NCBI GenBank assembly: GCA_002781365.1
Contig: PETN01000020.1
Location: forward strand, 62,001 to 126,000
Source: Sulfurimonas sp. CG01_land_8_20_14_3_00_36_23
GTDB taxonomy: Bacteria > Campylobacterota > Campylobacteria > Campylobacterales > Sulfurimonadaceae
Direction: 5' to 3'
Length of the DNA: 64,000 bases
Position numbers and translations under genes: made by a program. The notes beneath the pieces are model-generated. The model was not told the origin of the DNA. It saw only the letters and a program-made list of their open reading frames with translations, and searched no databases. Below, piece after piece: positions 1-64,000 of this stretch. Numbering within the stretch: the first letter of the stretch is position 1; every line of letters begins with the position of its first letter.

Positions 1-144
1 TGTCAGGTTCCCAAGAAAAGACAAATCCATTCCTAAAAATTCAAAACTCACTTCGTTCAAACAGTTGAATTTTCTTAACGTCATTACTTTGTTTATTCTT
101 GGCTCTGCAGGTGTTGCAACTGACGCATAAGTTTTTGCGGCTTT

Positions 145-176
145 TTATGTCACTTTTTTTAAAAAAAGTGACATAA
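145..176. repeat. Perfect 32-bp palindrome TTATGTCACTTTTTTT/AAAAAAAGTGACATAA, possible bidirectional terminator or cruciform
   Basis: Read directly; two 16-nt arms with no loop, immediately 3' of the minus-strand ORF ending at 183. Confidence 0.7.
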
Positions 177-182
177 TGCTTA

Positions 183-584
183 TTATTTCATATTAGTTGA
201 ATGAAATTCATTTTCAATTTCATGTAAAAAAGTGTTAAACTCATCATAAGAAAATCTAACTTCATCTTTATTATTTTTAAATCTATATCCATTTGAATCT
301 ATATAAAAATCATGATGTGAAATAGAATCTCTTATAGTTTTGATTTTTTTAATATTTCCAGACAATTCTTTTTTCTGGTTTTTGTATTCCTCTTTTATTA
401 AGATTAATGGTAATAATCTATATATTCCAAAAAATTGATTTAGCAGTATATCTTTATGTCCAAACTTTTCTTGAAATTTATTTCTAATTTCTTTTAAAGT
501 TATATCTTCATTCTCATTGTCAAATTGATTAAGAAGGTATTCTACATATTTCAAATGTGCATTAATTGCTAGTATATCACTCAT
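183..584 (-). CDS. Hypothetical protein, possibly HEPN-like
   Basis: 133-aa ORF; RX4H-type motif in 'TIRDSISHHDFYID'. Confidence 0.55.
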   Translation of the reverse strand: MSDILAINAHLKYVEYLLNQFDNENEDITLKEIRNKFQEKFGHKDILLNQFFGIYRLLPLILIKEEYKNQKKELSGNIKKIKTIRDSISHHDFYIDSNGYRFKNNKDEVRFSYDEFNTFLHEIENEFHSTNMK

Positions 585-895
585 TAAAACTCTTCCATCC
601 GAAAAACCTCGAAAGCTACTTCCTCATAAGGATGAACCTCTTTTAAAACTTCTATAGCTTTTTTGATAAGTGCATCACTACAAATCATCTCAACTTTATA
701 CTCTTGAACTTTTTCTATCTTGTTCAGCTCGCCTAAGTGTGGGTTGGCATTGTCTATGGGTTTGAACTGACCTGTTCCTTGTGTCTCAAAACTGCAACAC
801 TCGTAGTTTTCATATCTTCCGACACCTATCTCAAAGAGAGCTTGTTTTGTTGCCTCTTTCGCCTCAGTAGGAACAAAGTAGTTTAGTTTGTACAT
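584..895 (-). CDS. NIF3/YqfO-like (CutA/PII-like fold) small protein
   Basis: 'NYFVPTEAKEATKQALFEIGVGRYENYECCSFETQGTGQFKP' and 'HPYEEVAFEVF' match YqfO-type domain motifs. Confidence 0.75.
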   Translation of the reverse strand: MYKLNYFVPTEAKEATKQALFEIGVGRYENYECCSFETQGTGQFKPIDNANPHLGELNKIEKVQEYKVEMICSDALIKKAIEVLKEVHPYEEVAFEVFRMEEF

Positions 896-901
896 ATAAA
901 A

Positions 902-1858
902 CTACTCACTCAGTAAGAGAAGGAGCTCTGGGTCTAGCTCTTTTACTTTTGAAGTTACTTCTTCTATACTTTTGTATTGAAAGCCGCTTTTTGTGTAGCA
1001 GATTACACTTTCATCTTTACCTTGAAGGAGTCCATCTATCGCATAAGTAACAAACTTATACGCCATTAATCTGTCATAAATTGTAGGGTTTCCACCTCTT
1101 TGAACATGTCCAAGCACGCTTACTCTTGACTCAACCCCGATTTTCTCCTCAAACCACTCTGCGATTTCACTTGACTCTTGTTCTATTCCTTCACTTACAA
1201 TCGCTATGAAATATCTTCTGCCATTGTTTATTTGCTCTTTGAAGCTCTCTTCGTAAGATTTTAAATCATATTTTACTTCAGGAATCAAGCAGAGTTCAGC
1301 ACCAGAAGTGAGATAGGAGATTAGAGCAAGATAGCCACAGTTCCTTCCCATCGTTTCAATAACAAAAGCTCTTTTAAAAGAGGAAGCAGTATCTCTGATG
1401 GCATCGATGGAGGTTTTTATGATACTCAGGGCAGAGTCAACGCCAAGACAATAATCTGTTCCATTTATATCATTATCTATAGTAGAGGGAATGCCGCAAA
1501 ATTTGATTTTATGCTCTTTATAAAAGAGATCCATTCCTGCAAAAGAGCCATCACCGCCTAAGACTAGAAGCATCTCTATATTTAAAGTATCCAAGTTTTT
1601 CTTAGCAAGAGCGCGGTACTCTTTGTCTCTAAATCTTTTAGAGCGGGCAGAGCCTATTTTGGTTCCACCTCTGTTGATAATTCCAGAGACATCACAATAG
1701 CTTGCCTTTTGTATCTTGTTATCAATCAAGCCCTCAAACCCATCGTAGATAAAGTAGGGCGTTAGAGCTTTTTTTTGTGCATACTCTACAAAATGTTTCA
1801 GTGCAGGGTTCATGCCTGAAACATCCCCTCCCGAACATAAAATTGCAATATTTTTCAT
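902..1858 (-). CDS. pfkA: 6-phosphofructokinase
   Basis: 'MKNIAILCSGGDVSGMN', 'LGGDGSFAG', 'GIPSTIDNDINGTDYCLGVDSA', 'VLGHVQRGGNPTIYDR'; start moved to internal ATG. Confidence 0.9.
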   Translation of the reverse strand: MKNIAILCSGGDVSGMNPALKHFVEYAQKKALTPYFIYDGFEGLIDNKIQKASYCDVSGIINRGGTKIGSARSKRFRDKEYRALAKKNLDTLNIEMLLVLGGDGSFAGMDLFYKEHKIKFCGIPSTIDNDINGTDYCLGVDSALSIIKTSIDAIRDTASSFKRAFVIETMGRNCGYLALISYLTSGAELCLIPEVKYDLKSYEESFKEQINNGRRYFIAIVSEGIEQESSEIAEWFEEKIGVESRVSVLGHVQRGGNPTIYDRLMAYKFVTYAIDGLLQGKDESVICYTKSGFQYKSIEEVTSKVKELDPELLLLLSE

Positions 1859-1946
1859 ACTCACTCTTTGCTTTAATTTTGTAGAGTTTACCATTATATA
1901 ATCTCAAATTAGATAAAATTTCAAATAATTTATATCAAGGTTTGGA

Positions 1947-3482
1947 ATGAAAAGAGCATTAGTGAGTGTGAGCGATAAGAGCGGTGTAGTTGATTTTTGT
2001 AAATCTTTAGTAAAAAATGGTTACGAGATAATCTCTACAGGTGGAACTTATAAAATGTTGGTTGAGAGTGGTGTATCTGCTATCGAGATAGACGAAGTTA
2101 CAAAGTTCCCAGAGTGTTTTGAAGGGCGTGTAAAAACTCTCAACCCATTTGTTCACGGTGGTATTTTACACCGTCGTGACAAGCAGTCCCATCTTGATCA
2201 AGCTGCGGAGCTTGGCGTTGAATCCATAGACTTAGTGTGTGTAAACCTTTATCCATTTAAAGCAACTATTGAAAAAACAGATGATTTTGAAGAGATAATA
2301 GAAAATATCGACATCGGTGGACCTGCAATGGTGCGCTCGGCTGCGAAAAACTTTGACAGTGTTATTATTGTAACGGATGTGAGTGATTATGCAACGGTTA
2401 TAGATGCGATAGAAAACGAAAAAAATACAGTTGAATTTCGTCGTGGTTTTATGATTAAAGCGTACGAGCACACAGCCGCTTATGACTCTATGATTGCAAA
2501 CTATATGAACAGCCGTTTTAACAATGGTTTTGGTGAGAAGCAGTTTGTAGTTGGAAACAAAGTGATGGATACACGTTATGGCGAAAACCCTCACCAAAAA
2601 GGTGCTTTGTATGAGTTTGACAAACACTACACAAGCAACTTTAAAACGCTCAAAGGTGAAGCAAGTTTTAACAACCTTAACGATTTAAATGGTGCTGTTA
2701 AAATTGCTTCTGCATTTGGAGACGACAATGCTGTTTGTATCTCAAAACATGGAAATCCATGTGGATTTGCTATAAAAGACACTTTGCTTGAGAGTTATGT
2801 TGAAGCTCTTAAATGTGACCCAGTATCTGCATTTGGTGGTGTTGTTGCAGTGAATGGAATCGTAAATAAAGAGTTAGCAGAAAAAATTAATGAAATCTTT
2901 ATAGAGGTTGTTATTGCAGGACGGATTACAGGAGAGGCACAAGAAGTATTTGCGGCTAAAAAAAGAATTAAACTTTTTGAGTGTGGAAGCGATAAACTTG
3001 TGTTGGCAAATGACACGAAAGACTTTAAACACATAGATGGTGGTTTTATCTATCAAGATGCTGATAAAGTAGCAGATGATGAAGTTAAAAATGCAAAGCT
3101 AATGAGTACAAAAAGTGCAACTGAGCAAGAGCTAAAAGATATGGAGATAGCTTATAAAGTTGCCTCTCTTACAAAATCTAATTGTGTCGTGTATGTGAAA
3201 AACTCTGCAATGGTAGCTGTTGGTATGGGGATGACATCTCGTGTAGATGCTTCTCAGTGTGCGCTTAAAAAAGCAAAAGATATGGGACTAGATGTAACAG
3301 GTGCAGCCCTTGCAAGTGAAGCATTTTTCCCATTCCGTGACTCTATCGATGCAGCTGCAGCAGCAGGTGTAAAATCTGTAATCGAGCCTGGTGGTTCAAT
3401 AAGAGATGATGAGATTATAGAAGCAGCCAATGAGTTTGGTATGTCACTTTACTTTTCTGAAGTTCGTCACTTCTTACACTAA
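1947..3482 (+). CDS. purH: Bifunctional AICAR transformylase/IMP cyclohydrolase
   Basis: Full-length 511 aa; '[18 protein letters not shown]', '[15 protein letters not shown]', '[30 protein letters not shown]'. Confidence 0.97.
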
Positions 3483-3502
3483 AAATCAAAATAACAACAT
3501 AC

Positions 3503-3528
3503 TTTCCACATGCCGTAGCATGTGGAAA
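3503..3528. repeat. Inverted pair of dispersed motif: TTTCCACATGC-cgta-GCATGTGGAAA
   Basis: Read directly; 11-nt arms, 4-nt loop, just after purH stop. Confidence 0.9.
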
Positions 3529-3578
3529 TCATTTACCTTTTTCTAAATTATCAATAAAAAATTTGAAGCCCACCTTGA

Positions 3579-3608
3579 TTGACATCCACTCAACCCTTAT
3601 GATATAAT
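3579..3608 (+). promoter_or_regulatory. Sigma70-type promoter TTGACA-N18-TATAAT upstream of dnaJ-like gene; overlaps TTGATTG-N5-CACTCAA inverted repeat, a possible HAIR-like element
   Basis: Exact -35 and -10 hexamers; imperfect inverted repeat at 3575-3593; downstream operon encodes HspR. Confidence 0.6.
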
Positions 3609-3659
3609 CCCGCTTAATAAACAAATATGTTACAAGATAAAAATTAGGACAAAAATAAA

Positions 3660-4520
3660 ATGGCTAAATCACTATACGAAACTTTAGAAATCCCAGAAAA
3701 CGCGAGTGAATCTGAGATTAAAAAAGCATATAGAAAACTTGCGCGTCAGTACCACCCTGATGTTAACAAAGACCCAAAAGCAGAAGATAAATTTAAAGAG
3801 ATAAACTCAGCTTATGAGATATTAAGCGATAAAGAGAAAAAACAACAGTACGACAGACATGGAGATAGTATGTTTGGTGGACAAAACTTTCATGACTTTT
3901 CTCGTTCTCACAGTGGTGCTGGAAATGCAGATTTGGATGAGATTTTAAGAAGCATGTTCTCTGGTGGCGGTGGAGGTTTTGGTGGTTTCGGGGGAGGTGG
4001 CTTCTCTCAGCAGCAACCAAACCTTGATATTGAAACAAGTGTGACTATACCATTTAGTGTCTCTATCCTTGGTGGTTCTCACTCAGTTGCTGTGAACGGA
4101 GAGCGATTTGATATTAAAATCCCAGCGGGTGTCAAAAATGGAGAGAAGATGCGTGTTAAAGGAAAAGGGCATGCACAAGGCGGAAGAGCAGGAGACCTCT
4201 TCTTAAAAATCAATGTTGCTCATAATCCTGAATATATTAGAGAAGATGATGATCTGATTAAAAGTTTTGATGTTCCACTTGTTGCAGCACTCTTTGGCGA
4301 TAAAGTTGCTATTAAGACATTAGAAAAAGAGATAAAATTAAAAATCCCACAGAACACTAAAAATGGACAGAGTTTTCGTGTAAAAGAGATGGGTGCTATG
4401 AATCGTAAAACGAAAGTCCGTGGAGATTTATATTTAAAAGCAAATATTATCTTACCTAAGATTGAAGATTTAGATGAAAAGTTAGTTGACATCATGAAAG
4501 AAAAGCTACCAAAAGCGTAA
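3660..4520 (+). CDS. cbpA: DnaJ-class co-chaperone (CbpA type)
   Basis: N-terminal J domain with HPD ('[25 protein letters not shown]'), Gly/Phe-rich linker, C-terminal substrate domains, no zinc finger. Confidence 0.9.
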
Positions 4521-4533
4521 TGGAGGGATTATA

Positions 4534-4917
4534 ATGCACCACTATGACGAACCTGTATATTTAATCAGTATCGTTGCTAAAATACTCGATATTCACCCTC
4601 AGACACTACGTCAGTATGAGAGAGAAAATTTAGTATGCCCATCGAGATCAGGCGGTCGTATCAGATTGTATTCTCAAAGAGATATTGATAAAATTAAACT
4701 TATTTTACGCTTAACACGTGAACTTGGAGTAAACTTAGCAGGGGTTGATATTATCCTTCGATTAAAGGTAAATGTTGAAGAGATGGAAGAGGAGATTTCC
4801 TCTTTAAAATATGAAGTGATGAAAGCTAAAAACAGTCATGTTGTCTCACCTGATAAAGCTTTAGTCGCAAAAAAAAGCATTTATGAGATGATAATTTTTC
4901 AAGAAAAGAAAAAGTAG
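4534..4917 (+). CDS. hspR: HspR, MerR-family heat shock repressor
   Basis: 'YLISIVAKILDIHPQTLRQYERENLVCPSRSGGRIRLYSQRDIDKI'; adjacent to cbpA-like gene. Confidence 0.92.
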   Translation: MHHYDEPVYLISIVAKILDIHPQTLRQYERENLVCPSRSGGRIRLYSQRDIDKIKLILRLTRELGVNLAGVDIILRLKVNVEEMEEEISSLKYEVMKAKNSHVVSPDKALVAKKSIYEMIIFQEKKK

Positions 4918-4919
4918 AT

Positions 4920-6182
4920 TTACTCTTTAAGTCTTGTTATTTTTGCTCCGACACCTTGGAGCTTTTGCTCTAAAGAGTCATAACCACGATCAAGATGGTA
5001 GATACGGTGAATGTTTGTCTCACCCTCTGCAACAAGTGCTGCTAGAACCAAAGCACTTGAAGCTCTTAAGTCCGTTGCCATCACATCTGTTCCGCTAAGT
5101 TTATTCTTCCCATTTACAGTCGCTACGTTTCCATTTAAACTTATATCTGCGCCCATTCTTTGAAGTTCACTTACATGCATAAATCTGTTTTCAAAGAGTC
5201 TCTCCTCTATGATAGAAGTTCCATCCGCTTGTGTAGCAAGTGCTAAAAATTGGGCTTGCATATCTGTAGGAAAGGCAGGGTACTCTTGAGTGATGATTTT
5301 TACAGGTTTAATCACTTGTGATGGATGGATTGTAATCGTGTCTGGTGTGATTGTAAAAGTGCTTCCCATCTCTTCAAGCTTTGCAATAACTGCGCCAAGA
5401 TGTTTCGCATTTACATTTTCAAGTGTGAGTTCTGATTTTGTGATAGCTCCTGCACAAAGGTATGTTCCAGCTTCAATGCGGTCAGGAATCACGGAGAACT
5501 CTTTGATGTTTATAAGTTTCTGATTTGTTCCTTGAACTGTTAATACTGCAGTTCCAACTCCATCAATATGGACTCCATTCTCATTTAAAATTTCACACAA
5601 CTGCACGACTTCTGGTTCTCTTGCTGCATTTGTAATGGTTGTTACTCCGTGTGCAAGTGCGGCAGCCATAACAATATTTGCCGTTCCTGTGACTGTTATT
5701 TTATCAAAGTTTATATTGCAGCCTTTGAGTCCATTTGGGGCAGTTGCTTGTACATAACCAGCTTTGATTTTTATAACTGCACCCATCATCTCTAATGCTT
5801 TGAGATGTAAATCAATAGGTCTCTGCCCAATTGCACAGCCACCTGGGAGTGAAACTTCACAATGTCCAAATCTAGCGAGAATAGGACCTAAAACTAAGAT
5901 AGAAGCTCGCATCGTTTTTACAATATCATAGGTTGCTTTTGTCTCACTCAATGTGGAAGTGTCAACAGTAACACTATCTTGAAGAAACTCACATTTTGCA
6001 CCAAGATTTGATAAGAGTTTTAGTAGGGTTTTAATATCAGCCACATTAGGTAGGTTTTTAATGCTGACACTATTTTTTGCTAAGATGGTCATTGCTATGA
6101 GGGGTAAAGATGCATTTTTTGCACCAGAGATTTTTATAGTTCCATGGAGGGATTTAATGCCCTGCGTTTTTAAATAATCCAT
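4920..6182 (-). CDS. murA: UDP-N-acetylglucosamine 1-carboxyvinyltransferase
   Basis: '[17 protein letters not shown]', '[25 protein letters not shown]', '[16 protein letters not shown]'. Confidence 0.97.
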
Positions 6183-6308
6183 TCTTCTCTTTTTAAAGCA
6201 AATTTAATCTTGTTATTATATCTTTTTTTCCTAAGAGTTTGCCCATTGTATAACTCTTTTTACGATATACTTTTGCATAGATACAATAGGAAAATAGAGG
6301 AAAACAGA

Positions 6309-6740
6309 TTGAATTCAGCCTTAGAGAGATTAAAAACATTAACAAATAAAATCGCTGGTTACGAGACGGCTAGAAAGGATAATTTGAAAATTTTGGAAAT
6401 CTTATATAAAGAGATTGGGATAGATAAAAAAGTTGAAACTTTTCATGATTTATTCTCTTTCAAAGCAATCAATCTCTCTGGTGCATCTCTGCTAAGTGAG
6501 AGCCTTGGCGAGATTAAAGAGGGAAAATACCTTCAAGTTCTTGCTATCTCCTATGACAAAAAAGCGCTTGTTAAAAGTAAAAATATTTCCTTGGCTTACT
6601 TTGGCCGTGCCGAGAGTGTGGATGTCGAATTAAAAGATAAAGTAGTGGAGTTTATCATTCGTTATAGATTTGAAAAAAGCTTTATGACTTTAGAACATTA
6701 CTACGACATGTTAGAGCCATTTAAAAGAAATCATGAGTAG
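6309..6740 (+). CDS. Conserved hypothetical protein
   Basis: ORF; start probably the internal TTG at 6309, upstream extension looks noncoding. Confidence 0.6.
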   Translation: MNSALERLKTLTNKIAGYETARKDNLKILEILYKEIGIDKKVETFHDLFSFKAINLSGASLLSESLGEIKEGKYLQVLAISYDKKALVKSKNISLAYFGRAESVDVELKDKVVEFIIRYRFEKSFMTLEHYYDMLEPFKRNHE

Positions 6741-7272
6741 GTTCTATTTTTTATTGTGGCTTTCGTGGGCGTTTCGGGTTACACTTGAGAGTCTCATTTT
6801 GGCATGTGGATTTGCACTTCTTCTTACACTCTCTTTATACTTTATTCAAGGCATGCCAACATTAAGCAGTGAGGTTTTAGAAGCGCTCCTCAATCTCTTT
6901 AAATTTTGGTTTCCAGTCGTTTGGGGTTTGACACTTTTGATTGCGCTCTTTAGAAGTTTAAAGTATATTTTTAATACTCCACATGCAGGATATGAGTTGC
7001 AACTTATAGCTTGTAATAGTGATGAGGTCTTAGAAGAGATAGGGTATGGTGATTTAGTAAAAGTTTGGCGACGCTGGTTTATGTTAATGATATGGCTTGT
7101 TGGCATTTGTATGATTTTGGCCTTGGGGATTACCTACCTTTTTACATCCTTTAGTGGCATCTTCGAGTGGTTCAATATCTTCTGGATGTTTGGCTTTATA
7201 CTTATCTGCGGTTATTTCTCTTTTATCTTCTTAGGTGCTCGATGTAAAAAGGCAAAGCTAAGAAAATGTTAA
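6733..7272 (+). CDS. Predicted membrane protein
   Basis: Several hydrophobic segments; overlaps neighbours. Confidence 0.65.
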   Translation: MSRFYFLLWLSWAFRVTLESLILACGFALLLTLSLYFIQGMPTLSSEVLEALLNLFKFWFPVVWGLTLLIALFRSLKYIFNTPHAGYELQLIACNSDEVLEEIGYGDLVKVWRRWFMLMIWLVGICMILALGITYLFTSFSGIFEWFNIFWMFGFILICGYFSFIFLGARCKKAKLRKC

Positions 7273-7988
7273 TCTTTCTAGATATAGAGACTACAGGTTT
7301 AGAAGAAGAGGAGAAGATAGTCTCTCTTGCTCTTATCGCTTTAGAAGATGGCAGTTGCTATGCAAAGTATGACTTAGTCAATGAGGGCAAAAAAATACCA
7401 GCGAAGGCTTCATCGATTCATCATATAACAAATGAGATGATTCGAGGGAAGCCAAAACTTAAAGAGAGTGAAACGTACAAGTTCTTACAAGCGCAAAACC
7501 TGCCAACTACAACTTTAATCGCACATAACATCAAGTTTGATTTGAAAATGCTTTTGGCATGTGGATTTGAATTTTGTGGAGAGATTATCGATACGCTAAG
7601 AGTCACAAAACATTTGATACCTGAGTGTGAAAATTTTTCACTGCAATTTTTACGCTATGAGTTAAAACTTTATCGTGATGAAGAGAGAGAGGCTTTGGCA
7701 TGTTCAATGGAGAGTGAGATACGTTCACATAACGCACTCAGTGATGCTTTGGTGGATAAACTTTTATATAATTATCTTTTAGAGATTGCTTCAAAAGATG
7801 AGATGTGCGAACTGAGTTTTAAAAAGGTACTTATGCAAAAATTTAATTTTGGTAAGTATGAGGGTCGATACATCGAAGAGATTAGCATCTGCGACCGTGG
7901 ATACTTAGAGTGGATGTTGATGAATATTTTAGATTTGGATGAAGATTTAAGATATAGTATAAATTATTATCTAGAAGAGAACCTATGA
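7266..7988 (+). CDS. DnaQ-like 3'-5' exonuclease
   Basis: 'IFLDIETTGLEEEEKIVSLALIALEDG', 'LIAHNIKFDLKML', 'HNALSDALV' exonuclease motifs. Confidence 0.85.
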   Translation: MLIFLDIETTGLEEEEKIVSLALIALEDGSCYAKYDLVNEGKKIPAKASSIHHITNEMIRGKPKLKESETYKFLQAQNLPTTTLIAHNIKFDLKMLLACGFEFCGEIIDTLRVTKHLIPECENFSLQFLRYELKLYRDEEREALACSMESEIRSHNALSDALVDKLLYNYLLEIASKDEMCELSFKKVLMQKFNFGKYEGRYIEEISICDRGYLEWMLMNILDLDEDLRYSINYYLEENL

Positions 7989-9833
7989 GATATTTACAAT
8001 CTTTAATATACCCACTTCATCTTCTATAAGCTTAAAGATTTTTTTACTCATTTTCTCATCTGTTGTCAGTTTTATATCAACTAAAGGTTTGTTGAGTCTA
8101 TAAATAATATGGTTATATCCGTTAATAGGCTCGTTGAGTACAATCTTAGAATCAAAGACATTGAAGTTGCTATTGGATGCTTTTTTCTCCAACTCCTCAT
8201 ATTTACTCTTCTTGTACTCTACATCTTCCTTGAGCTTTTTGTAGCGAACTTGCATTATGCGGCATGATTTGAATTTTTGAAGAAGAGAAGCAGAAATCTC
8301 AATACCCTTCTCTTTACTCGCAATCACCGCCTCTCTTATTTTTTTACATGGCTCTAGATTTTTTTTGACTTGTTCAGTACTCTGCTTAAAGGCTTGTAAT
8401 AAAAGTACCAACTCCTCTTTTGTCTTCTTTAAATACTCATCATCATCCTCTTTATTCTCAAAAGCACTTGTAACGAGCGGGTTAATTATAAATTGATTCT
8501 CTTCACCTTTTACTTTATCAATCTGAATGTACTGCGAAGCTTCCATCGTAACATGGGAACCAAGTGTCCCAATCTCAATAGTTCTTGCTCTAATTTTCCC
8601 ACGCATAGCATTTTTTACAATCGCGACATCTGCAATAATCTCACCACCTTCAAGCGTTGTGACTTCAACTCTTCGACCTACAACCTTCCCTTTATGGAGT
8701 CCTATATTTGCATTCACACATTTAATAGAGGAGTCATTGTGGGATTGCCCTGTTATTGATAAGTTGCGTGTTTCTATTTTTGTATTAGGTCCAATACTTC
8801 CACTAATGGAAAGATTTTGAACGATAACATGCATACCTTCTTCTATAGCATCCTCTAAAGGGTTCTCTTTTATTACATTTATAGAGATTTCTGAATCTAA
8901 ATCAGTATTAATCGTTCCTGTTGTCTTAAAAGAAATTTCACCTACATCAATACTGTTTGAAATATCATATTGATTTCCAGTTTTGACAAGATAACCACTT
9001 TTCGTAGATAAATATTTGATATTTTCAAAACTATCTTGCACTTCAATATTGTTCTCAACTGTAAAGAGTGGAGTTGTATCTAAATCTATAATCTCAACTG
9101 CAATGAGTTCTCCTCTGCAAGTTCTTCCATGTTCTCCTTGCTGAGGCTTAATAAATTCAAATAACTCTTCTCCTGGTGAACAGCTAATTAAAAATCCTCT
9201 GTTTGAGTAGTTCACTCTCCCCGCTTCATCTTCACTACCTATATCATTTTCATCTTCAATTGTCATGAGAGTTTTAGCATTTACTGCTTCTATCTCTTCT
9301 AATCCTTGTGAAAGAAGGATTTTTTTGTCTTCTTTAAATGTTATGCTTTTAATTTTTTCTATAACATCTACAAACTGTTTAATGATGCTTTTATAATCTA
9401 CATCAAAGAGATAAAGCATGATTCCTGATCGTAACTTTTGCTCTATTATGTAGCTTAAAAAATCCTCATAAAGTTCACTGTAATAGGTCAGCTTTGAGCC
9501 TTTTTTTATGACTAAGTAAGCCATTGTGTCACTGTTTTTAAACTCGATTTCACTTATCATATTTCTAAATGGATAAGAGTCCTCTTTGTGTTTAATATCA
9601 ATATTGTACTCTTGCTGGAACTGCATAGTCTCATCTCTCAAAGAGTCTTCATGTCGATAGGTGTCAAAATCTTTAGAGAAGATTTCAACTAAATTTAAAT
9701 CAGAATCTTTAAAGAATGTACTGATTGAGCGTACTTTGATATAGAGTTCAGAAGGAGAAAAGTTGTTTTTTGTCGCAATACGTAAGAGTTCTTTTTGAAC
9801 ATTGCTAGTAGTGATATTTACAGGGCTCATCAT
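7983..9833 (-). CDS. FapA/DUF342 family protein
   Basis: Beta-helix-like central region with 'SISGSIGPNTKIETRNLSITG..' followed by coiled coil. Confidence 0.75.
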   Translation of the reverse strand: MMSPVNITTSNVQKELLRIATKNNFSPSELYIKVRSISTFFKDSDLNLVEIFSKDFDTYRHEDSLRDETMQFQQEYNIDIKHKEDSYPFRNMISEIEFKNSDTMAYLVIKKGSKLTYYSELYEDFLSYIIEQKLRSGIMLYLFDVDYKSIIKQFVDVIEKIKSITFKEDKKILLSQGLEEIEAVNAKTLMTIEDENDIGSEDEAGRVNYSNRGFLISCSPGEELFEFIKPQQGEHGRTCRGELIAVEIIDLDTTPLFTVENNIEVQDSFENIKYLSTKSGYLVKTGNQYDISNSIDVGEISFKTTGTINTDLDSEISINVIKENPLEDAIEEGMHVIVQNLSISGSIGPNTKIETRNLSITGQSHNDSSIKCVNANIGLHKGKVVGRRVEVTTLEGGEIIADVAIVKNAMRGKIRARTIEIGTLGSHVTMEASQYIQIDKVKGEENQFIINPLVTSAFENKEDDDEYLKKTKEELVLLLQAFKQSTEQVKKNLEPCKKIREAVIASKEKGIEISASLLQKFKSCRIMQVRYKKLKEDVEYKKSKYEELEKKASNSNFNVFDSKIVLNEPINGYNHIIYRLNKPLVDIKLTTDEKMSKKIFKLIEDEVGILKIVNIS

Positions 9834-9959
9834 GTATTGAATCTTTATTGCTTAAATTTTGTTGATTCCTATATTACAGTTTCTAATATAAAATACAGCA
9901 ATTTGTGAGTGTAAATCGGCAAAATAAGCAATGCATTTAGTAATTTATTATGGCAGAGC

Positions 9960-9973
9960 TTTCCACATGCCAA
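9960..9973 (-). repeat. Dispersed motif, single intergenic copy (TTTCCACATGCCAA)
   Basis: Read directly. Confidence 0.9.
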
Positions 9974-10056
9974 TAGAAGAGTACTTTTTTTGTAGAGTAT
10001 ATTTGTTATAATGTATAAATTTGATAAAGTATCGGTTACTATTTATAAGGAAGTTC

Positions 10057-10422
10057 ATGAAAGTTGCAGTTGAGTGTAAATCACCACTATTACAAAAATC
10101 TTTGGAGATGTTTTTATCTAAATATCTAAGCTCAAAAAAACAGTGCGACATCGTTGTTTGTGATGTTGAGTGCCTCAATGATGCAAGATGTTTTTATATC
10201 TCTAGTCATCCAAACGCAGATTTAATCAAACCATTTTCTAAATCTCAACTACTTCTTGCACTTGAAAACAGATATAAAAACTTGAACCTTAGTGCTAGCA
10301 TTGAAGAAGAAGAGATTGAAGAACCTTTAAACTTTGACATCCTAGAAAAAAGAATAGAGTTTTTAACAACAGAGTATCAAAAAAATATATTAAAAGCGGT
10401 GAAAGCATTTTATGAAAAATAG
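10057..10422 (+). CDS. Conserved hypothetical protein in flagellar cluster
   Basis: ORF with internal ATG 'MKVAVECKSPLLQKSLEMFL'; overlaps rsmD-like ORF. Confidence 0.6.
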   Translation: MKVAVECKSPLLQKSLEMFLSKYLSSKKQCDIVVCDVECLNDARCFYISSHPNADLIKPFSKSQLLLALENRYKNLNLSASIEEEEIEEPLNFDILEKRIEFLTTEYQKNILKAVKAFYEK

Positions 10423-11005
10423 ACCAAACATCAAAAAAATAGTTATGGGTAAGTTTAAAGGCAAAACTATTAAATTGCCATCAGGTAAGACAACGAGAAG
10501 CTCAAAAAACATCGTTTTAGAATCTTTTTTTAACACTGTTCAGTTTGAAATTATAGATTCAACATTTGTTGAGGTTTTTTCTGGAAGTGGTTCTATCGGA
10601 CTTGAAGCACTGAGTCGAGGTGCAAAAAAAGTCATCTTTATGGAACAAGACAGAGATGCTCTTAAAGTTTTAAAAGAGAATATCTCTGCAACTGACCCTA
10701 GCGCATGCGAAGTTTTTAGTGGTGACAGTTTTGATAACATCAAAGCCGTAGTAAAACAATTGCAAAAAAACAGTTCAATGGCATACTTTTATATAGACCC
10801 ACCTTTTAGCATAAGAGAAGGGATGGAAGATATTTACGAGAAGATGATAAACATGATAGCCTCTTTTCCTGTTGAAGTTGTAAAACTAATCATCATTGAA
10901 CATATGACAGGTCTGGAACTTCCTGAAATATTAGGTGAATATGAGAAGAAAAAATCTAAAAAGTTTGGAAATACGAGTCTAACCTATTTTCAGGTTGAAG
11001 AGTAG
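10412..11005 (+). CDS. rsmD: 16S rRNA (guanine966-N2)-methyltransferase, RsmD family
   Basis: 'FVEVFSGSGSIGLEALSRGAKKVIFMEQD' and 'YFYIDPPF' motifs. Confidence 0.9.
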   Translation: MKNRPNIKKIVMGKFKGKTIKLPSGKTTRSSKNIVLESFFNTVQFEIIDSTFVEVFSGSGSIGLEALSRGAKKVIFMEQDRDALKVLKENISATDPSACEVFSGDSFDNIKAVVKQLQKNSSMAYFYIDPPFSIREGMEDIYEKMINMIASFPVEVVKLIIIEHMTGLELPEILGEYEKKKSKKFGNTSLTYFQVEE

Positions 11006-11023
11006 TCTCTAAAAAGAGTAAAG

Positions 11024-11039
11024 TGGAATAAGTATTGCT
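11024..11039 (+). promoter_or_regulatory. Sigma54 (-24/-12) promoter TGGAATAAGTATTGCT upstream of flgI
   Basis: GG-N10-GC spacing exact; located 26 bp before flgI ATG; a FlgR-like activator is encoded in the window. Confidence 0.7.
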
Positions 11040-11065
11040 ATATTTTCATAATTCAAGGACTGTTT

Positions 11066-12112
11066 ATGAAAAAATTTATTTTATTTTTACTTATTTGTAC
11101 AACTCTATTCTCTACAAAAATCAATGATGTTGCAAATATAGTTGGTGTCCGTGATAATCAGATAATCGGTTACTCTTTAGTCGTTGGTCTTAACAAAACT
11201 GGGGATGGAACTACTTCCAAATTTACGCTTCAATCTATATCGAACATGTTAAAAGCGATGAATATAGATATGAATGCTGTAGATATCAAATCAAAAAATG
11301 TTGCTGCTGTTGTTGTTACTGCAAAGTTGGGCTCTTTTTCAAGACAAGGGGATAAGCTTGATGTACTAGTTTCGTCTATTGGTGATGCTAAGTCACTCGA
11401 GGGTGGAACACTTTTAATGACTCCTTTAAAAGGGGTAGATGGAAAAATTTATGCTCTTGCTCAGGGAGCTGTGAGTATCGGTGGTAAAAACTCAAGAGGT
11501 GCTGGAAGTGAGTCGCATGCAACTGCTGGACTTGTTTTTGATGGTGCTATTGTTGAGAGAGAGATCAAGATAGATTTATACAATCAAGAGTATGTTACTT
11601 TGTCTCTCAAAGAGTCTAACTTTAAAAATTCTGTAGCAATCCAAAAAGCTATCAATAGCTTTTATAGTACGCAAGTTGCAGTAGCTATGGACCCTAGAAC
11701 TGTCAATCTAAAAAAACCACAAAACAAATCCATGATAGAGTTTTTAGCTGAAATCCAAGATATAGATATGGAGTACAACACTAAAAACAAGATTATCATT
11801 AATGAGAGAACGGGAACAATCATTGCTGGTATTGGCATAGAGGTTAAACCTATCATCATGACTCATGGAGATATAACCATTAAAATCAATGAGCAAGCAA
11901 CTCCAGATACACCAGCAGGTTCGGTTGTTGTTGATAAAAATTTGGTGATTGGTTTAAACGAAAATGAAGTATATACTAAAGAGGGGACTACAACAGTTGC
12001 CAATTTAGTAAGGTCTTTACAAAAATTAGGGGCTACACCAAAAGATATCATAGCCATTTTAGAAGCTATGAAAAGTGCAGGAAGTATATCTGCAGAACTA
12101 AAGGTACTTTAA
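11066..12112 (+). CDS. flgI: Flagellar P-ring protein FlgI
   Basis: 'IGYSLVVGLNKTGDGT', 'AQGAVSIGG', 'ATAGLVFDGAIVERE', 'IIAILEAMKSAGSISAELKVL'. Confidence 0.95.
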   Translation: MKKFILFLLICTTLFSTKINDVANIVGVRDNQIIGYSLVVGLNKTGDGTTSKFTLQSISNMLKAMNIDMNAVDIKSKNVAAVVVTAKLGSFSRQGDKLDVLVSSIGDAKSLEGGTLLMTPLKGVDGKIYALAQGAVSIGGKNSRGAGSESHATAGLVFDGAIVEREIKIDLYNQEYVTLSLKESNFKNSVAIQKAINSFYSTQVAVAMDPRTVNLKKPQNKSMIEFLAEIQDIDMEYNTKNKIIINERTGTIIAGIGIEVKPIIMTHGDITIKINEQATPDTPAGSVVVDKNLVIGLNENEVYTKEGTTTVANLVRSLQKLGATPKDIIAILEAMKSAGSISAELKVL

Positions 12113-12417
12113 TGAATACGAATGGATTGAGCTCTTTGAGCATAGACTCACGTTACTTAGCACAACAACACACTCTGCCTAAAATAGATCCAAAAGCTGA
12201 AAATGCAGAGCTTAGAAAACAGACAGATGCTTTTGAAGCAGTTATAGTGAAAATGTTGATGGACAACTCTATGAAAGATGATAAAAATCTTTTTTCACAA
12301 CAAAATGATCCAGGGGATAAGATATATAAATCCATGTATCGCGATGAACTCAGTAAAGCGAGTGCAGGGGGGTTTGGCTTTTCTCAAATGCTTTATGAGT
12401 ATTTGAGTGAAAGATAG
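12112..12417 (+). CDS. flgJ: FlgJ-like rod-binding protein (N-terminal domain only)
   Basis: 'AFEAVIVKMLMDNSMKDDKNLFSQQNDPGDKIYKSMYRDELSK'; follows flgI. Confidence 0.8.
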   Translation: MNTNGLSSLSIDSRYLAQQHTLPKIDPKAENAELRKQTDAFEAVIVKMLMDNSMKDDKNLFSQQNDPGDKIYKSMYRDELSKASAGGFGFSQMLYEYLSER

Positions 12418-12456
12418 AATTTAGTGAAGTTTTACTTGAACTTTTCTCCTAATTGT

Positions 12457-12462
12457 CGATAT
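12457..12462 (+). promoter_or_regulatory. Possible sigma28 -10 element (CGATAT) upstream of flgM
   Basis: CGATAT about 45 bp before flgM ATG; -35 element weak. Confidence 0.35.
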
Positions 12463-12506
12463 GTTTGTATAGTAAAAAACAAGAGCGATAATACAAAGGA
12501 AAAGTT

Positions 12507-12713
12507 ATGATTTCTCAACTTAATAGTTTGGCTGCTAAAAATGCTTATGCGAGCAGAAATAGTGAGTCAAAGACAGAGAACAAAGAGAGTGTAAATATCT
12601 CAAAACAGGGTGATATGAGCAAAGTTGATAAGATAAAAGAGTCTTTATCAGCTGGCGAATATAAAATTGATTTACAACAACTTTCAGAAAAGATAGCTGA
12701 AGCGTTATTGTAG
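12507..12713 (+). CDS. flgM: FlgM-like anti-sigma28 factor
   Basis: 68 aa; 'VDKIKESLSAGEYKIDLQQLSEKIAEALL'; position between flgJ and flgK. Confidence 0.8.
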   Translation: MISQLNSLAAKNAYASRNSESKTENKESVNISKQGDMSKVDKIKESLSAGEYKIDLQQLSEKIAEALL

Positions 12714-12738
12714 AGTATATACAAAACAGGGGTTTAAA

Positions 12739-13167
12739 ATGTTGTCTCATCATTTGCAGGGTGCTTTAAATAATTTAAGAGATTTAATCAGGATAACTGA
12801 GTTAGATATGGAAGATATAAAAGAAGCAAAGCATGAACCGCAATTTGAGAGATTGTCCTTAAAAGAAGAGACTATTAAAAGTTTCGAACAAAAAAAAGCT
12901 ATGATAGATTATGAGATTTCATCTTTAATGACTGCGCATCCAGATAAGGATTTGCCAGAGTTATTAAATGAAGAACAGCATGCGGCTCTAGATGAATTAA
13001 AAATAGAGCTATCAAACTTGAGAGATGTAAATAAGCGCTATGCAAAGTTAGTTTTAGCTGTGAGTAATCTTTACAATACATTTTTAGAAAGAATTGTTCC
13101 AACTGAAATGCAAGGATATAAAAAAGTTGCATCTAAAGACTCTGCTATCTTGCAGGTAAGGGTATAA
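12739..13167 (+). CDS. FlgN-like flagellar chaperone
   Basis: Helical 142-aa protein just before flgK; 'LLNEEQHAALDELKIELSNLRDVNKRYAKLVLAVSNLYNTFLERI'. Confidence 0.65.
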   Translation: MLSHHLQGALNNLRDLIRITELDMEDIKEAKHEPQFERLSLKEETIKSFEQKKAMIDYEISSLMTAHPDKDLPELLNEEQHAALDELKIELSNLRDVNKRYAKLVLAVSNLYNTFLERIVPTEMQGYKKVASKDSAILQVRV

Positions 13168-13168
13168 A

Positions 13169-15052
13169 ATGGCTTCTATATTTAACTCACTTCATATTGG
13201 TTACTCTGGGCTTAATGCTGCACAAGTCGGAATAGATACAACAGGTCATAATATAGCAAATGCTGAGAGTACAGGTTACTCAAGACAAAGAGTGATTACA
13301 GCTGCTGCTACTCCTATTACTACGCAGCCGGGACAGGTTGGAAATGGTGCACAAATTGTATCTATAGAGAGAATTTTTGACAACTTTGTTTTTGACAGAT
13401 ATACAAACCTCTCTTCAAGTAAAGAGTTTAGTGATTTTGAAAAAAAAACTTTAACAGAACTCTCTTCCTATTTCCCAGAAATAGATAATGTAGGTATCAA
13501 AGCTGATTTAAACGAGTTTTATAACATGTGGCAAACATTTGCTGATAATCCAGACAATGCTGCAATTAAATTAGCCCTTGCAAAGCAGACAGAAACACTT
13601 TCTACGCATATCACAAACACACAATCTCAAGTATTGTCTCTACAATCACAAATCAACACTGAGTTGGGTGTAAATATTAACGAAGTTAACACACTTGCAA
13701 AAGAGTTGGCTACTCTGAATGTAGCTATCGATACTGCTGAATCAGCTGGTCAATATTCAGCAAATGATTTAAGAGATAAAAGAAATGCTATCGAAGTGAA
13801 TATGGCAAAATTGATTGGGAGTAATGTAGTCTCAGGGCAATTAACTTCAAATATGCAAATTAATAGCTCTTCTAATACTAAAACAGGAAGTTATACTTTA
13901 AGCGTAAATGGTTTCAATATAGTGGATGGAAATACTTTTCATCCACTCAAGTTGCAAAACACAAATAATGTAAGTGGATTTTATAGTATTTCCTATGAGA
14001 GACAAGATGGTGCACTGATTCCATTGGAAGAAGTTATCAATGGTGGAAAAATTGGTTCTATCTTAAAGCTGAGGGGCGGTACTGTTGACACGACAAGCGG
14101 AGTGCCAACAAATGGTACCCTTCAAAAGGTAGTAAATGAACTTGATGCTTTTGCAAAAGGTCTTATAGAAGCAACAAATAATTTGTATGCTAAAACTCCA
14201 ACGACAAGTATGACTTCCAATACATTAACAAATGTGAGTGATGCAAGTTCAATTCTTAATTCACCACTCAATGTAAAGCCAGGTTCTTTTGACATTATAG
14301 TGCATGATATAGATGGAAATGAAACTGCACGTCGTACGATCAACATTAATTATGTAACTACGATGTCAGGAGTTGCTGGGTCAAATTCAATTCAAGGGCA
14401 AATAGAGGCACAGGTTGATGATAATGGCGATGGCAATGCCAACAATGATATAGATAATTTTATTAACTATAATTGGGCGATTTTTGCAAGTGGAGACAAT
14501 GCATTAGAGTTAACTATGAACCCTCAATCGGCATCTAAAGGATATACTTTTTCTATTGAAGACAGCTTAACTACGACTGCTTTCGCCTCAGGAAGTAACT
14601 TTGCAGGTGCTCTTGGATTAAGTAGATTTTTTGATGGTGATACTGCAAAAAATATTGGGTTGAACAATGCATTAAAAACGAATCCAACGCTTATCTCCTC
14701 TGGATATGGTTCTACGGCAGGTGACAATAGACTAGCTTTAGATATGATTCAACAACAGTTTGAAAATTATGATTTCAGTGTTGCAAATATTAACTACAAC
14801 TCTACAACCTATGGAATGTTTGACATTATTGCCACAGAGGTTGGCACAGCTACAAATACAGCTATTACAACAAATGACACTGTTACAGCTCAGTTTAACT
14901 CAACTGAGATGGAATACACATCTGTGTCAAAAGTAGCGATAGATGAAGAGATGACAAATCTTATAAGATACCAAACATCATACGGAGCAGCTGCAAAAGT
15001 TATAACAACAATCGATCAGATGATGCAGACACTTCTTGGAATTAAACAATAA
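13169..15052 (+). CDS. flgK: Flagellar hook-associated protein 1
   Basis: 'SLHIGYSGLNAAQVGIDTTGHNIANAESTGYSRQRV' N-terminus and 'DEEMTNLIRYQTSYGAAAKVITTIDQMMQTLLGI' C-terminus. Confidence 0.95.
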   Translation: MASIFNSLHIGYSGLNAAQVGIDTTGHNIANAESTGYSRQRVITAAATPITTQPGQVGNGAQIVSIERIFDNFVFDRYTNLSSSKEFSDFEKKTLTELSSYFPEIDNVGIKADLNEFYNMWQTFADNPDNAAIKLALAKQTETLSTHITNTQSQVLSLQSQINTELGVNINEVNTLAKELATLNVAIDTAESAGQYSANDLRDKRNAIEVNMAKLIGSNVVSGQLTSNMQINSSSNTKTGSYTLSVNGFNIVDGNTFHPLKLQNTNNVSGFYSISYERQDGALIPLEEVINGGKIGSILKLRGGTVDTTSGVPTNGTLQKVVNELDAFAKGLIEATNNLYAKTPTTSMTSNTLTNVSDASSILNSPLNVKPGSFDIIVHDIDGNETARRTININYVTTMSGVAGSNSIQGQIEAQVDDNGDGNANNDIDNFINYNWAIFASGDNALELTMNPQSASKGYTFSIEDSLTTTAFASGSNFAGALGLSRFFDGDTAKNIGLNNALKTNPTLISSGYGSTAGDNRLALDMIQQQFENYDFSVANINYNSTTYGMFDIIATEVGTATNTAITTNDTVTAQFNSTEMEYTSVSKVAIDEEMTNLIRYQTSYGAAAKVITTIDQMMQTLLGIKQ

Positions 15053-15854
15053 ATTGCCTTTTTTTAGTATAGTTGTCCTTTTATCAGTACTTTTATTCTC
15101 TTTCTTTGGCTCTATCTTTTATGATTTTGATGCCTATGCTCTAGATAGTCACTCTATTTTAGTTCCTCCTTCACTGGAACATCTTTTAGGGACAGACAGA
15201 TTGGGGCGCGACATATTGGCTCGCTTGATGGAAGGCGGTAAAATATCTATTATTATAGGTGTTGGTAGTGCTTTTATCGCTTCTTTTATCGGACTTATTC
15301 TTGGTTCCATGGCAGGATACTTTAGAGGAAGTGTAGATAAAGGCTTTATTATCTTAGTAGACCTCTTTTTAACCTTTCCAACCTTCTTTTTGCTTTTAGC
15401 ACTTGTGAGTTACGTGAATGCTTCGGCTTGGGTTTTAATCGTGATTATCTCCATCACAGGTTGGATGACCACCGCAAGACTTATACGTTCTGAAAGTTTT
15501 AGCATCACTTCAAAGCCTTTTATAAAAATTTTAAACATTGCTAATGTGAGTAAAGTTAAAATATTATTTAAATACTATGCGCCAATCCTTGCTCCAATCT
15601 ATTTCGTGAGTTTTACTTTTGGAGTAGGGGGTGCAATACTTGCAGAATCTGGTCTGAGTTTTTTAGGACTTGGAATCGTAGCTCCTCAAATGAGTTGGGG
15701 AACTATACTCAGTAGTGGAAAAGATGTGGTGCAGATAGCATGGTGGGTAAGTTTCTTCCCTGGACTTATGATATTTCTAGTTACATTTTCGCTTATTAAT
15801 ATCTCAAATTATCTTCAACAATTAACAAATCGTAAGCAGATACAAAACCAATAG
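15036..15854 (+). CDS. DppC-type ABC transporter permease
   Basis: 'HLLGTDRLGRDILARLMEGGKISIIIGVGSAFIASFIGLILGSMAGYFRG' and 'ILAESGLSFLGLGI'; TTG start overlapping flgK end. Confidence 0.85.
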   Translation: MELNNKLPFFSIVVLLSVLLFSFFGSIFYDFDAYALDSHSILVPPSLEHLLGTDRLGRDILARLMEGGKISIIIGVGSAFIASFIGLILGSMAGYFRGSVDKGFIILVDLFLTFPTFFLLLALVSYVNASAWVLIVIISITGWMTTARLIRSESFSITSKPFIKILNIANVSKVKILFKYYAPILAPIYFVSFTFGVGGAILAESGLSFLGLGIVAPQMSWGTILSSGKDVVQIAWWVSFFPGLMIFLVTFSLINISNYLQQLTNRKQIQNQ

Positions 15855-15960
15855 CAAGTGCAAATTTAAGTTTCGCTAAATCAATTTTTTATTATTAATT
15901 TACGAGGAGTTCTTTAGTATACACTGCTATAATATTTGAAAATTAAATTAAAGTTTTGAA

Positions 15961-17307
15961 ATGAATATTTTTCGATTTTTAGCTCTTGCCTTATTCGTAA
16001 TATCTTCTACTTCTGTGAATGCAAATGATGATTCAAAAAAACAGACACAGTGGGGAGACGTGTCCGGTCAACTTCGTTTTTATTATATCTTTGAACCCTC
16101 CTATGTAAAAAGTGGTAGAACAAACGATTATAGTGTGGACGGCAGTGCAATCGGTGGTCACATCCGCTACACTTCTCCTATTTTTTCCAACTTTGGTGCT
16201 TCTACTGCGCTCTATTATGCACAAGATAGTGGACTAAACAATATGAATGACCCAGATACAATGGTTGCTGCGGGACGTTTTTTTACAAAAGATTATTCAG
16301 CAAAAGCAGTTCTTGGAGAGTTGAACCTTTTTTATAAAGATAAACATCACCATGTTGTTGTAGGACGTCAAAAAATAGATTCACCTTTAACAAATTCCAT
16401 CTCAACTTACATGCCAAATATGTTTGAAGCACTTTACTACTTAAACTCGCAATTGGATGAGAACCAATTTACCTTATTGCAAATTAACAATATGGCATTT
16501 GGCACAAGAGCTCCAGTAGAGTTTGGACTCATAGGGGAGACAACAAGAACAGCTGGCAGTACACAAAGTGCACTTGAGAGCAGAGGAAAATTTCTACCCA
16601 TAGGCGAGCAAGTTTTAGCTAATGACTCATCCTATACAAATGGAGTTACAGGTGTAGCCCTTACAAACACTTCATTGCATAACACTACTTTTCGAGCGTG
16701 GGATTTTTATGCTTACGATATTATCAATATGCTTTATCTAGACGCAAGCTATAAAAATAGTTATGATGATTTGTCTTACTCTTTTTCGGCGCAGTACTTA
16801 AATGTTAACAGTGTTGGCAAGAATCTGGCTTCTGCTTGGTTAGATAAAAATAGTGCATATCTCATGGGTGTGAAGGCTGGAGTTACTTATAAAAATATCT
16901 CAACTTACATAGCATACAACCACTCAGGCGATGCAAAGTTACTAAATCCATTTGGAGGAGATCCAGCATATACCTCCTCATTTTTTTCAAGAAATGCTTA
17001 TAGAGCAAATGTAGATGCCTATAAATTAGGGCTTGTTTTTGCAGTTGCTAAAAACTTCAAAGTTATTGCAAGCCATGCTGAGTATGGACAATCAACAACA
17101 ACGGGAACATTCGCATCAGCACAACCTGTTGAAGCCCCTGCAAAACCAAAAACAGATGCGAGAGAATCTGCTTTACTATTTTCATATAATCCGATAAAAT
17201 CTCTCAATATTTTAACAGGTGCTATTTATAAAAATAGTGAATATTATTATGCTTCTAAGCAGGTTAATCTTCTTGATTTAGACCTGCTTATTACATATAA
17301 ATTTTAA
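15961..17307 (+). CDS. Outer-membrane porin, OprD-like
   Basis: Signal peptide, 'GDVSGQLRFYYI', alternating beta-strand pattern, terminal aromatic 'ITYKF'. Confidence 0.7.
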   Translation: MNIFRFLALALFVISSTSVNANDDSKKQTQWGDVSGQLRFYYIFEPSYVKSGRTNDYSVDGSAIGGHIRYTSPIFSNFGASTALYYAQDSGLNNMNDPDTMVAAGRFFTKDYSAKAVLGELNLFYKDKHHHVVVGRQKIDSPLTNSISTYMPNMFEALYYLNSQLDENQFTLLQINNMAFGTRAPVEFGLIGETTRTAGSTQSALESRGKFLPIGEQVLANDSSYTNGVTGVALTNTSLHNTTFRAWDFYAYDIINMLYLDASYKNSYDDLSYSFSAQYLNVNSVGKNLASAWLDKNSAYLMGVKAGVTYKNISTYIAYNHSGDAKLLNPFGGDPAYTSSFFSRNAYRANVDAYKLGLVFAVAKNFKVIASHAEYGQSTTTGTFASAQPVEAPAKPKTDARESALLFSYNPIKSLNILTGAIYKNSEYYYASKQVNLLDLDLLITYKF

Positions 17308-17322
17308 AAGAGGGCGTGAGTT

Positions 17323-18060
17323 ATGATTAAGATTATAGTCATTTTTTTACTAACACTCTCATTTCTGCAGGCAACAGATAAAAAACTTAGCATAAATTCA
17401 GGATTCCCATATCCAGAGACAAACCTTGTAGAATCCATAGTATCAGAGGGGTTTAAAAGAGCAAACATACCTTTTACATATCAGACGCTTCCTGCTGAGC
17501 GCTCTTTAAGAAATGTAAACTTTAGCATTGATGATGTCGAAGCAGGAAGGATTTGGGACATTGCCAAAATCTACCCAAATCTAGTCCGAATCCCTGTTGC
17601 TATTCATAGTATCGATATTGTATTACTAATGAAAAAAGATCTTCATATTCATAAAACTTCAGATCTTGCATCATACAATGTTGGACTCATTAGGGGTGTT
17701 AAAATTGCAGAATCTATTGCTAACAAAGTGAAACCTCTCTCTGTAACCATAGCTACTTCTTACTTGATGCTTATAAAAATGCTCAACAATAATCGCATAG
17801 ATGTTATTCTTGCAAGCAAAATAGCAGTGCTAACCATGTTAAGTGAAATAAAGGAAAATGGATTGATTATGACTTCTCAACCTCTTGTCACACTCCCTTT
17901 ATACACATACCTCAATAAAAAGCATGAGGCACTAGTACCTAAATTAGAGGCATCCTACAAATCAATGAATGAAGATGGCACAATTGAAAAACTGCATAAA
18001 CTTTTTTTAAATAATTTTGAAAAAAACATTAGAGGTTCTGTGAGTATTATAAATGATTAA
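17323..18060 (+). CDS. Periplasmic substrate-binding protein, family 3-like
   Basis: Signal peptide, 'GFPYPETNLVESIVSEGFKRANIPFTYQTLPAERSL', 'NVGLIRGVKIAE'. Confidence 0.7.
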   Translation: MIKIIVIFLLTLSFLQATDKKLSINSGFPYPETNLVESIVSEGFKRANIPFTYQTLPAERSLRNVNFSIDDVEAGRIWDIAKIYPNLVRIPVAIHSIDIVLLMKKDLHIHKTSDLASYNVGLIRGVKIAESIANKVKPLSVTIATSYLMLIKMLNNNRIDVILASKIAVLTMLSEIKENGLIMTSQPLVTLPLYTYLNKKHEALVPKLEASYKSMNEDGTIEKLHKLFLNNFEKNIRGSVSIIND

Positions 18061-19162
18061 GAACTTTTTTTATAACTATTTTGTGAGCAGAAAAATATCG
18101 TTTAAATTGATGTTCCTTACAATCCTTTTTAGTGCATTTATAACACTGTTTATTACAATGCTTCAACTCTATATGGACTATAGAAATGGTATTAAAGAGA
18201 TTAACAATCAATTTTCTCTTGTAGAAAGCGGTTATAAAGCAAGTATTGAACAGAGTGTTTGGGTTTTTGACAAAGAACAAGCACTCTTGCAACTTGATAG
18301 TATTTTAAATTTACCTGATATCGAATATGCAAAAATCAAGCTTTTAGACAGTAACTATTTGGAGCGTGGAAAAGAGACAAATAGCACCTTCGTAACAAAA
18401 CAGATGATACTTACATACCTACACAATGCTAAGGAGATAACACTCGGTGAACTAGTTGTAGTTGCAGACTTAAGTAGACTTTACCAGCAACTCATCGATA
18501 AAACTATTGTCATACTCTTTTCCCAAGCAATTAAAACTTTTCTTACTTCGTTTTTTATTCTCTTTTTATTTCAAATATTGGTAACGCGCCACCTAGAGCA
18601 AATTGCAAGATTTACAAAAAAACTAAAAGTTGATACAAAACCCGAACACTTGAGCCTCAATAAACTAAGTTCAGATTCAACGCGTGATGAGCTAGACAAT
18701 CTCACAGAAGCTATCAACGTTATGCAAGATGAGATATATAAATCCTTTTTAAATGTCTCTTCTGAGTTAAAAGCCAGAAAAATAGCTGAGCAATCTTTAC
18801 TAGAGTACAAAAAAGCTTTTGATGAAAGTGCCTATGTCTCCAAAAGTGATATTTCTGGAAAAATTACTTATGTAAATGATGCCTTATGCCAGATTTCTGG
18901 ATATACAAGAGAAGAACTGATTGGAAAATCACATAGTATTTTTAGAAGCAAAAGGACACCTACATCTCTATTTGACAATATGTGGGAAACTATAAAAAAT
19001 AAAAAATCTTGGAAAGGAAACCTTGAAGATATTAAGAAGGATGGCACCTCTTTTTATGTTTACTCGACTATCATCCCTATATTAGATAGCAATGGTGAGA
19101 CTATAGAGTATATTGCTTCTCGTTACGATATTACAGAACTTGTAGAAAAAGAAAGACTTTAG
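18053..19162 (+). CDS. Membrane sensor with PAS domain; 5' part of frameshifted PAS-GGDEF-EAL protein
   Basis: Two TM segments, PAS 'GKITYVNDALCQISGYTREELIGKSHSIFRS'; ends at 'ITELVEKERL*' where a GGDEF linker would start. Confidence 0.75.
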   Translation: MIKNFFYNYFVSRKISFKLMFLTILFSAFITLFITMLQLYMDYRNGIKEINNQFSLVESGYKASIEQSVWVFDKEQALLQLDSILNLPDIEYAKIKLLDSNYLERGKETNSTFVTKQMILTYLHNAKEITLGELVVVADLSRLYQQLIDKTIVILFSQAIKTFLTSFFILFLFQILVTRHLEQIARFTKKLKVDTKPEHLSLNKLSSDSTRDELDNLTEAINVMQDEIYKSFLNVSSELKARKIAEQSLLEYKKAFDESAYVSKSDISGKITYVNDALCQISGYTREELIGKSHSIFRSKRTPTSLFDNMWETIKNKKSWKGNLEDIKKDGTSFYVYSTIIPILDSNGETIEYIASRYDITELVEKERL

Positions 19163-19182
19163 AAAAACATTATGAAACAGAT

Positions 19183-20400
19183 ATGCTTACAAAACTTGGC
19201 AATCGTTTCAAGCTTTTAAATGATATTCAAAGTAGTAATAAACCTGCGCTTGCAATTATAGATATTGACTCGTTTAAAGAGATTAACGATTTTTACGGAC
19301 ACGAGATAGGCGACAATGTTATAGTAGAATTCTCTAAAAGATTAGATGATTTTATCAGTGACCAATTTACTGAAGTCTATAGACTTCAAGCAGACCAATT
19401 TGCATTTTTATACAGAGAGTGTTCTTCTAAGGAAAGCTTTGAAAGCAGGATACAAGAGCTGATAGTAGAGCTGACAAACAAACCCATATTTTTTGAACAG
19501 CATGAGATACTTCTTGGGGTTAGTGTAGGTATCTCTTTTGAGAAAAAAGAGCTCTTTATCAATGCAGATATTGCACTGAAGATGGCAAAACAATCAAAAA
19601 AGAATTATGTCACTTATACTAAAGATTTCAATATAGAACAAGAGTATGAGAACAATTTAATATGGTCAAAAAAAATAAAAAAAGCTCTTGATGAAGATAG
19701 AATTGTTGCATTTTTTCAACCTATTTACAATAAACGGACCAAAAAAATCGAGAAGTTTGAAGCATTAGTGCGTATGATAGAGCCAGACGAGGAGATAATC
19801 TCTCCATTTTTCTTTTTGGAAATCTCGAAAAAAGCAAAACTTTATCCAAAAATCACAATGCTTATGATTGATAAAGCAATTAAAGCTGCTTTATCGCACG
19901 ACTATGCGATTTCATTAAATATTACAATAGAAGATATCTTAAATCAAGAGGTTAACAACTACCTTATACAAAGCATACAGGAAAGTGGAGTCGGTAAAAA
20001 AATAGTCATTGAACTTGTTGAATCAGAGGGGATAGAAAATTTCGAAGAAGTCTACTCCTTTATAAAACAAGTTAAACTTTTCGGTTGTAAATTAGCCATA
20101 GATGATTTTGGAACTGGATACTCAAATTTTGAGTATCTTTTAAAACTAGATATAGACTATATTAAGATTGATGGTTCACTTGTTAAAGAACTAGACAAAA
20201 ATGAGCATATGCGTCTTATTGCAAAGACAATTGTTGCATTTGCAAAAACAGCAAATATGAAAACTATCGCAGAGTTTGTATCACATAAAGAGATAATGGA
20301 GATTGTAGAAGAGATTGGGGTTGATTATATTCAGGGCTATTATATTGGTAAACCAGTGCCTTATGATGAAATTTCAAGTTTTAAAAACATCTCTCTATAA
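19183..20400 (+). CDS. GGDEF-EAL domains; 3' part of frameshifted gene
   Basis: 'TKLGNRFKLLNDI', 'IDIDSFKEINDFYGHEIGDNV', 'AFFQPIYNKRTKKIEKFEALVR', 'IDDFGTGYSNFEYLLKLDIDYIKIDGSLV'. Confidence 0.8.
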   Translation: MLTKLGNRFKLLNDIQSSNKPALAIIDIDSFKEINDFYGHEIGDNVIVEFSKRLDDFISDQFTEVYRLQADQFAFLYRECSSKESFESRIQELIVELTNKPIFFEQHEILLGVSVGISFEKKELFINADIALKMAKQSKKNYVTYTKDFNIEQEYENNLIWSKKIKKALDEDRIVAFFQPIYNKRTKKIEKFEALVRMIEPDEEIISPFFFLEISKKAKLYPKITMLMIDKAIKAALSHDYAISLNITIEDILNQEVNNYLIQSIQESGVGKKIVIELVESEGIENFEEVYSFIKQVKLFGCKLAIDDFGTGYSNFEYLLKLDIDYIKIDGSLVKELDKNEHMRLIAKTIVAFAKTANMKTIAEFVSHKEIMEIVEEIGVDYIQGYYIGKPVPYDEISSFKNISL

Positions 20401-20540
20401 AAAAGGTTTACTGGCATACTTAGATGCATTCATATTGATAAGTCAAATGGATTGTTTTGAGATAAGTGTGTATAAATAAAAGTAATAGGGATTAGTGTTT
20501 TAGCTACTCTATAGCTACCGTGAGACAAGAAGGCTTGAAA

Positions 20541-20560
20541 AGTCCCTAAAACAGGGCTTT
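20541..20560 (-). terminator. Probable terminator hairpin downstream of tRNA-Asn
   Basis: CCCT-loop-AGGG hairpin followed on the minus strand by CTTTT. Confidence 0.45.
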
Positions 20561-20569
20561 AAAAGTTTA

Positions 20570-20644
20570 TGGCTCCGAATACTGGATTCGAACCAGTGAC
20601 CAAGTGATTAACAGTCACCTACTCTACCGCTGAGCTAATTCGGA
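20570..20644 (-). tRNA. tRNA-Asn (GTT), CCA encoded
   Basis: Reverse complement TCCGAATTAGCTCAGCGGTAGAGTAGGTGACTGTTAATCACTTGGTCACTGGTTCGAATCCAGTATTCGGAGCCA folds as a cloverleaf. Confidence 0.95.
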
Positions 20645-20703
20645 ATGTTTAATTGAGCCGAAATTATACTTTATGAACCTTCAAAAGTCAAGGGAAATTC
20701 GCA

Positions 20704-21633
20704 CTAAGAACGTTTTCTTTTGACATTGGCATGTGGAATTAAAAATTCTAGATTTCCGAGCACTTTTTTTTCTATTTTTGCCTCTTCTATAAGCTCGAAA
20801 AGTCTTTTTTTACTTGGCTCATCAAAAAGGAGATTTATATCATCCATAGTAAGCGGTCGTTTATCTAAGGTGTTGAGTATCTCCTCTTTAGAGTACTCTG
20901 CATTATTCGGTTCCGCATGGACTCTAGAAGCTATATGGATAGGCAAAGAGTTATCAAACAGTAAAGATATTTCATGTAACTCTTTGTAACTTATACCCAT
21001 CACAGGATATGCAGGAGGTCTGTCTATCGTTCCTAAGTCAACTCGTGTACAATCAAGTGTCAAAAGTACTTCATTAAGCTTTTGTACCTCTTCTGGTGTG
21101 TCGTTGAGTCCATGTACAAAAAGTATCTCTATAAAAAGTTTGCCTTTATAGAGTTTAGAGAATTTTTGAACACTTTGTACAACATTTTCTATTTTTATAC
21201 TTGCATGTGGTCTATCTATCTTTTTAAAAATATCTCCACTTATAGCATCGAGGGAAAGTTTTACCTGATTTAGTTTGAGAAGGGTATTGAAGATTTTTTC
21301 ATCTACTAAAGTTGCACTGTTTGTAAGAATGAGGGTTTGTGTGTTTTTTTTGATTTTATCTATCTCATCTATGAGTTCACTCAGGTGAGGGTAGAGCGTT
21401 GGCTCACCATTGGCTGTAAGTGTGAGCACATCAATATTTGTATTTAAGTGCTTTTTTAACTCTTGGATAATCGCATCCACTTTGACAACTTCACTCTGAA
21501 TATCGACTGTGTGTGCAGGTGCAAGTTCACAATAAAGGCAGTCAAAGTTACATTGTTTTGTGGATGGAGAGAGATCAATCCCTAGCGAAGTGCCAAATCT
21601 ACGAGAATTTATAGGTCCGAATATTATATTCAT
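20704..21633 (-). CDS. Radical SAM protein
   Basis: 'CNFDCLYCELAPA' CxxxCxxC motif, 'LTANGEPTLYPHLSELID'. Confidence 0.85.
   Translation of the reverse strand: MNIIFGPINSRRFGTSLGIDLSPSTKQCNFDCLYCELAPAHTVDIQSEVVKVDAIIQELKKHLNTNIDVLTLTANGEPTLYPHLSELIDEIDKIKKNTQTLILTNSATLVDEKIFNTLLKLNQVKLSLDAISGDIFKKIDRPHASIKIENVVQSVQKFSKLYKGKLFIEILFVHGLNDTPEEVQKLNEVLLTLDCTRVDLGTIDRPPAYPVMGISYKELHEISLLFDNSLPIHIASRVHAEPNNAEYSKEEILNTLDKRPLTMDDINLLFDEPSKKRLFELIEEAKIEKKVLGNLEFLIPHANVKRKRS
20726..20738 (+). repeat. Dispersed motif TTGGCATGTGGAA inside the C-terminal coding end of the radical SAM gene (encodes IPHAN)
   Basis: Read directly. Confidence 0.9.
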
Positions 21634-21640
21634 TTAGAAG

Positions 21641-21691
21641 TTCCACATGCTAAGAAAGATAATTCCACATGCCAAAGATTGGCATGTGGAA
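21641..21691. repeat. Three dispersed motif copies; 21663-21691 is a perfect inverted pair TTCCACATGCCAA-aga-TTGGCATGTGGAA
   Basis: Read directly; intergenic between hemE and radical SAM gene. Confidence 0.95.
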
Positions 21692-21702
21692 ATGATTGAA
21701 GA

Positions 21703-22737
21703 TTAGATTTTTTTGCTTACTCTGTGACACTCATGTATAAAGTGTTTTGCATTTTCAACTGGTACGTCAGGAAGGATTCCATGCCCTAGATTGAAGATAT
21801 GGCGTTTACCTTCCATCGTCTTTTGAATCTCTTCTACAGACTCTGTTGTAGCCTCTTTAGAGTAGAGTCTACATGGTTCCATATTTCCTTGAAGAACATA
21901 TTTCTCTCCAAGTTTCTCTTTCGCAAGTGCCATAGGCGTAGACCAATCCACACCAAAGACATCAAAATTTCCATACACTTTATCTAAAAATGCAGGTATC
22001 CCTTTTGGAAACATGATAATAGGAATATGTGGATATTTTGCTTTAAGATAATCAGCAATTTCAACCATATATTTCCAAGAAAATTCATCATATTTTTCTG
22101 TTTCAATCGCCGCTGCCCATGAATCAAAGATTTGAACAACATCGATTCCAGCTTCAATCTGTTTTTCCATATAGAGTTTTACAACTTCTGTGACTTTGGC
22201 AAGAATTTTGTGTAAAAGAGCAGGGTTAGAGTACATCATCTTTTTACAGATATTGTACGTTTTTGTACCTTCCCCTTCTATCATATAGGTTGCGAGAGTC
22301 CATGGAGCACCCGTAAAACCTATAAGAGCTTTGTCATCTGCAAGTTGTTCTTTGATAAGTTTGATGGTATCGTAAACATAAGTAAGTTTACTCGCCGCTT
22401 CATCTCCGCCAAGAAGTCTCTCTATGTCAGCTTCACAAGTGATAGGGTCGCTAAACTTAGGACCTTCCCCTTTAACAAACGACAAATCCATTCCCATTTC
22501 ATCAGGGATAACTAAGATGTCACTAAAGAGTATAGCTGCATCTACACCAACAATATCTACTGGCTGAAGTGTTACAGCACAAGCCTTTTTAGGGTCATGA
22601 CAAAGGTTGAGGAAATTCCCAGCCTCCGCACGAACTGCCATATACTCTGGGAGATAACGACCCGCTTGTCTCATCATCCATACGGGAGTATATGGAGTCT
22701 CTTTGCCGAAGCAAGCATCTACAAATATTTTACTCAT
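21703..22737 (-). CDS. hemE: Uroporphyrinogen decarboxylase
   Basis: '[16 protein letters not shown]', '[16 protein letters not shown]', '[19 protein letters not shown]'. Confidence 0.97.
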
Positions 22738-23252
22738 TAATGTTTTCCTACCTTTCCTAAAAAATATAAACCGACTGAAACAGCAGTTATTGATAACGCA
22801 AGATAGAGTAAATCTAGTGCGCCATCATAGCTTGAGTGTCCAACTTTTTGAAAAAAGCCAACAACTAAAACCATTACGATTACTTTAGATATTTTATCTT
22901 TTAATTGATCGAGTGAACTAATCGCTAAAAGCTGATTTGGATTTCCCTTTTCATCTTTAGCCACATCAATTTCTGAGATGAAAAGCTCATAAAGTCCAAA
23001 AGAGAAAAGTAACATCACTACACCGATTAAGTATAAGTCCACTGCACCTATAATGCCACCAACTATATCTTCATGAAAATTTTCTGGATGTGCTCCTGTA
23101 AAATAAGTAGTAAGAACAAATTTTGCAGTATTGAAAATATCAACACTTGCAACTGCAAATAAAAGAACTGCACCTATTAGACCAAAGACAACAGCCAAAA
23201 TTATGATAAATCTAGAACTCCATAAGCCACTCTCAAACACTTTCTCAATCAT
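22737..23252 (-). CDS. YqhA-family membrane protein
   Basis: '[26 protein letters not shown]', '[27 protein letters not shown]'. Confidence 0.8.
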
Positions 23253-24285
23253 TTATTTCTCCTTGCATTTCTACCCATTTTTGGGCTATACGAACAGCAT
23301 TTGTTGCAGCTCCAACTCTTAGATTGTCAGCAACAACAAAAAGGTGTAGTATGTTCTTTCTGTAGTTATCTACTCTGATACGACCAACAAATGTTTCATT
23401 TAAACCCATACAAAGTGAAGGCATAGGGTATAAACTCTCTTGTGGCTTGTCAAGAATAATGATGTTTGGCGCTTTACTTAGTATCTCTCTTGCTTCCTTC
23501 GCATTTACATCTTTATCAAAAGTAAGCGTAAGTGCTTCTGCATGACCTCGAAGTGTTGGAACACGAACACAAGTCGCACTAAGTTCTATGTTTTTGTGCA
23601 TGATTTTAGTTGTCTCATTCACCATTTTCATCTCTTCTTTTGTGTATCCATTCTCTTCAAATACATCAATCTGAGGAATGACGTTAAGAGCGATTTGGTG
23701 TGCAAAAGATTTATGCTCGCACTCGTCAAGTTTAAAAGCAAAGAAGGATTGCATTTGCGTTACTAACTCTTCCATCGCAGTTTTTCCAGCACCTGATGTC
23801 GCTTGATATGTGCTTACATCTACTCTTTGAAGACCATACACGTCATTGAGAGGTTTAAGTGTCTGAACCATTTGAATAGTTGAACAATTTGGATTTGCAA
23901 TAATACCCGTGTTTGTCCATTGTGCAATATCTTCTGGATTTACTTCAGGAACAACTAAAGGAGTGTTTTTGTCCATTCTAAAGTGTGAAGTGTTATCTAT
24001 CACAACAGCACCAGCTTCTACCGCCGCATGTGCAAATTGAGCACTTACGCTTCCGCCTGCACTAAAAAGAGCAATTTCTATATTCTCTTCTTGAAATATT
24101 GTATTTGTAAGTTCTTGTATAGGAACACTTCTACCTTTAAAATCTACACTTTTACCTACACTTCTTTGACTCGCAAGGGGAACAAGCTTATTCAGAGGAA
24201 AGTTTAACTCTTCTAAAATCGCTAATATCTCTTCTCCAACCGCTCCATTGGCTCCAACTACTGCTACATTATATTTTCTTGACAC
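23245..24285 (-). CDS. asd: Aspartate-semialdehyde dehydrogenase
   Basis: 'VAVVGANGAVGEEILAILEE', 'PNCSTIQMVQTLKPL', 'TYQATSGAGK'. Confidence 0.96.
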   Translation of the reverse strand: MSRKYNVAVVGANGAVGEEILAILEELNFPLNKLVPLASQRSVGKSVDFKGRSVPIQELTNTIFQEENIEIALFSAGGSVSAQFAHAAVEAGAVVIDNTSHFRMDKNTPLVVPEVNPEDIAQWTNTGIIANPNCSTIQMVQTLKPLNDVYGLQRVDVSTYQATSGAGKTAMEELVTQMQSFFAFKLDECEHKSFAHQIALNVIPQIDVFEENGYTKEEMKMVNETTKIMHKNIELSATCVRVPTLRGHAEALTLTFDKDVNAKEAREILSKAPNIIILDKPQESLYPMPSLCMGLNETFVGRIRVDNYRKNILHLFVVADNLRVGAATNAVRIAQKWVEMQGEIND

Positions 24286-24294
24286 TTCTTTTCC

Positions 24295-25590
24295 TTATAA
24301 TTTATATGTTTGTATTTTTTTGTTTAAAGCTAATTTACTCATACCTAAGATTTGAGATACCTTCTCTAAATCACCATTCTCTGAATTTAAAACTTCAGAA
24401 ATAAGCTCTTTTTCCATCACTTCAATACTTTTAGACTCTTTAAGACCACGAGACTCTAAAAAGAGTGCTTCTGGCGTTATCTCATCACCATCACTTAGTA
24501 TCGTAGCTCGCTCTACAACAGAGATGAGTTCTCTAATGTTTCCTGGCCATCCATACGATAAAAGTTGTTCTTTTGCAGCATCTGAAAAACTTTTTTGAGT
24601 AAAATCATACTTCTTACAATTTTGTTCCAGAATTTTATCCGCAATTTGCAAAATTTCATCTTTCCTTTCACATAAAGGTGGAATATTTAATGGAATTGTA
24701 TTTAAACGATAGTATAAATCTTCTCTAAATTCACCATTTTTTATTTTATCTTGCAGATTTGCATTGGTTGCTGAGATAACTCGAATATCTATCTTCGTAC
24801 TTTTGGATGAGCCTAATCTTCTTACTTCCTTCTCTTGGAGTGCACGAAGTAGTTTTGCTTGAACACCATAGGGCATTTCCCCAATTTCATCTAAAAAGAG
24901 TGTGCCTCCATTTGCTAACTCAAACTGACCAGCTTTGGCTTCACTCGCATCTGTAAAAGCACCTTTTTCAAAACCAAAGAGTTCACTCTCTATAAGATTA
25001 TCAGGGATAGCCGCCATATTGATAGCAATAAAGGGTTTTTTTACTCTTGGTGAATTTTCATGAATATAAGTCGCAAAGACCTCTTTTCCAACACCGCTTT
25101 GCCCTAAGAGCAAGATGCTTGCATCTGTTTTTGCAGCTTTATTTGCAATATGGAGAACGGATTCAAGAGCTTTAGAAGTTCCAAAAAAGCCATTTGCAGA
25201 GTTTTTTTCAGTAGATTTAGAAGAAATTTTCTTTTTTGCTTTTTGAACTTCATTTTCTCTTTTAATGGCAAGAACTAAAGTGTCTATATCAAAAGGTTTG
25301 AGCAGAAAATCTTTTACACCAAGGTGAATAGAGTCGATGGCTCTTTGAAGAGTTGCATTCCCTGTCATGATGATGACTTCATATTTTCCATTTAAAGTTT
25401 TTACAAACTCAATACCATCCATTCCAGGCATATTAATATCTGTAATAATCAGGTCAAAAGTCTCATCTAAAGCTTTTAGAGCATCTTTGGCATTTTTAAA
25501 TGTTTTGATTTCAAACTCTTGAAAATCGCTCATAGCAATTTCAAGAGATTTTCTCATGTTGATATCATCTTCTACTATTGCTATTTTCAC
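24295..25590 (-). CDS. flgR: Sigma54-dependent response regulator, FlgR/NtrC-like
   Basis: Receiver domain 'DLIITDINMPGMDG', 'LLGQSGVGKEVFA', 'GAFTDASEAKAGQFELANGGTLFLDEIGEMP'. Confidence 0.85.
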   Translation of the reverse strand: MKIAIVEDDINMRKSLEIAMSDFQEFEIKTFKNAKDALKALDETFDLIITDINMPGMDGIEFVKTLNGKYEVIIMTGNATLQRAIDSIHLGVKDFLLKPFDIDTLVLAIKRENEVQKAKKKISSKSTEKNSANGFFGTSKALESVLHIANKAAKTDASILLLGQSGVGKEVFATYIHENSPRVKKPFIAINMAAIPDNLIESELFGFEKGAFTDASEAKAGQFELANGGTLFLDEIGEMPYGVQAKLLRALQEKEVRRLGSSKSTKIDIRVISATNANLQDKIKNGEFREDLYYRLNTIPLNIPPLCERKDEILQIADKILEQNCKKYDFTQKSFSDAAKEQLLSYGWPGNIRELISVVERATILSDGDEITPEALFLESRGLKESKSIEVMEKELISEVLNSENGDLEKVSQILGMSKLALNKKIQTYKL

Positions 25591-25600
25591 TTAAAAACCC

Positions 25601-26017
25601 TTATTTTAAAGGGGCAATTCTAACTGAATTATCATTAAAGTCGACTTTGAAGCATGTTGTTTGTAGTGTTAGAATGGTAGTGGAACTATTTTGAAGATTT
25701 TCAGTTCGCTCGTTATGCTCTACATGAAGTCCGAGTTTGTGAATAGCATCTATAAATTCATCTGAATTTTCGGCAATAATTTTTTTTAAATCGTTTGCAC
25801 CGTCGTTTTCCAAAATAAGTTCTGTTTGAGGCTCTCCAACGCATTTTTGCATTGCTTTTGCAATCTGGAGTGTTTCATTGTAGAGGGTCGCATCTTTTAC
25901 CACATAGCGGTAAGAGATGAGATACTCGTCAGCTTTTAATGTTTGAGAGCTAAAGAGAAGAGAGATTACTGTGCAAATTGAGAGTGAGAAATTAAGATTT
26001 CCATCTCTACTTCGCAT
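25601..26017 (-). CDS. Hypothetical exported protein
   Basis: ORF with hydrophobic N-terminus, overlaps upstream gene. Confidence 0.6.
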   Translation of the reverse strand: MRSRDGNLNFSLSICTVISLLFSSQTLKADEYLISYRYVVKDATLYNETLQIAKAMQKCVGEPQTELILENDGANDLKKIIAENSDEFIDAIHKLGLHVEHNERTENLQNSSTTILTLQTTCFKVDFNDNSVRIAPLK

Positions 26018-26460
26018 AGACCCTCTTTAAATGTAGTTTCAACAACATTTGCATTTCTAACCATTGCATTTACAGACGTACGCACTGTTGAACGTTTAAC
26101 CATCATGTTCTTGATTAAGTCTTGCCCATCAATACGAACACCTTTTACTTTTTCAGCTATAAGTCTATAAGCATCAGCAACAGCAGCTCTTTTAGCAAGT
26201 GCATAGGCTTGAGCAGGAGAGGATGTATCCATTGGAGCTACACCTTGACCAGTTACATTGATGAGTATATCTTTTTCTGCTGATAAAACTTGCTCAGAAT
26301 CAGCTTGCTCTTGCATTGGGGCAACTTTAGTGCACTCTGGACATACAACAGTTATGTTTTTAGTTGGTTCACTTAGTCCAGTATTCTCAGCTTGAACAAT
26401 ATCATCAGCCATTAAAGAAGAAGCACTTAGAAGTGCTGCTAAAAGCAGAGAGTATTTCAT
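25966..26460 (-). CDS. Exported LPP20-like protein
   Basis: Signal peptide; 'AQAYALAKRAAVADAYRLIAEKVKGVRIDG' LPP20-type helix. Confidence 0.7.
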   Translation of the reverse strand: MKYSLLLAALLSASSLMADDIVQAENTGLSEPTKNITVVCPECTKVAPMQEQADSEQVLSAEKDILINVTGQGVAPMDTSSPAQAYALAKRAAVADAYRLIAEKVKGVRIDGQDLIKNMMVKRSTVRTSVNAMVRNANVVETTFKEGLCEVEMEILISHSQFAQ

Positions 26461-26535
26461 ATTTTATCCCTTTGATAAGACACTTTTTAAAGTGTCATGA
26501 TTTAATTATTGATACAAAAGCAAATGTTATTCCAA

Positions 26536-29010
26536 TTATACTTCTGAATTTTCATTCTCTTCCATATCCTCTTCATCTTCCTCTTTTTTAGGACAACGAG
26601 AGATGCTTGAGACATCATCACCTTTTACTATATAGACGCCTGATGTATTTCTACTTGATTTAGAGATAGTTTGCATATCTACTCGAATCATTTTTCCAGC
26701 ATTTGTAAGTGCCATCATATCCATTGACTCATCTACCATGAGACAACCAACAATGTTTTTCCCAGTTTTTGCAGTCATTTTCATAGCTATTACACCAGAA
26801 CCACCACGATTCGTAAGGCGATATTCACCTGCATCTGTTCTTTTTCCAATACCTTTTTCTGCAACAATCAATATCTCTTGCTCATCATTTGCAATGATAT
26901 TAGCATCGACTACTTCATCTTCATCATGTTTAAATTTGATACCGCGAACACCACGCGTGCTACGACCTTGCTCACGTGTTTTTTCTATGTCAAACTTAAT
27001 ACATTGTGCAAGTTTTGTTACTATGAAAAGATATTTTATACTCTTATCTGCTATTTTTGCTGTGATAAGTGCATCATCATCATCAAGAACGATAGCTCTA
27101 ACTCCATTGCTTCTGATGTTTGAGAACTCACTTAAGTTTGTTCTTTTTACAACACCTTTTTGTGTGAAGAAAACAAGCCCTTTCTCTTCACTAAAGTCTG
27201 TTGTAGGAATGATGGATTGTATTTGTTCGTCTGCTACAAGATTGATGAGATTTACAACTGCCTTCCCTTTTGCAGTTCTACTTCCCTCTGGAATACGATA
27301 GACTTTTAACCAGTGAAGTTGCCCACGGTCTGTTACAAAAAGAAGCGTGTCATGTGTGTTACAAGTGAAGAAACTCTCTATAAAGTCATCATCATAAGTC
27401 GTAACAGCAGTTTTTCCTTTTCCACCTCTTTTTTGTTTTTCATAAGATGCTAAAGGAACTCTTTTAATGTAACCACGATGTGTAATAGTGACAACCATAG
27501 GCTCATTTGGAATTAAATCTTCGATATCTATATCATCATAGTCATCTTCAATATCGGTTCTTCTCTTATCTGTGTAAGTTTCCATGATTTCATCAAACTC
27601 ATCACCAATGATTCCATGTAGTATCTCTTCACTTTTAAGGATAGACTCTAGATATAAAATCAACTCGATAAGTTCACGAAGTTCATTCTCTATTTTTTCT
27701 CTTTCAAGTCCTGTCAATCTTCCAAGACGCATATCTACAATGCTTTGTGCTTGGATTTGTGAAAAGTCAAACTCTGAGACTAGATTTTCTCTTGCTTCGT
27801 CAATACTTGCACTTGCTTTAATCGTTTTGATGATTTTGTCAATAATATCAAGCGCTTTTTTAAGACCTTCTAATATGTGCGCTCTTGCTTTTGCTTTTTC
27901 AAGGTCGAAGATAGTACGACGGATAATAATAGTTTTACGGTGATTTATAAAATGTTTTAAGATAGTGATAATACCAAAGATTCTCGGTTCTTGGTTTAAA
28001 ATAGAGAGCATGATGATACCAAAAGTGTTTTGCATCGCTGTCTGTTTGAAAAGATTATTTAAAACGATTTCACTAATGGCGTCACGCTTAAGCTCAATCA
28101 CAACTCGCATTCCGTCACGGTCTGATTCGTCACGAATTTCTGATACACCGTCAATGAGTTTATCTTTCACAAGGTTTGCAATGTTCTCTATAAGTCGCGC
28201 TTTGTTTACTTGGTATGGAAGTTCATCAATGATGATGATATCTCTGTTGCCTTTTTTCTCAATATGCGTTTTTGCACGAACTTTGATGCGACCACGTCCT
28301 GTCTCATACGCATCCATAATCCCTTTTTTACCAAAGATTGTTCCACCAGTTGGAAAGTCAGGTGCTTTAATATGCTCCATGATTTCTGCTAAAGTGATAT
28401 CTGGGTTTGCAAGAAGTGCTTTAAGGCCGTTCATGATTTCAGTAGGGTTATGTGGAGGAATGTTTGTAGCCATACCAACAGCGATGCCTGAAGAACCATT
28501 GATAAGAAGATTAGGTACACGTGTAGGCATTACATCTGGCTCTTTTGTTGTGCCATCGTAGTTTTCTATCATGTTTACAGTGTTTTTATCTAAATCTTTT
28601 AAAAGCTCACCTGCATACTTTGTCATACGCGCTTCAGTATATCTCATTGCCGCCGCAGAGTCACCATCGACTGAACCGAAGTTTCCTTGACCATCTACAA
28701 GTTGCATTCGCATAGAAAAATCTTGAGCCATACGAACAAGTGCGTCATACACTGCTGTATCACCATGTGGATGGTACTGACCGATAACATCACCAACGAT
28801 ACGCGCTGATTTTTTAAACTTTGCACCGTGAGAAAGATTGAGTTTATCCATAGCGTAAAGAATTCTTCTGTGAACTGGTTTAAGTCCATCTCTTACATCA
28901 GGTAAAGCTCGCCCAACGATTACACTCATAGAGTAATCAAGGTAACTGTTTTGAAGGGTTTCTTCAATATTTATGGTTTTTATATTACTATTGTTTAGCA
29001 AATCGCTCAT
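26536..29010 (-). CDS. gyrA: DNA gyrase subunit A
   Basis: '[33 protein letters not shown]', '[23 protein letters not shown]', GyrA-box-like 'QKRGGKGK'. Confidence 0.98.
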
Positions 29011-29164
29011 TTAATACACCCTAATTATTTAAAATAAAATCCTTTTATAATAGCGAAGTTAGACTTAAGATAGGTGTAATATGAGTGTAGGTTTGTAATA
29101 AATAAATGGAATGTGAAAAAGTGAGTCTTGAAAATTTGGTTTATGAAGTAGAGGAAGTTACAGG

Positions 29165-29194
29165 CTCACTCCAAAGTAAAAACTTTGAAGTGAG
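29165..29194 (-). terminator. Hairpin CTCACTCCAAAGT-AAAA-ACTTTGAAGTGAG downstream of the cytochrome-like gene
   Basis: Near-perfect inverted repeat 3' of 29217 stop; weak T tract. Confidence 0.5.
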
Positions 29195-29216
29195 ATAGAA
29201 TGAATAGATAGAGTTC

Positions 29217-30467
29217 TTAGAACGCGATTTCTGCCATTAAAAGAAGATCAGTTGGATCTTTCGAACCAGCAGCAGGAGTTCCCATAGTAGTCATAGAATA
29301 CTCAGCAACTAAGTCAACATTTTGGTATAAAGAGTAGTTTGTACCAATTGATATAGTAGTGTAATCCTCAGCATCATCTAATTTGTCGTTATAGCTTAAG
29401 TATGCAACTTTAACACCTAAGTGCTCAAGTACATTTAACTGTGCATCAACGTGAAAACCACCGTTATCATTTTTGCTTTTAGCACTTCCAGGTGTTGTTA
29501 GGGCATTAGTAGTAGTACTATCGGGTGTGTAAACATTAGCAGTAGCTGGTGTAGTATATGTGTTTTCAAGTACATAACCTGCAGTAGCCATAAAAGACAT
29601 ACCAGCTACATCACCCTCAATTTGTAAGTCAACACCACTTGCTGTACGATCTGATTCAGCTACAGAACCTGAGTCTGCCGCTTCAGTAGTGTCTCCACTA
29701 AGTGAAAAACCACCAAGAGTTACATTCCAACCAGAAATGCTAGCTGTATAAGCAGCTCTTAATGCTGTGTTGAAACCTTTTGACATATCTGCAGATGCAG
29801 CAAATGCTGGTAAAAATTGAGCAGCAGAAACAAATAAACCATTTCCATAGTAGAAAGCAGTAATACCAGTAGTTGCACCAGCACCTATACCAGCTTTTTG
29901 GAAGATGTTTGTTTTACCACGGTTTTCAAACTGTCTTACTGGTCTGTAAAGACCTGTTGTAAACATCTCAGTTGCAGCAAATGCACCTAGAGCGTCAGTA
30001 TTGAAAACACCACCACCTAAACGACCAAAGCTTAACTCTTTAGAGAATAACATTTTACCACTTAGTGCTAAACCATCTCCTCCACCCATTTCAAAAGAGG
30101 CACCCATGTTTTCACCGATTTTACCACCAAACAATACCGCACTTTCGTCATATATTTGAACGTCTTGCGTAGTAGCACCTGCAGTATCTGTACTGTTCAC
30201 AATGCGAGACTTAGTTACAAAAGCAATGTTAAATGTAGCAGGAACGCTTAAGTGATTGCCAGTTACTTCTGGAACGCCACCAGTCATTGTAAAACCTGAC
30301 ATTTTAAAATCTCTACCAAATGAGTTTAGTTTTGGTATGTTTTGGTAGTGACATGACATACACTCTGCATTCATTTGTCTAGCGAAAGCTGGAGTAGCTT
30401 CTGCCGCCGTTGTTAATATACCAAGAGCCGCTACAGTAGCGATAATCTTTTTGTTGATAATCTTCAT
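29217..30467 (-). CDS. Exported outer-membrane-type protein with one CxxCH heme motif
   Basis: Signal peptide; 'MNAECMSCHYQNIPKLNSFGRDFKMSGF'; beta-rich remainder. Confidence 0.75.
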   Translation of the reverse strand: MKIINKKIIATVAALGILTTAAEATPAFARQMNAECMSCHYQNIPKLNSFGRDFKMSGFTMTGGVPEVTGNHLSVPATFNIAFVTKSRIVNSTDTAGATTQDVQIYDESAVLFGGKIGENMGASFEMGGGDGLALSGKMLFSKELSFGRLGGGVFNTDALGAFAATEMFTTGLYRPVRQFENRGKTNIFQKAGIGAGATTGITAFYYGNGLFVSAAQFLPAFAASADMSKGFNTALRAAYTASISGWNVTLGGFSLSGDTTEAADSGSVAESDRTASGVDLQIEGDVAGMSFMATAGYVLENTYTTPATANVYTPDSTTTNALTTPGSAKSKNDNGGFHVDAQLNVLEHLGVKVAYLSYNDKLDDAEDYTTISIGTNYSLYQNVDLVAEYSMTTMGTPAAGSKDPTDLLLMAEIAF

Positions 30468-30812
30468 TTATTCCCTTTTGTTTTTGACACTACATAAAGT
30501 AGTAATCAAAACTGTTTTATAGTTTGAATGTCAATTCAGTTTATGTAAACACAAGGTAAACACTCACGAAATTTCCATAGCAAAAAATAGTACACTGACT
30601 AAGCTGAATAAATTCTGAAAAAGATGGGAGCTTATGCCATAATTTGTAAATGGTGGTGAAATAGAGCTCTATTTACATTTTAACATAAGAAAAGATTATG
30701 AAAGAAGTAATTTAAGAATAAATATTAATTATTAGTTGTTTAGTTTAAATTAAATTTAAGCATAATTATAGATTGATTTAAACTCCAAATATGGTTACAA
30801 TTTTAGCATTAA

Positions 30813-31190
<378 letters not shown>

Positions 31191-31216
31191 ACTAGTCTCT
31201 ACTTCGCCAATTGAAG

Positions 31217-31255
31217 TTTTAGCATGTGCTGCCAATAATTTTCCACATGCTAAAA
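31217..31255. repeat. Inverted pair of motif: TTTTAGCATGTG ... CCACATGCTAAAA after glnB
   Basis: Read directly; first copy has GCATGTGC, second is the full core. Confidence 0.8.
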
Positions 31256-31353
31256 AATTTATGGACAGAAAATGAAGATTGTTGTGGATTTATAAACTGT
31301 GGTTTAAAGATATTGATTTTAAGTTGATTTTTTAAGAGCTTTAAAAGAAAAGT

Positions 31354-31428
31354 TGGTGACCCCGAGGAGAATTGAACTCCTGTAACATGGATGAAAACCA
31401 TGGATCCTGACCGCTAGACGACGGGGCC
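31354..31428 (-). tRNA. tRNA-Glu (TTC)
   Basis: Reverse complement GGCCCCGTCGTCTAGCGGTCAGGATCCATGGTTTTCATCCATGTTACAGGAGTTCAATTCTCCTCGGGGTCACCA. Confidence 0.95.
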
Positions 31429-31442
31429 AACAATTTTATAAA

Positions 31443-31518
31443 TGGTGTCCTGTGATGGATTCGAACCATCGGCCACATCATTAAAAGTGACGTGCTCTAC
31501 CAGCTGAGCTAACAAGAC
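31443..31518 (-). tRNA. tRNA-Lys (TTT)
   Basis: Reverse complement GTCTTGTTAGCTCAGCTGGTAGAGCACGTCACTTTTAATGATGTGGCCGATGGTTCGAATCCATCACAGGACACCA. Confidence 0.95.
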
Positions 31519-31661
31519 AAAAAACAAACATTTCTGTTTGTGGACGGGAATTATAGGCAAATAGATTTCTTATGTCAAGATAAAAAAGCATAAATTTATG
31601 TTTTTTTTACAATTTTACAGAATTACTCAAAAATGACTCTCTTTTAGTTAAAATAGTGCTC

Positions 31662-32585
31662 ATGAATTACTACACTTTTGAATATCCTTTATTGATAGTA
31701 TTGTTACTTCCTTTGCTTTACTGCCTCTATAAATGCAAAGAACACCTCAAGCCAAAGTTTTTTGTGCACTTGCATCTCTTCTCTACAAAAAGAGGTTTTT
31801 TGAAACTTGAGTGGATTATAAAAGTTATCATCTTTATACTTTTGTCTATTGCATTGACATCTCCTATCACTGTAGATAAATCAGATCCTCTCAACAGACA
31901 TGGAAAAGATATTGTTTTGGCTATAGATGCTAGCGGTTCCATGAATGCCTCAGGCTTTGATGAAGAGAATCTTTTAAGTAATGGAAGCAGAGTGAGCCGT
32001 TTTGAGCTTGCTAAGATGATAGCAACTGATTTTATAGAGGGGAGAGTGAGCGATAATGTTGGCGTAGTTCTCTATGGAGATTTTGCTTTTATCGCTTCTC
32101 CTATCACCTATGAGAAGAACATCATAGTTGAGATGCTTCGTTATCTCTCTCAGGGAATGGCTGGGCAAAATACTGCTATAGGCGAAGCAATTGCCATGAG
32201 TGTGAGAGCGTTTAAACACTCGCATGCCAAAACAAAAATCATCATTCTCTTAACAGATGGTGCACATAATAGTGGTCAAATCTCTCCAAAAGATGCGCTC
32301 AAACTAGCACAGGAGCAAAAGATAAAAATCTATACAATCGCTATGGGTCCAAAAGGGGAAGCAGATGCGCACTTACTTGAAAAAATCGCACAAGAGAGTG
32401 AGGGGAAGTTTTTTAGTGCAACTTCTGCCAAAGAGTTACAAGAGGTTTACGATGAGATTGATAAACTAGAGTCTTCAAAAATCAAAAGCAAAGAGTATCT
32501 TCAAAAGGATTTTCACTATCAACTCTTACTTCTTTTGGCATGTGGATTTCTTCTCTTTTTACTCTACAGGGAGATAAGGCGATGA
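31662..32585 (+). CDS. BatA-like VWA-domain membrane protein (operon copy 1)
   Basis: MIDAS 'LAIDASGSMNASGF', 'GQNTAIGEAIAM', TM segments at both ends. Confidence 0.88.
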   Translation: MNYYTFEYPLLIVLLLPLLYCLYKCKEHLKPKFFVHLHLFSTKRGFLKLEWIIKVIIFILLSIALTSPITVDKSDPLNRHGKDIVLAIDASGSMNASGFDEENLLSNGSRVSRFELAKMIATDFIEGRVSDNVGVVLYGDFAFIASPITYEKNIIVEMLRYLSQGMAGQNTAIGEAIAMSVRAFKHSHAKTKIIILLTDGAHNSGQISPKDALKLAQEQKIKIYTIAMGPKGEADAHLLEKIAQESEGKFFSATSAKELQEVYDEIDKLESSKIKSKEYLQKDFHYQLLLLLACGFLLFLLYREIRR

Positions 32586-34096
32586 GTTTTGTATCTCCTG
32601 AGTATTTTTGGCTTTTACTCTTTTTGGTTGCTGGATTGATAAAAAAAGATTTTAGAAGTTTAAATCTTACTTCGTATGGATACCTCTTGACCTTTGTGTT
32701 TATCGTACTTGCTCTGAGCAGACCTGTCATAGAGCAAGAGCCTCTTAAAAGTGAAGAGCTTTTAAGTGATGTCATTTTTGGAGTCGATTTGTCTTACTCT
32801 ATGCAAGCAGAAGATATAAAGCCTTCACGCCTTGGAAAAGCCAAAGATATTTTAAGTGAATTGGTGCAGGTAAAGCAAAAGAGTAGATTTGGAGTTCTTG
32901 GATTTACTACAAATGCAATCATCCTTTCCCCTTTAACAGAGGACTCAGAGCTACTTTTACATCTTTTTAATGCTTTGGATGAGAAGCTGATTGTTACAAA
33001 AGGGAGTGATTTGTTCTCTGCTCTAAAATTAGCAAGGAAGATGAGCCACTCTAAAAAGGTAAGCCTTGTTCTTTTAAGTGATGGAGGAGATAAGCTCAGT
33101 TACGAAGAGGAGGCAAAGTTTGCACAAGAGAGTGGGCTGATTGTCAATATCTTGATGCTTGGGACAGAGTATGGGGCAACTTTGAGCACTCTCAATGGGG
33201 AACTTTTAAAAGATGAAGAGGGTGCTATTGTTGTAAGCCGAGCAAACAGTGCCGCCTCTCAAATCTCAAAGCAATCAGGCGGCGTTTTTACGCAAGATGT
33301 TGCTACATTGCTTGATGCTTTAGAGCGTCAAAGTAAGCGAGATTATGAGACAGAGACGACGAGAGTGAGAAATTTGGAACTCTTTTACTATTTTGTTTTT
33401 GTAGCCATCCTTCTCTTTTTAGTAAGTGTGACAACTTTGAAAAAATTTGTTATACCACTTTTAGCGCTTTTTGGCTTCAATGCTAATGCCGCAGTTTTAG
33501 ATTACTATTATGAAAAAAGTGCAAAAGAGGCGTATGTAAAAGAGCATTATAAAGAGGCAATAGAAGGATATGGGAAAATCGATAAGAACCGAGCCTACTT
33601 TAATTTGGCATGTGGATATTATAAAAATGGTGCGTATGAGAAGGCGCTTGCTCAATTTGAGAGAGTCAAATCAAGTGATGCAAAGTTCAAATCGGAAGTT
33701 TTTTATAATTGTGCAAACTGCTTTGTCAGGTTAAAAGAGTTTAAAAAAGCAAAAGAGGCATATCTTAAATCATTGACTCTGTACTATACAAAAGAGGCAG
33801 ATGAAAACTTGGAATACATTAAAGATGTGGACGAACAAAAAAGTATGAATCAAGAGAACTCAAAGAGTCAAAAAAAAGCATCAAACGCCAAAGCAGAGCC
33901 TTCAGGTGTAAAAAAGAGAGAGGGTGGGAGTTCAAACATGCAAGTGAGTGCAAAGAGTAGTAGTGGAGCAGGGGAGATGGGAAAAAAAACTAAGAGCGAG
34001 CAGATGTTTAACCTCAATGGCTCAAAAGCAAAACTGAGTTCAAAACAGTATGAACTTATTAATAAAAGGGGAGTAGATGAAAAAAAACCTTGGTAG
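32582..34096 (+). CDS. BatB/BatC-like VWA plus TPR protein (copy 1)
   Basis: 'GVDLSYSMQAEDIKPSRLGKAKDIL', TPR 'AYFNLACGYYKNGAYEKALAQFERV', basic/Ser-rich tail ending KKPW. Confidence 0.85.
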   Translation: MSFVSPEYFWLLLFLVAGLIKKDFRSLNLTSYGYLLTFVFIVLALSRPVIEQEPLKSEELLSDVIFGVDLSYSMQAEDIKPSRLGKAKDILSELVQVKQKSRFGVLGFTTNAIILSPLTEDSELLLHLFNALDEKLIVTKGSDLFSALKLARKMSHSKKVSLVLLSDGGDKLSYEEEAKFAQESGLIVNILMLGTEYGATLSTLNGELLKDEEGAIVVSRANSAASQISKQSGGVFTQDVATLLDALERQSKRDYETETTRVRNLELFYYFVFVAILLFLVSVTTLKKFVIPLLALFGFNANAAVLDYYYEKSAKEAYVKEHYKEAIEGYGKIDKNRAYFNLACGYYKNGAYEKALAQFERVKSSDAKFKSEVFYNCANCFVRLKEFKKAKEAYLKSLTLYYTKEADENLEYIKDVDEQKSMNQENSKSQKKASNAKAEPSGVKKREGGSSNMQVSAKSSSGAGEMGKKTKSEQMFNLNGSKAKLSSKQYELINKRGVDEKKPW

Positions 34097-35177
34097 ATTT
34101 CTTTTTCTTCTTGTCGTTGTTTGGCATGTGGAAATCTCAGCCTCAACCTACAAATGGAGTGCTACGGCGAACAAAACATCAGCAAAAGTGAATGAAGCAA
34201 TCTACTTAAAGTATGTTTGCGAATTTAGTGACCCAAGTGAACTCTACACAATAGAGTTCAATCCTAAGCGAGAGAGTGATGACTATAGCTTGAGACTTTT
34301 AAAAGAGAGTGAGCAGATAGTGGGGAACAAAAGGGTCAATAGCTATGAATTTGTTGCCTTTGCAAAGAGAAGCACGTCCCTTCATTTTGACTTTAATGTA
34401 ACGATGAAAGAGACAACACAAGAGTCGATTGACTCAACTATTTTAGGCAGAGACAATGCACAAGAGGCGCAGTTTACAAGCACAACACAACAACTAAAAA
34501 CTCTGGTTGTTGATGTTAGCAAAGTGGAGTCAGAGTTAGTTGGAACCTTTACTATGGAGATTCAAAAAGAGAAGCCAACTGTAAATGCGTATGAACCTTT
34601 CCACATGCAGATAACTATAAACGGTGTTGGAAATTTTCAAGCTTTAAAGCCATTTGATTTTCAGATAGAGGGCGTAAAAGTTTTTTCTCAGAAAGTGATA
34701 GAAAACCTTGAACTAAGCAAAGATGGTTATAGCGGGAGTTGGAGTCAAAAGTTTGCTTTTGTAAGCGAGAAAGAGTTTACAATTCCTAAAGTAACAATAC
34801 CCTATTTTAACATTGAGCAAAATATTCTTAAAGAGTTAGAGGCGAATGCAATAAATGTAAGCGTAAAAAAGGCTTTTACAAAAGAGGAGCTTTTAGACAA
34901 AGAAGAAGAGACTCAAGAGGATTTTTCAACATATATCTACTTTGCACTCACTTTTTTAGCAGGTGTTCTTGTTGGAAAAATGAAACTAAGAAAAAGAGCA
35001 GTTCCACATGCCAAAGATCTACTCTTTCAACAGAAGGTTCAAAATGCAAAATCAGTAGATGAACTTCTTATACTTTTGGCACTTGAGGATTCTAAAGCGT
35101 ATAGTGCACTTATATCGCAGGTGGAGAAAAAAGAACTCTCGCTTAGGGAGATTAAAAGCAAGATTTTAAAAATATAA
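34077..35177 (+). CDS. BatD-like exported protein (copy 1)
   Basis: Signal peptide, 'FHMQITINGVGNFQALKPFDFQIEGVKVF', C-terminal TM 'YFALTFLAGVLVG'. Confidence 0.8.
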   Translation: MKKNLGRFLFLLVVVWHVEISASTYKWSATANKTSAKVNEAIYLKYVCEFSDPSELYTIEFNPKRESDDYSLRLLKESEQIVGNKRVNSYEFVAFAKRSTSLHFDFNVTMKETTQESIDSTILGRDNAQEAQFTSTTQQLKTLVVDVSKVESELVGTFTMEIQKEKPTVNAYEPFHMQITINGVGNFQALKPFDFQIEGVKVFSQKVIENLELSKDGYSGSWSQKFAFVSEKEFTIPKVTIPYFNIEQNILKELEANAINVSVKKAFTKEELLDKEEETQEDFSTYIYFALTFLAGVLVGKMKLRKRAVPHAKDLLFQQKVQNAKSVDELLILLALEDSKAYSALISQVEKKELSLREIKSKILKI

Positions 35178-35247
35178 ATATTTAATTTATATGAATTTAA
35201 CTAAGATTTAACTAAACTGCTTTCGAGTTTAATTTAAGGACAATATA

Positions 35248-36303
35248 ATGAGGGTTTCTCTAAAAGCGTTATTAGCTATATCTGCTCTAGCAGTACTAAT
35301 GTCAGGTTGTGCACAAAAAGTGCAAATAAAAGCGTTGAATCCAGCTGAAGTCGGTGCAATGGCAACAAAGAAAAAGGTGGCTGTTAGTAATTTCAGACAT
35401 GATAATGTAGGCCTTGCAGGCAAGATTGAAACAATGATGGCTAAACATCAACTTGATAAGCAAAAATATTTCACAGTTCTTAGTAGACGAGATGTGAATA
35501 AAGTGATTGCAGAGCAAAAACTTCAATCCTCTGAGCTTATGGATGAAAAAACATCTACAAGAATCGGAAAACTCATCGGTGCACAGGCTATGATTAATGG
35601 TGAGATTGCCTCTGCGAATGCTGAGGCGGGTTCATATAGAGAAGAGAGAAAAGAGTGTTTAAGTTACTATAAAGAGGGTGGCTGTGCGCGATGGAACTTT
35701 TACAATGTAACATGTAACACAACGCAAGCATCTGTTTCTGCAAACATCAATATTGTGAATATTGAAACAGGTTCACTTATCTATGGAGACAGTATCTCTA
35801 AAAACTATAGTGCAGACTCATGTAAAGAAGGCACTGCACTCTTTGGTATATTACAGACTGCTCCAAAACAAATTCTCTCAAAAGGACAAGCTTTAAATAA
35901 ATTGGCTTCAGATATTGCGGATGAATTTGTTTATAAATTGACTCCTCACTATGTTTATTTCCAAGTAGCACTCTTAGACTCTATTGAACTTGATAGTGTA
36001 ACTGATGCACAAAAACAAGCTTTTGCAAACGCGTTGGAATTCATAAAAGCAGGAAGAATTGATAAGGCAGATTTACTTTTATCAGGACTTATGAATGAAC
36101 TCGATGGAAGAAGTTATGTAGTTGCCTTTGTAAATGGTGTTGTAAAAGAGGCTCAAGGGCACTTTGATGATGCGAAAAAACTCTATCAATTGGCAGACTC
36201 TATTACAGTAAAACCAGTGGATGAGATAAACTTAGCGATGATGCGAATTGATGGAATGATTGCTAAGAGAGATGAAGCGCAAAGACAAATCAATGCTAAA
36301 TAG
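35248..36303 (+). CDS. CsgG/LpoB-like lipoprotein
   Basis: Lipobox 'AVLMSGC', 'KKKVAVSNFRHDNVG', 'FTVLSRRDVNKVIAEQKLQSSELMDE', 'IGAQAMINGEI'. Confidence 0.75.
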   Translation: MRVSLKALLAISALAVLMSGCAQKVQIKALNPAEVGAMATKKKVAVSNFRHDNVGLAGKIETMMAKHQLDKQKYFTVLSRRDVNKVIAEQKLQSSELMDEKTSTRIGKLIGAQAMINGEIASANAEAGSYREERKECLSYYKEGGCARWNFYNVTCNTTQASVSANINIVNIETGSLIYGDSISKNYSADSCKEGTALFGILQTAPKQILSKGQALNKLASDIADEFVYKLTPHYVYFQVALLDSIELDSVTDAQKQAFANALEFIKAGRIDKADLLLSGLMNELDGRSYVVAFVNGVVKEAQGHFDDAKKLYQLADSITVKPVDEINLAMMRIDGMIAKRDEAQRQINAK

Positions 36304-37294
36304 CAAAAAACTTTTTTTTCTCTTTCTTCTCTCTTTGCCCCTGCTTTTTTGGGGCTGTGGAGCTGCTCCACAACCTCCAAAAGCACCTGAGCCACTTCCT
36401 GCTTGGGTTAATCTTCCTGTTACGGATGATGCGCAGTATGTGTATGGCGTTGCTATTGAAGCAGATAGAGAGAGTGCAGTAAAAGCGGCACTTTCAGAGA
36501 TGGTTTCAAAGTTAGGTGTAAGTATAGAGTCCTCTTTTGAAAGTCAACAAAGAGTAGATAATTATCATGTCGATAATAGCTCGACAAATAAAATAAAATC
36601 CGATGTAGCCAAGATTCAAATCAATAACTACGAAGTAATCAAATCACATAGAATCTCCTATAAAGAGTTTGCTGTAATGATTAAAACGGATAAAGAGAAG
36701 TTTGCACAAGGTTTAGAGGAGAGTCTCTCAGCTCAAAAGAGTAGTATGGAGTTGAGGTTAGCCTCTGTGACTTCAAAAGATACTCTGAGTAAGTATAATC
36801 TCAAACAAGAGTTATCAAAAGAAGCAGATGCAATGCTCTCAACTGTTTTGATAGCAGCTAAGTTGTCCTCAGCGAAAAAATTTGATAAAGGGAGCTATTT
36901 GAAGTTTATCTCTCTTATAAAAGCAGATTTTATTCAAGAGCAAAAGAGTTTAAACTTTTATGTGAGCGGAGATGCAAACTCTGTTTCTTTTGTGAAGCAT
37001 CTAAAAAACTTTCTAGCTCAGAAAAACTTTTCGGTCTCTGGTGTTAAAAAAGCTAATTCAGTGCTTGTAAAAGTTCAAACATCTGATAGCATAGGTAGTG
37101 GTTCTATCGCTGTGCTTAAGATAAACATTGATGTTGTGAGTCAGACTCAAAACATAGGTGGAAAATCTATAATCCTTAAAGAGAGATACAACGGTTCAAA
37201 ATCGAGCGTTTATAAAAATGCTTCCATACACTTCGAACAAGAGATAAAAGAGCTAGGGTTAAATGAAGCTTTAGGGGTTGAGTTAAACCACTAA
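36293..37294 (+). CDS. LPP20-family lipoprotein
   Basis: 'LPLLFWGCGAAPQPPKAPEPLPAWVNLP', 'YVYGVAIEADRESAVKAALSEMVSKLGVSIES'. Confidence 0.75.
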   Translation: MLNSKKLFFLFLLSLPLLFWGCGAAPQPPKAPEPLPAWVNLPVTDDAQYVYGVAIEADRESAVKAALSEMVSKLGVSIESSFESQQRVDNYHVDNSSTNKIKSDVAKIQINNYEVIKSHRISYKEFAVMIKTDKEKFAQGLEESLSAQKSSMELRLASVTSKDTLSKYNLKQELSKEADAMLSTVLIAAKLSSAKKFDKGSYLKFISLIKADFIQEQKSLNFYVSGDANSVSFVKHLKNFLAQKNFSVSGVKKANSVLVKVQTSDSIGSGSIAVLKINIDVVSQTQNIGGKSIILKERYNGSKSSVYKNASIHFEQEIKELGLNEALGVELNH

Positions 37295-37319
37295 TCTGTT
37301 ACTCACATACTCACATTTA

Positions 37320-37350
37320 TTTGGCATGTGGAATCCATTTCCACATGCCA
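37320..37350. repeat. Inverted pair of motif: TTTGGCATGTGGAA-tcca-TTTCCACATGCCA
   Basis: Read directly; intergenic between LPP20 lipoprotein and MoxR genes. Confidence 0.95.
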
Positions 37351-37417
37351 GTTATTTACGAAATATTTACCCCCATTTTGTTATAATCTTCCAACATTAA
37401 AATAAGGTCCTCCATTT

Positions 37418-38365
37418 ATGATTTCTAAAATACAAACAGTTAAAAAAGAAGTAAGTAAAGTAGTTGTAGGTCAGGAGAAAATGATTGATGGTTTACTCAT
37501 CGCACTCCTTTGCGAAGGGCATATCCTCATTGAAGGTGTCCCAGGGCTTGCAAAAACCACAACGGTAAATGCCTTAGCCAAAGCACTTGGACTCAACTTT
37601 AAACGTGCGCAGTTCACTCCAGATTTACTCCCCTCAGATATTCTCGGTGCTGAGATTTACGACCCTCAAAACAATAGTTTTAAAATCAAAAAAGGTCCTA
37701 TTTTTACAAACCTTCTTTTAGCAGATGAGATTAACCGTGCGCCTGCAAAAGTGCAATCGGCTCTTCTTGAAGTGATGCAAGAACAGCAGGTTACTTTAGG
37801 AGACGCAACTTTTCAACTTGATTCTCCATTTTTTGTAATGGCAACGCAAAATCCTGTGGAACAAGAGGGTGTCTATCAGCTCCCAGAAGCGCAACTTGAT
37901 AGATTTATGCTCAAAATCATAGTAGATTACAACACAAAAGAAGAAGAGTTAGAGATTGCAAGAAGAATTTCAAGCGGAAGTTTTGAGAGTATTGAGGCAG
38001 TTCTCACACATGATGATTTGATAGAGTTGAAAAGAAAAGTTAAAGAGGTTCATATTGACTCTGAAGTTGAAGAGTATATGATAGAACTTGTAAATGCAAC
38101 AAGAAATCCGAGTCAATATGGCTTAGAAGAACTCAAAGATTTTATTCAGTTTGGTGCTTCTCCTCGTGTAAGTATAGATATGTTTAAAGCTGTAAAAGCG
38201 ATGGCATTTTTAAGAGGGAAGGATTTTGTTACTCCTGTGGATATTGCTTATGTAGCCAAAGAGCTCATGCGTCATCGTATCGTTTTAACCTATGAGGCTG
38301 AAGCTGAGGGCATTACTACGGATGAAATTATCCAAAAAGTTTTAGAGACGGTTCAGATTCCATAA
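37418..38365 (+). CDS. MoxR-family AAA+ ATPase
   Basis: 'LIEGVPGLAKTTTVNALAKALGLNFKRAQFTPDLLPSDILGAEIY', 'LLADEINRAPAKVQSALLEVMQE', 'MATQNPVEQEGVYQLPEAQLDRF'. Confidence 0.95.
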   Translation: MISKIQTVKKEVSKVVVGQEKMIDGLLIALLCEGHILIEGVPGLAKTTTVNALAKALGLNFKRAQFTPDLLPSDILGAEIYDPQNNSFKIKKGPIFTNLLLADEINRAPAKVQSALLEVMQEQQVTLGDATFQLDSPFFVMATQNPVEQEGVYQLPEAQLDRFMLKIIVDYNTKEEELEIARRISSGSFESIEAVLTHDDLIELKRKVKEVHIDSEVEEYMIELVNATRNPSQYGLEELKDFIQFGASPRVSIDMFKAVKAMAFLRGKDFVTPVDIAYVAKELMRHRIVLTYEAEAEGITTDEIIQKVLETVQIP

Positions 38366-39196
38366 ATGTCAAAACTGCAAAAAATATTGGTTCGTGCAAG
38401 ACGCCAAGTCTTTAGCGAAATGGTCGGAAATAACCCTTCAGTCTTTCAAGGCGAAGGGTATGACTTTATAGAACTTCGCGAGTATATGCCAGGTGATGAC
38501 ATTCGTCATATTGACTGGAATATTAGCGCGAAGATGCAAAAGCCCTTTATAAAAATCTTTCGTGAAGAGCGAGAGTTGAATGTGGTTGTCGTCTCTGTCT
38601 TAAACGGGAGTGTTCACTTTGGCTCTAAAAAGTTTAAACAAGAGAGCATCGCTGAAATCATCGCACTTTTAAGTTTTTCAACACTCAAAAATGGTGATTT
38701 GCTCAGCTCCTATATCTTTACTGACAAGATGGTTTCAGCACTCAAACCAAGTAAAAAAATGAGTCAGATTCAAAAGAGTGTGGATGAGATTTTAAACTTC
38801 AATGCGCTCAACCAGAAAGTTGATTTCAAATTTATTGCAGATACTCTTTATAAAAGGCTCAAAAGAAAGTCGCTTATCGTAGTAGTAGGTGACTTTTTTG
38901 AGATACCAAATTTCGCAGTTTTAGCGAAAAAACATGAAGTAGTTGCCGTTGTTGTGAGGGACTTACTAGAAGAGACACCACCAGAGATGGGTTTTTCCTC
39001 TTTGTTGGATCCTGAGAGTGGAGCAGTTTTAGAGGGTGATTTTAATGCATCGAGCGTTAAAGCTTACTCGGCAAAAGTTCATGCACACGACCATGAACTC
39101 TATAATACTTTTAGAAAACATCAAGTGCGTTTTACAAAGATTTATACATCTAGCAGTGCTAGTGTGGAGCTAAGAAGATTGTTTGAGGGAAGATAA
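38366..39196 (+). CDS. DUF58 domain protein
   Basis: 'GEGYDFIELREYMPGDDIRHIDWNISAKMQKPFIKIFREER'. Confidence 0.92.
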   Translation: MSKLQKILVRARRQVFSEMVGNNPSVFQGEGYDFIELREYMPGDDIRHIDWNISAKMQKPFIKIFREERELNVVVVSVLNGSVHFGSKKFKQESIAEIIALLSFSTLKNGDLLSSYIFTDKMVSALKPSKKMSQIQKSVDEILNFNALNQKVDFKFIADTLYKRLKRKSLIVVVGDFFEIPNFAVLAKKHEVVAVVVRDLLEETPPEMGFSSLLDPESGAVLEGDFNASSVKAYSAKVHAHDHELYNTFRKHQVRFTKIYTSSSASVELRRLFEGR

Positions 39197-39594
39197 TGCA
39201 AAACTTTGATATACCGCTGCATGATATAAAACCAATTGTCGAGATTGGGGAGTACTCATTTTACTACTTTTTGTTTCTTTCAACTGTTGCGTTTTTAGTG
39301 GCATGTGTAATTGTCTACTTACTCTACTTGTGGTTCAAAAGAAAAAAGGCTTTTAACGTCCGAAAAGAGCATAAAAAACTTCTCAATGGTATTGATTTGA
39401 GTGATACAAAAAAAGCCGCATATTTAGTGACACTCTATGGCGCGACATTTAGTCGTGATAGTGCAAGACATGCACAGATGTATCAAAATGTTATGAATAG
39501 ACTCGAAGCCTACAAATACAAAAAAAATGTGGATGTTTTTGATGCTGAAACTGTTGCTTACATAGAGTTATATAAAGGCATATTAGATGTTTGA
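39196..39594 (+). CDS. Small membrane protein of Bat operon (DUF4381-like)
   Basis: Position between DUF58 and BatA genes; one TM then cytoplasmic helix. Confidence 0.6.
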   Translation: MQNFDIPLHDIKPIVEIGEYSFYYFLFLSTVAFLVACVIVYLLYLWFKRKKAFNVRKEHKKLLNGIDLSDTKKAAYLVTLYGATFSRDSARHAQMYQNVMNRLEAYKYKKNVDVFDAETVAYIELYKGILDV

Positions 39595-40513
39595 GGGTTT
39601 ATACTTTGAGTTTCCAAGACTAATCTTACTTATCTTTTTATTTATTATTTGTGAAACAGTATGTAGAATGCGAATGCCATCGCTTTATTTTCCACATACA
39701 GAGCAGTTTTTAAAAAACTCTGTTTCACGCTCCAAACTCCTTTTTCTGCTCAAGTGGCTTGGAATAATAATGCTTATTTTAGCATTGATGTCTCCTGTAA
39801 AAGATGAAACTTTTGAGTTGGATCCAAAAAATGGTTATGAAATAGCGCTTATCTTGGATGCTTCGCAATCGATGCAGGCTAAAGGTTTTGATAGTGCTAA
39901 CTTGGAGCTTAATAGATTTGATGTTGTTAAAAGTATTGTGAGTGATTTTATAAGCAAAAGAAAAAATGACAATATCGGCTTAGTAGTTTTTGGAGAGTAC
40001 TCTTTTATAGCATCGCCACTCACGTACGATGCCTATATCTTAAATAAAATCGTGTCACAACTTCAAATCGGAATGGCTGGAAAATATACGGCACTCTATG
40101 AATCTTTGGCACAGGGTGTTAACTTGCTTAAAATGACAGAGTCCAAAAGTAAGGTGATTATCCTTCTTACAGATGGGTACAGCACGAAAGAGATAGATAG
40201 ATTTCCTATTGATGTGGCAATTGATATGGCAAAAAAAGAGTCTATCAAGGTTTATCCGATTGGTATTGGTCTGCCACATGAGTACAACAGAGCAGTTTTA
40301 AAAGAGGTAGCAGATAGTACAGGTGGTGTTGCTTTTGGCGCTTCGACAGCAAAAGAGTTGCAAGAGGTTTACAGACAGATAGATACACTTGAAAAATCAG
40401 AGATAAAAAATGAGAGTTTTACTTACCTGAACTACTACTATGTATATCCTCTTTTTATCGCACTTATCTCTTTAATGCTCTATGTCTTTTTAAGAAACAA
40501 GAGAGGTGCATAG
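39587..40513 (+). CDS. BatA-like VWA membrane protein (copy 2)
   Basis: 'LILDASQSMQAKGFDSANLELNRFDVVKSIVSDFI', 'GKYTALYESLAQGVNLL'. Confidence 0.88.
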   Translation: MFEGLYFEFPRLILLIFLFIICETVCRMRMPSLYFPHTEQFLKNSVSRSKLLFLLKWLGIIMLILALMSPVKDETFELDPKNGYEIALILDASQSMQAKGFDSANLELNRFDVVKSIVSDFISKRKNDNIGLVVFGEYSFIASPLTYDAYILNKIVSQLQIGMAGKYTALYESLAQGVNLLKMTESKSKVIILLTDGYSTKEIDRFPIDVAIDMAKKESIKVYPIGIGLPHEYNRAVLKEVADSTGGVAFGASTAKELQEVYRQIDTLEKSEIKNESFTYLNYYYVYPLFIALISLMLYVFLRNKRGA

Positions 40514-42424
40514 ATGACTTTTTTACATCCAGAATTTTTATACTATATGTTGCCACCACTCTTGATACTTTTTGGATTTTTGATTACGCAAAAAGAGACG
40601 CATTCTCATTTTTTTAGTGACGAGGTGATTCAAAAACTTAGAGTAAGTTCCAATGCACTTACGCTCAAAGCGAGAAATGCACTCTTTTTATTGATAGGAG
40701 TTTGTATCATCGTGGCACTTGCCCAGCCAGTTATCAAAGATGGCGTAGTTAAAGTCAAAGCAAAGAGCGCAGATATTATGATTGCCTTAGATATATCTGA
40801 CTCGATGCTGGCTGAAGATGTCTATCCAAACCGTTTAAAGTTGGCAAAACAGAAGGCACTTGAACTGCTTAAACTTGCGCCAAATGAGCGTATAGGCGTT
40901 ATCGCATTTGCGAAGAACTCCTACCTTGTCTCTCCGCTTAGTTTTGACCACAGTGTTGTGAGCTTTTTGCTCTCTCAACTTAACAGTGACTCTATTACAG
41001 AAAAAGGAACGGATTTTTTAAGTATGTTGGAGGTTGTCAGTCATTCACTTGATGAGAAAAACAAAAAATACCTTCTTGTTCTAAGTGATGGGGGAGATAG
41101 CAGAGATTTTTCCAAAGAGATAGCGAGTGCAAAAGAGAAAAATATAACGCTGTTTGTTTTGGGAATCGGTACAACGAAAGGTGCACCTATCAAACTTGCA
41201 AATGGGAGTTTTATCAAGCATAAGGGCGATATTATCATCTCAAAGTTAAATGAGAATATCGCAGAGTTGGCGACTTCCACAGGCGGTGTTTACATCCAAA
41301 ACTCCAAGTCACAGAGCGATATAAAAGCGATGCTTCAAGAGATAGAAGCCAAGAGTGAGCAAAAAGAGTTAAAGAGTGAAGATGTGCAGCGATATGTTGC
41401 ACTCTTTTACTATCCAGTGGGTTTGGCACTCTTTCTTTTGTTACTTGCTACGAGTTCAATGACCACGAGAGAAAAGCTTCGTTTGCCCTCTGCTTTTATC
41501 CTTTTTGCACTTCTATTTACAAATCCACATGCCGAAGCAGGTATCTTAGACTTTATGGATTTAGCTGAGGCAAAAGAGGCTTATGAAGCAGGGGATTACA
41601 ACAAATCTGCACAACTTTATAAAGAGTATGCAGAGTCAAATAAAAATGCAAACAGTTACTACAATGAAGGAAATGCTCTCTATAAACAAGAGAAGTATGA
41701 TGAGGCGATTGAAGCGTATCAACAGGCAAACTTTGAGGATGCTTCCTCCGCTGCAAAAAAATACGCTAATCTAGGAAATGCGTATGTAAAACAGGCAACA
41801 TCAGAGAGTCTGCAAAAGGCTGTAGAAGCTTATACAGAGTCTCTAAAGATAGAAGAGGATAAGCAAACTCGAGAAAATTTAGAAGAGGTCAAAAAGTTTA
41901 TTGAGAAGCAAAAGCAAGAGTCTCAAAAACAAGAGAATAAAGAAGATAAAAAGCAAGATAAACAAGAGAACGACAAAGATAACAAGAGTGGCGAGAAAAA
42001 AGAGTCTAGTGACAAAGATTCAAAAGAGAAAGAGCAAAAAGATTCTGATAAAGAGAAGGACTCTAAAGAAAAAGAGCAAAAGCAAGATAAAGAGTCAAAA
42101 AGTCAAAATAAAAAAGATGAGCAACAAGAGCAACAAAAGCCTAATGATATGAAATCAAAAGAGGCTTCCAAGAGCCAAGAGAAAGATAAAACGCAAGAGA
42201 AAGAGCAAAAAGAGAAAGAGAAGCAAGAGGCACAAAAGTCTGATAAAGAGGAAAATAAAGGTAATGAAAAAGCCTCTGCTAACCTTGAACAACAGCCTGC
42301 TGGGATGAGTGATGCAGAAGAGCAAAAATGGATAAATGAACTCAATACGCAAAAAAATACATACCTTTACAAACTCAATAAACAAAAACCTAAAGAGGAA
42401 AATTTAAATGAAAAACCTTGGTAA
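40514..42424 (+). CDS. BatB/BatC-like VWA plus TPR protein with K/E/Q/D-rich tail (copy 2)
   Basis: 'IALDISDSMLAEDVYPNRLKLAKQKALELL', TPR repeats, long KEKEQK low-complexity region, ends EKPW. Confidence 0.88.
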   Translation: MTFLHPEFLYYMLPPLLILFGFLITQKETHSHFFSDEVIQKLRVSSNALTLKARNALFLLIGVCIIVALAQPVIKDGVVKVKAKSADIMIALDISDSMLAEDVYPNRLKLAKQKALELLKLAPNERIGVIAFAKNSYLVSPLSFDHSVVSFLLSQLNSDSITEKGTDFLSMLEVVSHSLDEKNKKYLLVLSDGGDSRDFSKEIASAKEKNITLFVLGIGTTKGAPIKLANGSFIKHKGDIIISKLNENIAELATSTGGVYIQNSKSQSDIKAMLQEIEAKSEQKELKSEDVQRYVALFYYPVGLALFLLLLATSSMTTREKLRLPSAFILFALLFTNPHAEAGILDFMDLAEAKEAYEAGDYNKSAQLYKEYAESNKNANSYYNEGNALYKQEKYDEAIEAYQQANFEDASSAAKKYANLGNAYVKQATSESLQKAVEAYTESLKIEEDKQTRENLEEVKKFIEKQKQESQKQENKEDKKQDKQENDKDNKSGEKKESSDKDSKEKEQKDSDKEKDSKEKEQKQDKESKSQNKKDEQQEQQKPNDMKSKEASKSQEKDKTQEKEQKEKEKQEAQKSDKEENKGNEKASANLEQQPAGMSDAEEQKWINELNTQKNTYLYKLNKQKPKEENLNEKPW

Positions 42425-43829
42425 GATTCTACTCCTTCTATTTTTAATTCCACATGCTGTAGATGCATCTGTTGTAGCAACTCTAAGTGACAAAAGTGTC
42501 TCTGTTGGAGACATGGTTACCTATAATCTAACAATCTCAGGAGAAAACATCCAAAGACCACAGATAAATATCTTGTGTGAGAGTGATATTATCTCAACCG
42601 CCTCTCAAACAAGCATACAGATGGTCAATGGAGATTATAAAAAAAGTTATATTTTAAGTTATAAATTTATGCCTCAAAAAAGTTGTGAGATAAAGCCTGT
42701 TGAAGTTGAAATTGATGGAAAAACAGAAGTGAGCAATGGAGTTTCTCTTGAAGTTAAAGCGATGCGTGCTGCAAAAGATGCAGATTTTATCTTAACGCTT
42801 GAGAGTGATAAAGAGGAGGTTTTTGTAGGCGAACCCTTTTCAGTTACGCTCCTCTTAAAACAGAAAAAAGGGGCGCAGGCAGTGGATAGTAAATTTGTAG
42901 CGCCAGAGTTAAAAGGTTTTTGGATTAAGTCTGAATCCGACCCAGTTCGCTCGGATGATGGAGAGTACACCATCACAACTTTAAGCTATCAGATGTCTGC
43001 TCAAAGAGATGGAAATGTTACGATAACTCCTGCACAGATGAGAATTGCCTCAAGAAGTAACAGTGTGGATAGTTGGGGTGCTTGGGTTCCAAATATCAAA
43101 TGGAAGAGCTACTTCTCCAATAAACTTGACCTCAAAGTCAAACCTTTGCCTGCAGGTATCTCTTTAGTCGGAGATTTTACAATAGAAGCAACTGTTGATA
43201 AAAGCGAAATTAATGCAAATGAAGCGGTAAATGTCATGCTTAAAGTCAAAGGAGAGGGGAATTTAGAAGATATTAAAACTTTTAAACCCTACATAGATGG
43301 GGTAAGTGTTTTTGATGAAAAGATTGTTCTGCAAAAAAGCCTCTTAACGCAGAAAATGGCATTTGTCTCTGACACAGATTTCACAATCGCACCCTTTACC
43401 TTAAAGTACTTTAACCCTCAAAGAAAAAAGATTCAAACTATCGCAACAAATAAGATAGAGATAAAAGTAAAAAATGCAAAACCTAAAGAAGAGTTGGTTA
43501 TTAAAAGAGAAGAGCAAAAGAGTGATGAGGCGGTAGTAACATCTCCTCCAAAGGAGTTTAATCTCACTTGGGTTGTCCTTGGTTTTTTAGCAGGTTTAGC
43601 ATGTGGAATTGTATTGATGCTCCTTAGACCATGGAAACTATTGAAGAAAGAAAAAAATGTTTCCATCAAAGACCCAAAAATACTTTTAGTAAAACTTTTG
43701 CCTTATAAAAATGATGTACAAGTTCAAGAAATCATAGATATTTTAGAAAAAAACATCTATGAAAATGCTGCGTTACATTACAATAAACAAACATTAAAAG
43801 AGTGCTTAAAAAGATATAAGATAAGTTAA
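42408..43829 (+). CDS. BatD-like exported protein (copy 2)
   Basis: Signal peptide, 'LSDKSVSVGDMVTYNLTISGENIQRPQI', C-terminal TM 'VVLGFLAGLACGIVLMLL'. Confidence 0.85.
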   Translation: MKNLGKILLLLFLIPHAVDASVVATLSDKSVSVGDMVTYNLTISGENIQRPQINILCESDIISTASQTSIQMVNGDYKKSYILSYKFMPQKSCEIKPVEVEIDGKTEVSNGVSLEVKAMRAAKDADFILTLESDKEEVFVGEPFSVTLLLKQKKGAQAVDSKFVAPELKGFWIKSESDPVRSDDGEYTITTLSYQMSAQRDGNVTITPAQMRIASRSNSVDSWGAWVPNIKWKSYFSNKLDLKVKPLPAGISLVGDFTIEATVDKSEINANEAVNVMLKVKGEGNLEDIKTFKPYIDGVSVFDEKIVLQKSLLTQKMAFVSDTDFTIAPFTLKYFNPQRKKIQTIATNKIEIKVKNAKPKEELVIKREEQKSDEAVVTSPPKEFNLTWVVLGFLAGLACGIVLMLLRPWKLLKKEKNVSIKDPKILLVKLLPYKNDVQVQEIIDILEKNIYENAALHYNKQTLKECLKRYKIS

Positions 43830-43904
43830 AACTACTTAATCTTTAAAAATCAAATAAGTTTATAGTACTATTATTTGAGGTGATGACTTAAAGGGGCACT
43901 TAGG

Positions 43905-45380
43905 ATGAATAAAATAGTGTTTGCATTTTTAGTGAATTTTATATTTTTAATTCTTTTAGGCTTTGTTTCTATTGACAAAATAGCTGTTTTATCTGAGCTT
44001 AATAACAAACTCTATGAGCACCCCTATGCAGTTTCTAACGCCTCTAAAATTATTCAAGCCAATATAGTTTCAATGCACAGTTATATGAAAGATATAGCTT
44101 CTGCCCAGAGTAGTGATGAGATTAGGATAGCCAAAGAGCTGATAGAGGCTAAGCAAAAAATTATTTTTGAGCAGTTTGATATTATCTTTCAAAAATATTT
44201 AGGTGATCAAAAAGATATTCAAAAAAGTTATGTTACCTTCGTTCATTGGGAACCCATTAGAGATGAAGTTATCTCTTTAATGCAAAATGGTAAACAAAAA
44301 GAAGCATTTAGGATAACAAAAGGTAAAGGTGCTAAATATATTGCTGAGTTAGAATTACAAATCAATACTTTAGTGCTTTTTGCAGACAATGTAGCGGCCT
44401 CTGTTCATGAACAAACACTTGAAGCTGAGGCAAAAGCAAAAAAAACCATTCTTCTTCTTTTGGTCTCTATTTTACTTATGGCACTCTCTATTTTTACTTT
44501 CTTGGTGAGAAATATTTTAACCAGAGATAAAAAAATACAAGAGTATTTGCATGTCATTGATGAAAACATAATGAATGTCATTGTCGATTCTCACTTTAAA
44601 ATAATTGATGCTAGCACAGCCTTGGCGAGATATATGAAGCTCTCTAAAGAGGAGTTATTACAAACACAAGAGTACTTTTTACTAAGTGAATGTACACCTA
44701 AAGAGCGTTCAGAGATTAGAAATATAATGAAACAAGGGAATTGTTGGAGGGGCGAAATTAAAAAAGTAGTAAATGCTCAGACAAAATGGTTAGAGTTTTC
44801 CCTTCATCCTGATGGCCTCAATAAAGCTCAATATACAAATATACTTCATGATATTACAGATAAAAAAGAGTTTGAAAAACTCTCAAAGACAGATGCTTTG
44901 ACCAATCTCTATAATAGAGGCTATTTTGAGAAAATGTTTCCAATAATGATAAAAAATTCACAAAGACACAATACGATTCTCTGTTTTGTGATGATGGATA
45001 TAGATTTTTTTAAAGAGTACAATGATACGTATGGACACCAAAAAGGTGATGAAGCTTTAAAGCAAGTTGCAAATGCTTTACGCGCGCATATTCATCGTCC
45101 AAATGATTCTACTTTTAGACTAGGTGGAGAAGAATTTGGCATCATTTTTAATATCAAAAGAGAGGAAGATGCTTCGCCTTTTATGGAAAAACTTCTTAAA
45201 AACATTGAAGATTTACACATAGAACATAGTGGTAATAAAGCTTCAAGTTTTTTAACTATCTCTATGGGAATGTGTATTATAAAAGAGAGTGACACGAGCA
45301 GTGTAGATGCATTTTATAGAAAAGCAGATGAACTCTTATACAAAGCAAAACAAAATGGAAGAAATAATATTCAGATGTAA
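43905..45380 (+). CDS. Membrane diguanylate cyclase (PAS-GGDEF)
   Basis: 'KTDALTNLYNRGYFEKMFP', 'DIDFFKEYNDTYGHQKGDEAL', 'FRLGGEEFGII'. Confidence 0.9.
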   Translation: MNKIVFAFLVNFIFLILLGFVSIDKIAVLSELNNKLYEHPYAVSNASKIIQANIVSMHSYMKDIASAQSSDEIRIAKELIEAKQKIIFEQFDIIFQKYLGDQKDIQKSYVTFVHWEPIRDEVISLMQNGKQKEAFRITKGKGAKYIAELELQINTLVLFADNVAASVHEQTLEAEAKAKKTILLLLVSILLMALSIFTFLVRNILTRDKKIQEYLHVIDENIMNVIVDSHFKIIDASTALARYMKLSKEELLQTQEYFLLSECTPKERSEIRNIMKQGNCWRGEIKKVVNAQTKWLEFSLHPDGLNKAQYTNILHDITDKKEFEKLSKTDALTNLYNRGYFEKMFPIMIKNSQRHNTILCFVMMDIDFFKEYNDTYGHQKGDEALKQVANALRAHIHRPNDSTFRLGGEEFGIIFNIKREEDASPFMEKLLKNIEDLHIEHSGNKASSFLTISMGMCIIKESDTSSVDAFYRKADELLYKAKQNGRNNIQM

Positions 45381-45394
45381 AAAAGAGTTATATA

Positions 45395-46225
45395 TTAGTC
45401 TAAAATATCATGAAGTCTATGTCCATCAGCCATCATTTTGTTTACACTTTCCCAATCTTCATCTTTGATACTCTTTTTCAATCGTGAGAGTTCATGTTCA
45501 AAGAGTTCAATTGCTTCGAGTACATTGGATTTGTTTTGTTTGAAAATATCCTCCCACATGTTTGGAGAACTCTTTGCAAGCCTACTCATAGAGCGAAAAC
45601 CACCCGCAGCAAGAGCTAAAATATTATATTTGTTCTCTTGATTCATAACGCTGTTTGCAAGTGAATAGGAGATAGCATGTGGCATGTGGGAAATGAAAGC
45701 CGCATGGCGGTCATGCTCATGCGCTTTCATAAAGTATTTTTTCATACCAAGTGCTTTGAATATCTTTTTAGCAACACTGCTTTGAAGCACACCGCTCTCC
45801 TCTAAGTCACATAAAACGACAACCTTACCATCATACAAACCTTCAATAGCGGCATAGGGACCAAAGTTCTCTGTACCTGTCATAGGGTGTGCAGCTACAA
45901 AGTTTTTTCTTAAACCTGCAGGAACAGAAGAGACTATGAGCTCTTTTGTACTTCCTAAGTCTATAATTGTTGTTGTCTGAGGAACATCTGTTAAGTTTTT
46001 TAAAGCAGAGATAATCCCATTGACTGGAATTGCCAAAAAGATAACGTCACACTTTTTTACCTCTTCAAACTCTACAATTTTATCGACTAAATTGAGTTTG
46101 AGAGCATCCTTTTTATGTTGTTCATTGTGGTCACATCCGACGATAGTTGTAATAAAATCCAAGTGCTTTAGACTCAGGGCTAAGGAGCCACCCATTAAAC
46201 CAAGCCCTATAATTGCTACATTCAT
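45395..46225 (-). CDS. tyrA: Prephenate dehydrogenase
   Basis: 'VAIIGLGLMGGSLALSLKH', 'AAHPMTGTENFGPYAA', 'HDRHAAFISHMPHAISYSLA'. Confidence 0.92.
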   Translation of the reverse strand: MNVAIIGLGLMGGSLALSLKHLDFITTIVGCDHNEQHKKDALKLNLVDKIVEFEEVKKCDVIFLAIPVNGIISALKNLTDVPQTTTIIDLGSTKELIVSSVPAGLRKNFVAAHPMTGTENFGPYAAIEGLYDGKVVVLCDLEESGVLQSSVAKKIFKALGMKKYFMKAHEHDRHAAFISHMPHAISYSLANSVMNQENKYNILALAAGGFRSMSRLAKSSPNMWEDIFKQNKSNVLEAIELFEHELSRLKKSIKDEDWESVNKMMADGHRLHDILD

Positions 46226-46325
46226 ATCTTCTCTCTCATTAAAAGTAGTGAATTATACAAAATTTACTTAAGATTAACCTCATAGTAGGTAGAATCTCTT
46301 CTTATTTTACAATGATGGAACCTTA

Positions 46326-48563
46326 ATGAGAATATTTTTAGCAACACTGCTAACCCTGCTGAGTATCAGTTTACAAGCCATAACAATTAAATCTATAAAT
46401 TACGAGGGCATGGTTCATATATCTGAATCCGTTGCACTTAGAATGCTTGAGTTTCAAGTCGGTGACACTGTTGATATTGAAGCAATCGATAAATCAATCC
46501 AAAACTATTTTAAACAAGGTTATTTTGATGATGTTTGGGTGGATGAGAATAGTGGGAAATTAACCTATCACTTTAAAGAGAAAGCCATTATCTCCAAGAT
46601 AGAACTTAAAGGTTGGAAAGAGAATGATTCTGAGACAAAAGAGTTTGTAATTCAGATAAAAAAAGGCTCTTTGTATGATGAGAAAAAGCTTGAAGCTGCA
46701 AAAAAAAGAATTGAAGCGGCTATCTCTAAAGATGGAAAAATAGATTCAGTTGTTGAGATAGAAAAAGAGTATCTTGATAATGGAAGCATAAAAGTTACTT
46801 TTTATGTGAATGAGGGAGAAAAAATCATCATAGATAAGGTTGACTTTTCAGGTCTTGTAGGTCTTGACCAATATGCTTTTGATGATGTTGTTGCTAACAA
46901 AGAGCATCAGTTTATGGGATGGTTCTTTGGGAGAAATGATGGAAAAATGAGTCTTGCTGATTTAGAGTATGACCCTTTACGAATCCGTGATGTCTATATG
47001 CAACATGGGTATTTGGATGCAAAAGTAGATGTGCCGTTTGTGCGAGTAAATCTTGATAGTTACAAAGCAAAAATGAGCTATAAAATTGAAGAGGGTGAGG
47101 TCTATACTATTAGCGATGTAGAGATTAGCCAAACAAAAAGTGTCATCGATAACAGTGAGATACAAAAAGTTATAAAACTGAAAAAAGGTGAACCTTTTAA
47201 TATCAATAAGTTTCGTGATGATGCAGATAAAATAAAAAACATTATTGCTGATTTAAGTTATGCCTTTGTTCAGGTAGTTCCAGACCTGCAAAAAAATAAA
47301 AAAGATCAAACTGTGAAGGTTGTTTTTAAGATTACTCCAGGTGACAAAGTTAAAATAAGAAATGTTGTTATTTCAGGGAACACAAGAACACTTGATAGAA
47401 TAATTAGAAGAGAGCTTTATCTAGGACCTGGAGATATGTACTCTTTAACTGATTTAAAAGATTCTCGTAACTCTCTTGGTCGTCTTGGCTTTTTTGAGGG
47501 CAACACGATAGAAGAGAAGCGAGTAGATAACCAAACAATAGACTTAGTCGTAAAGGTTAGCGAAGCTCCAACTGGAAATATTCAGCTTGGTGGTGGGTAT
47601 GGAAGTGCAAGTGGATTTTTAGTAAATGTTGGACTTAGTGATAAAAATATCTGGGGCTCAGGTATCGATGTAGGTGTAAAACTTGAGAGATCAGAAACGA
47701 CTGAGAACTACTCTTTTAATATCTCAAATCCAAGACTCAATGATAGTGACTTTAGTGGTAATTTTAGTCTCTTTAAATCGATTGCATATTATGAAACAAG
47801 TGGCTATACAGTAAAATCAGATGGTCTAAGTACAGGAGTCGGGCATAAATTTTCTAGACATATTTCTGGTTACATGGGCTATAACTATTCAGGTAACACT
47901 TATATTTTAGATGCAGCTTTTGACAATAATCTTACAAATCAATATTTTGAAAATTATGGAAAAAGTTCTGTGAGTATGAACTTAAGCTTTGATAATACAG
48001 ATGACTATTATCTTCCACGCGAAGGCTTTACTCTAAGCCAAAGTTTTGAAAAATCAGGACTAGGTGCGGATGCGAATTATTTTAAAAGTAGAACAAATTT
48101 TGGAAAATTTATAGGCTTGGAAGAGTATGTAGGCATGGATGTTATCTTTAGATATAAAGCAAGACTCTACTATGGAGTGGACACAGGATACATGCCAATT
48201 GCTGAGAAGTTTTATATGGGTGGAATGGGCAGTGTAAGAGGGTATCAATCTTACTCTATAGCTCCAACAACGACTGAAGCTAATGGGTATATAAGAAGAG
48301 TAGGCGCTACACAGACTTTTTCAAATAATCTTGAACTGAGTTTTCCTCTTGTTCCAAAAGCGAAGATGCGTTTAGTTACCTATCTTGACTGGGGCTTTAT
48401 CGGTGAAAACTCTATAGATGAGTTCTCTCGTGGGGGTTATGGGGCAGGGTTGGAGTGGTTCTCTCCAGTTGGTCCTATACAGTTTATGTTCTCTAAAGCA
48501 ATTAACCCAGAAGTTGGGGATAAAACGACTGGCTTTGAGTTTACTATGGGACAAAGATTTTAA
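46326..48563 (+). CDS. bamA: Outer-membrane protein assembly factor BamA
   Basis: POTRA repeats, 'YMGGMGSVRGYQ', 'GGYGAGLEWFSPVGPIQFMFSKAINPEVGDKTTGFEFTMGQRF'. Confidence 0.95.
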   Translation: MRIFLATLLTLLSISLQAITIKSINYEGMVHISESVALRMLEFQVGDTVDIEAIDKSIQNYFKQGYFDDVWVDENSGKLTYHFKEKAIISKIELKGWKENDSETKEFVIQIKKGSLYDEKKLEAAKKRIEAAISKDGKIDSVVEIEKEYLDNGSIKVTFYVNEGEKIIIDKVDFSGLVGLDQYAFDDVVANKEHQFMGWFFGRNDGKMSLADLEYDPLRIRDVYMQHGYLDAKVDVPFVRVNLDSYKAKMSYKIEEGEVYTISDVEISQTKSVIDNSEIQKVIKLKKGEPFNINKFRDDADKIKNIIADLSYAFVQVVPDLQKNKKDQTVKVVFKITPGDKVKIRNVVISGNTRTLDRIIRRELYLGPGDMYSLTDLKDSRNSLGRLGFFEGNTIEEKRVDNQTIDLVVKVSEAPTGNIQLGGGYGSASGFLVNVGLSDKNIWGSGIDVGVKLERSETTENYSFNISNPRLNDSDFSGNFSLFKSIAYYETSGYTVKSDGLSTGVGHKFSRHISGYMGYNYSGNTYILDAAFDNNLTNQYFENYGKSSVSMNLSFDNTDDYYLPREGFTLSQSFEKSGLGADANYFKSRTNFGKFIGLEEYVGMDVIFRYKARLYYGVDTGYMPIAEKFYMGGMGSVRGYQSYSIAPTTTEANGYIRRVGATQTFSNNLELSFPLVPKAKMRLVTYLDWGFIGENSIDEFSRGGYGAGLEWFSPVGPIQFMFSKAINPEVGDKTTGFEFTMGQRF

Positions 48564-50029
48564 ATTTCTACTTTTAAATCTGTAAGAGAATTTAATCTTT
48601 TTACAGATTCTCTACTTAAATATAAATTTTTACCTGCTTGTATTGGAACAACTTTCAAAACACCATTATCAAATGTTAATTCAAAATCTATGTTTAGAGG
48701 TCGATGACTTAGCAGGGCAATACTTAATGAAAGTAGATAGCATAGCGCTTCTAAAGTTTTATATTCTGGAAGTAAAATTGCATATTTATTGATATGTGAA
48801 TTGGATGGTAGCTTGATTCTAGCATACTTTGTAAGCGTTGCTATAAGCATTATCTGAGAATGTGTAAAACCATACTCTAAAGCACTCTGAATCAAGTAGT
48901 AGCTATGTTTATTCTTTGAGAAAAAGTGAATGCTTGTCCCAATAGGGTTGAGCTTTGCCGCAATACCAAGTTCATATCGGTAGGAAGCATCTATATTGAG
49001 ATGTGTATGCATTAAATCAAATACTTTTTTACTTATAAGATTAAGTTGATTTGAGTAGTTATTTTCACTTATATAAGCATCAAGCAGATATTTGACTGAA
49101 GTGTTATAGTTTGCAGGGAATTTATCTTTAGAGCCTCTGAGTAAATCTGCGAGATAAACACCTTCTCTCACACCCACACCACTTGTAATTATCTTCTCTG
49201 CCGTGAGTTTTTTTAACAATCTGCTTAGTATCAAAGCGCCAGGTTTTATAACATCAAATCTCTCCTCTTTGATGCTAAGGTTGCTTAGTCCTACTTCATC
49301 TGCTTCTAAAATCGAGACTATAAAATCTTTAAAATCTATAGAAGAACACTCAAAGCCATGAAGTTTATTGAGGGGATACTTTTGTTGCTGCATGATTGCA
49401 GTAGAAATTGCTCTGAATGTTCCGCCTATACCGATAATTGTAGTGGCTTCAAAGTTCTCTAGGCGTTCTAACTGGGAGTCTATATAAGCAGTAGCTTCTT
49501 CTATCTTATCTTTATCAAAGAAGAGCTCTTTGAGTCTTACAGTTCCAAGTTCTAAAGAGATAGTGTTGGTGACATTTTTTTCATTTATGATTGAAAACTC
49601 AGTTGAGCCACCACCGATATCTATGCTGATGGCATTTGTTTGTAGAGGAAGAAGATTTGCACATGCAATAGCACCGTAATAAGCCTCTTTTGAACCCTCT
49701 ATTACTTTGATATTTAATTTTAACTCTTTTGAAACTTTGTTTAAAAAATCTTTTTTGTTTGGGGCATCTCGAAGTGCAGAAGTTGCAACACATAAAATTT
49801 TTCTTGCTTTAAATGAGTTGGCGATATGAATGAAATCTGAGAGAGTGTCAAAGGTTCTCTGCATTGGTAACGCTTGGAGGTTTCCACTGTTTTTGTATGC
49901 ATTTTCCGAAAGTCTTACTTTGCTTTTTGCTTCATGAAGCAGATGAAAAGCAAAACGGCTACTTTTTTCATAGACAACCATTCGAGCTGAATTGGAACCA
50001 ATGTCTATGACTGCGACGCGTTTTGCCAT
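48560..50029 (-). CDS. ppx: Ppx/GppA phosphatase
   Basis: 'VAVIDIGSNSARMVVYEKS', 'SIDIGGGSTEFSI', 'GIGGTFRAIS'. Confidence 0.9.
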   Translation of the reverse strand: MAKRVAVIDIGSNSARMVVYEKSSRFAFHLLHEAKSKVRLSENAYKNSGNLQALPMQRTFDTLSDFIHIANSFKARKILCVATSALRDAPNKKDFLNKVSKELKLNIKVIEGSKEAYYGAIACANLLPLQTNAISIDIGGGSTEFSIINEKNVTNTISLELGTVRLKELFFDKDKIEEATAYIDSQLERLENFEATTIIGIGGTFRAISTAIMQQQKYPLNKLHGFECSSIDFKDFIVSILEADEVGLSNLSIKEERFDVIKPGALILSRLLKKLTAEKIITSGVGVREGVYLADLLRGSKDKFPANYNTSVKYLLDAYISENNYSNQLNLISKKVFDLMHTHLNIDASYRYELGIAAKLNPIGTSIHFFSKNKHSYYLIQSALEYGFTHSQIMLIATLTKYARIKLPSNSHINKYAILLPEYKTLEALCYLLSLSIALLSHRPLNIDFELTFDNGVLKVVPIQAGKNLYLSRESVKRLNSLTDLKVEI

Positions 50030-50038
50030 AAAGGAGCT

Positions 50039-50290
50039 TTAATCCTCGTCTTGGAGGTTTTTATATTTGAACTGGAGCTCTGCTATGGATTCAACATTAT
50101 CTTTATCAGGGACAATACAGTCAACAGGACAAACAGAGATACATGCAGGTTCGTCATATATGTTGACACACTCAGTACATCTATCTGGGTCAATAAAGTA
50201 AATTGGGTCACCCTCTTCAATCGCTGTCGTTGGACACTCTTCACGACATGCATCACATGCTATACATTCATCATTTATTATTAGAGCCAT
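50039..50290 (-). CDS. Ferredoxin, 2[4Fe-4S], YfhL-like
   Basis: 'CIACDACREECPTTAIEEGDPIYFIDPDRCTECV...CISVCPVDCI'. Confidence 0.93.
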   Translation of the reverse strand: MALIINDECIACDACREECPTTAIEEGDPIYFIDPDRCTECVNIYDEPACISVCPVDCIVPDKDNVESIAELQFKYKNLQDED

Positions 50291-50412
50291 TATAAACCTT
50301 GTTTTTAGATTCTAGTATTATTAGATCTATTTATATATCATTTTGTGTTCGATTTATATCGCAATTAAGCTTTATTATTTTTGAATTTGTTTAATTATAT
50401 ATGTTTATTGGA

Positions 50413-51702
50413 TTAATGCACAAAAGTTTGTGCGTTTAATTGTAATGAAGCAACTGCTCCATCTATACCATCTTCTCTATTGTGAAGTGTTATTTTTGCT
50501 CCCAAGGCATCTGCCGCACTTTTTGCCAAGAATAACCCAAGTCCAACACCAGGCTTATTCCCTTGTCTTTTAAAGGGTGCAAAGAGGTCTATAGTATCAT
50601 CAATACCACACCCTTCATCGATAACTTCAATAAGGAGCCCTTTGGCATTATTAAGAGAGCTTCTAATCGTTACAGAACTCTTGGGTGGAGTGAATTTTAA
50701 AGCATTTTGTAAAAAGTTTTGAACAATTTGATTTAAGAGAGTGACCTGAAGTGTTGCCATAAAACTATGAGGCTCAAGAGAAATATGTAAAGTTTTTCCT
50801 TCATTCCCAGCTAAAAGTTTAAAATCATCTGCTTTTTGTTTTAAGACAGAGATAACATCTACTTGAATAGGTTTATCAAGTTGTGCACCCTCTTGGCGCC
50901 CTATATTTAGAATATTAGAGACAATGATATTCATCTCATCCACTGTTTTATTTGTAACCTTTAATGCCTCAATATACTCTTGGGGTGAGCGTGTTTTTAT
51001 GAGTGTAACCTGATTTTTTAACTTTATAACTGCAAGAGGAGTTTTGAGTTCATGCGCAGTACCTATGAAGAGCTCTTTTTGATACTTCACAAAGTTTTGG
51101 ATTCTTGCAATAAAATGGTTGATAGTAGCTCCAAGAGGTTCAAACTCTTCTGGTAACTCACTTGTCTTTATGGGTTTCATCAAGTGCTCATTCATATTGG
51201 ATAATCTCGAAGAGAGGGTTTGTACAGGAATAACGAGCATCTTTGAGAGGGCTATCGCATAAAGGATAACAAGAATAAATCCAGCGATATTTATAATGAA
51301 TATATAGTTAAGAATTTTGTGCAGAAGCAACTTCATCGGAGTAATCTCTTTTGTTATTTTCAAGTAGCTTATGTCATTGATATTAAAAGGATAAATAAAT
51401 ATGAGGTACGTTTTGTTATTTCTAGTAGATTCATAAGTATCTACATCTGCTTTTGGAGCTTTAAGGTAGATAATTTCAACGCTTAAGTTTAGATAGGAGT
51501 CTGACATTAGTGTATCAGCTTGATAAAGTGATTTGTTACTTGCTATGTTTTTTGCTACTTGGCGTAACTCTTGACGTTTTTCATCATAAATAGATTGTTC
51601 AATGTAAAAATATAAAATGGATGAGAATAAAAAGATAAGAGAGAGAGAAGCAAATATAAGTTTAATAAGAAAACTGCGTCTAATACTTCTTTTTGCTGAC
51701 AT
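50413..51702 (-). CDS. Sensor histidine kinase (ArsS-like)
   Basis: 'IGTAHELKTPLAVIKLKNQ' H-box, 'LNQIVQNFLQNALKFTPP', 'PGVGLGLFLAKSAADALG'. Confidence 0.9.
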   Translation of the reverse strand: MSAKRSIRRSFLIKLIFASLSLIFLFSSILYFYIEQSIYDEKRQELRQVAKNIASNKSLYQADTLMSDSYLNLSVEIIYLKAPKADVDTYESTRNNKTYLIFIYPFNINDISYLKITKEITPMKLLLHKILNYIFIINIAGFILVILYAIALSKMLVIPVQTLSSRLSNMNEHLMKPIKTSELPEEFEPLGATINHFIARIQNFVKYQKELFIGTAHELKTPLAVIKLKNQVTLIKTRSPQEYIEALKVTNKTVDEMNIIVSNILNIGRQEGAQLDKPIQVDVISVLKQKADDFKLLAGNEGKTLHISLEPHSFMATLQVTLLNQIVQNFLQNALKFTPPKSSVTIRSSLNNAKGLLIEVIDEGCGIDDTIDLFAPFKRQGNKPGVGLGLFLAKSAADALGAKITLHNREDGIDGAVASLQLNAQTFVH

Positions 51703-51762
51703 ACTAAACCTTAAATGACAATTGTGTGCAATTATAACAAAAGTAAATTTAAAAAGATAAGG

Positions 51763-51790
51763 GTTTTAAAAATCAGCCCAAAAGGGCTGA
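51763..51790 (-). terminator. Rho-independent terminator TCAGCCCTTTTGGGCTGATTTTTAAAA downstream of response regulator
   Basis: 7-bp perfect stem, 4-nt loop, T-rich tail on the minus strand. Confidence 0.75.
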
Positions 51791-51804
51791 AGCGGAGAGA
51801 TAAA

Positions 51805-52479
51805 TTAGTTTATTTCTTTAGGAAAACAGAAACGGTAACCACGACGACGAACTGTCTCAATTGTAGTGATTCCTAATGGTTTATCCATCTTTTGTCTAAT
51901 TTGATTAATCGCAACTTCAATTACATTTGGAGTTACTAATTCTGGTTCTTCCCAGATTGCGTCAAGCAGTTGCTCTTTAGATACAATTTGGTCACGGTGA
52001 CGAGCTAAGTGAGTAAGTACTTCAAAAGGTTTCCCTTTAAGTTCTATCTCTTGCTCTTTGTAAGTAATTTTTTCTTCTTCAGGGTTAATAATAAGGTCTT
52101 CGATTTCAATGATATTACTTCCACCAAAACGAAGTCTAGCCTCAATACGAGCCACAAGAACATCAAAATCAAATGGTTTACGAATATAATCATCCGCACC
52201 ACTTCTAAGGGCTTCGATTTCACTCTCATTGTCATCTCTAGCAGAGATTACAACAACAACAGTTTTTGGAGTTTTAGATTTAATATCACCAATAATGTCA
52301 ACAGAATTTCCATCTGGAAGCATCCAATCCATAAGGACTAAATCATAATTACGAATATCTAAATAATACTCACCATCTTTAAGAGTCTCAACAACATCGC
52401 TTTGGTAACCATATTCTTTCAGTCCCTCTGCAAGCATTTTGTTTAATGTAACTTCATCTTCTATAATAAGAATACGCAT
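51805..52479 (-). CDS. OmpR-family response regulator (ArsR/HP0166-like)
   Basis: 'MRILIIEDEVTLNKMLAEGLKEYGY', 'DLVLMDWMLPDG', winged helix 'TPNVIEVAINQIRQKMDKPLGITTIETVRRRGYRF'. Confidence 0.92.
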   Translation of the reverse strand: MRILIIEDEVTLNKMLAEGLKEYGYQSDVVETLKDGEYYLDIRNYDLVLMDWMLPDGNSVDIIGDIKSKTPKTVVVVISARDDNESEIEALRSGADDYIRKPFDFDVLVARIEARLRFGGSNIIEIEDLIINPEEEKITYKEQEIELKGKPFEVLTHLARHRDQIVSKEQLLDAIWEEPELVTPNVIEVAINQIRQKMDKPLGITTIETVRRRGYRFCFPKEIN

Positions 52480-52581
52480 GAATAATGTCCTATAATGTAA
52501 ATAATTTGGCGGAATCATACCATAATTTTAGGTTAGTTTAAAGTTTTTTTCAATTTAATTTAAAAAAACTTTAACATTAGA

Positions 52582-52911
52582 TTAAGATTTGAAGGTTGAA
52601 TGGCTCTCTACACTTACCCTGCACTCGGGTAATATAGATGGTTTTGTTATCTTTATTTTCATAGAATCTATGAGATAAAATTCTTTTTTTAATTTTTGAG
52701 AGAGACTCTTTAGAGCATCTTCAATGAGTAGATATTTAGTCTCTATTAAATCCATTTTTATACAATGAACAACTTCAGCATAGTTTATAAACTCAGTTGT
52801 GTACTCATACTCTAATGTGAGGTTAATAAGAACATCTTGCGGAGTAGTTCTCTCAAAATCTAAAATTCCAAGGATGCACTGGAATTTCAAATCTTCAATA
52901 TAAATCGTCAT
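52582..52911 (-). CDS. folB: Dihydroneopterin aldolase
   Basis: 'IEDLKFQCILGILDFERTTPQDVLINLTLEYE'. Confidence 0.88.
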   Translation of the reverse strand: MTIYIEDLKFQCILGILDFERTTPQDVLINLTLEYEYTTEFINYAEVVHCIKMDLIETKYLLIEDALKSLSQKLKKEFYLIDSMKIKITKPSILPECRVSVESHSTFKS

Positions 52912-53525
52912 TAAACTACTCTTTTCTCTTGGCCTTTAAAGAGACGAATGATATTAGGCAGATGTTTGTAAAAAAGTAAAAAGACTATGAATACAACAGG
53001 TGCATGTGCCATTTCAGGGTGAATGTAAAAGCTCGAAATTAAAAGAGCAGTTACTCCTGTAAGAGAGGATACGGATGAGATACGGATAGTTTTTGCGCCA
53101 ATAGCCCAAACTACAAGAGCGATGAGTGTCTCGTAAGGAAGCATAAACATCATAACACCCATACCAGTAGCGATACCTTTTCCACCTTCAAAGTTTAAGT
53201 AAGGAGAGTAACAGTGACCAATCACAGCTAGTACTGCTATCCCCCAAAGTGTTGCTTCACTAACGCCTAAAATCGAAGCAACAAGTAAAACAAGCACCCC
53301 TTTGATTGCATCAAGTGCAAGTGTTGCCGCTCCAAGTTTTTTAGCAAGAGCGGGATTGCTCTCTTTTACAACTCTTAATACATTCGTAGCACCGATACTT
53401 CCACTTCCACTTGCTTTGACATCGACACCTGCAAACTTTTTCGCAAGGAGAAGACCAAAAGGAATCCCACCAACAAGATACGCTGCTAGAAAAAATTGAA
53501 CATTTGTGTTAAATAAAAAATCCAT
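52911..53525 (-). CDS. plsY: Glycerol-3-phosphate acyltransferase
   Basis: 'AYLVGGIPFGLLLAKKFAGVDVKASGSGSIGATNVLR', 'GHCYSPYLNFEGGKGIATGMGV'. Confidence 0.95.
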   Translation of the reverse strand: MDFLFNTNVQFFLAAYLVGGIPFGLLLAKKFAGVDVKASGSGSIGATNVLRVVKESNPALAKKLGAATLALDAIKGVLVLLVASILGVSEATLWGIAVLAVIGHCYSPYLNFEGGKGIATGMGVMMFMLPYETLIALVVWAIGAKTIRISSVSSLTGVTALLISSFYIHPEMAHAPVVFIVFLLFYKHLPNIIRLFKGQEKRVV

Positions 53526-53593
53526 ACAATACCTTAACGTTATAATTGCGACATCTTACTTCATATATATTTATAATCTAATAAAAATCTATA

Positions 53594-53607
53594 TTTCCAC
53601 ATGCCAA
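53594..53607 (-). repeat. Dispersed motif, single intergenic copy
   Basis: TTTCCACATGCCAA between amt and plsY. Confidence 0.9.
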
Positions 53608-53628
53608 GATTTTTTTACTCTTTTAGTT

Positions 53629-55455
53629 CTACCAAGAACAGACTCTGTTCCTACCCAATCTTTTTGCTTCATAGAGTGCTTTATCTGCATTTTCTATTAT
53701 CGCCTCTAAAGTCATGTTTTCATCTTTAGGGCTACTCACACCAAAGGAGCAGGTTACTCTGCCGACATGCTCAAAAGTGGTGCTCTCTATTTTTGCTCTA
53801 AGTCTCTCTGCACTCTCTTGCGCGATGAGAAGGTTTCTGGTTCGAAGTGTGACTACAAACTCCTCTCCACCCCATCGTGCGAAGTAATCCTCTTGACGGA
53901 GGAGTGGAGCTATAATCGCAGCAATCGTTTTGATGACTTCATCTCCCACACTGTGTCCATAAGTGTCATTGACCAATTTGAACTTATCTATATCCAAAAT
54001 AACAATAGAAATTTTATCACGGTAAGGATTTTTTTGAAGTACTTTTTCATACAACCCTCGTCGATTCATGATTTTTGTCAGAGGGTCGGTGATGGACTCT
54101 CTTTTTAAGTTTATGTTTGAATTTCTTAGCTTTAACTGCTCTTGATTGAGGAGTGAGAGAAGATAGTTGAAAAATCTGGCAACGATTCCGACTTCAGTAT
54201 ATCTCTCCTCATGCACTTTTCCGTTAAAGTTTCCTGACTTCATGATTTTTATAATACTCTCTATCGTCTCAACCCATGGCATTCTTGCATTGTGTTCAGC
54301 TACATTGAGACCGATGACTTCATGCTTTTTTGAGACGCGTAGCGCATTAAATTTTAACAAACTCCCAAATAGAAGCAAGCCTAAGGTAAAAGCAAAGACA
54401 AAGGCACTCGCCACTCCTATAAGTTGCACACCTATAAACTCTCCTCTGCTCATATTCTCTGGTAAGCTCGCAAAGAAACCTACAGCCATCGTACCCCAGA
54501 CACCAGCAAAACCGTGAATACTTACAACGCTTAGCGGGTCATCTACTTTCATGATTTTTAAAAGTAACTGATCAGTCGTAAACATCACGACTGCGGAAAT
54601 AAAGCCAACAAAGGCAGCGACTGGAGTTGAAAACTCATTACAGCCTGCCGTAATCCCAACAAGCCCCGCAATAATTCCAAAACTAAAGATTTCAACACCG
54701 ATTCTCTCTTTGAAAAAGAGAGAGATGATGTAGGCAGCAAGTCCACCGAATGCTCCGCCTATGAGTGTATTTAGTAGAATTTTAGAGACAGATTTATCGT
54801 AAATAATAAGCGAACCTGCGTTAAATCCAAACCAAGCAAACCAGAGGATAAAAACACCAAAAACTATGAAGTTATGATTACTTGGAGCAAAATAGAGCGC
54901 TTTCCCTCTTCGGAATTTTCCAAGTCTCGGACCAAGTAGAATCGCTCCAGCAAGTCCTATCCAAGCACCTACGGAGTGAACAACGGTAGAGCCTGCAAAA
55001 TCACTAAAGCCAAGATTTTTAAGCCAACCACCTTCACCCCAGCTCCAGTGTCCAAAAGTTGGATAGATAATCCCCGTAACTATAATGGCAACAAGAACAT
55101 AGGCATTAAATTTGATTCTCTCAGCTACTGCACCAGAGACAATTGTTACGGCTGTTGCTGCAAACATTGCCTGAAAGAAGAAAAAGGCATTGACATTGAA
55201 ATCTTCTCCATCAATAAAAAAGTGGCTTGTTCCAAAAATGCCCAAACTGTCAGTTCCAAACATCAGTCCAAAGCCTAGAATCCAAAAAACAATTACACCC
55301 ATAATGGTATCTATGAGATTTTTCATAGCAACATTGATAGTATTTTTCGAGCGTACAGTTCCTGTCTCAACGAGTGCAAATCCAAGCTGCATCAAAAACA
55401 CCAAAAATCCTGTTAACATCATCCATAATATATCTATATTGCCATATTCACTCAT
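53629..55455 (-). CDS. amt: Ammonium transporter fused to C-terminal GGDEF domain
   Basis: Amt motifs 'WGEGGWLKNLGFSDFAGSTVVHSVGAWIGLAGAI', 'VSIHGFAGVWGTMAVGFFAS'; C-term 'ITDPLTKIMNRRGLYEK', 'RWGGEEFVV'. Confidence 0.93.
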   Translation of the reverse strand: MSEYGNIDILWMMLTGFLVFLMQLGFALVETGTVRSKNTINVAMKNLIDTIMGVIVFWILGFGLMFGTDSLGIFGTSHFFIDGEDFNVNAFFFFQAMFAATAVTIVSGAVAERIKFNAYVLVAIIVTGIIYPTFGHWSWGEGGWLKNLGFSDFAGSTVVHSVGAWIGLAGAILLGPRLGKFRRGKALYFAPSNHNFIVFGVFILWFAWFGFNAGSLIIYDKSVSKILLNTLIGGAFGGLAAYIISLFFKERIGVEIFSFGIIAGLVGITAGCNEFSTPVAAFVGFISAVVMFTTDQLLLKIMKVDDPLSVVSIHGFAGVWGTMAVGFFASLPENMSRGEFIGVQLIGVASAFVFAFTLGLLLFGSLLKFNALRVSKKHEVIGLNVAEHNARMPWVETIESIIKIMKSGNFNGKVHEERYTEVGIVARFFNYLLSLLNQEQLKLRNSNINLKRESITDPLTKIMNRRGLYEKVLQKNPYRDKISIVILDIDKFKLVNDTYGHSVGDEVIKTIAAIIAPLLRQEDYFARWGGEEFVVTLRTRNLLIAQESAERLRAKIESTTFEHVGRVTCSFGVSSPKDENMTLEAIIENADKALYEAKRLGRNRVCSW

Positions 55456-55610
55456 TGAGTCTCTTGCCTTTAATTCTAAAGTGCAACATCTTACGTAATA
55501 TAAAATTACAATCGGATAAAAATTCTCCATTACTATATGTAAAGAAGTTAAAACAGTAAAAAAGCACAGATTTAAGGTAAAATTTTTACTAATATGATTT
55601 GGAAGGCTTC

Positions 55611-56186
55611 ATGATGAAAAGAAAAATAATTGAAAGATATGAACGCACAGCAGAGAATGAAGTTATCATTGCCATCTCGGCTACAAAAATAGAAGATTTA
55701 TATGATGATTTTGACAAAAAATCTACTTTCTTAAAAAAAGATTTGAACCATGATTTGGTTGAATATATCATAGAGAGTGTCAAAGAGATAGAGCAAGAAA
55801 AGTTTATAATAGAGTTTAACCTTGAAGTGATGGCGAGTGATGCATCTATATCAAGAGTGAAAAACAGTGTAAATAGCTTTTTTATCTATATGCAAGAGTT
55901 AGAAGCGAGAAAAATGAGTGATATGATTAGGACATCTCTGATTTTACTTCTTATAGGCGTTGTGCTAGCTACTTTGTCAGTAATTATCAACAAGAACTTA
56001 GCAGAAGATACAAGTGTCGTTACAGCTGTAGTTGCTGAGGGGTTGACAGTTGCGGCTTGGGTCTCCTTATGGGAAGCACTGGCTACTTTTCTCATAAAAT
56101 GGATGCCCTATAAAAAAACAATCTCACTCTTTAAGAGGATTGCAACTTCTACTATCAGAGTTGAATTTTCTACACAAAAGAAATAA
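55611..56186 (+). CDS. Conserved membrane protein of unknown function
   Basis: 195-aa ORF, two C-terminal TM segments. Confidence 0.65.
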   Translation: MMKRKIIERYERTAENEVIIAISATKIEDLYDDFDKKSTFLKKDLNHDLVEYIIESVKEIEQEKFIIEFNLEVMASDASISRVKNSVNSFFIYMQELEARKMSDMIRTSLILLLIGVVLATLSVIINKNLAEDTSVVTAVVAEGLTVAAWVSLWEALATFLIKWMPYKKTISLFKRIATSTIRVEFSTQKK

Positions 56187-56189
56187 TCG

Positions 56190-56203
56190 TTTCCACATGC
56201 CAA
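56190..56203 (-). repeat. Dispersed motif, single intergenic copy
   Basis: TTTCCACATGCCAA upstream of nadA. Confidence 0.9.
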
Positions 56204-56261
56204 ACGAGAAGTTGTTTTTTTATTTTGATATAATAACGCGACTATAAATAAGGAACCTTTT

Positions 56262-57260
56262 TTGCAATTTACGAACGAAGAATTAAAAGAGAAAATCAAT
56301 GCATTAAAAGATAAACTCAGTGTGACGGTTGTTGCGCATTTTTATCAGAGAGATGAAGTTTTTGAGATGGGAGATATTACAGGTGATTCCCTTGAACTTG
56401 CAATAAAAACAAGAGATGATACTGCGGAGTTTGTACTCTTTTGCGGAGTTGGTTTTATGGGGCAGAGTGTTAAAGTTTTAAGTCCAAACAAAAGAGTCGT
56501 TATGCCAAAAATCGCTTGTTGTGCGATGGCGAGAATGATAGATACTCTCTACTATGATGACTCGGTAAAATTCATGCAAGATTATGGTATTTTAAAAGAG
56601 AATATTCTCCCGATTACCTACATAAACTCCAATGCAGAAGTGAAGGCAAAAGTAGGCGAAATGGGCGGTATGGTCTGTACAAGCTCCAATGCGAAAACTA
56701 TTATAACAACAGCGCTCAAAGAGGGTAAAAAAATCCTTTTCGTTCCAGATAGATGTTTAGGTCAAAATATAGCAAACCAGATGGGACTCAAATCTTGTGT
56801 AATCGGCGATGGAACGAATCCTATCGATGCGGATATTATCTGTTATAACGGTTTTTGCTCTGTTCACCAGCTTTTTACCGTAGAAGATATTGAGTTTTAT
56901 CGTAAAAAATATCCTGGAATTTTAATAGCAACGCACCCCGAGTGTGACCCTGCTGTTTGTGAAGCTTCTGATTTTGTAGGTTCAACTTCGCAACTTATTA
57001 AGTTTATAAAAGAGTTGCCTGTAGAGCAAAAAGTTGCTGTTGGAACAGAGTTTAACATGGTAAACCGTTTAAGAGAGAAAAATACCTATGTACTCTCGTC
57101 CACAAAACCAGAGTGCCCAACCATGAATGAAACGACTTTAGAAGATTTATATTTGACTTTAAAAGCTATTGATGATGGTGAGCCAATCAATGAGATTTTT
57201 GTGGATGAAAAAACACAAAAATGGGCGAAAATAGCACTAGAGAGAATGTTGGCACTATGA
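56262..57260 (+). CDS. nadA: Quinolinate synthase A
   Basis: 'VVAHFYQRDEVFEMGDITGDSLELA', 'HPECDPAVCEASDFVGST', 'ECPTMNETTLEDLYLTL'; TTG start. Confidence 0.95.
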   Translation: MQFTNEELKEKINALKDKLSVTVVAHFYQRDEVFEMGDITGDSLELAIKTRDDTAEFVLFCGVGFMGQSVKVLSPNKRVVMPKIACCAMARMIDTLYYDDSVKFMQDYGILKENILPITYINSNAEVKAKVGEMGGMVCTSSNAKTIITTALKEGKKILFVPDRCLGQNIANQMGLKSCVIGDGTNPIDADIICYNGFCSVHQLFTVEDIEFYRKKYPGILIATHPECDPAVCEASDFVGSTSQLIKFIKELPVEQKVAVGTEFNMVNRLREKNTYVLSSTKPECPTMNETTLEDLYLTLKAIDDGEPINEIFVDEKTQKWAKIALERMLAL

Positions 57261-58072
57261 TAGAAGCATTTGTAAAAGCGACATTGGCTGAGGATGTTGG
57301 ACGAGGTGATTTATACGCTTTAGTTGAGCCAAGTGTAGATGCTACTGCAAAAATTATTGCTAAAAGTGATGGCGTTATTGCAGGTGTGAAGTACATCACT
57401 GTTTTAGCAAAGCTAGAAAACTTTGAAATACTCTGGCTGAAAAAGGATGGCGAAAAGTTTCTAAAGGGCGAGACTCTGGCAACGCTCCAAGGAGATTCGC
57501 ACACGCTTTTAAAGATAGAACGTACTCTTTTAAATATGCTTTTACATGCAAGCTCCATAGCAACTTTTACAAGCAGATATGTTGCTATTTTGCAACCCTA
57601 TGGAGTGAAACTCTTAGATACGAGAAAAACAAGACCTATGCTAAGACTCTTTGAAAAGTACGCGACAAGAACAGGTGGAGCAGTAAACCATAGAATGGGA
57701 TTAGATGATTCTTTGATGATAAAAGATACACATCTCAAGACAATCAAAGATTTGAACTCCTATATACTCCAAGCTAGAAAACAGATTCCTTTTACTGCAA
57801 AGATAGAAGTCGAAGCGGAAACATTTGAAATTGCATGTGAGGCTATGGCATGTGGAAGTGATATTGTAATGTGTGATAACATGACTCCCAAGGAGATAGA
57901 AGAAGTTGTAGCTTATAGAGATAAAAACTTTAAACATATCCTCTTAGAAGCGAGTGGAAACATCTCACTTGAAACCATAGAAGCATATGCAAAAACAGGA
58001 GTCGACGCAATAAGCAGCGGCTCTTTAATCCATCAAGCAAATTGGATAGACCTATCAATGAAGATAGATTAA
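57257..58072 (+). CDS. nadC: Nicotinate-nucleotide pyrophosphorylase
   Basis: 'LAEDVGRGDLYA', 'LLDTRKTRPMLRLFEKYATRTGGAVNHRMGLDDSLMIKDTH'; ATGA overlap with nadA. Confidence 0.95.
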   Translation: MIEAFVKATLAEDVGRGDLYALVEPSVDATAKIIAKSDGVIAGVKYITVLAKLENFEILWLKKDGEKFLKGETLATLQGDSHTLLKIERTLLNMLLHASSIATFTSRYVAILQPYGVKLLDTRKTRPMLRLFEKYATRTGGAVNHRMGLDDSLMIKDTHLKTIKDLNSYILQARKQIPFTAKIEVEAETFEIACEAMACGSDIVMCDNMTPKEIEEVVAYRDKNFKHILLEASGNISLETIEAYAKTGVDAISSGSLIHQANWIDLSMKID

Positions 58073-58073
58073 T

Positions 58074-58106
58074 TTTCCACATGCCAAACAATTTCCACAT
58101 GCCAAA
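58074..58106 (-). repeat. Direct tandem pair of motif, TTTCCACATGCCAAA twice with 18-nt period
   Basis: Read directly; fills the short nadC-flhB gap. Confidence 0.95.
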
Positions 58107-58120
58107 AAAAGGTACTTTAA

Positions 58121-59173
58121 ATGGCTGATGATCAGGAAAAAACAGAAGAACCCACCGCCAAAAAGATTGAAGATGCCAGAAAGGAAGGGAATGTTCCCAA
58201 GTCTCAAGATGCATCTGGGGTTATCACTCTTTTTGTGGCATTACTCTCTTTTTTAATGCTCTTTCCTTATATGACCGCGCATGTTTTTTTTCTCTTTAAA
58301 TACTATTTTTCCCTTATCGGAATGCCTCTTGATAAACTCTTTATGGTTGATATTGCGATAGTAACTATCAGAGAGTTCCTTTTAATTATTATGCCTCTTG
58401 CAATTGTTGTCGCGATTGCAGGTGTTGTTGCCGCATTAGCTCAATTTGGATTTTTATTTACAGTCGATGCAATTCAGCCAAAATTCAGCAAAATAGATCC
58501 AATCAAAGGAACGAAAAATCTTTTTTCTATGAAGAAAGTGATAGATGGGATGAAGGTAACTTTCAAATCTTTTACAACCTTAGGCGTAGGATTCGTCTTT
58601 TTCTTTTTGTTTATTGTTGAATTACCAACCGTTGCTCTCTTTGGGCTTGACCAACAGCTTGAATGGCTTAAAGACAAGGCAATTATTATAGCTTTTGTAA
58701 TGCTTTTAATCATATTTGTCTTTGCAATTATCGATGTAGTCATCGTGAGAAAACAGTATTTTGATGATCTTAAAATGAGTAAGCAAGAGATAAAAGATGA
58801 GATGAAAAATGTAGAAGGGGACCCGATGGTAAAGGGAAAAATTCGTCAAATTCAGATGCAGGCAGCGCAAAAAAGAATGATGGCAGATGTTCCAAATGCG
58901 GATGTCGTGATTACCAATCCAACCCATTATGCTGTAGCAATTAAATATGAGGAAGAGAAGTCTCATGCTCCTATTGTAGTTGCAAAAGGAATGGATAACA
59001 TCGCCTTGCAAATAAAAAAGATTGCAAGAGAAAATAATGTGCATATCGTCCAAAATCCACCGCTCGCCAGAAGTTTATATGCCGAAGTAGAGTTAAGCAA
59101 ACCTATCCCTGAAGCACTCTTTGGAGCCGTTGCAGAAGTGCTTGCTTATGTGTATAAAATGAATAGAAAATAG
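58121..59173 (+). CDS. flhB: Flagellar biosynthesis protein FlhB
   Basis: 'EKTEEPTAKKIEDARKEGNVPKSQD', 'NADVVITNPTHYAVAIKYE' (NPTH autocleavage site). Confidence 0.97.
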   Translation: MADDQEKTEEPTAKKIEDARKEGNVPKSQDASGVITLFVALLSFLMLFPYMTAHVFFLFKYYFSLIGMPLDKLFMVDIAIVTIREFLLIIMPLAIVVAIAGVVAALAQFGFLFTVDAIQPKFSKIDPIKGTKNLFSMKKVIDGMKVTFKSFTTLGVGFVFFFLFIVELPTVALFGLDQQLEWLKDKAIIIAFVMLLIIFVFAIIDVVIVRKQYFDDLKMSKQEIKDEMKNVEGDPMVKGKIRQIQMQAAQKRMMADVPNADVVITNPTHYAVAIKYEEEKSHAPIVVAKGMDNIALQIKKIARENNVHIVQNPPLARSLYAEVELSKPIPEALFGAVAEVLAYVYKMNRK

Positions 59174-59218
59174 GAATGATTGTATAATCGTAAAAATATT
59201 AAGAAATCTGAGTTAGTT

Positions 59219-60157
59219 ATGAATAAAATTATAGAGAGAATAAATCAAGCAAAACACATTGTCGTCATAGCCCATTTAACTCCTGATGCAGACTCACTTG
59301 CAAGTGCGAGTGCTGTTTATACCTATCTTCTTACGCTGCATAAAAAAGTCTCATTTTTTTGTGCAAGTAAATCTATAAATCCAAAGTTACTCTTTTTGCC
59401 ATGGAGTGAGAAGATAAGAGACTCTTTTCCAAGTTCCGCAGATTTAGCTATTTCTCTGGATTGTGGAACTAGAAGTAGGTTAGGCGTAGAACTTAAATGT
59501 GATTTGATTAATATAGACCATCATGCCAGTAATGATAAATTTGGTACATTTTCTCTTATAGATAGTAAATGTATTAGTACCACACAAGTTTTATATAATT
59601 TTTTTAAATTCAACAAGATAAGTATCAACAAAAAAATGGCGACAGCACTCTATGCAGGAGTGTTAGATGACTCAAATGGTTTTTTGTCTGATGAGGTCGA
59701 TGGTACAACTTTTGCTTTAGTTCAAGAGTTAATAGCTGCCGGTGCGGACTTTAAATTGTGTAATAAATATATTATGAAATATATCTCACTGGGTGCCTTT
59801 AGACTTAAAGCTATTATGCATAAAAATATGTGTTTACTGCACAATGCAAAAATAGCCGTTTTTTGTGTCACGCAAGAAGATATGAAAACAAGTGGAGCCA
59901 TCGGTGAGGATTGTGAATCTGTTTTGGAAGAGTCACTCTATCTAAAGAGCGTTGAAGTTGCCCTTTTACTAAGAGAAAATCCTGACTTTACACTCAAAGG
60001 TTCACTACGTTCAAACACTCTTTTAGATGTCTCTAAAATAGCATCTAAGTTTGGTGGAGGCGGTCATACAAGCAGGGCAGGATTTGTAATTGAGAAGCCC
60101 ATGACACTAGAAGAGGCGAAAATAGAACTCTTAAAATTAATTAGCAAGGAAATATAG
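59219..60157 (+). CDS. DHH-family phosphoesterase (nanoRNase/pAp-type)
   Basis: 'VVIAHLTPDADSLASASAV', 'NIDHHASNDKFG', 'FGGGGHTSRAGF'. Confidence 0.88.
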   Translation: MNKIIERINQAKHIVVIAHLTPDADSLASASAVYTYLLTLHKKVSFFCASKSINPKLLFLPWSEKIRDSFPSSADLAISLDCGTRSRLGVELKCDLINIDHHASNDKFGTFSLIDSKCISTTQVLYNFFKFNKISINKKMATALYAGVLDDSNGFLSDEVDGTTFALVQELIAAGADFKLCNKYIMKYISLGAFRLKAIMHKNMCLLHNAKIAVFCVTQEDMKTSGAIGEDCESVLEESLYLKSVEVALLLRENPDFTLKGSLRSNTLLDVSKIASKFGGGGHTSRAGFVIEKPMTLEEAKIELLKLISKEI

Positions 60158-61525
60158 TTGAGAAAAAAAAATAGTAAATCATTATTCGGGTTTTTGTTCT
60201 TCTTTGGAGTCTTGATAGGCGGCGCACTTTATCTTTATAATTCACTTTTATTTGAGAGAGAAGCTCCTGTAATCACACTTCAAAGTAATGGTTTTTGGAA
60301 CTTTAAAGAACCTCTAAAAATTAATATAAGTGATATAAGCGGTATCAAATCTTACAAGGTTATTTTAAAGAGTAAAGATGATGATAGACCTCTAAAATAT
60401 GAACAATTTATAAATCCATTGGATTCAGTCACAATTGATGTTGAACCAATACGAAGTGCATACACGATGAAAGATGATAGTGTAAAAATCATTATTGAAG
60501 CTGTGGATGCAAGTAAGTGGAACTTTTTAAAAGGAAATAGTGTATCCAAAGAGTTTGAACTTAAAATAGATAAACAAAGACCACAAGTAAGCGCGCTTGG
60601 ACACTCCTACAAGATAACAAAAGGTGGTTCAGCACTCGTTATATTTAAAGCAGAAGATGATAATTTAAAAGATGTTTATATTGATACAAACTTTGGTAAG
60701 CAGTTCAAAGTACAGCCCTTTTATAAAAAAGGGTATTACATCTGTCTCTTGGCATGGCCAGTTACAGTAAGTAGTTTCAAAGCGACCATTATCGCAAATG
60801 ATATGGCTGGAAATGTAACTAAGAGCTATGTGCAGCTCTATCTAAAAGAAAAAAGCTATAACATTTCAAAAATTAAGCTGAGTGACAAATTTTTAAAAGG
60901 TAAAATTGCTGAACTTGCCGCTGAGTTTGAAGAGACACAAGGGATAGAAAACTCTCTCGAGCAGTTTAAAATTATCAATGAAGATGTAAGAGCAAAAAAT
61001 GAAGCTTTGATTCATGATGTGACATCAAAACTATCCTCTAACATGATAAGTGATTTTGTAGTCAATAAAATGTATCCTCTTAAAAACGCACAAGTCGTCG
61101 CAAATTTTGGAGATCATAGAAAGTATTACTATAATGGAAATTATGTGAGTGAGTCCTATCACTTAGGCTTAGATTTAGCAAGTAATGCTATGGCAGAAAT
61201 AAAACCGCAAAATGGTGGAACTGTAGTTTACTCAAACTTCAATGGTCTCTATGGTAATATGCCACTTATTGATCATGGTCTTGGACTCTATACTCTTTAT
61301 GGACACTGTTCAAGTGTGCATATTAATTCTGGTGAGAGTATACCTACAGATTTTCATGTAGCAAACACAGGTAAAAGTGGCTATGCTATGGGTGACCATT
61401 TACATTTTGGTGTTTTAGTTCAGGGTATAGAAGTTCGTCCTGCTGAGTGGATGGATAAGACATGGATGAAGTTAAATATAACAAACGTTATCAAAAATGC
61501 CAAAGAAATTATAGACCGAAGCTGA
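60158..61525 (+). CDS. M23-family metallopeptidase, membrane anchored
   Basis: '[25 protein letters not shown]', '[19 protein letters not shown]', '[22 protein letters not shown]'. Confidence 0.9.
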
Positions 61526-61535
61526 GGGATTAAAG

Positions 61536-62420
61536 ATGTATCAAACAACTATAAAAAAATCTGTTGAATTAGTCGGAATTGGTCTGCATAAGGGTTCTCC
61601 TGTTAGACTTAAACTTGAGCCCTTGGATGCGAATAGTGGAATTGTCTTTTATCGTAGTGATGTTGATGTTTCTATTCCCTTAATTCCAAGCAATGTAGTA
61701 GATACAAAAATGGCAACAGTTATAGGCAAAGAGGGGTATGTGATTTCAACAATTGAGCATCTTCTCTCTGCAATTTACGCGTATGGAATTGATAATTTAA
61801 GAGTAATCGTAAATGCAGATGAGATACCTGTAATGGATGGAAGTAGTGCAAGTTTTTGTATGCTTTTGGATGAAGCTGGAGTTATTGAACAGGATGCACC
61901 TAAAAGAATCATGCGAATAAAAAAAGAGATTATTGTTCAAGAGGGAGAAAAGTATGTGAAACTCTCTCCTTCTCCTGATTTAAAATATGACTTTACTATT
62001 AAATTTCCACACCCTGTTATCAGTAAGCAAGAGTATGTTCTAGAGTTTACAAAAGAGAGCTATAAAAATGAGATAGCAAGAGCGAGAACTTTTGGTTTTT
62101 TACATGAAGTTCAGTACCTTCGTTCCAAAGGGTTGGCACTTGGAGGCTCTTTGGAAAATGCAATCGTTTTGGATGAAAAAAAAATCTTAAACCCTGAAGG
62201 ATTAAGGTTTCCAGATGAGTTTGTAAGACATAAAATACTCGATGCTATAGGAGATATGTCTTTAATTGGAATGAACTTTATTGGAAATTATGAAGCGATG
62301 GCAGGAAGTCATGATCTCAATCACAAATTGACTCTAGAACTTTTAAAAGATGCTGAAAATTATGAAGTGATAGAGCTTGTGGGTGAAAAAGCAAAAGAGT
62401 TAGAAAAAGCATATGCCTAA
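61536..62420 (+). CDS. lpxC: UDP-3-O-acyl-N-acetylglucosamine deacetylase
   Basis: '[15 protein letters not shown]', '[17 protein letters not shown]', '[13 protein letters not shown]', 'GSHDLNHKL'. Confidence 0.96.
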
Positions 62421-62874
62421 AAAGGTAGATATACTTCTTATTGCTCTCTCATCTCCTATCCTTATAGGGGTATATGAGAACAGGCAATTAATTGACTCAA
62501 TTGAGAGCAAAGAGAAAAGTTCAGATGTCTTACCTCTACTTTTTGATGAACTCTTAAAAAAATATGAGGTACAAAATCTTTTTTATGCAAATGGCCCTGG
62601 AAGTTTTATGGCTATAAAAATTGCTTATATATTTTTGAAATCCATCAGTATCTTAAAAAATATACCACTCTTTGCTAGAGATGCATTTTATTTTAATAAT
62701 AATCAACCTATAAAAGCGATTGGAAAGCTATATTTTGTTAAGATTTCCTCAGAAATAAAAACTCAGAAGTTAGAAACAGTACCAGAGATGACTTTCTCTC
62801 TTGTAGATGTACTCAAATATAACGAGTTTAGCAAAATAGCGACACCACTTTATGAAATAGGTGCTGTTGGATAA
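62413..62874 (+). CDS. TsaB-like protein, short and divergent
   Basis: '[13 protein letters not shown]...[23 protein letters not shown]' matches the TsaB GPGSFTGLR region; 153 aa only. Confidence 0.6.
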
Positions 62875-62890
62875 AAGGGCAGTAATAAGC

Positions 62891-63772
62891 ATGATAATAA
62901 GTGTTCCAGCAACGAGTGCAAATCTTGGACCAGGATTTGACTCTTTAGGTTTGGCAGTGGATTTACGAAATAGAGTTGAATTTCACGCATCAAAGTTTTT
63001 TAGTGTTTCCATCAAGGGTGAAGGTGAAAATAACCCTAGATTAAAAGGAAATAATCTTTTCGTAAGTATCTTCAATGAGCATTACACACGCTTAACCGAT
63101 AAAAAACAAAATTTTAAATTTACATTTTATAATCAAATTCCAATGTCAAGAGGATTAGGTAGCTCCTCCGCTGTAATAGTAAGTGCAATTGCAAGTGCGC
63201 ATGAAGCCGCTGGTATTAGAGTCTCTAAAAGAAGAATTTTAAACCATGCGCTTCATTATGAGTCACATCCAGATAATATTACTCCCGCAGTTATGGGTGG
63301 CTTTAATGCGGCAACAGTTGAGAAAAATAAAGTTTTTTCTCAGCAAAAACATATGCCAAACTACCTTAAAGCAGTTGTTGTAATACCAAATAAGCCCATA
63401 AACACGTCCAAAGCCAGAACACTTTTACCAAAATCATACTCTAAAGAGAATGCAATCTATAACCTTTCTCATACGGCATTAACAGTTGCTGCATTTTTTA
63501 ATGAAGATTGGGAGATGCTAAGATTAGCAACTGGAGATAGGTTTCATCAAAAGGCAAGAATGAAAGTTTTGCCAGAACTCTTTAGTGTGCAAAAAGTCGC
63601 CTATGAAAGTGGTGCACTAATGAGTACACTCTCTGGAAGCGGTTCCACTTTCTTTAGTATGGCGTATGATGATGATGCTAGTTTAATGGCAAGTAAATTT
63701 ACTCAAAAATTTCCTGAGTTTACTGTTAAGATTCTAGACTTTGATAATGATGGTTTAATAATAGAGCGATAA
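62891..63772 (+). CDS. thrB: Homoserine kinase
   Basis: '[23 protein letters not shown]', '[17 protein letters not shown]', '[11 protein letters not shown]'. Confidence 0.95.
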
Positions 63773-63803
63773 ACTCTATTAAATAAAGTAAGATTAAGAT
63801 ATA

Positions 63804-64000
63804 ATGGCGAAAAAATTTCATCAACCTGTTAGAATGTGCATCTCTTGTAGAGAAAGAGATTCTCAAGATAAGCTACAAAGGCTTCAATGTGTTGAAGGTA
63901 CTTTGGAAACTTATAACGGGATAGGGAGAAGTTTTTATGTCTGTGCAAATTGCCTTTTAGAAGATAAGAAGATTTTAAAAGCACTGATGAGACAGTGCCG
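63804..64000 (+). CDS. YlxR-family protein (partial, runs off window)
   Basis: 'QPVRMCISCRERDSQDKLQRL...GRSFYVCANC'. Confidence 0.85.
   Translation, partial: MAKKFHQPVRMCISCRERDSQDKLQRLQCVEGTLETYNGIGRSFYVCANCLLEDKKILKALMRQC

Follow-up and report, generated by a model that had tools for sequence, protein, structure and literature searches.

Specificity for DNA of a species' own kind, conferred by a short genomic word, was stated in a 2025 paper to be known only from the families Neisseriaceae and Pasteurellaceae (PMC12616744), and why uptake sequences evolve has thus been argued from two cases. In the Neisseriaceae, the DUS are short, abundant and present on both strands, form inverted pairs near gene ends, are enriched in permissive regions and missing from recently acquired or diversifying genes, and take distinct forms in related species (PMC3630211, PMC2397512), as is also the case for the Sulfurimonas word analysed here. 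Inverted pairs in Neisseria have been described as terminators, while transformation requires no more than one copy (PMC2397512); the explanation of uptake sequences as terminators has been called contentious (PMC2346458). The USS of the Pasteurellaceae likewise share with the Sulfurimonas word a ~9-base core, a preference for AT-rich flanks, many intragenic copies and a frame bias (PMC2346458). In their sequence, both known systems differ from this word and belong to another phylum. All DUS dialects have a CTG core (PMC3630211), whereas GGCATGTGGA is unrelated and without CTG, and its longer consensus TTGGCATGTGGAA contains no CTG on either strand; the USS, AAGTGCGGT and ACAAGCGGT (PMC12616744), are unlike it, and their GCGG core (PMC12616744) is missing from the consensus. 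The word thus resembles DUS and USS in the sequence features tested and, lacking the core of each, belongs to neither family. In the openly licensed literature we found no uptake sequence reported for Campylobacterota, Sulfurimonas or hydrothermal vents; a report elsewhere is possible. Campylobacter and Helicobacter, from the same phylum as Sulfurimonas, undergo ComEC- and DprA-based transformation; these genera are generally described as telling DNA apart by its methylation or through restriction, and are not known to rely on an abundant word. The Sulfurimonas word was not found in the other Campylobacterota sampled (150 genomes of the class).

The window, i.e. the whole 64,000-nucleotide stretch of Sulfurimonas DNA that was analysed, holds 20 copies of the word with at most one mismatch, compared to 0.12 expected from shuffles [Table 1]. 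At 21663-21691, in the gap between hemE and the same-strand radical-SAM gene, the sequence reads TTCCACATGCCAA-AGA-TTGGCATGTGGAA, a perfect inverted pair located 11 nt beyond the hemE stop codon. A perfect 13-bp stem with a 3-nt loop at the hemE 3' end had been described in an earlier note on this DNA, and both its sequence and its coordinates are as claimed. The third copy that the note placed 9 nt away is indeed at that position, but it carries one mismatch (TTAGCATGTGGAA) of which the note made no mention. The hemE product matches proteins of Sulfurimonas and related Campylobacterota, with identity of up to 93%.

Table 1. Genes and copies of the word in the window.
Feature	Position	Strand	Evidence and remarks
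hemE, uroporphyrinogen decarboxylase (URO-D)	21703..22737	-	Pfam PF01208, E = 2e-118; motif cluster just past stop
Motif arm, exact TTGGCATGTGGAA	21663..21675	-	Sequence match in window
Motif arm, exact TTGGCATGTGGAA	21679..21691	+	Sequence match; AGA is the 3-nt loop between the arms
Third motif copy TTAGCATGTGGAA, one mismatch	21641..21653	-	9 nt from pair; 7 nt before radical-SAM start codon
Gene for radical-SAM protein, next after hemE on its strand	20704..21633	-	Pfam PF04055; further motif copy near 3' end
Exact copy inside 3' end of radical-SAM gene, read IPHAN	20726..20738	+	Sequence match and ortholog alignments
Overlapping inverted pair, just beyond gene end	3504..3527		Sequence match
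Inverted pair, arms in opposite order, 5-nt loop, past gene end	37321..37351		Sequence match
Two exact tandem copies, 5 nt apart, intergenic	58075..58105	-	Sequence match
Single exact copy	9961..9973	-	Sequence match
Single exact copy	34121..34133	+	Sequence match
Single exact copy	35002..35014	-	Sequence match
Single exact copy	53595..53607	-	Sequence match
Single exact copy	56191..56203	-	Sequence match

Across the genome (2.43 Mb in 102 contigs), the exact 13-mer was found 534 times and the reversed word, used as a control, not at all; the most over-represented 9-mers of the genome are GGCATGTGG and GCATGTGGA. With its weaker flanks the motif reads (t)TTGGCATGTGGAA(a), conservation fading 2-3 bases outside TTGGCATGTGGAA and being absent beyond ~15 positions. 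The 534 copies are split 257 forward to 277 reverse, and coding copies 111 to 108 relative to the orientation of their genes, with no bias. Chi and HIP1 are other abundant short chromosomal words, and a short, abundant and species-limited chromosomal word such as this one could be the site of a chromosome-handling protein, be it Chi-like, bound by a nucleoid or segregation protein, or a target of modification. We consider this quite unlikely. Chi is orientation-biased and this word is not, either by strand or by gene, which led us to reject a Chi-like site, with the reservation that leading and lagging strands could not be resolved in 102 contigs. Thirteen base pairs are, in addition, long for Chi or a methylation site; HIP1-type words are palindromes, whereas this word is non-palindromic and occurs as inverted pairs where genes end; and the close spacing of such pairs there is not something that a chance-neutral binding site would account for.

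Placement was scored in 742 kb of the 2.43 Mb, sampled as stretches, using our own open-frame picks as gene calls and no annotation. The core GCATGTGGA has 295 copies in this sample, a density (~0.4 per kb) below that of the best-known Neisseria cases. About three quarters of the copies are inside genes and most are single; per kb, intergenic DNA carries approximately four times as many as coding DNA (1.39 vs 0.32). Intergenic density is 4.25 per kb in convergent gaps, 1.36 in co-directional and 0.34 in divergent ones, and the distance to a 3' end is below 40 nt in 55 of 71 cases, compared to 5 of 49 for 5' ends. Coding copies prefer two frames, read xPHAK and (L)ACG, as they do in other motif-rich genomes. 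Deserts of the motif correspond either to very conserved genes, which, from reading the sequences and not from a database search, we take to be rpoB, rpoC, tuf and ATP synthase, or to a 29% GC polysaccharide-type cluster. A motif-free stretch of 29% GC on contig C8 of this genome (L210:1736-18119), with polysaccharide-type genes also named by reading, is probably a surface cluster that was acquired horizontally or is diversifying.

The earlier note had likened the inverted pair at hemE to the arrangement of DUS and USS, and held that this would be refuted if inverted pairs were in no excess over random placement. In the 742-kb sample, 18 inverted neighbours were found within 30 nt of each other, 17 of them intergenic, whereas 500 random placements preserving the coding/intergenic split yielded 3.6 on average and at most 10, none of them reaching 18. 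The refuting result was thus not met, and the likeness is supported in kind by this excess and by the other in-silico hallmarks, uptake itself being inferred. Direct neighbours numbered 12, several of which derive from a single tandem array at the start of contig C13. This array, at the contig end, is made of six 17-bp units GTTTGGCATGTGGAAAT (L050:3-100 of G000), and the assembly may have stopped there because of it.

The inverted pairs sit 1-27 nt beyond stop codons and seldom occur in divergent regions, and the 13-bp hemE stem is strong (folding energy -21.3 kcal/mol, z = -4.7). This would be expected of RNA hairpins whose main role is to stop transcription or to shield the 3' ends of mRNAs, in which case single copies would be remnants or half-sites. 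Comparison of hemE ends between species offers this explanation further support. While hemE mostly abuts or overlaps the next gene in motif-free species, motif-rich species have a spacer carrying motif copies. The pair was found in L056, L064 and L130, with its arms in opposite order in L086 and partly decayed in L074 and L076; L061 and L067, in which the exact word is missing from the hemE end, have hairpins whose sequence is similar yet not the same. A hairpin spacer is thus shared by several species while its sequence and arm order vary. In L083, moreover, matched C-to-G and G-to-C changes in both arms set the hairpin TTTGCACATGCCAA..TTGGCATGTGCAAA apart from those of its relatives, as if the stem itself were maintained. 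A primary role as RNA hairpins nevertheless appears unlikely. The criterion for an intrinsic terminator, a G+C-rich hairpin followed by a U-tract, was not met, the 22 tails examined averaging 4.5 T in 12 nt, little above composition. The remark of the earlier note that there is no good T tract at the hemE site has to be qualified, since the 12 nt that follow the stem on the hemE strand (TTATCTTTCTTA) include 8 T and are the richest of the 22 tails, the only one to stand out; most other pairs have no T-tract. Four unrelated stems, furthermore, would serve equally well, yet one sequence is used. The general lack of U-tracts and the predominance of single, intragenic copies led us to reject termination as the main role, and the hairpins are therefore best regarded as a secondary feature.

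For 41 coding sites, the orthologs of relatives were aligned, and 294 of the 298 alignments were gap-free at the site; the word was common to 27 of these ortholog alignments, the others differing by 1-10 bases. Because the alignments are gap-free, coding copies were made by substitution and not by insertion, a result that does not extend to intergenic copies. At 20726..20738, within the radical-SAM gene, the word is present in five motif-rich relatives and missing by substitution elsewhere, all alignments compared being gap-free. Self-insertion of a mobile or REP-like repeat might account for hundreds of copies and hairpin pairs, for the single tandem array, six 17-bp units long, at the start of a contig, and for a hemE spacer being present in some species only. 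It is, however, barely credible as an explanation of a word that shows no conservation beyond ~15 positions, and the gap-free orthologs led us to reject it for the coding copies.

When genomes of the family (151) and of the class (150) were surveyed, high copy numbers of the word proved confined to certain members of the genus Sulfurimonas, and there are sister species without it. Motif-free relatives were searched for over-used words, which were then counted in 120 whole genomes of the genus. The word of this window, counted as GGCATGTGGA, occurs 905 times in this genome and up to 1307 times in the genus, and otherwise mostly 0-10 times. A second word, CTGCGTGAG, has 272-487 copies in seven genomes and otherwise mostly fewer than 15 (rich: L171, L197 and L198 (G001); genomes G176, G039, G165, G173, G147 and G031), located for the most part in genes, in a frame read LRE, and without inverted pairs. 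CTGCGTTTR reaches 1453 copies per genome, as opposed to ~20-40 otherwise (rich: L178 (G145), L126, L084, L098 and L072; genomes G140, G168, G192, G215 and G071), and the palindrome YTACATGTAR reaches 551 sites, as opposed to ~5-30 (rich: L059, L123, L070, L170, L195, L196 (G141) and L165 (G053)). HIP1 is an abundant palindrome that resembles this last word. With cut-offs of 100 for GGCATGTGGA, CTGCGTGAG and YTACATGTAR and of 150 for CTGCGTTTR, ~60 of the 120 genomes qualified as rich in a single word and no genome qualified for two, as read from the count tables. Some further repeats were noticed in passing. L178 has three close CTGCGTTTR copies in one intergenic region (10744-10796); the 15 forward and 90 reverse CTGCGTTTR copies of the whole G001 genome suggest a repeat array; a TCCTATATCC-type repeat with ~12 copies in 14 kb of L129 is probably a local array; and other palindromic words are prominent in single loci of L112 and L066 (GCAGCGCGCT... 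and TCACTTAAGT...).

The over-use of different words by sister species is suggestive of tags that come in several dialects. Neisserial dialects are variants of one to a few bases, whereas the four Sulfurimonas words differ more from each other, and only the word of this window displays the full placement pattern. In the small stretches available, CTGCGTGAG, CTGCGTTTR and YTACATGTAR showed no clear inverted-pair or 3'-end bias, an apparent count of inverted pairs in G141 being an artefact of the near-palindromic pattern; these three are less secure as uptake words. On a DNA tree of the single gene hemE, word labels cluster more than expected by chance yet are patchy, the word of this window alone requiring at least five changes. 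A broader proposition is that the genus as a whole possesses a third, independently evolved uptake system, whose dialects, at least four in number and one of them palindromic, exclude each other and change so frequently that they serve as moving sexual barriers among environmental species. This proposition is attractive but tentative, and we give it somewhat less than even odds.

For the word of this window itself, we favor with a probability of about 0.78 the interpretation that it serves this Sulfurimonas lineage as a DNA uptake sequence, separate from those of the two known families. Alongside the over-representation, species restriction, placement, origin by substitution and inverted-pair excess observed above, genes for the competence machinery were found: ComEC is encoded in 25 of 26 Sulfurimonas genomes, DprA in all 18 of 18 and pilin-type proteins in all 26 of 26. 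ComEC and DprA also occur in word-free species and widely in bacteria, so that their presence indicates no more than the possibility of such machinery. What is inferred is the preference in uptake, the receptor and the drive. The motif would be bound at the surface by a receptor, probably resembling a type IV pilin, that allows the competence machinery (the ComEC channel and DprA) to import DNA of the species' own kind. Copies created by point mutation would become enriched through the preferential uptake and recombination of the fragments that bear them, and would be retained wherever their cost is smallest, namely shortly after the ends of genes and, within genes under weaker constraint, in the preferred frames. 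The region behind hemE may be one such low-cost place, at which an inverted pair and a third copy built up, with the hairpin at the end of the hemE mRNA as a by-product or a secondary use. The receptor of the Neisseriaceae, ComP, is known; none was found in Sulfurimonas. Two pilins adjoin priA (6 motif copies), ~7 kb from comEC (3 motif copies), but this pair is present whatever the word of the species and shows no difference in identity by word type, and thus does not in itself identify the receptor. A second pilin set belongs to a GspG-type secretion cluster. Comparison of the pilins, which did not include a ComP-specific search, yielded none linked to the word and no candidate. Against the interpretation as an uptake sequence stand the lack of any uptake experiment, the missing receptor, a copy density below that of the best-known Neisseria cases and the patchiness of the word on the hemE tree.

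If confirmed, the word would represent a third, independent case of uptake specificity, in another phylum. If the interpretation is true, the many species with sharply different words and their motif-free sisters would allow a comparative test of ideas on drive, barriers and genome stability; the receptor could then be sought by association, and genetic work in environmental sulfur oxidisers would gain a practical tag.
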